Shown here one piece after another: positions 1-43,271 of a stretch of DNA of 43,271 bases. The stretch's first letter is position 1. Every line of letters starts with the position of its first letter. The notes below the pieces were generated by a model. That model was given only the letters and a program-made list of their open reading frames with translations, ran no database searches and was not told the DNA's origin. Made by a program: the position numbers and the translations under genes. The DNA lies in the NCBI GenBank assembly GCA_947259075.1, contig CAMYKQ010000056.1, forward strand, positions 1 through 43,271, read 5' to 3'. Source of the stretch: an uncultured Gammaproteobacteria bacterium. Lineage in GTDB: Bacteria > Pseudomonadota > Gammaproteobacteria > DRLM01.

Positions 1-150
1 CAAGGCGGGAGGGCGAGGCCAGTTTTTCGATCGTTCGAGGGAAGAGCGAAGCGAAGGGTGGAGCCGTCGCTATTTGACGAGAAGGATCGGAAAAATGGAC
101 CGCTCTCCCACCGGCGCAGTAGATCAGACCCAAGTCCGACAAGCTCCTAG
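1..150 (+). repeat. Truncated copy of a palindromic MITE-like repeat
   Basis: This stretch matches the reverse complement of 12350-12535 over almost its whole length, with scattered substitutions. The window edge cuts off roughly the first 36 bases of the element. The right end at 136-150 reads CCGACAAGCTCCTAG, one base different from the 15-base inverted repeat of the full copy. The interior carries the same imperfect palindrome. No protein-coding potential is evident. It lies upstream of parE, and the 94 bases between it and the parE start hold only a parE ribosome site (GAAGGA). Confidence 0.85.
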
Positions 151-244
151 CGTTCTCTTTTTTGAAAAGGCGGGCCTTAGGTCCGCGGGGACGGAAGGCG
201 GCCTGTTTGATCGCGTTGCACCTGTATTGATATGAAGGATTGCC

Positions 245-2131
245 ATGAGCACTGATTACGATGCCGCCGCTATTGAGGTGCTGACCGGACTGGAGCCAGT
301 ACGCAAGCGCCCCGGCATGTACACCGACACCAGCCGGCCTAATCACCTCGCGCAAGAGGTGATCGATAATAGCGTCGACGAGGCCATCGCCGGTCACGCC
401 AAGCGCATCGAGGTCATCCTCTACAAAGACGGTTCGCTGGAGGTGAAGGACGACGGCCGCGGCATGCCGGTGGATGTGCATCCTGGCGAAAAGATTTCCG
501 GGGTGGAAGTGATTCTTACCCGGCTGCATGCGGGCGGCAAATTCTCCAACAAGAATTACCGTTTCTCCGGCGGCCTGCACGGTGTCGGCGTGTCGGTGGT
601 CAATGCCTTATCCAAACATTTGGAAGTGTGGGTGCGCCGCGGCGGCAAAGAATTCAATATGGCCTTCGCGGGCGGCGAGAAGGCGTCGAATCTGAAGGAG
701 GTGGGTCAGGTTGGTAAAAACAATACCGGCACCACCGTGCATTTTTGGCCCGACCCCAAATATTTCGACACGCCTAAATTCCTGGTGCCCAAACTCAAAC
801 ATATCCTGCGCGCCAAGGCGGTGTTGTGCCCCGGCCTGCTGGTAAAGTTTTTTGACGAGGCCAGCGGCGAACACGAACAGTGGCAATACCAAGACGGGCT
901 CAAGGACTATCTGCTCGATGCCTTGCACGGTTTCGAGATGCTGCCCGACGAACCCTTCACCGGCGTCATGGAGGGTAACCACGAGGCCGCCGAGTGGGCG
1001 GTGGTGTGGCTGCCCGCGGGCGGCGAGCTGGTCGGCGAGAGTTACGTGAATTTGATTCCGACGCCGCAGGGCGGCACGCATGTCAATGGTCTGCGTACTG
1101 GCCTCACCGAGGCGGTGCGCGAGTTTTGCGAATTTCGCGATCTGCTGCCGCGCGGCGTGCGCCTGGCGCCCGAGGATGTGTGGGAGCGCTGCGCGCATGT
1201 GCTGTCGGTGAAGATGCAGGACCCGCAGTTCAGCGGCCAGACCAAGGATCGTCTGTCTTCGCGCGAGTGCGCGCCTTTCGTTTCCGGCGTGGTGAAGGAC
1301 GCCTTCAGTTTGTGGCTCAATCAGCACATCGAGGCCGGCGAGCGCATCGCGCATTACGCCATCAATAACGCGCAGGCGCGTTTGCGCGCGGACAAAAAAG
1401 TGGTGCGCAAAAAAATCACCGCCGGACCAGCGCTGCCGGGCAAGCTGGCCGATTGCAGTTCGCAGGATTTGGCGCGCACGGAATTATTTTTAGTCGAAGG
1501 CGATTCCGCCGGCGGTTCCGCCAAGCAGGCGCGCAGCCGTGATTTCCAAGCGGTGATGCCGCTGCGCGGCAAGATACTCAATACCTGGGAAGTCGATCCC
1601 GCCGAAGTCTTGGGCTCGCAGGAGGTGCATGATATCTCCGTGGCCATCGGCGTCGAGCCCGGCTCCGATAATCTAAACGGGCTGCGTTACGGCAAGGTCT
1701 GCATCCTCGCCGATGCCGACTCCGACGGCGCGCATATCGCTACCTTGCTCTGCGCGCTGTTCCTGCGCCACTTCCGTTCACTGGTGACGGCGGGGCATGT
1801 ATTCGTCGCCATGCCGCCGCTGTATCGCATCGATGTCGGCAAAAATGTTTATTACGCCCTCGATGACGCCGAGAAACAGGGCGTGCTCGACCGCATCGCC
1901 GCCGAAAAGCTCAAGGGCAAAATCAACGTGCAGCGCTTCAAAGGGCTGGGGGAGATGAATCCCCTGCAATTGCGCGAGACCACGGTTGACCCCGATACCC
2001 GCCGTCTGGTGCAGCTCACGGTGAGTGCCAGCGATGATACCGACGCCTTAATGGATATGTTGCTCGCCAAGCGCCGCGCCCCTGACCGCCGCGACTGGTT
2101 AGAAAAGAAAGGCAATCTTGCCTTGGTGTAA
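245..2131 (+). CDS. parE: DNA topoisomerase IV subunit B
   Basis: This is the ATPase subunit of topoisomerase IV, which decatenates daughter chromosomes together with ParC (encoded at 6199). It has 628 residues, against about 630 in E. coli. The GHKL ATPase site is complete: EVIDNSVDEA around residue 38 (Asn42 would chelate Mg), DDGRGMP at 69-75 and GGLHGVG at 109-115. The TOPRIM domain shows EGDSAGG from Glu418 and DADSDGAH from 490. These features, with the linked parC, make ParE more likely than GyrB, which is longer. The ATG follows GAAGGA at a suitable distance. The operon partner is not adjacent: four unrelated genes separate it from parC. Confidence 0.95.
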   Translation: MSTDYDAAAIEVLTGLEPVRKRPGMYTDTSRPNHLAQEVIDNSVDEAIAGHAKRIEVILYKDGSLEVKDDGRGMPVDVHPGEKISGVEVILTRLHAGGKFSNKNYRFSGGLHGVGVSVVNALSKHLEVWVRRGGKEFNMAFAGGEKASNLKEVGQVGKNNTGTTVHFWPDPKYFDTPKFLVPKLKHILRAKAVLCPGLLVKFFDEASGEHEQWQYQDGLKDYLLDALHGFEMLPDEPFTGVMEGNHEAAEWAVVWLPAGGELVGESYVNLIPTPQGGTHVNGLRTGLTEAVREFCEFRDLLPRGVRLAPEDVWERCAHVLSVKMQDPQFSGQTKDRLSSRECAPFVSGVVKDAFSLWLNQHIEAGERIAHYAINNAQARLRADKKVVRKKITAGPALPGKLADCSSQDLARTELFLVEGDSAGGSAKQARSRDFQAVMPLRGKILNTWEVDPAEVLGSQEVHDISVAIGVEPGSDNLNGLRYGKVCILADADSDGAHIATLLCALFLRHFRSLVTAGHVFVAMPPLYRIDVGKNVYYALDDAEKQGVLDRIAAEKLKGKINVQRFKGLGEMNPLQLRETTVDPDTRRLVQLTVSASDDTDALMDMLLAKRRAPDRRDWLEKKGNLALV

Positions 2132-2141
2132 AGTCCTCTTC

Positions 2142-2160
2142 GGCCCCGCCGCGCGGGGCC
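2142..2160 (+). terminator. Rho-independent terminator after parE
   Basis: An 8-bp perfect GC stem, GGCCCCGC with GCGGGGCC, encloses a three-base loop eleven bases after the parE stop codon. It is followed by a modest T-rich stretch (ATATCTGTTTT). It separates parE from the chemoreceptor cluster. Confidence 0.75.
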
Positions 2161-2271
2161 ATATCTGTTTTCTGCTCCAATATCTTCACGCTGCTCCGTT
2201 TATTAATTAGCTGTTTCTCATTTAGTTTTTCGTCACATTAACTTATTAAAAGTATTGTAAATAAAAAAATC

Positions 2272-2299
2272 TAAAGCTTCATTTCATGTATGTCGATTG
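2272..2299 (+). promoter_or_regulatory. Possible sigma-28 (FliA) promoter for the chemoreceptor
   Basis: The AT-rich gap 2161-2358 contains TAAA at 2272-2275 and GTCGATTG at 2292-2299, 16 bases apart. The FliA consensus is TAAA-N15-GCCGATAA, so the upstream box fits, the downstream box matches 5 of 8, and the spacer is one base long. Chemoreceptor genes are often FliA-dependent. The match is weak and could be chance in an AT-rich gap. Confidence 0.25.
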
Positions 2300-2358
2300 C
2301 CTTGAGGGTGTAGAGAACCCGGTTTCTGAATTACGAAGCTGCACGGCAGGGAATATTC

Positions 2359-3987
2359 ATGGGAATGATGACGGAATTTTTATCTGATCTTAGCTGGAAG
2401 AAAAAGATCTTTGGTATAACCGGCTTGTTCATGCTCGGCATCATCGTCGAAGCGGTGGTGGGCGGATACACCATCGTCGGTCAGAACCGTACCATGCAGG
2501 CGGCCCTGGCCTTCTCGCAGAGCAAGGTGGATGCCGCCATGACGGCGCGCAGTGCCATCTTGGAAATGGGCCGCGCCCAAGCCGAATTGATCAGCTACGC
2601 CGAATCACAGCAAATACGCCAAGCGGCGGTGATGGCGATACGCGCCTCTTCCACTCTGGAGGAGGCCGTCGTGGGCCTGTCGAAAACGCTGCAAGACGAC
2701 CCCGCCGTGGAAGAGTTGATGAGCCTGGTTCAGGAGATCAAGCCCGAGAAGATGAATGTCATCAAGGCCGCGCGCGCGAATGACGATGCGCGCGCGTTGG
2801 AATTGGATGCCGCCATGCGCGCAAGCCTGGACCGGATCGAAATCCTCTCGCAGGGTATCGTGGTGGCACAACGCAGCAAGCTCGATGAGGCGATCAAGGA
2901 CTTGGATGAGGCGGCGCAATCCACCTTAATTTTATTGGCCGTTTTCGTGGGTGTGGGTCTGATCGTGGGCATCGTTATCAGCCTGATCGCCGCGCATCTG
3001 ATGACCAAGCCCTTGGCGGTGCTGGACCAATCCATGGCGGCCTTATCAAAGGGTGACTTGTCCATCACCTTGCCGCCCGCGGGTAAAGACGAAATCGGCC
3101 GCACCATTGGCTCCATGGGCTTGATGGTGCGCGATCTCCATGACTTGGTGGAAAAAGTGTATGAAGGCGCGGGCAAACTCTCCGATCAAGCCGACGGCGT
3201 GACGCGTACCGCCGACGACATCAAAGAAGTGTCTTCTATTCTGCATGCGTCGGTAAAGGAAATTAAGCAGGATGCCGAAGTGGTGCTGCAGGCCGCGACG
3301 GAAGCCATGGCGCAGTTGGTTGCCGCCGGCAACGCCGCGCAGTTCACTGCGGAAACCTCTGAACGTGTCGCCCACGAAATCGACGACACCGTCACCGGCT
3401 TCAAACAATTTCAAGAGCAGATGGCCTCCACCGCAAGCGTTACGCGGGAACTCGCGAAAACCACTGACACCATCAGCGCCATCACCAATACGATTCGCGA
3501 TATTTCCTCCCAGACCAATCTGCTGGCCTTGAATGCGGCCATCGAAGCCGCGCGTGCCGGCGAGCAGGGCCGCGGCTTCGCGGTGGTGGCGGACGAAGTG
3601 CGTAATCTGGCGAAGCGCACCGAGGCCGCGACTACGGAGATTGCCAGTTTGGTGGGCAGTATCGGCGGGAATATCGAGCACACGGTCAGCATGCTGGAAA
3701 GCACGATGCTGAAGGCGAATAATAACGCCGAGCGTTTGCAAAAAGTCGCAATCGATACCACGGACAGTAACGAGCAGGTGCGTGCGGTGCAGGATAGCAT
3801 CCGCGGCATCGAAAACTTGATGAATGATCAGGAACGGGCCATTGCCGGCATCCATACCGCTGTCGGCAATTTATACGCCTTGAGCACGGATACCAATAAG
3901 CAGACCGAGTTGTTGAATGGTTTATCGGGGGATTTGAACGTCGCGGCGGGTGAGCTGAGTTTGGTCGTCGATAAATTCAAACTTTGA
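2359..3987 (+). CDS. Methyl-accepting chemotaxis protein
   Basis: This is a transmembrane chemoreceptor of 542 residues that would signal to CheA/CheW. It has a hydrophobic segment near residues 16-38, an all-helical periplasmic sensor of about 150 residues without a recognisable PAS or Cache fold (four-helix-bundle-like), and a second membrane segment near 191-214. A HAMP domain follows ([19 protein letters not shown]), then a long signalling coiled coil. Its conserved hairpin tip near 377-420 includes [20 protein letters not shown] and [17 protein letters not shown]. There is no C-terminal CheR/CheB tether pentapeptide. The stop is only 39 bases before the peroxidase gene on the same strand, so the receptor may be co-transcribed with the redox cluster and sense a related signal; that link is inference. 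A second in-frame ATG three codons downstream is also possible. Confidence 0.93.
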
Positions 3988-4026
3988 GCGGGACAATGCA
4001 ACCATGATTGGCGAGGAGTGAGTTAA

Positions 4027-5022
4027 ATGAAGAGTTCGATGATGATGACGGTGATGATAGGCTTGCTGCTGAGCATGAATCTGCAGGCCGCTCCCAAGGA
4101 GGATTATCTGCGCCCTGAGAAGGTGCCCGCCCCGGCGAGCAATAAAATAACGCCCGAGCGCGTCGAACTGGGCAAGGCCCTGTTCTTCGATCCGCGCCTT
4201 TCCGGCTCCAACTGGATCAGTTGCGCCACCTGTCACAATCCGGCCCTCGGCTGGTCCGACGGCTTACCCACCGCTATCGGTCATGGCATGAAGGTGCTGG
4301 GGCGCGCGACGCCGACGATTCTGAATACGGCGTACCAGCGCAAACAAATGTGGGATGGCCGTTTTCGCAGCTTGGAAGACCAAGCATTGGGGCCCATCGC
4401 CGCGGATGTTGAGATGAACCAAGATTTGGATGAGGTGGTCGCGGAGCTCAAGGTGATTCCCGGTTATGTGTCTATGTTTGAAAAGGCCTACCCCGGCGAA
4501 GGTGTGAGTCAAGCGACCATCGCCAAGGCTCTGGCGAGTTTTGAGCGCACGGTCGTCTCCACGGAGGCGCCCTTCGACCGTTGGATAAAAGGCGACGAAA
4601 CGGCCATCAGCGAGTCGGCGAAAAACGGGTTTGCCTGGTTTGAAGATGGGAGTAAAGGCAACTGCGCCGCCTGCCACATGGGTTTCAATTTCATGGACGA
4701 CGGTTTTCATAATGTGGGCCTGAAAGGTAATCAAGATGCGGGCCGTTTCGCCGAGGTGCCGGTGCCGGTCATGAAGGGCGCCTTCAAGACGCCGACCTTG
4801 CGTGACATCACCCTCACGGCGCCGTATATGCACAATGGCATGTACGCCACCCTGGAAGAGGTGGTGGCGCACTATAACCGCGGCGGCGATACCAAAGATA
4901 ATCTGGATCCGAACCTGAAGCCGCTGAATCTGACGGCGCAAGAGCAGAAAGACATCGTGGAATTTTTAAAGACGCTGACCGGCGAACCTATGGTGGTCAC
5001 CGTGCCCCAACTGCCGCAATAA
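4027..5022 (+). CDS. Periplasmic diheme cytochrome c peroxidase / MauG family protein
   Basis: The product is a 331-residue exported protein with a signal peptide (about residues 1-21). It has two c-type heme motifs, CATCH at 66-70 and CAACH at 213-217, in the spacing of the bacterial diheme peroxidase/MauG family. The C-terminal half carries the family signature FKTPTLRDITLTAPYMHNGM. Such enzymes reduce hydrogen peroxide in the periplasm or, in the MauG branch, oxidise a protein partner. The sequence alone does not tell me which. GAGGAG upstream of the ATG gives a good ribosome site. The next two genes encode a cupredoxin and a diheme cytochrome c, which could be its electron donors. Confidence 0.9.
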   Translation: MKSSMMMTVMIGLLLSMNLQAAPKEDYLRPEKVPAPASNKITPERVELGKALFFDPRLSGSNWISCATCHNPALGWSDGLPTAIGHGMKVLGRATPTILNTAYQRKQMWDGRFRSLEDQALGPIAADVEMNQDLDEVVAELKVIPGYVSMFEKAYPGEGVSQATIAKALASFERTVVSTEAPFDRWIKGDETAISESAKNGFAWFEDGSKGNCAACHMGFNFMDDGFHNVGLKGNQDAGRFAEVPVPVMKGAFKTPTLRDITLTAPYMHNGMYATLEEVVAHYNRGGDTKDNLDPNLKPLNLTAQEQKDIVEFLKTLTGEPMVVTVPQLPQ

Positions 5023-5038
5023 GCCTGGAGGAATGGTA

Positions 5039-5371
5039 ATGAAGTCGAGAGTAATCATATTGCTGGGTTCCCTGCTGCTGGCGGCGGGCGGCGCTGGCGC
5101 GGCGGAATATACGGTGGCGCAGCACAATAAAACCTTCGAGAAAGACGGTGTCAAGGTGGAAAAAATGACCATCAAAGCCGGCGACACCGTCCATTTCAAA
5201 AATATGGATCCGTGGTTTCACAATGTCTTTTCCCTCTCGGATATTAAAACCTTTGATTTGGGTTCTTATCCCCAAGGGCAGCAAAAATCCGTGGTCTTCG
5301 ACAAACCGGGTACCGCGGAAGTGGAATGCGCCATCCATCCCCAAATGCTCATGGAGCTAGAGGTGCAGTAA
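5039..5371 (+). CDS. Amicyanin/plastocyanin-like cupredoxin
   Basis: This is a small exported blue-copper protein of 110 residues. A signal peptide ends near GAGAAEYT. The mature domain has the type 1 copper ligands: His in WFHNVFS and the cluster CAIHPQM. The Cys-x2-His-x2-Met spacing is that of amicyanin rather than plastocyanin. I chose the ATG at 5039 over the in-frame ATG at 5033 because the GGAGG site at 5027-5031 lies one base from the earlier start but seven from the later one. The stop overlaps the next start (TAATG), indicating coupled translation. It probably shuttles electrons between the neighbouring cytochromes. No methylamine dehydrogenase gene is present in the window. Confidence 0.88.
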   Translation: MKSRVIILLGSLLLAAGGAGAAEYTVAQHNKTFEKDGVKVEKMTIKAGDTVHFKNMDPWFHNVFSLSDIKTFDLGSYPQGQQKSVVFDKPGTAEVECAIHPQMLMELEVQ

Positions 5372-6033
5372 TGAAATTACGCTTGTTTGTCATCGGCGCG
5401 GTGGCGGTATTGGCGCAATGGATTTTATCCGGCGCCGCCGTCGCTACTGACAGCCGCGAGCGGATCGATATGGAAATTTCCAAGCCGGTGGTGCGGGGCG
5501 CGATTGTATTTAAAAATTATTGCACCCTTTGCCACGGCGAAGTCGCTGACGGTAGCGCGCGGGCGTCGAAACTCTATGAGGGTTTGGACTTGTCCATTTC
5601 GCCCGATTCGGTGGCGAGTTATGAGAAAATCATCCGCAAGGGCGGCGAGGGCGTGGGTAAATCACCCTTCATGCCGCCATGGGAAGGTGAATTATCGGAA
5701 GAACAGGTCAGCGACGTGATTGCCTATCTCGCCCTGGTGGGCAAGCCCGAGCGCCGTGGCGAGGTGGTGTTCAAGACCAATTGCGTGCTCTGTCACGGCG
5801 TCAAGGGGGACGGCAAGGGACGCGCCGCGGTCTTATACGATCCCAAACCCGCCGATCTCACCCGCAGCGACAAGAACGATATATACAAGACCATGATTAT
5901 CACCAATGGCGGCGCATCCATGGGCCGCTCACCCGTGATGCCGGTGTGGAGTGAGCAGTTGACGACTCAAGAGATCAAGGATGTGGTGAGTTATTTGCAC
6001 ACAATCCTGGTAGTGCCGCCGCCGGAAGGCTGA
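5371..6033 (+). CDS. Periplasmic diheme cytochrome c
   Basis: The gene encodes a 220-residue exported protein with a signal peptide of about 26 residues and two tandem class I cytochrome c domains. Heme sites are CTLCH at 51-55 and CVLCH at 138-142. Each domain has a candidate distal methionine further on (SPFMPPW and SPVMPVW). The start codon overlaps the stop of the cupredoxin gene by one base, so the two are translationally coupled. It most likely carries electrons to or from the upstream peroxidase. An earlier in-frame start at 5326 is unlikely because it would overlap the cupredoxin and hide the signal peptide. Confidence 0.9.
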   Translation: MKLRLFVIGAVAVLAQWILSGAAVATDSRERIDMEISKPVVRGAIVFKNYCTLCHGEVADGSARASKLYEGLDLSISPDSVASYEKIIRKGGEGVGKSPFMPPWEGELSEEQVSDVIAYLALVGKPERRGEVVFKTNCVLCHGVKGDGKGRAAVLYDPKPADLTRSDKNDIYKTMIITNGGASMGRSPVMPVWSEQLTTQEIKDVVSYLHTILVVPPPEG

Positions 6034-6059
6034 TTTGGTTCGCCAGGCATGACTCTATT

Positions 6060-6080
6060 CAGGGCCGCTACGCGGCCCTG
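6060..6080 (+). terminator. Terminator after the cytochrome cluster
   Basis: A 9-bp perfect stem, CAGGGCCGC with GCGGCCCTG, encloses a three-base loop 26 bases beyond the diheme cytochrome stop. It is followed by ATGCGTTTT. It closes the peroxidase-cupredoxin-cytochrome operon ahead of parC. Confidence 0.72.
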
Positions 6081-6198
6081 ATGCGTTTTGGCGGCGCTAT
6101 CCCCGCCCGGGTGCCATGCCCCAGTGATGATGCCGTATAATGCCGCTGCCCGCGTCCTCGTCCGAGTGCGCGTTTGTTTTGCGACAGGTAATCAGCAT

Positions 6199-8451
6199 AT
6201 GAGCACGGATCAATTGAGCCCGGACGGCATTGAGCGTCTGCCCTTGAAGATTTTCACCGAGAAGGCGTACCTGGACTATTCCATGTACGTCATTCTCGAC
6301 CGGGCCTTGCCCCACATCGGCGACGGCCTCAAACCGGTGCAGCGGCGCATCGTCTACGCCATGTCGGAGCTGGGCCTGACCGCGGCGGCGAAATATAAAA
6401 AATCGGCGCGCACCGTCGGTGACGTGCTGGGTAAATTCCACCCCCACGGCGACTCGGCCTGCTACGAGGCCATGGTGCTCATGGCCCAATCGTTTTCCTA
6501 TCGCTATCCGCTCATCGACGGCCAGGGCAACTGGGGCTCGCCGGACGATCCCAAATCCTTCGCGGCGATGCGTTACACCGAGTCGCGGCTGGCGCCTTAT
6601 GCCGAGGTGCTACTGAGCGAGCTCGGCCAGGGCACGGTGGATTGGGTGCCTAATTTCGATGGCACGCTCGAAGAGCCCGCGATGTTGCCCGCGCGTCTGC
6701 CCAATGTCTTGCTCAATGGCGCCACCGGCATCGCCGTGGGTATGGCCACCGACATCCTGCCGCACAACGCCCGCGAAGTTGCCGCCGCCTGTATCCGTTT
6801 ATTGGAAGAACCGCAGGCCAGCGTCGCGCAATTGTGTGAGCAGGTCTTGGGGCCGGATTTTCCCACCGATGCCGAGATCATTACCCCGCGCGCCGATTTG
6901 TTGCAGCTGTACGAGACCGGCAATGGCTCGGTGCGGCTGCGCGCCCGTTATGAAATGGAAGACGGCGACATCGTCGTCACCGCGCTGCCCTACCAAGTCT
7001 CCGGCTCTAAAATTCTGGAGCAGATCGCGGCGCAGATGAATGCCAAAAAACTGCCGATGGTGGAGGACCTGCGCGACGAATCCGACCACGAAAATCCCAC
7101 GCGCTTGGTGATCGTCACCCGTTCCAATCGGGTGGACAGCGAGGCCTTGATGGCCCACCTGTTCGCGACCACGGATTTGGAGCGCAGCTACCGCGTCAAC
7201 TTTAATGTCATCGGTCTCGACGGCCGGCCGCGCGTGAAAAATCTACGCGAGATGCTGACGGAGTGGCTGGAGTTCCGCACCACTACCGTCCGCCGCCGTT
7301 TGCAATACCGTTTGGACAAAGTGCTGCAACGCCTGCAGATCCTCGACGGTCTGTTGGTCGCCTATCTCAATCTCGACGAGGTCATCCGTATCATCCGTTA
7401 CGAGGACGAACCCAAGGCCGTCTTGATGGCGCGTTTTTCCTTGAGCGAAATTCAAGCCGACGCCATTTTGGATTTAAAGCTGCGTCACTTGGCCAAGCTG
7501 GAAGAGATGAAGATCCGCGGCGAACAGAGCGAGCTGGCCAAGGAGCGCGACACTCTGGAACGTATCCTCGGTTCGAAGAGGCGCTTACATGCCTTGATTC
7601 GCGCCGAGATCGAGGCCGACGCCGGAAAATATGGCGATCCGCGGCGCTCGCCCTTGGTGGCGCGCAGCGCGGCGCTGGCCTTCTCGGCGGATACGCTGGT
7701 GCCCAGCGAAGCGGCCACCGTGGTCTTGTCACAGATGGGCTGGGTGCGCACGGCCAAGGGTCACGAGATCGATCCGGCGAGTTTGAGTTACAAGGCGGGC
7801 GACGGCTTCGCCTTCGCGGCGCGCGGGCGCAGCAATCAACCGGCGGTGTTCCTCGATTCCACGGGGCGGAGTTATTCGCTGCCCGCGCACAGCCTGCCTT
7901 CGGCGCGCGGCCAGGGCGAGCCGCTCACCGGCCGCCTCAGCCCGCCGCCGGGCGCGGTGTTCGCGGGGCTGATGCTGGGCAATCCGGAGGACCATTATCT
8001 GCTCGCCAGCGACGCGGGCTATGGCTTCGTGATCAAACTCGCCGATCTGTACGCGAAAAATAAAAGCGGCAAGGCGGTGCTGTCCCTGCCCAAGGGCGCG
8101 CGGGTGCTGGCGCCGGCCCGGGTGCATGATCCGGCCGCCGATCTGGTCGCCGCGGTCAATAACCACGGCCGCATGCTGGTGGTGCCGCTCTCAGAATTAC
8201 CCGCCCTCACCAAGGGCAAGGGCAATAAGATCATCGGCATCCCCTCGGCCAAACTGGCGGCGCGCGAGGAGTTCGTGGTCGCCATGGCGGCGGTGCCCGC
8301 CGGGGGCACGCTCGTCATCCACGCCGGTCAGCGCCACATGAACCTGAAACGGGCGGACCTGGAGGCCTACGCCGGGGAACGCGGACGGCGCGGCACGGCT
8401 CTGCCGCGAGGCTTCCAAAAGGTCGACCGTTTGTCGGTCGATTTGGGCTGA
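6199..8451 (+). CDS. parC: DNA topoisomerase IV subunit A
   Basis: This is the DNA-cleaving subunit of topoisomerase IV, 750 residues, close to E. coli ParC (752). The catalytic tyrosine is Tyr126, in [11 protein letters not shown]. The quinolone-determining segment [17 protein letters not shown] retains the wild-type serine (Ser86) and glutamate (Glu90). The reading frame stays open back to 6088, but the homology begins at [16 protein letters not shown], so I take the ATG at 6199 despite its weak ribosome site (AGGT). The C-terminal third, with repeated GxxxR-type strands, is the DNA-wrapping propeller of the family. Confidence 0.95.
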
Positions 8452-8524
8452 TAGCGCGGCCGGGCGGCGGGATCGAAACCGTTTTTTTGCTGTCGAAGCG
8501 AAGGTTTGCCGGGGAGGGGGCGGG

Positions 8525-8553
8525 CTTGAAATGTCCACCTGCCACCCCCACCC
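8525..8553 (+). promoter_or_regulatory. Sigma-32 (heat shock) promoter of htpX
   Basis: CTTGAAA at 8525-8531 is a perfect match to the sigma-32 -35 box. After 14 bases, CCCCAC at 8546-8551 matches five of six bases of the -10 box CCCCAT. The initiation point would be near 8560, about 30 bases before the htpX start. htpX is a heat-shock gene in E. coli, which fits. Confidence 0.65.
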
Positions 8554-8592
8554 TGAAACCTGTTTGCCACTCACTAACTGGAGCCTTTTCAG

Positions 8593-9477
8593 ATGAAGCG
8601 CATCATGCTTTTTCTTGCCACCAACTTAGCCATCATCGTGGTGCTGAGTATTACCCTGCGCATCCTCGGCGTCGAGCGCATCCTCGACGAGCAGGGGACG
8701 GGCTTGAATATAAACGCCTTGCTGGTATTCGCGGCGGTGTTCGGTATGGGCGGTTCCTTCCTCTCCTTGGCGATTTCCAAATGGACCGCCAAGCGCTTTA
8801 CCGGCGCCAAAGTGATCGAGCAGCCGCGTAACGAGGAAGAGCGCTGGCTGGTCGAGACCGTGCAGCGTCAGGCCCGCGCCGCGGGCATCGACATGCCGGA
8901 GGTGGCGATTTACGATGCGCCGGACGTCAACGCCTTCGCCACCGGCATGCGCCGCAATAGTGCGTTGGTGGCGGTGAGCACGGGTTTGCTGCGCTCAATG
9001 AGCCGCGATGAGGCCGAGGCGGTGCTGGGTCACGAAGTGAGTCACGTTGCCAATGGCGATATGGTTACCCTGGCCTTGATCCAAGGCGTGGTGAACACCT
9101 TCGTGATTTTCCTGTCGCGGGTCATCGGCCATTTGGTGGACCGCGTGGTGTTCAAGAATGAGCGTGGCCACGGCCCGGCGTTTTGGGTAACGACCATCGT
9201 CGCCGAGCTGGTGCTGGGCATTCTCGCTAGTACCATCGTGATGTGGTTCAGCCGTCAGCGTGAATTCCGCGCCGACGCGGGCGGTGCGAAGCTGGCGGGG
9301 CGGCAGAAGATGATCAGTGCCTTGGAACGTTTGGCGCAGGCGCATAACCCCCAGCCCTTGCCGGATCAGATGGCGGCCTTCGGCATTTCCGGCGGCATCG
9401 CCCACGGTTTGAAGCGCTTGTTCATGACCCATCCGCCCTTGGAGGAGCGCATCGCCGCGCTGCGCGCGCAGGCTTAA
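8593..9477 (+). CDS. htpX: Membrane zinc metalloprotease HtpX
   Basis: HtpX is an M48-family inner-membrane protease that degrades misfolded membrane proteins. The protein has 294 residues (E. coli 293). Two N-terminal membrane helices flank [15 protein letters not shown]. The zinc site is HEVSH at 147-151, with the third ligand Glu224 in [13 protein letters not shown]. Two further hydrophobic segments lie between these motifs. A GGAG ribosome site at 8580-8583 precedes the ATG. The upstream sigma-32-like promoter suggests heat induction, and a bidirectional terminator lies downstream. Confidence 0.95.
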
Positions 9478-9500
9478 TCGCGCTCCGGGCGTTAATAAAA

Positions 9501-9533
9501 AAGGCCGCCACCCGCAGCGCAGGTGACGGCCTT
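9501..9533. terminator. Bidirectional terminator between htpX and the FimX-like gene
   Basis: AAGGCCGCCACC and GGTGACGGCCTT form a 12-bp stem with one G-T pair around a nine-base loop. CGTTTTT follows on the plus strand and the complement of TAATAAAA on the minus strand. It lies between two convergent genes and can serve both. Confidence 0.85.
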
Positions 9534-9543
9534 CGTTTTTGTC

Positions 9544-11646
9544 TCAGTCGTTTTCTTCGAAGTCGTAAGCGAGGTCTTCGTCGGGGGCCTGCAGGAAAAA
9601 GCCGAGGATGTAATCCACATTGCATTGCCACAAGGTCGTCATCTTGCTGGCCTCTTGCACGAAGGTGGCGATGGTCAGGGTGCCAAGGTCGTGAGCCGCT
9701 TGCACCACGGTCTTAATCATCAATTCGTCTTTCGCGTCGCCGGAGAGTTTGTCGACGAAGGAGCCCGCTAGTTTCACGAAGTCGGCGCGCAAATGATCGA
9801 GATTTTCCAGCGAACGCGGATCGGCGCCGAAGTGGCCCAGCGCGGTGCGGCAGTGCAGTTGCTTCAAGCCTTGGATCAATTGTTTCGCCGCCGCCGCATG
9901 GCGTGCGGCGCTGGCTTCCTTGATTTCGAAAATGAGCGTGTCGCCAGGTAAACGCAATTCTTGCAGCTGTTTGCCGATCCAAGGCGCCAAGGTTTGATCG
10001 CCAATACTGTCCTCGGAAAGCTTGACGATAAAGCTGGTTTCCTTCCCTCGCGCGCGTTGTTTCACCAGGGTTTGCATGGCGGCGAGTATCACCCACCGGT
10101 CCAGGGCGGTCATCAGTCCGGCCTTTTCCGCCGTAGGCATGAACTCCGCGGGCATCAGCTCCTTGCCTTGTTCGTCGAGCATGCGCATCAACACGTCATA
10201 GCATTGGAAGGGTTCGCCGTGCAGGTTGACGATGGGCTGATAGACCAAGCGGAAACGGTTCGCCGCCAGGGCATCGCGAATGCGATGGCGCGCGGCGAGC
10301 GCTTGATCATTAGTGGCGGCGATCTTGAGATTGGGGCTGGCGACCTGCACGCGGTTGCCGCCGGCCTGTTTGGCTAGCTGACAGGCGGTGTCGGCGTCAG
10401 CCAGCGCGGCGATGCCTTTTTTAATCGCCGCCGCCGGCGCCGTTACGCCGATGCTGCAGGTGGTGCTGGTTTTCTTACCGTTGCGTTGCCATGCAAGCTG
10501 CGCTACATCTTCGCAGATAGCCTGCGCGATTTTCGCCGTTTGTTCAGTGTCGTGCCGGGGGAATAACAGCGTATAGATTTGCGGCGAATTACGGCTCACC
10601 GTCACGCCCTTACCCGCGCGCTTGACCACGGCGGCGGCGATGTCGTGAATGAGGGCATCGAACTCCACGCCGCCAGCCTGCTCCTTGAGCTTGTCGAAGC
10701 CGTCGATTTCCATATAAGCCAGCGCCAAGGCTGGGCGCGGTTCCGTTAGTAGCAGATTGTCCACGATGCCCATGAATTCACCCGTGCCGACCAAACCCAA
10801 AAGGTCGCGCGGGGTGGCGGCTGCGGTTTGGGCGGCGGAGTTGAATTCGGCGGCCAGCGCAATGGCCAGTTGTACGCATTGCTGGCCGTTGACGTGGGCG
10901 TTGGAGGCCTCCACGGTAGTCGTGAATTCCCGGCCATCGGCGCTTTGCACCCGCAGTTCAATTTGGTCGCTGCCGGTGTCTTGGCTGTTGATGCGTTTAA
11001 TTAATTCGATGAAGGCCTGGCGGTCATCGTTGTGTACCAGCGCGCTGAGCGACGGTGCCGTGCTATCACCTTGTTTGACCGCCAAGGTGTTGAACGCCGG
11101 ATTGCTATAAATGATTTTGCCGGCCCGCACGCAGGCGATGGCATTACGCGATGTTTCGAGCAAGCTGTGGCAGCGCCGCTCGCTTTCACGGAACATGCGT
11201 TCGTAATAATGGCGGGCGCGGCGCTGGGCAAGGTCGTGCAGTTCGCGCCCCACCACTAAGTGCAATTGAGCGGTGTTGTGTTTGTTGATCATGGCGCGGG
11301 CGCCGTGGCCCAGCGCCTCGGTGAGCGCTGCCTCCTCGACCTGTTCCTCAAGGATCAGCAATGGAATATCGAGCTTGGCGTGTTTGAGCAGGGCGAGCGC
11401 TTGTTTGGCGCTGAATCCCGCCACTTGCGGCGGGCAGAGAATGATGTCCCATTCTTGTTTTTTTAGGGCGACTTGAAATTCCAGGGGCGATTTGACCCGC
11501 GCGGCGGTTACGGCGTAACCCGCGTCGCGTAGAGGATCGATCAGCGCTTGCGCCTCGGCGGCGGATTCCTCCAAAACCAAAAGGCGTAATACGCTTTGTC
11601 CGCTTGCTTGTGGTTTTTCAGCCAACCCCAATTGTCCCTCAGACAC
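9544..11646 (-). CDS. FimX-like degenerate REC-PAS-GGDEF-EAL protein
   Basis: The protein has 700 residues in the order receiver-like (about 18-135), PAS (155-265), GGDEF-like (290-420) and EAL-like (445-695). All three catalytic motifs look lost. The receiver has IILCPPQVAG where the phospho-aspartate should be, the GGDEF motif is replaced by NSPQI at 353-357, and EAL is replaced by DVL at 484-486. The usual DDFG of the EAL domain is GHF. This matches the architecture and degeneration of FimX, a cyclic-di-GMP receptor that controls type IV pilus assembly. I therefore expect it to bind rather than make or cleave the nucleotide. The start is a GTG preceded by GGGAGAA. Assignment to FimX itself is by architecture only. 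Confidence 0.8.
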   Translation of the reverse strand: MSEGQLGLAEKPQASGQSVLRLLVLEESAAEAQALIDPLRDAGYAVTAARVKSPLEFQVALKKQEWDIILCPPQVAGFSAKQALALLKHAKLDIPLLILEEQVEEAALTEALGHGARAMINKHNTAQLHLVVGRELHDLAQRRARHYYERMFRESERRCHSLLETSRNAIACVRAGKIIYSNPAFNTLAVKQGDSTAPSLSALVHNDDRQAFIELIKRINSQDTGSDQIELRVQSADGREFTTTVEASNAHVNGQQCVQLAIALAAEFNSAAQTAAATPRDLLGLVGTGEFMGIVDNLLLTEPRPALALAYMEIDGFDKLKEQAGGVEFDALIHDIAAAVVKRAGKGVTVSRNSPQIYTLLFPRHDTEQTAKIAQAICEDVAQLAWQRNGKKTSTTCSIGVTAPAAAIKKGIAALADADTACQLAKQAGGNRVQVASPNLKIAATNDQALAARHRIRDALAANRFRLVYQPIVNLHGEPFQCYDVLMRMLDEQGKELMPAEFMPTAEKAGLMTALDRWVILAAMQTLVKQRARGKETSFIVKLSEDSIGDQTLAPWIGKQLQELRLPGDTLIFEIKEASAARHAAAAKQLIQGLKQLHCRTALGHFGADPRSLENLDHLRADFVKLAGSFVDKLSGDAKDELMIKTVVQAAHDLGTLTIATFVQEASKMTTLWQCNVDYILGFFLQAPDEDLAYDFEEND

Positions 11647-11744
11647 CGTATTCTCCCGCGTTTTTTACCAGCCCATGGAGTTTGTTAGCCCCTGTTCTTG
11701 CTGGCCCAAAAAAATTATCGGCCCTCGAAACTGAAACATGAGAG

Positions 11745-11774
11745 TTGACCGCGCTGCTATCCTTTGCTTGTATA
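11745..11774 (+). promoter_or_regulatory. Possible sigma-70 promoter of the acetyltransferase gene
   Basis: TTGACC at 11745-11750 is five of six for the -35 box. A 17- or 18-base spacer leads to TTGTAT or TGTATA, a poor -10 box. The site lies about 35 bases before the acetyltransferase start, in the short divergent gap. The -10 mismatch keeps confidence low. Confidence 0.3.
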
Positions 11775-11807
11775 GGAGGGCACGTTGAGTGCGTCTGGAG
11801 GCCGATC

Positions 11808-12344
11808 ATGCAAGAAGTAAGGGTGCGACAAGAAAAACAAGGTGATGCGGATGCGATCACCGTAGTGAACCGCAGTGCCTTCGGCGGGGATGACGAGGCC
11901 CAATTGGTACTGGCCTTGCGCGGTTCGAAGAATTTTATCCCCGAGCTGTCCTTGGTCGCCGAGGTGGGCGGGCGTATTGCCGGGCATATTTTATTGTTCC
12001 GCGCCCAATTAGAGCGGTCGCCGGGCCCCACCATGGATGTTTTGGCCTTGGCGCCCATGGCCGTGGTGCCGTCCCAGTCGCACCGGGGTATCGGGTCTAC
12101 TTTGATACAAGAGGCCGCCGCCGCGGCCGGCCGTTTGGGGTATCAGGCCATCGTGGTGATTGGGCACCCGGATTATTACGGACGGTTTGATTTCCTGCCT
12201 GCCGCGCGCTGGGGTATTCAATGCCTGTTGCCGGTACCGGTGGAATCCATCACCGCCCGCGAGCTGGTGCCCGGCGTTTTAGCGGCGGGGGGGCGCTTGC
12301 GTTACCCGGCCGAGTTCGCGCGCTTATTTCAGGCGAATGGCTAA
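11808..12344 (+). CDS. GNAT-family N-acetyltransferase (YhbS-like)
   Basis: This 178-residue protein has the GNAT fold. Motif A is VVPSQSHRGIGSTLIQEA, with the RxxGIG acetyl-CoA pyrophosphate loop, followed by IVVIGHPDYYGRFDF, typical of the YhbS branch. The substrate cannot be read from the sequence. I chose the ATG at 11808 because CTGGAGG at 11795-11801 lies six bases upstream; a longer frame from 11745 would start inside the likely promoter. The stop codon is only five bases from the left end of the palindromic repeat. Confidence 0.85.
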   Translation: MQEVRVRQEKQGDADAITVVNRSAFGGDDEAQLVLALRGSKNFIPELSLVAEVGGRIAGHILLFRAQLERSPGPTMDVLALAPMAVVPSQSHRGIGSTLIQEAAAAAGRLGYQAIVVIGHPDYYGRFDFLPAARWGIQCLLPVPVESITARELVPGVLAAGGRLRYPAEFARLFQANG

Positions 12345-12349
12345 GGCGG

Positions 12350-12535
12350 CTAGGAGCCTGTCGGCTTTGGGACTGAGCTACCGCGCCGGTAGGAGAGCGG
12401 TCCATTTTTCCGATCCTTCTCGTCAAATAGCGACGGCTCCACCCTTCGCTTCGCTCTTCCCTCGAACGATCGAAAAAACTGACCCCGCTCTCCCACCTTG
12501 CTCGCCACGATCGCCCAAGTCCGACAGGCTCCTAG
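12350..12535. repeat. Complete palindromic MITE-like repeat with 15-bp inverted ends
   Basis: The element is 186 bp. Its ends are perfect 15-base inverted repeats, CTAGGAGCCTGTCGG at 12350-12364 and its complement at 12521-12535. The inner flanks are also complementary: the segments around 12388-12418 and 12470-12498 pair imperfectly, so the whole unit can form a long hairpin. A second, truncated copy in the opposite orientation lies at 1-150. It has no transposase. It fills the entire gap between two convergent genes and its right end contains the stop codon of the gene at 12532-14151. Confidence 0.88.
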
Positions 12536-14151
12536 AGACCGGACCATACAGAGTCGAATTCTTTTTTGCGTATACGCGCAACGTCGTCCTCCGTTTCCTC
12601 CAGGGCTTCCGCGAGGGTGGTGAACTCGAAACGGGTATAAGCCTGTGTCCCTTCGACGGCCCGTCCGAGGCGGAGGCGGCGTTCGGTTTCTCCAGTTTTG
12701 ACCGAGATGATGTCGCCGGGGTGGTAGAGGAAGGCCGGCGTCATTAAGGTTTCCACGCTGTCTTGGGGTGGCACGATGGGCATGAGAAAGGCTTTTAAAT
12801 AATCACGCTCGGTCTCGCCGCTGTCGGCGAGGCGCACCTTGATCGGCGTGGCTGAGGGCACCAGCATTTGCATGCCGAAATCCACGCTGCGCCCGGCCTG
12901 GGATTTGAGCCAGCGGATCACGCCGATGCCCAAATTTTCGGAGCCGCCGTCATCGCCGTGCCGCACGGCGATCAATTCACCCACGCGCACCCGCGCCGCT
13001 TCGCCCCCTTCCCAGCGTAAACGCGCGCCGGTGGCGCTTTCGTTAATGATGCGGCAGGTCGCGCCGCTCATTGCGTATGGCGCGCCCGCGCGGTGTTCGT
13101 TCACCGCTTGGTGGCTGGCGCTGAGGCCGAAGATGACCACGACGCTGTCCGTTTGACCCGCACGGGAGAAGACGCGTTTGGAGCTGTGGCCCCAGGAGAG
13201 CAATAAGCGCCGCAACAAGTCGCGCGAATAGGTTTCTTTTTGCGTGTTGGCGCGGGCGGGCGCCAGCATGTGATCTTGGCCGGCTTGCGTCAGCAAACCG
13301 CGCAAGCTGTGGCTGAGCGCGGTGGTGTCCAGCATGCGGGTGGTGGACTGTTGCCGTACGGTGTTGTAGATCAAATAGGCGGGCGGCGCATCGCCGTCGA
13401 GGTCCATGACGAAGACGCCGGGCGGTTCGTTGAAATCAGTGAGGGTGTAGAGCTGGCATTGGCCGGCCCAGCTTTCCAGCAAGGTATACGTCGTGTTCAT
13501 CTCGTGTTGCGTGAGATGGTGGGGGTCCGCCAGCGCCAGCAGCAAAATCTGTTTGAAGACATCACTGACCGAGGTGTTCCCGTCGCCCTGTTTCAGGGGA
13601 TCTTTCACCACGCCGAGGTGCATCGCCTTGCGCTCGGCCTCGAGATAGAGAGTGTATATCGTCCGCCAGCGCGCGCCGTCCACCTCTTCATAGAGTTCAT
13701 AAGAGGTGAGCAGGCTTTGGCCGTGGTAATAGAGGGCGCGATGGAGGGCGGTAACCAGGCCGTCCACGTCCTGTCGCAGCCCGTTTTGTCCCAGGAGGGT
13801 GGAGACGGCTTGGTGATAAGCCCCGGCCATTTCCAACTGGATTTCTCGTAGCAGCTGGGCGATCTTGCGGTTCTTTTCCGGCAGCGGGAAGGCGGTGCCG
13901 GTGTAACGCCGCCGCAGGGCGTCGCGCAGATAACGTACCGGCGAGCGCAAGGATTCCAGGGCTTTAATGCGTTGCGTGGCGGGCACGTCGACGCCGCGCA
14001 TTTGTGTCAGCGAGCTAAAAATCAGGCGGCAGGTTTCACCTAAATTGGCGAGTGGCAGTCCCGCCGCCCATTCGTCGGGGTCGTCGCGGCGGATGTCCAG
14101 TAGGTGCTGGATACCGGATTGAGAGACTGTGTTATTGGCGCTTGTTTGCAT
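12532..14151 (-). CDS. Large PilZ-like domain protein, function unknown
   Basis: The protein has 539 residues. About the first 330 are helical and unrecognised. Near 371-376 lies NESATG, which fits the (D/N)xSxxG motif of PilZ domains, but I see no RxxxR arginine motif before it, so cyclic-di-GMP binding is uncertain. The tail is acidic then basic (EALEETEDDVARIRKKEFD). I chose the ATG at 14151, preceded by GAGGTATGG, over the adjacent GTG. Its TAG stop codon (12532-12534) lies inside the terminal repeat of the palindromic element, so the C-terminus may have been changed by the insertion. It neighbours a FimX-like gene, which supports a role in cyclic-di-GMP signalling. Confidence 0.7.
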   Translation of the reverse strand: MQTSANNTVSQSGIQHLLDIRRDDPDEWAAGLPLANLGETCRLIFSSLTQMRGVDVPATQRIKALESLRSPVRYLRDALRRRYTGTAFPLPEKNRKIAQLLREIQLEMAGAYHQAVSTLLGQNGLRQDVDGLVTALHRALYYHGQSLLTSYELYEEVDGARWRTIYTLYLEAERKAMHLGVVKDPLKQGDGNTSVSDVFKQILLLALADPHHLTQHEMNTTYTLLESWAGQCQLYTLTDFNEPPGVFVMDLDGDAPPAYLIYNTVRQQSTTRMLDTTALSHSLRGLLTQAGQDHMLAPARANTQKETYSRDLLRRLLLSWGHSSKRVFSRAGQTDSVVVIFGLSASHQAVNEHRAGAPYAMSGATCRIINESATGARLRWEGGEAARVRVGELIAVRHGDDGGSENLGIGVIRWLKSQAGRSVDFGMQMLVPSATPIKVRLADSGETERDYLKAFLMPIVPPQDSVETLMTPAFLYHPGDIISVKTGETERRLRLGRAVEGTQAYTRFEFTTLAEALEETEDDVARIRKKEFDSVWSGL

Positions 14152-14267
14152 CACCCATACCTCGAATTCGTGGTCCGCCTTGTTGATTATTGGTTTTGGC
14201 GAGGTGGTCCGGTACCGCGATTAGCGCGATTACGCGCATCAATAGCCTAGTCCGAAGAGCGGCCATT

Positions 14268-15272
14268 TTACATGATTGGCCGCTTGCTGGCTCCCCCCTC
14301 GATTTCCCGCACCAGGCGGGGGACTAAATAACCGGGTAAGCGATCGCGCAGTGCGCCCAGTAAAGCACGCGCCTCGGTTTCGGGAATATCGAAATGCGCG
14401 GCGCCTTGCACCCGGTCCAAAACATGGAGGTAGTAGGGCAGAACCCCGGCCGCAAAGAGTGCCTCGCTCAGCGCCGCTTGGGCCGCCACGCTGTCATTGA
14501 CCCCGCGCAACAGCACGGCTTGATTGAGCAAGGTGACGCCGCAGTCTTGCAGCGCGCGCAGCGCGGCGGCGGTGTCGCCATCGATCTCGTGGGCGTGGTT
14601 GGCGTGGATCACGGCCACTTTTTGCAGCGGGGAGGCGCTGAGCCAGGCGCGGAATTCGTCGTTGATGCGGCTGGGCAGCACGATGGGCAGGCGGGTGTGG
14701 ATGCGCAGGCGCCGTACATGAGGGATGGCGGCCAATTGCTCGGTCAGCGCCGCGAGGCGGGCATCGCTGAGCGCCAGCGGGTCGCCGCCGCTCAAGATGA
14801 TTTCGCTGAGGCTCGTGTCGGCCGCGATGTGTTCCAGGGCGGTTTGCCACTGCCCGGCGGCGGGTTTGGCGTCGCTGTAGGGGAAGTGGCGGCGGAAGCA
14901 GTAGCGGCAATGCACGGCACAGGCGCCGGTGGTGATGAGCAGGGCGCGGCCGTGGTATTTGTGCAGCAGGCCGGGTTGAGGCATTGCTTGCAAGTCGCCC
15001 ACCGGGTCGGCGAGAAAACCGGGGGTTTGCGCGTCTTCTTCGATCAGGGGCAGCACTTGGCGCAGCAGTGGGTCGGTGGGATCGCCCTTGCGCATGCGCG
15101 CCACGTAGGCGCGCGGTACTCGCAAGGGGAATTCGCGCATTGCCTGCGGCGTGGCGAGTAATTCAGGCGGCAATTCGAGCAGACGCAACAGCTCGGCCGG
15201 ATCGCGGACCGCGTCGGCCAATTCCTGCTGCCAGCGCGGGCGCTGCCAAGTGAGGGGATTTCGCTGTAACAT
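14268..15272 (-). CDS. epmB: EF-P (R)-beta-lysylation protein EpmB (lysine 2,3-aminomutase)
   Basis: EpmB is a radical-SAM, PLP-dependent enzyme that converts L-alpha-lysine to (R)-beta-lysine for attachment to EF-P. The protein has 334 residues (E. coli 342). The radical-SAM cluster is in [17 protein letters not shown] (CxxxCxxC), followed by [15 protein letters not shown]. The C-terminal GGASKRPI carries the likely PLP-binding lysine. The frame is open far upstream, but homology starts at [15 protein letters not shown] (15272). It is divergent from efp, with 97 bases between the starts, so they may share a control region. Confidence 0.93.
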
Positions 15273-15369
15273 AGGCGCCCTTAAACCAAGGGGCGGCGCT
15301 GCCGCCCGGATGGACCCGCTGATTGGGCCTGCGGGGCCGGTGTGGGCAGGCATTATAAACGAGGACAGT

Positions 15370-15939
15370 ATGGCAACGTTCAGTACCAGTGAATTTCGCG
15401 GCGGATTAAAAGTGATGCTCGACGGTGACCCCTGCGCCATCATCGAGAATGAATTCGTCAAGCCGGGCAAGGGCCAGGCCTTCAGCCGGGTGAAGCTGCG
15501 CAATCTCAAGACGGGGCGGGTGCTGGAGCGCACTTTCAAGTCGGGTGAAACCCTGGAAGCGGCCGACGTCGTCGATACTGACATGCAATATCTTTACAAC
15601 GACGGCGAGTTTTTCCATTTCATGGTGCCCGAGACCTTCGAGCAATTCGCCGCCATGCCCGCCGTGGTGGGTGATGCCGCGAAATGGCTCAAGGGTCAGG
15701 AGATGTGCGTCATCACCTTGTACAACGGCCAGCCCCTGGCCGTGGCCGCGCCCAATTTCGTCGAGCTCGCCGTGGCCGAGACCGACCCCGGCGTGCGCGG
15801 TGATACCTCGGGCGGCGGCGGCAAGCCCGCCACCTTGGAAACCGGCGCCGTAGTGCGCGTGCCGCTGTTCATCAATGTGGGCGAAGTGCTCAAAGTCGAT
15901 ACCCGCACCGGTGAATACGTCTCCCGCGCCAAGGCATAG
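15370..15939 (+). CDS. efp: Translation elongation factor P
   Basis: EF-P rescues ribosomes stalled at polyproline stretches. The protein has 189 residues, matching the family, with the KOW-like domain first and two OB domains after. The modification loop is KPGKGQAF with Lys34 at the tip, the residue beta-lysylated by EpmA in E. coli. Both modifying enzymes flank it. The ATG at 15370 follows GAGGA closely; the frame extends upstream but without homology. A GC-rich hairpin without a T-tract (15939-15958) follows the stop. Confidence 0.96.
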
Positions 15940-16014
15940 CGGGCGGCCGCGGGCCCGCCGCTGCGCAGCCGTGGTCTTGCGCGGCGGCGGCGCAAGTCGC
16001 AACACACTACTGAA

Positions 16015-16983
16015 ATGAGCTGGCGCCCCACCGCGACCTTCGGCATGCTGCGCCAGCGCGCGCGTTTACTGGCCGAACTACGTGGTTTTTTCGCCGCGCG
16101 CGGCGTGCTGGAGGTGGAGACGCCGCTGTTATACGGCGCCGGTGCCAGCGATCCCCATCTCGCCAGCTTCGTAACGGATTACCTCGGCCCCGGCGCGGCG
16201 TCGGGCCGGCCCCTGTATCTGCAGACCTCGCCCGAATTCGCCATGAAGCGCTTGGTCGCCGCGGGCAGCGGAGCCATCTATCAAATCACCAAGGCCTTCC
16301 GCAACGGCGAGGCGGGCAGGCGCCACAACCCGGAATTCACGCTGCTGGAGTGGTACCGGCCCGGGTTCGACGACGCGGCCTTGATGCAGGAGGTGGATGC
16401 GCTAGTGCGGCAGGCCTTAAATACCCCGCCCGCCGCGCGCGCGCCTTACGCGGATTTATTCGCGCGGCATGTGGGGGTGGATGTGCATAGCGCCGATGCC
16501 AGGGTACTGCGTGATGCCGCGGCGGCGCGGGGTATCGTGCCCCCCGCGGGGTTCGGTGACGCGGGTGAACCCTGGCTGGATTTTCTCTGGAGCCATGCCG
16601 TCGAGCCGCATTTGGGCTGCGATGGCCGCCCGCTGTTCGTGACGGATTACCCCGTCACCCAAGCTATGCTCGCCCGGGTGCGGTCCGGTTCGCCGCCGCT
16701 GGCGGCGCGCTTTGAGTTGTATCTCGACGGCGTCGAACTGGCCAACGGTTTCCATGAATTGGCCGACGCCGGTGAGCAGCGGCGGCGTTTTACGGCGGAT
16801 AATATCCAGCGATGCGCCGCTGGTTTGCCGCTGATGCCGCTCGATGAGTTTTTGCTCGCCGCGTTGACGCACGGCCTGCCCGATTGCAGCGGCGTCGCCT
16901 TGGGGATCGACCGCCTGTTGATGCTGCAAACCGGGACGGAGGATATCGCCGGGGTGCTGGCCTTTCCCCTGTCCCATTGCTGA
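16015..16983 (+). CDS. epmA: EF-P lysine ligase EpmA (LysRS paralogue)
   Basis: EpmA is a truncated class II lysyl-tRNA synthetase that ligates (R)-beta-lysine to EF-P. It has 322 residues (E. coli 325) and lacks the anticodon-binding domain. Class II motifs are visible: VLEVETPLL, FRNGEAGRRHNPEFTLLEWYRP (given here in two parts: FRNGEAGRRHN and PEFTLLEWYRP), and GVALGIDRLLML. The ribosome site before 16015 is poor, but the start agrees with family length. It completes the epmB-efp-epmA set. EpmC, the hydroxylase, is not in the window. Confidence 0.94.
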   Translation: MSWRPTATFGMLRQRARLLAELRGFFAARGVLEVETPLLYGAGASDPHLASFVTDYLGPGAASGRPLYLQTSPEFAMKRLVAAGSGAIYQITKAFRNGEAGRRHNPEFTLLEWYRPGFDDAALMQEVDALVRQALNTPPAARAPYADLFARHVGVDVHSADARVLRDAAAARGIVPPAGFGDAGEPWLDFLWSHAVEPHLGCDGRPLFVTDYPVTQAMLARVRSGSPPLAARFELYLDGVELANGFHELADAGEQRRRFTADNIQRCAAGLPLMPLDEFLLAALTHGLPDCSGVALGIDRLLMLQTGTEDIAGVLAFPLSHC

Positions 16984-17279
16984 GCGCGGTCCGGGGATTT
17001 CCCTGGCTTGAAATATATTGCAGAATGATGTCGGCTCATTTTACGAATGAGGTCTGGGTTCGGCTGATGATGGGTTTTCAGGAGATTAAGCTACTGTGCC
17101 GGAAATTCTTTTTATTCGCGGCATAGGGCTTGCTAAGGTTAGGGAGGGGGTCAAGCGCAGGGACCGGCAAGGTTTATAACGCTAAGTCTGTCCGCTGCGA
17201 TTGAGTAAGGTTGTCGTTCTCGACGGGGATGATCTATATTGTGATTTCAAACACATCAGACACGGGGCGGAGCAGCGCT

Positions 17280-17609
17280 ATGGAACGTCGATGGACCACG
17301 CGGGCTCGCGTCAATTTGCCCGTTGAATTATTGCAGGCGGGTACGCACACGGAAGGGTGTCATACAGTTGATGTGGGTTTGGGCGGGGTTTATCTTGAAG
17401 TGCCGCCGAACGTGAGGCTGTTCGCGGAATCCCACGTTGAGTTGATTTTCAAACTGAACGATGGCACGGAGGTCACTAAGCACCGTGTCAAGGCCCGGGT
17501 CGTGCGGGTTGGGGATACGGGCGCGGGGATGATGTTCCGCGACTTCGACGCCACGACCTTCCGCTCCTTGCAGGAAATTCTTCGCACTCGCGAAGGCGCG
17601 GTGACTTAA
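17280..17609 (+). CDS. Small PilZ-domain protein
   Basis: The product is a 109-residue single-domain PilZ protein, probably a cyclic-di-GMP effector. RRWTTR near the start gives the RxxxR arginine motif (Arg4 to Arg8). DVGLGG stands for the (D/N)xSxxG motif, with glycine in place of serine. I chose the ATG at 17280 because GGAG lies seven bases upstream and the arginine motif follows at once. Earlier in-frame starts (ATG 17229, TTG 17211) would add a stretch with no PilZ similarity. A strong terminator follows. The 226 bases upstream, after epmA, hold nothing else I can support. Confidence 0.82.
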   Translation: MERRWTTRARVNLPVELLQAGTHTEGCHTVDVGLGGVYLEVPPNVRLFAESHVELIFKLNDGTEVTKHRVKARVVRVGDTGAGMMFRDFDATTFRSLQEILRTREGAVT

Positions 17610-17635
17610 GGCGCTAAGCCACTTTAAACTGAAAG

Positions 17636-17664
17636 CCGGTCCGCTACTTGCGGGCCGGTTTTTT
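17636..17664 (+). terminator. Terminator of the small PilZ gene, overlapping the next gene's 3' end
   Basis: CCGGTCCGC and GCGGGCCGG form a nine-base stem with one G-T pair and a five-base loop, followed by six Ts at 17659-17664. It lies 27 bases after the PilZ stop. The sequence doubles as the last codons of the minus-strand gene at 17644-17823. Confidence 0.85.
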
Positions 17665-17823
17665 GTTGTTTTCTTTTTCCCACTTGGCGTAGCAATCAGC
17701 GCCGCAGAAATAATGCACGTACTCCGTGCCCTCGTGCCCCTTGGCTACCGAACGGGGAATCTCTTTCAGGCATATTTCGCAGTGCAGCAGAGGGTCTTCG
17801 TGTTTGTCGGGACGTTTACTCAT
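17644..17823 (-). CDS. Small four-cysteine (DUF3330-like) protein
   Basis: This is a 59-residue protein missed by length cut-offs. It reads MSKRPDKHEDPLLHCEIC and continues with KEIPRSVAKGHEGTEYVHY and FCGADCYAKW. Cysteines 15, 18, 40 and 44 form CxxC and CxxxC pairs, consistent with a small zinc-binding fold. The pattern resembles DUF3330 proteins, whose function is not known to me. AGGGAG precedes the ATG by eight to nine bases. It follows psd on the same strand after 49 bases and is probably in its operon. The last codons encode a lysine-rich tail that overlaps the terminator of the convergent PilZ gene. Confidence 0.82.
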   Translation of the reverse strand: MSKRPDKHEDPLLHCEICLKEIPRSVAKGHEGTEYVHYFCGADCYAKWEKENNKKPARK

Positions 17824-17872
17824 CGCGGCGCTCCCTCTGACATAAACCTATATGCACTTTAGCACAGCCCGT

Positions 17873-18808
17873 TCAGCCTTGGGCGGCGTGCTGCGCACCG
17901 GCGGCGAGGGTGGCGAAGTGTTGTCCCATCTGTACCGCCGCGCCGGGCTGAATGGCGGGCGCCAAACCGGCGCTGCCGGCGGGGAACAATAAAATGACCG
18001 TCGAACCCATGTTGAAGCGGCCGATTTCCTCGCCGCGTTCGAAGCGGATCGGCGCGGCGCGCTTGCTGTAATCCCAGCGTCGCGGCCCGCCGCGGTGATC
18101 GACGCTTACCAGCCCGGACCACACGGTTTCCATCCCCGCCACGAACATCGCCCCCACCATAATCAAGGCCATGGGGCCGGCGTCGGTGTCGAATAGCATC
18201 ACCAGGCGTTCATTGCGCGCGAACAGGCCGGGGATGGTGTCCGTGGTGCGCGGGCTGACGCTGAACAATTTGCCGGGCACGTAGACCATCTCCCGCAACT
18301 GCCCGGCGAGGGGCATGTGCACGCGATGGTAATCCTTGGGGGATAAATACAGCGTGGCGAAGACGCCGCCGTCGAACAGCGCGGCGTGTTCCGCCGCTCC
18401 GCCCAGCAAGGTTTCCAGGCTGTAATCGTGGCCTTTGGCTTGATAGACGCGGCCGTGTTCGATGGGGCCGGCCTGGCTCACGGCGCCGTCCACCGGGCAG
18501 GCGATGGCGTCCGGGTCGGCGGGCAGCGGCCGCGCGTCGGCGCGCAGCGCGCGGATGAAAAAGGTGTTGAAATCGGGATAGGTTTCCAGCTTGGGTTGCT
18601 CGGCGATGCTCATGTCCACCCCGTAGCGGCGGATGAACCAGTTGATCTGCCAGCGTTTGAACCAGCGCGCGCGCACCCGGGTGGCGCGGTACATCAAGCG
18701 GGTGAGCAGCCCGTGCGGCGCGAGGTGTTGTTCCAGCACCGAAAAGTATTGACCGCGCTGGGGGGAGGATGGATCGCTCGCCGATGGCGATGAGGCTGTT
18801 TTATTCAT
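17873..18808 (-). CDS. psd: Phosphatidylserine decarboxylase proenzyme
   Basis: Psd makes phosphatidylethanolamine at the inner membrane. The proenzyme has 311 residues. Self-cleavage would occur in NMGST between Gly268 and Ser269, the serine becoming the pyruvoyl group; most family members have LGST, so this one has a conservative Met. Charge-relay candidates are Asp in VDGAVSQAG and His in DYHRVHMPL. I take the ATG at 18808 (MNKTASSPSASD), since the open frame upstream lacks similarity. It is divergent from pncC across 155 bases with no clear promoter. Confidence 0.93.
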   Translation of the reverse strand: MNKTASSPSASDPSSPQRGQYFSVLEQHLAPHGLLTRLMYRATRVRARWFKRWQINWFIRRYGVDMSIAEQPKLETYPDFNTFFIRALRADARPLPADPDAIACPVDGAVSQAGPIEHGRVYQAKGHDYSLETLLGGAAEHAALFDGGVFATLYLSPKDYHRVHMPLAGQLREMVYVPGKLFSVSPRTTDTIPGLFARNERLVMLFDTDAGPMALIMVGAMFVAGMETVWSGLVSVDHRGGPRRWDYSKRAAPIRFERGEEIGRFNMGSTVILLFPAGSAGLAPAIQPGAAVQMGQHFATLAAGAQHAAQG

Positions 18809-18963
18809 GAAGTCACTGCGTGATGTCGGGGAGATGTGCCGGGTTTGAGGCTGCCCCGGCGCAAAACGCGTAATCTTAACGCAGAAGCGGCGGCGGTGAT
18901 ACCCGCCGCTCCATCGCCGCGCTGAGTTGCTACACTCAGCCGGGTAACGGCGGGGAATGCGCG

Positions 18964-19452
18964 ATGGATTTGGAGACACTGGCGGAGCAATTGGGTGAAG
19001 CCCTGAGGGAGCGGGCTATGATGCTGGCGGTGGCGGAGTCCTGCACCGGCGGCTGGGTGGCGCAGGCGCTGACCAGCGTCGCCGGCAGCTCGCGCTGGTT
19101 CGATCGCGGTTTCGTCACCTACAGCAATACCGCCAAACAAGAGATGCTGGGGGTGAGTCCCGCCACCCTCGGTCACCACGGCGCGGTGAGCGAGGCCACG
19201 GCGCGGGAGATGGCCGAGGGCGCGCTTAGCCACAGTCACGCGCATATGACGGTGGCTATCACCGGCATCGCCGGGCCCGGCGGCGGCAGTTTGGAGAAGC
19301 CGGTGGGCACGGTGTGGCTGGCTTGGAGCGCGCTGGGGCGGCCCACGCGCACCCGGCTGGAACATTTCAGGGGTGACCGCGCCAGCGTCCGCCATCAGGC
19401 GGTGGCGGTGGCGCTGCAAGGTCTGCTGGATTTAGTGGCGGATGGCGGTTGA
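18964..19452 (+). CDS. pncC: Nicotinamide-nucleotide amidohydrolase
   Basis: PncC (the CinA C-terminal domain family) hydrolyses NMN to nicotinate mononucleotide in NAD recycling. The protein has 162 residues (E. coli 165). The active-site segment AVAESCTGGWVAQALT and the loop TGIAGPGGGSLEKPVGTVW are intact. It is the stand-alone form, without the N-terminal MoCF domain of long CinA. Its end overlaps thpR by 11 bases, so the two are coupled. Location just upstream of recA is common in gammaproteobacteria. Confidence 0.93.
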   Translation: MDLETLAEQLGEALRERAMMLAVAESCTGGWVAQALTSVAGSSRWFDRGFVTYSNTAKQEMLGVSPATLGHHGAVSEATAREMAEGALSHSHAHMTVAITGIAGPGGGSLEKPVGTVWLAWSALGRPTRTRLEHFRGDRASVRHQAVAVALQGLLDLVADGG

Positions 19453-20008
19453 GCGCCAGCGCTTGTTTTTCGCATTGTGGCCGGCGCCCGCGCAACGCGC
19501 TGCTTTAAGCCATTTGGCGGGGCGGGTGCCCGCGGGCTTGGGCCGGCCGGTGAGCCTGGATACGCTGCACATCACCCTCGTTTTTCTCGGTGCCGTGAGC
19601 ACGGAACAGCGGCAGGCGCTGGAGGCCGCGGCGGAGCGGATTAACGCGCCGTCTTGTCTGTTGACCCTGGACCGTTTCGGTTATTGGCGCAAACCGCAGG
19701 TGCTGTGGGCGGGCTGTGCCAGCACGCCACCGCCCTTGTTGCATCTGGTCGCCCAATTGCAACGGGCGGCCTCGGTCTGCGGCTTGCGGGTGGACACCCG
19801 CCCCTATCAGCCCCACCTCACCTTGTGCCGCAAGGTCCGGCGGCCGCCACCCGGCTTGCCCGGATTCGAGCCCCTGTCTTGGCCGGTGGCGGCTTTCAGT
19901 CTGGTCGAATCGCAAACCCGCCCCGGCGGTGTGACTTATACGCAGCGGCGGGTTTGGGTGCTGGCGCCGCGTGCGGACAGTACATCGGGAGGGGATTCTG
20001 TGGAATAA
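19442..20008 (+). CDS. thpR: RNA 2',3'-cyclic phosphodiesterase (2H family)
   Basis: ThpR belongs to the 2H phosphoesterases, once called 2'-5' RNA ligases. The protein has 188 residues. Both HxT motifs are present: LHITLVFLG (His43, Thr45) and PHLTLCRKV (His125, Thr127). They would hydrolyse 2',3'-cyclic phosphate ends of RNA. The start lies inside the end of pncC. recA follows after 59 bases, so recA may be partly read from this unit. Confidence 0.9.
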   Translation: MAVERQRLFFALWPAPAQRAALSHLAGRVPAGLGRPVSLDTLHITLVFLGAVSTEQRQALEAAAERINAPSCLLTLDRFGYWRKPQVLWAGCASTPPPLLHLVAQLQRAASVCGLRVDTRPYQPHLTLCRKVRRPPPGLPGFEPLSWPVAAFSLVESQTRPGGVTYTQRRVWVLAPRADSTSGGDSVE

Positions 20009-20067
20009 TCGCCCCTTTGCGGCGCCTGGGTGGCCGGCTTGAAATCAATACAGAATAGGGGATAGCG

Positions 20068-21108
<1,041 letters not shown>

Positions 21109-21121
21109 GTCCGGCGCGGAC

Positions 21122-21568
21122 ATGGACGAGCCCGCCGCGCGCGCGGCGGCGCTGAATTTGCTGGCGCACCGCGAGCACAGCCGCGCCGAATTGCGGCGCA
21201 AGCTGATGACGCGGGGCTGCGCGGAGACGGTGGCGGAAGCCGTGTTGAATTCACTTGAAGACGCCGGCTATCTCAGTGATGCGCGTTATGCGGAAATCTA
21301 TGTGCGCGTGCGCGCCGAGAAGGGCTACGGACCCTTGCGTATCCGCGCCGAATTACGTGAGCGCGGGGTGGATAAGGCGTTAATAGAGGATTGCCTCGCG
21401 CCGCATAACGCCGCTTGGCCCGCGCACTTGGCGCGGGTTCACGCCAAACGATTTAAACGCACGGAGGATTTCGCCGAGCGGGTGCGGCAGGCGCGGTTTT
21501 TTCAAACCCGCGGTTTCACCTTGGAGCAGATTCGCGCGGTACTGGAGGGCGGTAAGACACGGGCGTGA
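21122..21568 (+). CDS. recX: RecA regulator RecX
   Basis: RecX inhibits RecA filament growth. The protein has 148 residues of three-helix repeats, with family motifs HREHSRAELRRKL, AGYLSDARYAE and GPLRIRAELRERGV, and FFQTRGFTLEQIRAVL near the end. I chose the ATG at 21122, 13 bases after the recA stop. A TTG at 21095 would overlap recA. The ribosome site is weak, so expression probably depends on recA readthrough. Confidence 0.92.
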   Translation: MDEPAARAAALNLLAHREHSRAELRRKLMTRGCAETVAEAVLNSLEDAGYLSDARYAEIYVRVRAEKGYGPLRIRAELRERGVDKALIEDCLAPHNAAWPAHLARVHAKRFKRTEDFAERVRQARFFQTRGFTLEQIRAVLEGGKTRA

Positions 21569-21615
21569 GCGCCGTGGCACCGAGGGATGAGCGGTAAAGA
21601 GAAAAGAATCGGACA

Positions 21616-24234
21616 ATGATAAGCAGCGCAGAATTACGCAGTCAGTTTCTCGAGTTTTTCCGTGGTCACGGTCATGAGGTGGTCCCGAGCAGCAGCCTGG
21701 TGCCGGCGGACGACCCCACCCTGTTGTTCACCAACGCCGGCATGGTGCAATTCAAAGAGGTGTTTCTCGGCGCGGAAAAACGCCCGTATAGCCGCGCGGC
21801 GAGTTCGCAGCGCTGCGTCCGCGCCGGCGGCAAGCACAACGATCTGGAGAACGTGGGGTACACCGCGCGCCACCACACCTTCTTCGAGATGCTGGGCAAT
21901 TTCAGCTTCGGTGATTATTTCAAGCGCGAGGCCATCGGCTATGCCTGGGAGTTTCTCACGGAGGTATTAAAACTGCCGCGTGAACGCTTGTGGGTGACGG
22001 TGTATCACAGCGACGATGAGGCCTATGCGATTTGGACGCGGGAGATCGGCATCCCCTTGGAGCGCATCACCCGCATCGGTGATAAGCCCGGCGGCGGTTC
22101 CGACAATTTCTGGCAGATGGGCGACACCGGCCCCTGCGGACCTTGCACCGAACTCTTTTACGATCACGGTCCCGCCATCGCCGGCGGCCCTCCCGGCAGT
22201 CCCGAGGAAGACGGCGACCGTTACATCGAGATTTGGAATCTAGTGTTCATGCAGTACAACCGCGCGGCGGACGGCACGCTGACGCCGCTGCCCAAACCTT
22301 CGGTGGACACCGGTATGGGTCTGGAACGCCTCGCGGCGGTGATGCAGGGCGTGCATAGCAATTACGACATCGATCTGTTCCGCCATCTCATCCGCGCCGC
22401 GGCCGCGCTGGCGGGCGTGGAAAATACCGATAACAGCTCGCTGCGCGTCATCGCCGATCACATCCGTTCCTGCGCGTTTTTGATCGCCGACGGCGTCACC
22501 CCCGCCAACGAGGGGCGCGGCTATGTATTGCGGCGCATCATCCGCCGCGCCGTGCGTCACGGTCACGGCCTGGGACTCAATGAGCCCTTCTTCTACAAAT
22601 TAGTCGCGCCCTTGGTGCAGGAGATGGGTGCGGCCTATCCCGAGCTGGCGCAAGCGCAGGCGCAGGTCGAGCGCGCCCTGCAGCGCGAGGAAGAACGTTT
22701 CCGCGAGACCCTCGACGAGGGCATGAAAATTTTGCGGCACGAGATGAGTTCCGTGGCGGGCAAGATCATCCCCGGCGACATCGCCTTTCGCCTCTACGAT
22801 ACCTTCGGTTTTCCCGTGGACCTCACCGCCGATTACGCCAAGTCGCAGGGTCTCGAAGTGGATATGGCCGGTTTCGAACAGGCCATGGAACAACAGCGCG
22901 AACGCGCCCGTGCCGCCAGCCAGTTCGGCGTCGACTACAGCGCCAGTGGCACGGTGACGGGCAGCACGGCCTTCACCGGCTACGAACACCTCGCCGGTGA
23001 GGGCCGCATCATTGGTTTGTACTGCGAGGGCGCGGCGCTGGAGGTGTTGGAGGCCGGCGCCGAGGGTATGGTGGTGCTGGACCGCACGCCGTTTTACGCC
23101 GAGTCCGGCGGCCAGGCCGGTGATCGCGGCGCCTTGCAGAGCGGGCAAGCGGAATTCGAGGTGCGTGACACCCAAAAGGTCGGAGAAGGCGCGCACGGTC
23201 ATGTGGGCGTGGTGACGCGCGGCGTGTTGCGTGCCGGTGATGTGTTGCAGGCGCGGGTGGACGCGGCGGCGCGTCAGGCCACGGTGCTCAATCATTCCGC
23301 CACGCACTTGCTGCACGCGGCGCTGCGCGCGGTGCTGGGCGAACACGTCGCGCAAAAAGGTTCTTTGGTGAACGCGGAACGGCTGCGTTTCGACTTTTCC
23401 CATTTCGCGCCCGTGAGCCGTGAAGAATTGCAGCGGGTCGAGCGTTTGGTGAACGATCAGATTCGCGGCAACGCCGAGGTGGAAACCAAGGTGATGGGCT
23501 TCGAGGCGGCGCGCGCCGCCGGGGCCATGGCCTTGTTCGGCGAAAAGTATGGCGACGAGGTGCGGGTGTTGCGTATCGGTGATTTTTCCACCGAACTTTG
23601 CGGCGGCACCCACGCGCGCCGCGCCGGCGACATCGGTCTGTTCAAGATTTTGTACGAGGCCGGCGTCGCCTCGGGCGTGCGCCGCATCGAGGCCATGACC
23701 GGCGCCACGGCGGTGGCCGCCGTCGAGGCCGCGGAAGACGCCTTGGGGCGGGTCGCGGGTCTGGTGAAGGGCGGCCGCGACGACGTGGAAGACAAGGTGC
23801 AGCAGCTCATCGAACGCGGCCGCAAGCTGGAAAAGGAACTGGAACAACTCAAAGGCAAGCTCGCCAGCAGCCAGGGTTCCGATCTCGCGTCGCAGGCCGT
23901 TGAGGTCGCGGGGGTGAAGGTGCTGGCGGCGCGGCTGGACGGCGCCGACCCCAAGGCGCTGCGTGATACCGTGGATCAATTGAAAAACAAATTGGGTTCG
24001 GCAGTGGTGGTGTTGGCGGCGGTGAACGCTGAGAAAGTCAGTCTGGTGGCGGGCGTGACCGCGGATACGATGCAAAAAGTGAAGGCGGGTGAGCTGGTGA
24101 ACAGCGTGGCGCAGCAGGTCGGCGGCAAGGGCGGTGGACGGCCCGATATGGCGCAAGCGGGCGGCACCGATCCCAGCGGTCTCGATGCGGCCTTGGCGGC
24201 GGTGCCCGCGTGGGTGGCGCAGCAATTGGCCTGA
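21616..24234 (+). CDS. alaS: Alanyl-tRNA synthetase
   Basis: AlaRS charges tRNA-Ala and edits Ser/Gly. The protein has 872 residues (E. coli 876). The class II core is seen in [20 protein letters not shown]. The editing domain has HSATH at 560-564 and Cys662 with His666 in [10 protein letters not shown], aligned to the zinc ligands of the family. A C-Ala domain with coiled coil follows. Placement after recA-recX is as in E. coli and Pseudomonas. Confidence 0.97.
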
Positions 24235-24291
24235 GCGCGATAGCTTGAGTGGATTAACAGTCAGCAGGCGGCCTGGAGCCGGAAAAATGAA

Positions 24292-25515
24292 ATGGCATTG
24301 ATCGTACAAAAATATGGCGGCACCTCAGTAGGCAGCCCGGAACGTATAGCCCATGTTGCGGCTAAGGTGATGGCCGCGCGTCAGCGTGGCGATGATGTAA
24401 TTGTCGTGGTCTCGGCCATGAGCGGCGAGACCGATCGCCTGGTGGGGCTGGCGCACCAGATCGACCCGCGCCCCGCGCCGCGCGAATTGGATGTGCTGCT
24501 CGCCACCGGCGAACAGGTGACTATCGCTTTGCTCAGCATGGCGCTGCAAAAGGCCGGTTGCGCGGCGCGCTCCTACACCGGCGCGCAGGTGCGCATTCTC
24601 ACCGACAACGTCTTCAACAAGGCGCGCATCCGTGACATCGATGAGGCGGCGGTGCGTAAAGACCTCGCCGCCGGGCGGGTGGTGGTGGTGGCCGGTTTTC
24701 AGGGCGTGGACGAGGACGGCAATATCACGACCCTCGGCCGCGGCGGCTCCGATACCACGGCGGTGGCGCTGGCCGCGGCCTTGAAGGCCGGCGAGTGTCA
24801 GATCTACACCGACGTGGACGGCGTCTACACCACCGACCCGCGGGTGGTGCCGCAGGCGCGGCGTCTCGATCGCATCACCTTTGAAGAGATGCTGGAGATG
24901 GCCAGCCTCGGCTCGAAAGTTTTGCAGATTCGTTCGGTGGAATTCGCCGGGAAATACAATGTGCCATTACGTGTCCTCTCCAGCTTTCAAGAAGGTGAGG
25001 GCACGCTGATTACTATTGAGGACACGCGGATGGAAGAGCCAGTTATTTCGGGTATCGCGTTCAATCGCGATGAGGCGAAGATTACCGTCGTGGGCGTGCC
25101 CGATCAGCCGGGCGTGGCCTACCGTATTTTGGGGCCGGTGGCCGAGGCCAATATCGAAGTGGATATGATCGTGCAAAACGTGGCGGCGGACGCCACCACC
25201 GATTTCACCTTCACCGTACACCGCCGTGATTTTGAGAAGGCCATGGAGATACTGCGCGGCGAGGCGCAGGCCATGGGTGCCCGCCAAGTGACGGGCGATA
25301 ACAAAATAGTGAAGATATCCATCGTGGGGGTAGGCATGCGCTCGCACGCGGGAGTTGCCAGCAAGATGTTTAAGACGCTGTCACAAGAGGGAATCAATAT
25401 CCGCATGATCTCCACCTCGGAGATTAAGGTTTCGGTGGTGGTGGACGAAAAGTACCTCGAGCTGGGGGTGCGTGCCCTGCATGATGCCTTTGAGCTTGAG
25501 CGGTCGCCTAAATAG
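24292..25515 (+). CDS. lysC: Aspartate kinase
   Basis: Aspartokinase phosphorylates aspartate in the first step of Lys, Thr and Met synthesis. The protein has 407 residues, the single-chain type without homoserine dehydrogenase. KYGGTSVGSPERI at the start and TTLGRGGSDTTAVALAAAL form the kinase site. Two ACT domains occupy about 265-407 and give feedback control, typically by Lys and Thr. GGAG sits upstream of the ATG. The alaS-lysC-csrA order is that of Pseudomonas. Confidence 0.95.
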   Translation: MALIVQKYGGTSVGSPERIAHVAAKVMAARQRGDDVIVVVSAMSGETDRLVGLAHQIDPRPAPRELDVLLATGEQVTIALLSMALQKAGCAARSYTGAQVRILTDNVFNKARIRDIDEAAVRKDLAAGRVVVVAGFQGVDEDGNITTLGRGGSDTTAVALAAALKAGECQIYTDVDGVYTTDPRVVPQARRLDRITFEEMLEMASLGSKVLQIRSVEFAGKYNVPLRVLSSFQEGEGTLITIEDTRMEEPVISGIAFNRDEAKITVVGVPDQPGVAYRILGPVAEANIEVDMIVQNVAADATTDFTFTVHRRDFEKAMEILRGEAQAMGARQVTGDNKIVKISIVGVGMRSHAGVASKMFKTLSQEGINIRMISTSEIKVSVVVDEKYLELGVRALHDAFELERSPK

Positions 25516-25597
25516 CAAACTTCCTTGTCATCATCGCGTCCAATTGGAAACGGGCGATGTGTTTCGAGTGGTGAAAAGCCGGTTGTTTTTCAGGCGT

Positions 25598-25627
25598 TTG
25601 ATGAAATTAAGAGCTGTAAAACATAGT
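25598..25627 (+). promoter_or_regulatory. Possible sigma-70 promoter of csrA
   Basis: TTGATG at 25598-25603 and CATAGT at 25622-25627 are each four of six matches with an 18-base spacer. They lie in the 235-base gap between lysC and csrA, which is visibly AT-richer than its surroundings. The transcript would have a leader of roughly 115 bases. Confidence 0.3.
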
Positions 25628-25750
25628 CTTGGAAGAATAATTACAGTTTCGAAAAGGCGGGCCGATAGAAAAAGCAGTGAGCCGTGTGATTTTTTTAGGC
25701 TCCCACCTGGAAAACAAGTATGGTGATTGACCGAACAAGGAGACGAGATC

Positions 25751-25987
25751 ATGCTGATTTTAACCCGGCGTGTGGGTGAGACGCTGATCATCGGGGATGA
25801 CATAACAGTGACGGTGCTGGGCGTGAAAGGCAACCAAGTACGAATTGGTGTCAATGCGCCTAAGCATGTTTCTGTCCACCGCGAAGAGATCTACGAGCGT
25901 ATACAGAAAGAAAAAGAAGCCCAAGGCCAATCAGGGAGTGATGGTCAAGCGCCGGGCGCCGGAGGCATCAAAGCGCACACCGGTTAG
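25751..25987 (+). CDS. csrA: Carbon storage regulator CsrA
   Basis: CsrA is a dimeric RNA-binding protein that controls translation by binding GGA motifs. [20 protein letters not shown] and [22 protein letters not shown] are near-identical to the family, including the RNA-contacting region near the start and the VHREEI region. The protein has 78 residues, so it carries about 17 more than E. coli CsrA, a Gly/Gln-rich tail ([14 protein letters not shown]). AAGGAG is eight bases before the ATG at 25751. The open frame upstream of this is not used. Confidence 0.96.
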
Positions 25988-26015
25988 GGCGAGGACGAGA
26001 ATAGATAAATTCATT

Positions 26016-26044
26016 TTGCGATTATTGAGCTGATTAGGTATCCT
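26016..26044 (+). promoter_or_regulatory. Candidate sigma-70 promoter ahead of the structured RNA
   Basis: TTGCGA at 26016-26021 and TATCCT at 26039-26044 are each four of six, with the optimal 17-base spacer. The predicted start near 26049-26051 coincides with the first base-paired position of the structured segment that follows. Confidence 0.45.
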
Positions 26045-26048
26045 TTTG

Positions 26049-26165
26049 CCGGGTTCAGAACCTGGCGGGGATCGAAGGGGTAAAGCCCCCCTGCCTTGAG
26101 AGCGAATCCCGGTCACTGTGAGCTTGGAACTCCAAGCCACGCGACCATCAGGATTCGCTCATTTA
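26049..26165 (+). ncRNA. Candidate structured small RNA between csrA and tRNA-Ser
   Basis: Three consecutive hairpins can be drawn. CCGGGTT (26049-26055) pairs with AACCTGG (26059-26065). GGCGG pairs around an inner GGGG/CCCC helix (about 26064-26094). GAGCGAATCC (26100-26109) pairs perfectly with GGATTCGCTC (26151-26160), enclosing GGTC/GACC and GCTTGG/CCAAGC with an AACT loop. ATTTATTTTG follows and could act as a terminator tail. No open reading frame explains it. I do not recognise it as a known RNA family. It may be a free RNA or the leader of the tRNA-Ser transcript. Confidence 0.5.
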
Positions 26166-26217
26166 TTTTGTTTCGCCGCTTCCCATGGGTTAGGCAAGCC
26201 AGGTCTGGGTTAATGCC

Positions 26218-26310
26218 GGAGAGATGGCCGAGTGGTCGAAGGCGCTCCCCTGCTAAGGGAGTATGGGGTTTAAAGCCCCATCGAGGGTTCGAATCCCTCT
26301 CTCTCCGCCA
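26218..26310 (+). tRNA. tRNA-Ser (anticodon GCU)
   Basis: The 93-nt gene folds as a class II tRNA. The acceptor stem is GGAGAGA with TCTCTCC, discriminator G and encoded CCA. The anticodon loop CCTGCTAAG carries GCT, reading AGC/AGU serine codons. The long variable arm is TATGGGGTTTAAAGCCCCAT, and GGTTCGAATC is the T-loop. The csrA then tRNA-Ser(GCU) then tRNA-Arg(ACG) order is that of E. coli serV-argV. Confidence 0.97.
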
Positions 26311-26324
26311 ATTCCCATGTCTTC

Positions 26325-26353
26325 TTGACACCTTGGGTTGGCAACAGGATAAT
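26325..26353 (+). promoter_or_regulatory. Strong sigma-70 promoter of tRNA-Arg
   Basis: TTGACA at 26325-26330 is a perfect -35 box, and GATAAT at 26348-26353 is five of six for the -10 box, with an exact 17-base spacer. The start would be near 26360, about 15 bases before the tRNA. This makes tRNA-Arg independent of the upstream tRNA-Ser. Confidence 0.8.
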
Positions 26354-26374
26354 CCGCATCCTTCTACGCAACAC

Positions 26375-26451
26375 GCGCCCGTAGCTCAGTTGGATAGAGT
26401 ACCAGGCTACGAACTTGGTGGTCGGGAGTTCGAATCTCTCCGGGCGCGCCA
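26375..26451 (+). tRNA. tRNA-Arg (anticodon ACG)
   Basis: The 77-nt gene has acceptor stem GCGCCCG paired with CGGGCGC, discriminator G and encoded CCA. The D-arm is GCTCAGTTGGATAGAGT. The anticodon ACG lies in GGCTACGAACTT; A34 would be edited to inosine to read CGU, CGC and CGA. The T-arm GGGAGTTCGAATCTCTC has one G-T pair. Confidence 0.97.
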
Positions 26452-26461
26452 TAAAATCTAG

Positions 26462-26501
26462 AAAAGGCTTAAGCCACCCGGCTTAAGCCTTTTGTTTTTT
26501 T
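26462..26501 (+). terminator. Terminator after tRNA-Arg
   Basis: A perfect 14-bp stem, AAAAGGCTTAAGCC with GGCTTAAGCCTTTT, has a four-base loop (ACCC or similar) and runs into TTTGTTTTTTT. It starts 11 bases after the tRNA 3' end and ends the csrA-tRNA region. Confidence 0.92.
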
Positions 26502-26605
26502 ACCTGGCCACTAGTGGTTTCACCGCCGATGGCGCTTGGCCCGCCTCGAAAACCGCGCCAGCCCGTATTATTACTGCACTCCTCGTCTATACTTACCAGA
26601 GACCT

Positions 26606-26649
26606 GGTGGGGTGAGTCCGCGGGCGCGTGCCTGGCGGTTGACCCCACC
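26606..26649 (+). promoter_or_regulatory. Hairpin in the leader of the PhnD-GGDEF-EAL gene
   Basis: GGTGGGG (26606-26612) pairs with CCCCACC (26643-26649), and CCGC pairs with GCGG inside. It lies 18 bases before the ribosome site. A TATACT -10-like box at 26588-26593 just upstream could place it in the 5' untranslated leader, though no good -35 box is present. It does not match any riboswitch consensus I know. Confidence 0.35.
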
Positions 26650-26676
26650 ATACACTTTCCAGGCACAGGAGAGTTC

Positions 26677-29600
26677 ATGATACGGCGCTTGCTCCTGTTT
26701 GCGGTGTTCACTGTGGTGCTTGCTAGCCTGGCGCGTGCGCAGAACGCCGAAGTCACCATCGGCGTATTGTCGTTTCGCGGCGAGGACGTTGGCATGGAGC
26801 GCTGGATGGCCACGGCCGATTATCTCAGCGCAACGCTGCCCGGCCGTCATTTTTCGATTCGTCCCTTGAGTCACGAGCAAGTGCAACAGGCGGCGAAAGA
26901 GGCGTCGCTGGATTTCATCGTCACCAACCCTGGCCAATATGTTCTGCTGGAAGAGGCTTATGGCGCATCGCGTATCGCCACGGCTTTAAGATGGAAACAG
27001 CCCGCCAGCGAGAGTAGTTATGGCGCGGTCATCATCGTGCGCGCCGGCAGTTCGATACGCGAATTGCGGGATTTGCGTGGACATTCCTTCATGGGCTTGG
27101 CGCCCAATTCCTTCGGTGCCTTTGGAATGGCGTGGCGGGAATTGGCCAAAGCCGGCATCGATCCTTTCCGGGACTTCAGTGGACTGAGCTTTGCCGACGG
27201 CGTGCAAGACAGTATTGCTTATGCGGTCCGTGACGGACAAGTCGATGCCGGCACGCTATGTTCCTACGTGTTTGAAGAGATGGTGGAGGAAGGCAAGATC
27301 GATCCCGCCGATTTCAGAATATTGAATCCGCGGACCTTCCCTAATTTCCCTTACCCCATTAGCACGCCGCTGTATCCCGAATGGCCATTCGCCAAGCTGC
27401 GCCACACGCCCGATGACTTGGCAATGGAGGTGGCCATCGCCTTGTTCCGCATGCCCGCGGACGGCAGCGCGCTCACCGCCGCGAAATTGCAGGGTTGGAC
27501 GGTCCCGCTGGATTATCAGCCGGTACACGCCTTATTGCGTGAGTTGCGATTGGCGCCTTATGACCTGCGAGACGAATTGACCCCGGTTGAAATGATGCGG
27601 CGTCACTGGCCGTGGTTGCTGGTATTCGGTGCGCTGTTGTTGCTGCTCGCGGGCGGCAATGCATGGAGCAGACACAGGGTGGCCGTACGCACCGCTGAAC
27701 TTAATCGCAGCAACCGTTCCTTGCTGCAGGAGATCGACGCGCACAATCAAACCGTGGACAACTTACGCGAAAGTCAGAGGTGGCTCTCGACCTTGATGAG
27801 TAATCTTCCCGGCATGGTATATCGCTGTTGCAATGACGACGATTGGACGATGCTGTACGTCAGTGACGGCGTGGAAGCCTTGACGGGTTATCAACGCGAC
27901 GAATTAGTCGGTAATCGCCGCATCGCCTACAACAAAGTGATTCATCCCGAAGACCGCGAGCGGGTGCGTGACGAGGTGCGCGCCTGCGTCCGTGAGGGGC
28001 GCCCGTTTCAGCAGGTCTACCGTATTCATACCGCCACCGGCGATGAGCGCTGGGTGTGGGAGCAAGGACGCGGTTTAGACGTGGCGGAGAACAAGGTGAA
28101 ATATTTGGAGGGTTACATTACCGACATCTCCGCATTGAAGCATTCAGAAGCGGCCTTGCGCTCCATCGTTCACGGTACCGCGTCGGTGGTGGGGGATCGA
28201 TTTTTTCAAGTCTTGGTGCGCGAGCTGGCCTCGGTGCTGCGGGTACGCTGGGCCTTCGTCTGCGAGTTGGTTTCGGCGGAGAGGGCGCGTTTCATCGCCC
28301 GCTGGGGTGATGGTGATTATGGCGATAATTTTGAATTCGATTTGAGCGGCACGCCCGCCGAGCGCGTGATGAATTCCGGGATTATTTACTATCCGCATGA
28401 TGTGGCGAACTTGTTTCCCGGCGACGCTTGGTTGCGTGATCTTGCCGTCGAAAGTTATATCGCCATCCCTTTGTTCGATGCCTCCGGCGCGCCTCTCGGC
28501 TATCTCGGCGTGACACATGACGGACCCATGCATGAAGAGATGCCGGCGCGTACCTTGCTGCAAGTGTTCGCGTCGCGTGCAAGCGCGGAGCTTGGGCGGA
28601 AGAGGACCGAGCTGGAAAAAGAGCGTCTCACCAATCATCTGCGGCTATTGCTGGATGCTACCGATGAAGGTATATACGGTATCGATCTGCAAGGACGCTG
28701 TACCTTTATCAACCGCGCGGCGGCGCGCATGATTGGCTATACGCCAGTCAATGTCATTGGCAAGCGCATGCATGCGCTGATCCATCACACACGCTCCAGC
28801 GGCGAGGCCTATCCTCCGCAGGATTGCACGATCTGCCAAGTGCTGGAGAGCGGTGTTGGCACGCATGTCGATGATGAACTGTTTTGGCGCCGCGACGGCG
28901 CCAGTTTTCCCGTCGATTACGCCACCTATCCGATACGGGAAAATGGCCGTCTTGCTGGCGCGCTGGTGGTTTTCACCGATATATCTCAGCGCCGCGAGGC
29001 CGAGCAGCAGTATCGCAAGCATGCCGCCGCCGTGGAGCAGAGTACCACCGCGGTGATGATCACCGACGTCAATGGCGGTATCGAATACGTCAATCCGCGT
29101 TTTTGCCAGCTCAGCGGCTACACCGCCCAAGAGGTCGTAGGGCGCAATCGCGATGTATTGCTTGGCGCCGCGGCTGGTGCTCAGTATGAACTTAGCCGGC
29201 GCGATTTACGGGATCATGGTGAGTGGCGCGGCGAGCTGCAAAACACCAAGAAAGATGGCGCGCCTTATTGGGTCAGGCATGTGGTCTCAGCGATACGCGA
29301 CCGCGAAGGACGGGTGACCCATTATTTGATCTTGGAGGAAGATATCACCGAACAGAAACGCGCGGAGGCCGAACGCGGGCGGGCGGAGAGTTTGGCGGTG
29401 CGTCTGGGCCGGATTCTCGATCAATCATTCGACGAGATCTACGTCATCAATGCCGTGGACTTGTATTTCATGCAGGCAAACAAAGGCGCCCTGAATAATT
29501 TGGGCTATGGCATGGCCGAGCTGGAGATGATGACGCCATCGGATTTATCTCCTGATTACAATAGGGCGGATTTTTGGGCGGAATTGGCGCCGTTGCATTC

Positions 29601-31482
29601 GGGTGAGATCGAACACTTGGTGATCGAAACGGAACACCGGCGCAAGGACGGCACGCTATACCCCATCGAGTTGCGTATTCAGTATTATGAGTTCGAGGAG
29701 CCGCCGCTGTTCGTGGTGATCGCGCAGGACATCACCGAGCGTAAGATGGCGGAGGAATCCTTGAGAAAAAGTCAGGCGAGTCTCGCCGCCGCTCAGCGCA
29801 TCGCTCATTTGGGTAATTGGGATTGGGATATCGTGCGGGGTAAGCTGCATTGGTCCGATGAGGTCTATCAGATGTTCGGCATGGACCCTGCTGCCTTCAC
29901 GCCGAGCTATGAGGGGTTCATGGAACGAGTGCATCCCAATGACCGTCAACGGGTCGATGACGCGGTGCGCGCGGCCATCGAAACCCGTCAGCGTTACGAC
30001 ACCGAATTCCACGTAATCTTGGCTGATGGCAGGCAACGGATTATTCACGCGCAGGGGGAAGTGAGCTACGATGCCAGTGGCGAAGCATTAAGCATGATGG
30101 GCACGGTGCAAGATGTCACCGCCCGCAGACACGCCGAGGACCGGCTCAATTTTCTGGCTTTTTATGACGATTTGACCGCGTTGCCTAATCGCGTGTTGTT
30201 TCACGACAGATTGCGGCAAGCTTTGGTGGAGGCGGCGCGCTACCAGCGTATCGTGGCGGTGATGTTCATGGACCTCGATCGCTTCAAGAATATCAATGAC
30301 AGCATGGGGCATGAGGCGGGTGATTTGTTGTTGAAGGCGGTGGCGGAACGCTTGAGCGTCTGCATCCGCGAGGGCGATACGGTGGCGCGGCTGGGCGGTG
30401 ATGAATTCACCGTGGTCTTGACCGAGATCGATCACGTGCAGGACGCGGCCAAGGTGGCGCAGAAAATCTTGCAGAGCTTCGAGCAGTCATTTCTGATCCA
30501 GGGGCACGAGTTGTTCATCAGCGCCAGCTTGGGTATCACGCTTTATCCGCACGATGACGAGAAAATCCATAGCCTGTTGAAAAACGCCGATACCGCCATG
30601 TACCACGCCAAGGAACGCGGCAGGAACAACTATCAATTCTATTCCGCGGAAATGAGCGCCACTGCTTATGAGCGGCTGGTGTTGGAAAATAAATTGCGTC
30701 AGGCGTTGGAGCGTGACGAATTACGCTTGTATTACCAGCCGCAGGTGCGTCTGATAAACGGCGAGGTGCTGGGCGTGGAGGCCTTGATTCGCTGGCAGCA
30801 TCCGCAGCTGGGCTTGGTATTGCCGCATAAGTTTATCCCTCTCGCGGAAGAGACCGGACTGATTACCCCCATTACGGAATGGGTGTTGCGCGAGGCCTGC
30901 CGCCAGCTAAGGGCGTGGCGGGACGCGGGTCTGGAAGACTTGCGGCTTAGCGTCAATATTTCCAACAACTATTTCTTGCAGCAAGATATGGCGCGGACGC
31001 TGAAAAACACCATTGCCGAATTCGATTTGGCTCCCGGGCAACTCGAGCTGGAGCTGACCGAGAGCGTCATCATGGATAACGTCGATTTGGCCGTGGCGAC
31101 GCTGCGCAAACTCAAATCACAGGGCCTGCGCTTGGCGCTGGATGATTTTGGAACTGGGTATTCCAGTCTGAGTTATCTCCGGCGTTTCCCCATCGACATC
31201 TTGAAGATCGACCAGTCGTTTATTCGCAATATCCCTCACGACCAAGGCGAGGCGGCCTTGACTTCGGCCATCATCAATCTCGGCCACAGCCTGGGTATCG
31301 AGATCGTCGCGGAGGGAGTGGAAAACGCCGGGCAGCTTGAGTTTCTCGACGGCGAGGGTTGCGACTTGATGCAGGGTAATTTTTTCAGTAAGCCGGTACC
31401 CGCCGATGCACTGTTTCAGCTGCTGAAACACGGTAGACGCTCGCGTTCCGCCGGAGATGGCGTGAGGGCGAGTCTGAATTGA
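26677..31482 (+). CDS. PhnD-like sensor fused to five PAS, GAF, GGDEF and EAL domains
   Basis: This is a 1601-residue membrane sensor for cyclic-di-GMP. A signal peptide (1-21) precedes a periplasmic domain like the phosphonate/phosphite-binding protein PhnD (about 24-285), then a membrane helix (about 311-330). On the cytoplasmic side are PAS (373-488), GAF (492-640), PAS (655-775), PAS (780-900), PAS (910-1030) and PAS (1035-1160). The GGDEF domain has an intact GGDEF at 1240-1244. The EAL domain has EALIRW from Glu1368, LALDDFGTGYSS, and VAEGVENAGQ. Both activities may therefore be possible. The true start is 26677, where CAGGAGAG precedes a signal peptide; the open frame from 26536 is ignored. 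The ligand of the periplasmic domain is unknown; an oxyanion or phosphonate is inference. Domain borders are approximate. Confidence 0.88.
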   Translation: MIRRLLLFAVFTVVLASLARAQNAEVTIGVLSFRGEDVGMERWMATADYLSATLPGRHFSIRPLSHEQVQQAAKEASLDFIVTNPGQYVLLEEAYGASRIATALRWKQPASESSYGAVIIVRAGSSIRELRDLRGHSFMGLAPNSFGAFGMAWRELAKAGIDPFRDFSGLSFADGVQDSIAYAVRDGQVDAGTLCSYVFEEMVEEGKIDPADFRILNPRTFPNFPYPISTPLYPEWPFAKLRHTPDDLAMEVAIALFRMPADGSALTAAKLQGWTVPLDYQPVHALLRELRLAPYDLRDELTPVEMMRRHWPWLLVFGALLLLLAGGNAWSRHRVAVRTAELNRSNRSLLQEIDAHNQTVDNLRESQRWLSTLMSNLPGMVYRCCNDDDWTMLYVSDGVEALTGYQRDELVGNRRIAYNKVIHPEDRERVRDEVRACVREGRPFQQVYRIHTATGDERWVWEQGRGLDVAENKVKYLEGYITDISALKHSEAALRSIVHGTASVVGDRFFQVLVRELASVLRVRWAFVCELVSAERARFIARWGDGDYGDNFEFDLSGTPAERVMNSGIIYYPHDVANLFPGDAWLRDLAVESYIAIPLFDASGAPLGYLGVTHDGPMHEEMPARTLLQVFASRASAELGRKRTELEKERLTNHLRLLLDATDEGIYGIDLQGRCTFINRAAARMIGYTPVNVIGKRMHALIHHTRSSGEAYPPQDCTICQVLESGVGTHVDDELFWRRDGASFPVDYATYPIRENGRLAGALVVFTDISQRREAEQQYRKHAAAVEQSTTAVMITDVNGGIEYVNPRFCQLSGYTAQEVVGRNRDVLLGAAAGAQYELSRRDLRDHGEWRGELQNTKKDGAPYWVRHVVSAIRDREGRVTHYLILEEDITEQKRAEAERGRAESLAVRLGRILDQSFDEIYVINAVDLYFMQANKGALNNLGYGMAELEMMTPSDLSPDYNRADFWAELAPLHSGEIEHLVIETEHRRKDGTLYPIELRIQYYEFEEPPLFVVIAQDITERKMAEESLRKSQASLAAAQRIAHLGNWDWDIVRGKLHWSDEVYQMFGMDPAAFTPSYEGFMERVHPNDRQRVDDAVRAAIETRQRYDTEFHVILADGRQRIIHAQGEVSYDASGEALSMMGTVQDVTARRHAEDRLNFLAFYDDLTALPNRVLFHDRLRQALVEAARYQRIVAVMFMDLDRFKNINDSMGHEAGDLLLKAVAERLSVCIREGDTVARLGGDEFTVVLTEIDHVQDAAKVAQKILQSFEQSFLIQGHELFISASLGITLYPHDDEKIHSLLKNADTAMYHAKERGRNNYQFYSAEMSATAYERLVLENKLRQALERDELRLYYQPQVRLINGEVLGVEALIRWQHPQLGLVLPHKFIPLAEETGLITPITEWVLREACRQLRAWRDAGLEDLRLSVNISNNYFLQQDMARTLKNTIAEFDLAPGQLELELTESVIMDNVDLAVATLRKLKSQGLRLALDDFGTGYSSLSYLRRFPIDILKIDQSFIRNIPHDQGEAALTSAIINLGHSLGIEIVAEGVENAGQLEFLDGEGCDLMQGNFFSKPVPADALFQLLKHGRRSRSAGDGVRASLN

Positions 31483-31492
31483 AGCGGATGGC

Positions 31493-34486
31493 CTATCGCG
31501 GGGCCGTAGCGCCGGCGGACGCGGTCTGCGCGGGCCAGGTGTCTTTGCGGCATAGGCCGCGCATCACGCAATAACCGCAGGTCACATCATCGCCCCACGC
31601 CGGCAGCGCGGCGCCGCCGCCGATTTGATCGAGCACGCCGAGCAAGCGCTCGCCATTGTCCGCGGCCAGCCGCGTCAGCGCCTCGCCTTCAAGCACGGCA
31701 TGGCTCTTCACTTGCCTATCGAGGCCGAGGTATTCCACGCGTTGCACCGGTCCCTCCGCGAGCAAGGCGTAAAAAGGCAGTTGCACCGCCTCGCCGGTTT
31801 CCACCGCCTCCATGTTGGGCATGCCGCCGGTTTTGTAATCGATGATCGCCTGGCCGTCCGCGTTTTGATCGACGCGATCCACGCGTCCGGCGATGCCGCG
31901 GCCGGGCTGCAGCGCACGTTCAGCGCTCACCTCCACCGCGTGTACGCGCCAGTGGCGTTGCCGTTCAATCTGCCAATCGATGTACTCGGGGATGCGCGCC
32001 AGCCAGCGTTGCAGCCAGCCGCGGTGCATGAAATTGTCTTCGAGGTCGCGGGCGAACACCGCGCGCGAAATGGTTTCCAGCAGCGCCAGCGCTTCAGCGC
32101 GATTCGCCAGCGTGAGCGGCGCGGCGAAGGGGCCGGGATAGCCGTTCCTGCCGCCGTGAAAGGCCTGCAAGACCAGATGCACGCGTTCGCCGTAGTCGGA
32201 TTTCTCCAGCGCCTCACGCACCGTCTCCGGCGCGCTGAGCCGCAGGCCGCGCGCGGCGAAGAATTGATAGGGGCAGTCCACCATTTGCTGGTAGGCGCTG
32301 GCGGATATTTTTCGCGGCAGGAGATCCGCCGCCAGCGCGGGGGCCGGGCGTGATCGCGGCGCGGGCAGCGCAAGGCTGTCGGTGCGCAGCACCTCCGCCG
32401 CCGGGTGATTCACCAGCGCGGCGAGTTCGCTATCGCCGAGATCGTCGCCATAGGCCAGGGCGTGAAACTCGCTCAACACCTCCAGCCATGGGCTGGGCAG
32501 GCGCTCTTCGCCGTTGTCTTCGCGCTGCAGGGTAATCAAAACCCGCGGCGCGCATTCGAGCAGGCGGCGGAAAAAATAAAAGCGCTGGGTGTAACGCGCG
32601 CGTGAGGCGGGCAGGCCCAGTTCGGCGCGCACCGCGTCGTTGAAAAACGGTGAGGCTTCGCCGCTGCCCGGCAGGTGTTCGGCATTGGCGCCGGCGATGA
32701 TTAAAGCATCGAAATCCGCCAGCGCGCTTTGCTCCAAGCTCAACAAGTGCACGGCGGCGGGCGGCGACGGCGCTTGGAAATTAAAACGCTCCAAGGTGCG
32801 GCCCAGCCAGGTGCGGAAATCGCGCCAGCCCATGGGCAGGCTGCGGCCCTGCAGCGCGGCCTTCATCGCCGCGAGTTCCTGTAGCACGCGTTGACCGGCG
32901 GCGTCGTGCGAAAAACTGTCGTACAGGCCCAAGGCGCGCAGGCTGGTCTCCAGCGCGTCGAGGATGCGCGTGGGCGGATGCCGGCGCGTGTCACGCAGAA
33001 AAGGCAGCAGCGGTTTGGCCGCGGCCTCCACTGCATCCAGCAGCCCTTGCACCGCGCTGCCCGCCGCCGTGGACAAGCGCGCGCGGCGATAGGCGAGATG
33101 GGCGCGATAACGCTGCATGCCGCGGCCGACGTTTTCGTGGATCACGATGTCTTGCTCGAAGCGGTGTACCGCCGCGAGCAGTGCGGCGCGTTCTTGCGCC
33201 GGAAACACGAAGGGCGATTTGAGCAGGTCGGTGAGCGGGCGGTAGGCGAAATCCTCTTCGAGGGTTTCCAGCCAGCGCTCCAGCGCGGCGGCCGCGGCGG
33301 TGGTTGATAAGGCCCAGCCCGCGGCGTCATGCACGGTCACCTCGGCACGCTCCAGCAGCGCGCGCAGGCGCCGCGCCAGGCGCCGGTCTTCGGTAACGAT
33401 GCCGATGCGCGCATGACCGTCCAGTAGCCAGCGCCGCGTTTGAATGTCGATGGCGCGCGCCTCGTCCTCGGCGCTGGCGGCGCGGTAGATACGCAAACGC
33501 TCCGCGGCGGGGCTGGCGGGCAGCGCTTCGGCGCCGCGCCGCGCCCGCACGGCGAAGAGGGCGTCGGCCTTGGGCATGGCCGCCATCTCCCGTGGCGCAT
33601 AGGCCGCGTCGAGGAAGCGGCTGAAGGGTGGCGGCGTTGCGGCGGCCGTGGCGGGTGCGGTGATGTCTTCGTCGCCGAGCAGGGTGGTGACGAGCTGGGC
33701 TGGATGGGGCGCGCTAGTGCTGCCGCCCGCCGCATCACGCGCGTGCTCGCCGTGGACGATGACGCTGAGCGTGCCGCGCCGCATCAGTTCGCGCGCCCAG
33801 CGCCGCTCCGGCGCGCTGAGCTGGGTGTAACCGGCGAGGTAGAGCGTGCCGCTGACTGGCTGCGCGAGCGAATGATCGAGCTGGGTGAGGTAAGCGGTCT
33901 CCGGGTCGCTGCGCCGTTCCTCGCGCAATTGGTGGTGCCAGGCCTGCCACAAGGTGTGCACCAGGCGCGCCTCGTCGCTGAGTGCGCTGAGCGTGCCGCT
34001 CACGCCGTAGGCGCCGCGCAGGCGCGTGATGAAGGCGTGCAGTTCACTGGGTACACTCACGCGGTGCAGGGTGAGCTCGCCGAATAAGTGGGCGAGGTCG
34101 GCGGCTAGGCGCCAGGGATCGCCATCACCGAAGAGGGCGCGGTGCTGCCGCAGATTTTCCACCAGCAGCAGTTCCCGCGCTTGCGGCGACAGTGGCGCGG
34201 CGGCCGTGCCGCCGTGGCGCGCGGCCCATTGCCGCAGGCTGAGCACCTGCGGCCCCAATAAGGCCTGCATGCCGTGACGCGCCGCGGCGCTGAGCAAGTG
34301 ACGGCGCAGCCGCGGCGCCGCGAGATTATCGGGCAACAACACCGCGCACTGGCTGAGATCAGGCAGTGCGCGGGCGTGGCGGTCGATGATGAGATTTGCG
34401 AGTAGCGCGAGCGGGTCCTGGTGATAAGGCACCAGGATCGGGTTCGTGCCGGAATCGAAAGGCGGGGCCGTCGCCTCAGCGCTCAA
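31493..34486 (-). CDS. RecB/AddB-like PD-(D/E)XK nuclease with iron-sulfur cysteines
   Basis: The protein has 997 residues and belongs to the predicted DNA-repair exonuclease group related to AddB (TIGR03623-like). A degraded helicase-like region is followed by a RecB-family nuclease domain with [20 protein letters not shown], containing the GxxDR and IDYK catalytic residues. Cysteine in [11 protein letters not shown] and three near the end in [10 protein letters not shown] fit the iron-sulfur staple of AddB nucleases. The TTG start overlaps fdxA by 11 bases, suggesting coupled translation, though no good ribosome site is visible, so the start is uncertain. No AddA/UvrD-type partner gene lies next to it. 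The gene ends ten bases from the convergent sensor gene. Confidence 0.85.
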
Positions 34487-34799
34487 GATGATCGAGTTTG
34501 TTCTTCACGCCGTTCCACTCGTCGGCGTCATCCGGCGCGTCTTTTTTCTCGGTGATGACCGGCCAGTCCTTCGCGAGTTCGGCATTGAGGGCGATGTAAT
34601 CGAGCTGATCCTCCGGCACGTCATCCTCGGCGAAAATGGCCTCCGCCGGGCATTCTGGTTCGCACAGGGTGCAGTCGATGCACTCCTCGGGGTCGATCAC
34701 CAGAAAGTTCGGGCCTTCATGGAAACAGTCCACCGGACACACTTCCACGCAGTCGGTGTATTTGCATTTGATACAGTTGTCGCCAACTATGAAAGTCAT
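34476..34799 (-). CDS. fdxA: 7Fe ferredoxin FdxA
   Basis: The product is a 107-residue ferredoxin with one 3Fe-4S and one 4Fe-4S cluster. [20 protein letters not shown] begins the protein, followed by CPVDCFHEG and [18 protein letters not shown]. These supply the expected cysteines. GGAGAGAACG places the start at 34799; an in-frame TTG four codons earlier is less likely. fdxA usually lies next to mutS in gammaproteobacteria. Here a lipoprotein gene separates them, and the nuclease gene overlaps the 3' end. Confidence 0.95.
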
Positions 34800-34932
34800 C
34801 GTTCTCTCCAAATTCGCATCTTAACTTACCCAGCCTGCCCGGCGCGTGCCGTCCCGGCGAGGGGGGATATCTTAATCGGTCTCGGCCCGGCTGGCGAGGG
34901 CTTGACGGCTTAGGTGGCCGTTTGATCGGCCC

Positions 34933-37900
34933 TCATGGCAGGCGCCGCCGCGTCAGCGGGGTGACGCTCAAGCTTTTATCACCACCCAAAAAGAGGTAAT
35001 CGCCGTCCGCCGCCACGGCGGTGTAGGCCCCCGGGATCACCGCTTCCAGATAAGCTTGGGCGGGATCGCTGGTGTTGATGATATGCACCCCGGCGGCGGT
35101 GGCGACATAGAGTTTGCCGCCGACCGAGGCGAGGCGGTAGCCGCGGGAGAGCAAGGGCGATGTGCCAGCCACAGTGGGTTGGGCGGGGTTCGTGATGTCA
35201 ATGAAGCTCACCCTGGCCTCGTCATAGCTTGTTATCACGACCAGATTGCCGTGCAGGGTCATGGTGTAGGGCTCAGCGTTGTCGAGATTTATATCAACGG
35301 ATCCTATCTTGCTAGGCTGGTTTGGATTGCTGAGGTCGTAGGTGTTGAAGCGCCCACCATTGGCGGTGTACAGGAAATCATCTCGGGTCGCGAGTACGGT
35401 TGCGTAATTTGCCGCGCCGCTGTCGGCCATGCCGGTGAAGACCGGCTCACCCGGATTGCTGAAATCGATGATTGGAATTGGGGCCGTCACATCCGCCACA
35501 TAAACATGATTACCCGCAGCGGCGATATCGGTGAGTGTGAATATTGGGCTGGTGCGCGCGCCCGCGAACGCCGGCTGGCTGGGATTGCTGACGTCAAAGC
35601 TTAGCAGCCCCATAAACCACCCCGCGAGATAGACGGTGTCGTTGATGGCAGCAATGTTCCTGGGAAAAGGCGGCAAGTCGCGCCGCTGAGGGAAAGATGT
35701 ACTGGCAATGAGGCTAGGTTGGGTGAGATCGGTGATATCGATCGCATATAATTTTAGGTCGATCGATGTCGAAGGATAGCCAACTATATAGGCTATGGAT
35801 CCATCAACAGTGATGGGTCCGTTTGACGAAAATGGGAGGGTGCCCAATTCAACCGGATTGGACAGATCACTCAAATCCAAGAGGCGTAAGTAAATAGGCG
35901 CACTTCCACTGAGCACGAGGGCTATATTGTTACGGATGTAAGCGTTATAGACAGTGCCGATGGTGTCAATGGTTCTGGCCAGCAATGGCTTAGCCGGATC
36001 GGTCAGGTCGTAGGCTATGAGTGCCCCATTACTGATGACGTACATTCTGTCGCCATCCATCAGAATATCCGAGACGATGTTATCGAAAGGAATTTCGATT
36101 CCAGGTTTTGGGTTGCGTGGATCCGTGGCATCGATAACATGGACAGCAGCAGAAGCTAAGGTGTTATACGAGGGGTAGACGTAAACATGGCCTTTATGCA
36201 GCCGGCATAAGTTCCCATCTATATCCAAAGTGCTGAGTATGGCTGGCGAGGACGGCGCGCTGACATCGATTAGGAGCAAGCCGTGTTCGCTGTTCATTAC
36301 ACACGCCAGCCTACCCGTTTCATCGAGCGCTAAATCAAATGAGTAGCCGGACAGATATAAGGTGCCCGCAGGCTGGGGCGTGCGCGGCGTGGAGGCATCG
36401 AATATTCGCAAGACACCGCCTGAATTCAGTTCATAGAGCAAGGAGCCGTGATGGGCGAGCATGGTTTGCATATTGTCGGCTGCAGCTTGAATGATGGGTG
36501 CGCCGGGCAGGGTGATGTCAAGCTGAGTTACGCCAAAGATTGTATTGAGATAAAGTGACTTGCCGCTATCGACGGCCTTGGTAACAAAGCCGGGCGTCTT
36601 CAGCGTGCCGAGCAGCCGGGGCGTGAGCGGATCGGTGACGTCCACGGTATGCACGCCGTTCTCCGCGCTGGAAAGATAGGCCACGGAATTTTTGAAATCG
36701 ACGTCCAGTACATTGCCCGGCACTGTGAGGCGAGTGAGCGAGGCGGCTTGGTATGCTGGAATGTAACCGCGCAAGTCGTGGAAGCGCAGTTCGTGCCCTT
36801 GCCGCGTGACGACGAGCGGTTCTAGCAGCTTTGGTAAACGCGTAGTTTCGGTTATATACTTCTGTAAAGAAAGTAGATAGCTTGGATACTCGACCGTCGT
36901 TCGCAACGCGGGTAGGGTGGGTGATGTAATATCGTATACGTGCAGCGTCGAGCGTATGCCTATGTAGAGCTCATCCCCGTCCACGCCGAGTACTTCGGCG
37001 CTTTCTTGAATATTCATGGAACGGACGATGCGCGGTTGCTGCGGGTCACTGACATCGGCGATGTGTAAGGTTCCGGAATCATCCGTGAAGTAGGCCGTGT
37101 CGCCCAGGAAGTACATGGCGCTGTTTGCGCGAATAGGTAAGCTGCCGGCCGCGAATGGCGTGGCCGGGTTGCTCACGTCGAATAGTTTGATGCCTTGATC
37201 GTCGGTGGCGATGTACACAGTCTGTTGATGATGACTGATGAATCGTGCACTGCCCGTATAGATGATCACAGCCGCACGTTTTGGCGCGGTGGGGTCGGTG
37301 ATGTCGATGCTGTACAGGCCGTTACCGGCCAAGTAAAGCTGGTTGTCAGCGATCAAAAGCATTCCAGGAAAATCGATGTCGGGTAATTCGAGCGAACCCA
37401 TCACGATGGGATTGGCGAGATCGGTGGCGTCGATAATGTACAGTCCATCCGATACGAGATAAATATATGGTCCCTGCACGGCCAAGGCTATGACATCACC
37501 GTTTATTGTCAGCGTGGCTTTTGTTTGGGGGAAGGCTGGTTCACTGATATCGATAATTTCCAATTGAGTTGTGTCGCTGTTAAAGGCTGGCGGGTAGCTG
37601 GGGGTTGCCGCCGCAATCATGCCGTCGCCTAGAGCGTATTGATGCGCTCGCCATGATGGGAAGCTAGGTGAGTTAAGGCGGATAGTGCCCACCGTCCACT
37701 CGGTCGCCATAAACGCCTCGTTGCCTAGCGGTATTCCAGCGCGCACCTGGGCACTTAAATCTGCATATCGTTGCGCGCCGTGTCGCAGGGCGGCGCCGTG
37801 CAAGCGCGGTTGCCAGCGCGCGATGTCGTCGCCGTCGCGATCACCGTCGCCGTCGATGTCGTCGAGCAAGGCCACCGCCGCGCGGTAGTTGTATTCACCC

Positions 37901-38400
37901 GCGATGTCGATATTGGAATAACCGGCGGCGAGCAAGTAGCCGAGACGGCGATAGAGCACTTCACTGAGGATGGTGACGTGGTAATCGCCGCGGCGGATTT
38001 GCTCGGCGTTCAGCAAGGAATGGATGGCACCTTGATTCGGCGTGGGCGTTATGTCTTTTATGCCATCGCCGTCGGCGTCGATATCACCGCCGCCACTGAC
38101 CTTGACCACATACCATTCGTCATCCTGAATTACGCTGGCGGGAATCGAGAAGCGGCCCGCTTGCGTCAGCTCGTCGCTCTCCTGGGTATGGGTGGTGTAA
38201 AGGGGTGCTGCATCGAGCATGCTCAATGAATATATTTCCACCGCCGCGCCGGACAGCGGCCCGAGCATTGCCTGACCGGTGTGTGTCGCGGGAAGCTCAG
38301 TGTTGGTGTTTGACGAGCCGTTCTTGCAGGCCGAGAGGGAGAGGCACATCAGCATGGCGAAGATTACGCAGCACAGAGAACGAAGGTTTGGCATGGTCAT
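34933..38400 (-). CDS. Large LVIVD-repeat lipoprotein (beta-propeller)
   Basis: The protein has 1155 residues. MTMPNLRSLCCVIFAMLMC leads to a lipobox LSAC, so it is probably a lipoprotein with the cysteine near residue 25. Residues about 30-260 hold an unrecognised domain with two Asp/Gly-rich, calcium-loop-like stretches (DIDADGDGIKDI and DIDGDGDRDGDD). From about 270 onward I count about 20 repeats of 40-50 residues with cores such as LYSIDITDPTAPKR, VHTVDVTDPLTPRL and LLSFDVSNPSQPAF. These are LVIVD-type repeats, expected to fold as beta-propeller blades. Such proteins are cell-surface and mostly of unknown function. Base composition is visibly AT-richer than its neighbours, and it sits between mutS and fdxA. 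Confidence 0.85.
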   Translation of the reverse strand: MTMPNLRSLCCVIFAMLMCLSLSACKNGSSNTNTELPATHTGQAMLGPLSGAAVEIYSLSMLDAAPLYTTHTQESDELTQAGRFSIPASVIQDDEWYVVKVSGGGDIDADGDGIKDITPTPNQGAIHSLLNAEQIRRGDYHVTILSEVLYRRLGYLLAAGYSNIDIAGEYNYRAAVALLDDIDGDGDRDGDDIARWQPRLHGAALRHGAQRYADLSAQVRAGIPLGNEAFMATEWTVGTIRLNSPSFPSWRAHQYALGDGMIAAATPSYPPAFNSDTTQLEIIDISEPAFPQTKATLTINGDVIALAVQGPYIYLVSDGLYIIDATDLANPIVMGSLELPDIDFPGMLLIADNQLYLAGNGLYSIDITDPTAPKRAAVIIYTGSARFISHHQQTVYIATDDQGIKLFDVSNPATPFAAGSLPIRANSAMYFLGDTAYFTDDSGTLHIADVSDPQQPRIVRSMNIQESAEVLGVDGDELYIGIRSTLHVYDITSPTLPALRTTVEYPSYLLSLQKYITETTRLPKLLEPLVVTRQGHELRFHDLRGYIPAYQAASLTRLTVPGNVLDVDFKNSVAYLSSAENGVHTVDVTDPLTPRLLGTLKTPGFVTKAVDSGKSLYLNTIFGVTQLDITLPGAPIIQAAADNMQTMLAHHGSLLYELNSGGVLRIFDASTPRTPQPAGTLYLSGYSFDLALDETGRLACVMNSEHGLLLIDVSAPSSPAILSTLDIDGNLCRLHKGHVYVYPSYNTLASAAVHVIDATDPRNPKPGIEIPFDNIVSDILMDGDRMYVISNGALIAYDLTDPAKPLLARTIDTIGTVYNAYIRNNIALVLSGSAPIYLRLLDLSDLSNPVELGTLPFSSNGPITVDGSIAYIVGYPSTSIDLKLYAIDITDLTQPSLIASTSFPQRRDLPPFPRNIAAINDTVYLAGWFMGLLSFDVSNPSQPAFAGARTSPIFTLTDIAAAGNHVYVADVTAPIPIIDFSNPGEPVFTGMADSGAANYATVLATRDDFLYTANGGRFNTYDLSNPNQPSKIGSVDINLDNAEPYTMTLHGNLVVITSYDEARVSFIDITNPAQPTVAGTSPLLSRGYRLASVGGKLYVATAAGVHIINTSDPAQAYLEAVIPGAYTAVAADGDYLFLGGDKSLSVTPLTRRRLP

Positions 38401-38491
38401 GATCCACTCGTCTTATTATTGCTTGCGGCCGTGATGGTCAGGGCCATTTTTTTGAGTCTGCGTCTCCCTGCGTTATCCGATACTAAATCGG

Positions 38492-41065
38492 TTACGTCTT
38501 TTGTATCAAGCCGCGCAAGCGATACAAAGCATCCAAGGCCTCGCGCGGGCTGAGGTTGTCCGGCTCGAGTTTGTCCAAGGCGTCCAGCGCGGGATGGTTC
38601 GGGTTTTCATTGAACAGGGCGATTTGTTGCGAGGGCGCGCGCGTGCTGGTTTTCAGACTGCCGGCTTCGAGTTCGGCGAGTTTGTTTTTGGCGTGCGCGA
38701 TCACCTTTGACGGCACGCCCGCGAGCGCGGCGACGTGCAGGCCGTAACTCTGATTGGCCGGGCCTTCTTTTACCGCGTGCAGGAACACGATGCGCTCGCC
38801 ATGCTCCACCGCGTCCAGATGCACGTTGCTGACGCCGTCGAGCGCGCCGGGCAGGGCGGTGAGTTCGAAATAATGGGTGGCGAATAGGGTGAGCGCGCGT
38901 ACTTCGCGCGCGAGGTGTTCGGCGCAGGCCCAGGCCAGTGACAGGCCGTCGAAGGTACTGGTGCCGCGTCCGACCTCGTCCATGATGACCAGGCTTTGCG
39001 GCGTGGCGTTGTGGAGGATGTTGGCGGTCTCGGTCATCTCCACCATGAACGTCGAGCGGCCGGAGGCGAGGTCGTCGGCGGCGCCGATGCGGGTGAAGAT
39101 GCGATCGACCGGACCGATCAGCGCGCGCTCGGCGGGCACGTAACAACCGATGTGGGCCAGCAGCACGATGAGCGCGGTCTGACGCATGAAGGTGGATTTG
39201 CCGCCCATATTGGGGCCGGTGATGATGAGCATGCGCCGCGCGTCGTCGAGCAGGGTGTCGTTGGGGACGAAGGGCGCGTCGAGAGTTTGTTCAACGACAG
39301 GGTGACGGCCGCCACGAATGGCTATGCCGCTGTCCTCGCCCAGTTCGGGCGCGTTGAGATTCAAGCGCAGCGCGCGTTCGGCGAAATTGGCGAGCACGTC
39401 CAGCTCGGCCAGCGCCGCGGCACTGGTTTGCAGCGCGGACAGATGCGGCAGCAATAAATCCAGCAAGTCGTCGTAGAGCTGTTTTTCCCGCGCCAGCGCG
39501 CGTTCGCGGGCGCTGAGCACCTTGTCTTCGTAGGCTTTCAATTCGGGGGTGATATAGCGTTCCGCGCCCTTCAGGGTTTGGCGGCGGATGTAATCGGCGG
39601 GGGCCTTTTCCGCCTGGCCGCGGCTGAGCTCGATGTAAAAACCGTGGACGCGGTTGTAGTTCACCTTGAGATTGGCGATGCCGGTGCGCGCGCGTTCGCG
39701 CGTTTCCAGCTCCACCAGGAATTGCCCGGCGTTTTCGCTGAGCTGGCGCAGCTCGTCGAGTTCGGCGTCGTAGCCGTCGGCGATGACGCCGCCGTCGCGG
39801 ATGACCATGGGCGGGTTGTCGATGACGGCGCGGCTGAGCAAGTCGTGCAGCGCGGGGAATTCGCCGATGGCCTGCGCCAGTTCGGCGAGGCGGGACGCGT
39901 CGAGACGGGCGAGGCGCGCGCGCAGATCGGGCAGCACCGCCAGCGCGGCGCCGAGACGGCTGAGGTCGCGCGGCCGCGCGCTCTTCAGCGCGACGCGCGC
40001 GAGGATGCGCTCGACGTCGCCGATGCGGCGCAGCAGCGCGGCGACTTCCTCGGCGTCTTGATTCTCGGCGAGCACGCCGATGCCGTGATAACGCTGGCGC
40101 AATACCGCGCGGTCGCGCAGCGGGCGGTTGAGCCAGCGCCGCAACTGGCGGCTGCCCATGGCGGTGGCGCAGCGGTCGAGGCAGGCGAGCAGGGTGTGTT
40201 CGTGGCCGCCGGCAAGATTGGTTTCGAGTTCGAGGTTGCGGCGGGTGGCGGCGTCGAGCAGCAGGGCCTCGTCGCGGCGTTCGACTTTCAAGCCGGCGAT
40301 GTGGGGCAGGGCGGCGCGCTGGGTGTCGCGGGCGTATTGCATCAAGCAACCGGCGGCGGCGATGGCGGCATGCAGGGATTCACAGCCGTAGCCGCTCAAG
40401 TCGCGGGTGCCGAATTGCGCGGTGAGCAGCCGCGTCGCCGCGTCGTGATCGAAATACCACGGCGGTTGACGGCGCAGGCCGCGGCGCTCGGCGAGTAATG
40501 CCTCGTCGGCGAAGGATTCGCTCACCAGCAGTTCGGCGGGTTTGATGCGCGCCAATTCATCGGCCACGGCCTCGCGGTGTTCGAGTTCCATCAGGGTGAA
40601 GCGGCCGCTGCTGAGATCGAGCCAGGCCAGGCCATAGCAGTTGTTTTGGTAATGCAGCGCGGCGAGCAGCGTGTCGCGGCGTTCGTCGAGCAGGGATTCC
40701 TCGGTGAGGGTGCCGGGGGTGACGATGCGCACCACCTGACGTTCGACCGGGCCTTTGCTCTTGGCCGGGTCGCCGATCTGTTCGCAGATCGCCACCGACT
40801 CGCCGGCCTTCACCAGTTTGGCGAGATAGGCGTCCGCCGAATGAAAGGGCACGCCGGCCATGGGGATGGGTTCGCCCGCCGACTGGCCGCGCGCGGTGAG
40901 GGTGATGTCGAGCAAGGCGGCGGCCTTGCGCGCGTCGTCGAAAAACAATTCGTAGAAATCACCCATGCGATAGAACAGCAGCAAATCCCGGTGCTCGGCC
41001 TTGATGCGCAAAAATTGCTGCATCATCGGCGTGTGGCTGTTGAGGTCGGCGGCGACGCTGTTCAT
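38492..41065 (-). CDS. mutS: DNA mismatch repair protein MutS
   Basis: MutS recognises mismatches and starts repair with MutL. The Phe-x-Glu mismatch wedge is in [16 protein letters not shown] (Phe37, Glu39), and Walker A is GPNMGGKST from about Gly617. The [12 protein letters not shown] and ATHYFEL segments complete the ATPase. I chose the ATG at 41065, giving 857 residues and N-terminal alignment with E. coli (853); a GTG four codons earlier is possible. No strong ribosome site is seen for either. Confidence 0.96.
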
Positions 41066-41130
41066 GCTGTTATCCACTCGGCGTTTATGGCGGTGTCGCG
41101 GTTAGTTAAAGCACGGTGCCGGGCGCGCGC

Positions 41131-41949
41131 TCAGGTTTCGATCGGGGTATCGGCGCTATTGCCCCAGTCCGACCAGGAGCCCGGGTAACCCTTCACGCGC
41201 GGGTAGCCCAGATATTTCAGCGTGAAATAAATCAGCGCCGAGCGATGGTGGCTCTGGCAATAGGTGATGATTTGTTTTTCCGGCGTGATGCCGGCGGCCT
41301 GAAAAATGTGGTGCAGGTCGTCTTCGGACTTCAGGCGCAAGTGGCGGCGGTGATCGTGAACGCGGGTCCATTCGATGTTGACCGCGCCAGGGATGTGGCC
41401 GCCGCGGCGGGTGCGGACATCCTCGCCGCGGTATTCCGCCGGGCTGCGGGCGTCGACGATGGCGACGTCGGCGCGGCCGAGGTGACTCAAGACGTAGGCC
41501 TGGTCGGCGAGGGCGTGGCCGTTCAGCTCCACCTTGAAGTCACTGCCGCTGACCTCGCGCGGCAGATTGGTGATGGGGTGGTCCTCGCTGAGCCAGGCGT
41601 GCAGGCCGCCGTTGAGCAGGGAGCCCTGCGCGTGGCCGCAGACTTCCAAGGTCCACAGAAAGCGCGCGGCCTTGCCGCCGCCTTCTTCGTCATAGGCAAC
41701 GACGTGGCTGTCGGGACGGATGCCGAGTGAAGAGAATGTGGCGGCGAGGTGCGCCGCGTCGGGCAGCAAGCCTACCGTCGGTGGCTGGTGGCTGATGATG
41801 CGGCCGTAGTCGAGATGCACCGCGCCGGGGATGTGGTATTGCTGATGGACTTGCGCTTGCGACAAATCGACGATCAGCACGCCCTCGCGGCCGAGCCGCT
41901 GCCGCAGGTCCGAGGCTTCCAGCAACAAAGGCAGGCGGGTGTCAGGCAT
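41131..41949 (-). CDS. rhdA: Rhodanese-family sulfurtransferase (RhdA type)
   Basis: The protein has 272 residues and two tandem rhodanese domains. The active cysteine is Cys231 in ITYCQSHHRSAL. The loop CQSHHR is like the CQTHHR of Azotobacter RhdA rather than the CRKGVT of classical thiosulfate sulfurtransferase or CGSGVT of mercaptopyruvate enzymes. The ATG at 41949 is preceded by AAGGAG, which lies within the last codons of suhB. The suhB stop is two bases before this start, so the pair is an operon. Confidence 0.9.
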   Translation of the reverse strand: MPDTRLPLLLEASDLRQRLGREGVLIVDLSQAQVHQQYHIPGAVHLDYGRIISHQPPTVGLLPDAAHLAATFSSLGIRPDSHVVAYDEEGGGKAARFLWTLEVCGHAQGSLLNGGLHAWLSEDHPITNLPREVSGSDFKVELNGHALADQAYVLSHLGRADVAIVDARSPAEYRGEDVRTRRGGHIPGAVNIEWTRVHDHRRHLRLKSEDDLHHIFQAAGITPEKQIITYCQSHHRSALIYFTLKYLGYPRVKGYPGSWSDWGNSADTPIET

Positions 41950-41951
41950 GT

Positions 41952-42869
41952 TCACTCCTTGCGCGGCCGCCGGTTCACGGCCGGTCGTGCGGCTCTGGGT
42001 TTTTTATTATCGAGGCCCTTTTTATCGAGGCTCATTGTAGCGGACTTGGTGGCCGCGGTCCTGGTCTCGGCCAGCGCCTGCAACTCCGGGGTGACGTAGG
42101 GCGCGATGGCCTGCAGCATCGCCGTATACACCTTGGCGTTGCCGGTCACCAGATTGCCGCTCTCGTAATATTGATCGCCGCCGCGCAGATCACCCACCAT
42201 GCCGCCCGCTTCTTTTATAAGCAGAATCCCGGCGGCCATGTCCCAGGGTTGCAGGCCGATCTCCCAAAAGCCGTCGAGGCGGCCCGCCGCGACATAGGCG
42301 AGGTCCAGGGCCGCCGAACCGGCGCGGCGGATGCCGGCCGCCTGCGGCAGCAGGGTTTTGAACATGCCTAAATAGGCGTCGAGATGGGTCTGGTCCTTGA
42401 AGGGAAAACCGGTGCCCAGCAAGGTGCCTTCCAGCACGCGGGCCTTGCTCACGCGGATGCGGCGGCCTTCCAGCTGCGCGCCGCCGCCGCGGGTGGCGGT
42501 GAACAACTCGGGGCGCAGCGGGTCGTAGACCACCGCGACTTCGAAGCGGCCCTTGTGGCGCAGGGCGATGGAAACCGCGAACTGGGGGAAGCCGTGGAGA
42601 AAATTAGTGGTGCCGTCGAGCGGATCAATGACCCAGGTGTATTCGTTATCACCCTGTTCGCCGCTCTCCTCGGCGAGGATGGCGTGGTGGGGATAAGCCT
42701 TGCGGATGACCTGGATGATTTCCTGTTCGGCGCGGAAATCCACTTCGCTGACGAAATCATTGAAGGACTTGGTGTGCACTTGCAGGCTGTCGACGCGGTC
42801 GATGGAGCGGACGATGACATTACCCGCCTTGCGGGCGGCGGAGACGGCGATATTGAGTAAGGCTTGCAT
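41952..42869 (-). CDS. suhB: Inositol-1-monophosphatase SuhB
   Basis: SuhB is an inositol monophosphatase that also acts with Nus factors in rRNA transcription in E. coli. The metal site is ILAEESGEQGDN with Glu67, then WVIDPLDGTTNFLHGF (Asp82, Asp85). WDMAAGILLIKEAGG is the second motif. The protein has 305 residues, about 38 more than E. coli, due to a basic C-terminal tail (KKGLDNKKPRAARPAVNRRP). I take the ATG at 42869; upstream frame lacks homology. Divergent with trmJ, as in E. coli. Confidence 0.94.
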   Translation of the reverse strand: MQALLNIAVSAARKAGNVIVRSIDRVDSLQVHTKSFNDFVSEVDFRAEQEIIQVIRKAYPHHAILAEESGEQGDNEYTWVIDPLDGTTNFLHGFPQFAVSIALRHKGRFEVAVVYDPLRPELFTATRGGGAQLEGRRIRVSKARVLEGTLLGTGFPFKDQTHLDAYLGMFKTLLPQAAGIRRAGSAALDLAYVAAGRLDGFWEIGLQPWDMAAGILLIKEAGGMVGDLRGGDQYYESGNLVTGNAKVYTAMLQAIAPYVTPELQALAETRTAATKSATMSLDKKGLDNKKPRAARPAVNRRPRKE

Positions 42870-42973
42870 GATACAGCGAGGGTCCTTGGGAAATGGACGG
42901 GTGCGCAAAAACGCGTAGGATAGCAAACATGCCGCGCGGGCGGCAGCTTAGTTTCGACGGAAGTAAACGATAG

Positions 42974-43271
42974 ATGTTAGAAAATATACGTATCGTTCTG
43001 GTGGGGACTACCCACCCGGGCAACATCGGCGGCGCGGCGCGGGCCATGAAAAACATGGGCCTGAGCCGTTTGGCGCTGGTCGATCCGCAGCATTTTCCCA
43101 GCTCCGAGGCCACGGCGCGGGCCTCGGGGGCGGACGATGTCCTCGCCGCCGCCGAGTTGCACGGCGGCCTCGACGCCGCGCTAGCGGGTTGCGGCCTGGT
43201 GTTCGGCGCCACCGCGCGCGGGCGCAGCATCCCCTGGCCGGCGGTGGACCCGCGCGAGGCCGCCGCCCTGG
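42974..43271 (+). CDS. trmJ: tRNA (Cm32/Um32) methyltransferase, 5' part
   Basis: The gene starts at ATG 42974 and runs off the window edge, so only about 99 codons are seen. MLENIRIVLVGTTHPGNIGG and AARAMKNMGLSRLALVDPQ are the SPOUT-family N-terminus. ATARGRSIPWP follows, characteristic of TrmJ. The enzyme 2'-O-methylates residue 32 of tRNA. It diverges from suhB across about 104 bases, the E. coli arrangement. Confidence 0.92.
   Translation, partial: MLENIRIVLVGTTHPGNIGGAARAMKNMGLSRLALVDPQHFPSSEATARASGADDVLAAAELHGGLDAALAGCGLVFGATARGRSIPWPAVDPREAAAL

Follow-up and report, generated by a model that had tools for sequence, protein, structure and literature searches.

The window, a 43,271-nucleotide stretch from an uncultured Gammaproteobacteria bacterium, corresponds to contig C56 of a draft assembly of 65 contigs (3.10 Mb, 99.9% complete). 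A GNAT-family acetyltransferase gene (11745..12344, plus strand) and a convergent 540-aa open reading frame (12532..14154, minus strand), which is conserved in two congeners and has no Pfam match, flank a 186-bp unit at positions 12350-12535 that begins with CTAGGAGCCTGTCGG and finishes with its complement. The acetyltransferase stop codon lies 5 bp before this unit, and the open reading frame ends in its right CTAG. The first-pass annotation ascribed to the unit 15-base inverted ends and imperfectly palindromic arms, and both features are confirmed: the 15 bases comprise a palindromic 4-bp CTAG and an inverted repeat that is perfect over 11 bp and extends with mismatches to 18 bp, and 12350-12535, taken as a single strand, adopts one long hairpin with imperfect pairing (-87.8 kcal/mol; z = -5.1 relative to shuffles). 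Elsewhere in the window, Rfam identifies two tRNA genes (26218-26307 and 26375-26448).

Taking CTAG as the target-site duplication, as demonstrated for the parent insertion sequence (IS) below, the element proper therefore spans 12354..12531 (178 bp). It is assigned to the minus strand, which gives both the best folding and the best score with our family model R1 (126.7 bits, versus 71.2 bits on the plus strand). The unstranded duplications occupy 12350..12353 on the left and 12532..12535 on the right, where the minus-strand TAG is the stop codon of the 540-aa frame. Terminal inverted repeats (TIRs) are found at 12354..12371 (GAGCCTGTCGGCTTTGGG, plus strand) and 12514..12531 (GAGCCTGTCGGACTTGGG, minus strand). 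A second copy at 1..150 (plus strand), with its right CTAG at 147-150, lies in the opposite orientation as originally described, the inverted-repeat arms 23-151 and 12349-12477 being 95% identical; its 5′ part is absent because the contig starts inside it, which is not a biological truncation. With fewer than 500 bp, no coding capacity, TIRs, and no transposase inside, the element upholds the earlier reading of a miniature inverted-repeat transposable element (MITE).

The suspected multi-copy family is evident throughout the genome. We detected 25 places matching over at least 127 bp and three short remnants, which resolve into about 18 full-length copies, 7 copies interrupted by a contig end, and 3 fragments; one remnant (C17:48981-49060) is a copy deleted internally that keeps both ends. 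The TIR pattern matches 46 times, compared to zero matches with a reversed control pattern, and all copy ends read CTAG-GAGCCTGTCGGACTTGGG or nearly so. Beyond this genome, a pattern scan of a collection of species genomes with the 22-base end returned at least 103 stretches. The flanks carry no other duplication, leaving CTAG as the sole candidate target duplication. Own-genome contigs also end within copies, so these repeats break draft assemblies.

Copies in this genome vary in size around a 169-bp core. Those of 184-187 bp carry an inserted 20-mer module, GGAAGAGCGAAGCGAAGGGT, located at 12441..12460 (minus strand) in the window element and at 40-59 (plus strand) in the second copy, while further 184- and 200-bp copies have a different apical hairpin, CCCCCTTTTTATATACAAGGGG. 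The same 20-mer occurs in the relatives G001, G002, G026, and G027 (loci L218-L222 and L243-L254) embedded in two further families of palindromic repeats whose ends differ (AAGAACCTGTTCATGATCTC... and AAGGAACCTCTGATTTATTCAGAG...). Exchange between MITEs is the one explanation we can offer for its presence in unrelated repeats. We also observed a second MITE-like family of about 190 bp with ends TTAGAACCTGTTCA(T/C)GATCTCG at L219, L220, L221, and L254 (G002) and at L248-L252 (G026); in G026, the 20-mer module occurs in at least 20 places.

The ends of the element point to its mobilizing partner. At locus L075, one of the stretches returned by the pattern scan, TIRs 1.57 kb apart enclose an IS1182 transposase (362.7 bits to the NF033551 equivalog, cut-off 270) whose plasmid relatives include that of ISAzo2. 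ISAzo2-like ISs with both ends intact, from plasmids and genomes alike, measure 1553-1611 bp and carry CTAG[GC]AG[CT]CTGTCGG[AG]CT on both sides. The MITE and these IS1182 ends have CTAG-[G/C]AG[C/T]CTGTCGGACTT in common; 18-19 of the terminal MITE bases equal the IS1182 TIR, with no similarity internally. The search for a transposase with matching ends, proposed at the outset, thus leads to the ISAzo2-like branch of the IS1182 family. In the terminology of a review (PMC10969869), the element is very probably a type II MITE of this subgroup, having TIR and CTAG in common with the IS and nothing internal. In G081 (Nitrospinaceae; L186:1364 and 2022), an IS1182 transposase fragment bears a MITE-like end inside and its left end is MITE-like with a longer CTAGGAGTCTGTCGGACTTGGGG; here a MITE may have inserted into the element that mobilizes it.

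Plasmids resolve, for the parent IS, whether CTAG belongs to the element or to the target, which had been left open. Queries that fused the flanks of the ISs in pPAG5 and pBJ86 across one CTAG matched 103 and 114 plasmid records, respectively, over at least 80% of their length, and the ten matches listed for each search were all full length at 100% identity. Since plasmids with an empty site carry CTAG once, this IS uses CTAG as its target and leaves a copy of it on either side. Every complete MITE copy likewise has CTAG or a close variant at its borders, so that CTAG is the probable duplication of the MITE as well; the exact duplication is read from the two IS insertions.

Relatives furnish the element-free sites that the mobility hypothesis called for, with the element missing at all three orthologous sites tested. 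The window site is syntenic in two congeners, G001 and G002, where the flanking genes align on both sides with a spacing of 47 and 106 bases in place of 218 and 278 query bases, respectively. The C15 copy is likewise missing at the orthologous site in G001 and G002, and the C38 copy (86239) in G001, G003, and G004. These relatives are 67-90% identical over the matched stretches, at which divergence the exact pre-insertion CTAG is unreadable; an exact empty site with an intact single CTAG was found at none of the three.

About 30% of insertions fall at a CTAG that includes an amber stop codon, and the interrupted gene still terminates there. In this genome, CTAG coincides with a neighbor's stop at 6 of 34 element ends, compared to 1 of 36 CTAG sites elsewhere, and at 25 of 167 ends versus 15 of 291 other sites in other genomes, counts that are approximate because genes were called with a simple codon model. 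The preference would follow from two properties of CTAG, which includes the amber codon TAG and is scarce within these genomes: the window holds 22 sites, compared to 152 expected from base composition and 30 from a Markov estimate. At L139, one of two convergent genes stops in the left CTAG and its partner in the right, as expected if both formerly shared one CTAG. A similar candidate, L084, was discarded, as its right neighbor is another element end.

A resident source of transposase is scarce. The draft assembly contains no ISAzo2-like transposase; two IS1182-like proteins considered as partners, C53 (382 aa) and C27 (329 aa), do not reach the cut-off of the family model, and the flanks of the former have no matching TIRs. 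Among 33 other MITE-bearing genomes, three encode an ISAzo2-like transposase. Across 369 sampled genomes of the class, the MITE is present in 88 (58 families), the IS in 8, and both in 3, with no significant co-occurrence (3/88 versus 5/281). An autonomous partner is thus absent from the draft assembly here and accompanies the MITE in 3/33 and 3/88 genomes elsewhere.

The MITE itself extends far beyond this host. Its 168-169-bp core, altered by base changes that compensate each other, is found again in beta- and gammaproteobacteria, Nitrospirota, and Desulfuromonadales. Of the 82 elements detected outside the host genome, 55 measure 168 or 169 bp, and after dereplication the copies from Thioalkalivibrio, Rhodanobacteraceae, Burkholderiales, Saccharospirillum, Nitrospirales, and Desulfuromonadales can be aligned over their full length. 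A phylum-level survey recovered the family in 52 of 398 genomes, with most matches in f207, a family of another class of the phylum. MITE copy numbers are lower bounds because at most seven candidates were scored per genome. Elements group by host into host-specific subfamilies, which suggests old residence followed by local amplification. The family is not a local burst, being structurally conserved across several phyla, several of whose assignments rest on metagenome-assembled genomes (MAGs) in which misbinned contigs are possible; the Nitrospirales case comprises two MAGs with their own consistent subfamily. One element, in an Ideonella MAG (L100:1542-1799), has its left half partly duplicated in tandem.

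Carriage by phages or plasmids was rejected: IMG/VR contains no exact TIR match, and blastn returned no match for two MITE copies against a plasmid collection or for one against a phage collection; all these collections are biased, and such searches would miss divergent copies. The element matches no curated Rfam family, and no prior description was found by text searches, in Rfam, or in the review PMC10969869; a 21-mer match in an mBio paper proved to be an unrelated Geobacter primer.

What has been preserved over this range is a fold. The consensus contains 57 pairs, 31 of which have changed on both sides with pairing kept, and the covariation score of 0.384 exceeds that of shuffled alignments (0.141) and of alignments with partners slid (at most 0.105); these counts treat related sequences as separate, and the alignment represents approximately 13 effective lineages. 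The fold is also strand specific. Read as GCGAGG-CAGTTTTT...AAAAATGGACCGC, the family has an RNA consensus energy of -62.7, against -11.9 for the opposite strand, and the better strand of the consensus also folds better in 63 of 67 individual elements with RNA energies and in 66 of 67 with DNA energies. With sequences clustered at 85%, this strand has 34 G-T pairs against 15 A-C pairs (p = 0.009, rising to 0.08 at 80% and 90%), or 20 against 4 when counted by columns (p = 0.0015; p = 0.04 at 80% and 90%), a tally made on a structure chosen blind to strand and of modest significance after clustering (p 0.0015-0.08). As modeled, the asymmetry fits a constraint on one folded strand, RNA or single-stranded DNA alike, and descent from an asymmetric ancestor contributes to it.

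These patterns would be expected of a functional structured RNA or folded single-stranded DNA that travels between transposon ends and whose fold is kept for a benefit to host or element; two-sided changes, a better-folding strand, and the G-T excess all favor this explanation, which we nonetheless regard as rather improbable. Copies show no orientation preference relative to transcription of co-directional neighbors (21 sense, 21 antisense), and no consistent replication-strand bias is apparent (12:8 for the host's own copies, 16:19 for 35 further copies). In G393:C1, all seven scored copies occupy the G-poor strand of the replichore, an observation that other genomes did not reproduce and that is probably due to chance. 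In addition to the absence from Rfam, unpaired positions are on average no more conserved than inner helices (0.66-0.74 versus 0.70). Pairing might instead be maintained passively, if template switching during replication corrected one arm of the quasi-palindrome against the other and so generated covariation without selection. Template switching is established to act on long inverted repeats, and the element is one throughout. We consider this reading less likely than not; such correction should erase mismatched internal bubbles and strand asymmetry, yet both are retained across lineages.

Two further alternatives concern the identity of the element. In being small, palindromic, chromosomal, and numerous, in having no transposase next to them, and in forming host-specific subfamilies, the copies recall REP/REPIN or ERIC sequences, which could be moved by an agent other than IS1182 such as a Y1 RAYT. 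The 18-19 terminal bases and the CTAG that flanks MITE and IS alike are of IS1182 type rather than those of a RAYT-mobilized repeat, rendering this origin most improbable. A bidirectional terminator or 3′-end element kept near gene ends is also very unlikely. Many copies do start a few bases from a stop codon, and convergent sites outnumber divergent ones by 14 to 7, but this excess falls short of significance, the genes on either side of most copies are co-directional, and placement at stop codons follows from the CTAG target. We return to the type II MITE of the IS1182 family, which we rank as new, unusually widespread, and structurally conserved.

Known systems resemble this MITE in part. 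ISAzo2 (IS1182 family, Aromatoleum aromaticum plasmid 2, NC_006824.1) has the terminal repeat CTAG-CAGCCTGTCGG-CTT and CTAG on both sides but is 1.55-1.6 kb long, contains a transposase gene, and bears no similarity to the MITE core. MITEPsy1 of Pseudomonas syringae, whose mobilization has been observed experimentally, is likewise small and non-coding with 18-nt TIRs and a 4-nt CTAG (or YTAA) duplication (PMC3189936). Unlike the present element, it is 100 nt long, has the TIR GGAAGGTCTGAAAAAGCC, and is attributed to ISPsy2 (listed as IS5?); its distribution was termed somewhat restricted (PMC3189936). Correia elements, ERIC, and QMITE are also short, folded, multi-copy bacterial repeats with TIRs, but they have narrower host ranges (PMC10969869), other ends, and no link to IS1182. 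A MITE of Polaromonas sp. JS666 (Mattes et al. 2008, as cited in PMC10969869) may be the same as the present family, which is frequent in the genus Polaromonas.

The shared ends and flanking CTAG suggest how such an element could move. An IS1182 element, either resident or in transit, would provide an ISAzo2-like DDE transposase in trans; this enzyme would bind the TIRs, excise the MITE, and join it to the 4-bp palindrome CTAG, and gap repair would then duplicate CTAG. Where CTAG holds a stop codon, the duplication would restore it, so that the copy would be harmless and persist. The 168-169-bp fold, long kept through compensating changes, was, we infer, most likely retained because the hairpin of one strand, as single-stranded DNA or transcript, matters for the element's mobility or for its tolerance by the host.

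The usual picture of MITEs is one of brief bursts, confined to a single genome and derived from a local IS. The present family instead carries the same architecture, with its covarying helices and its fold on one strand, through 58 families of one class and into at least two other phyla, and a transposase matching its ends is ten times less common than the MITE. We tentatively propose, as an idea more likely wrong than right, that this trans-phylum miniature family with one 168-169-bp, one-strand fold outspreads its presumed IS1182 partner and that the folded strand serves mobility or persistence. The choice of a CTAG target whose duplication restores a stop codon provides a simple reason why insertion can be harmless. 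Because the architecture is so widespread and the matching transposase so rare, the notion of a non-autonomous element that outlives and outspreads its helper becomes testable.
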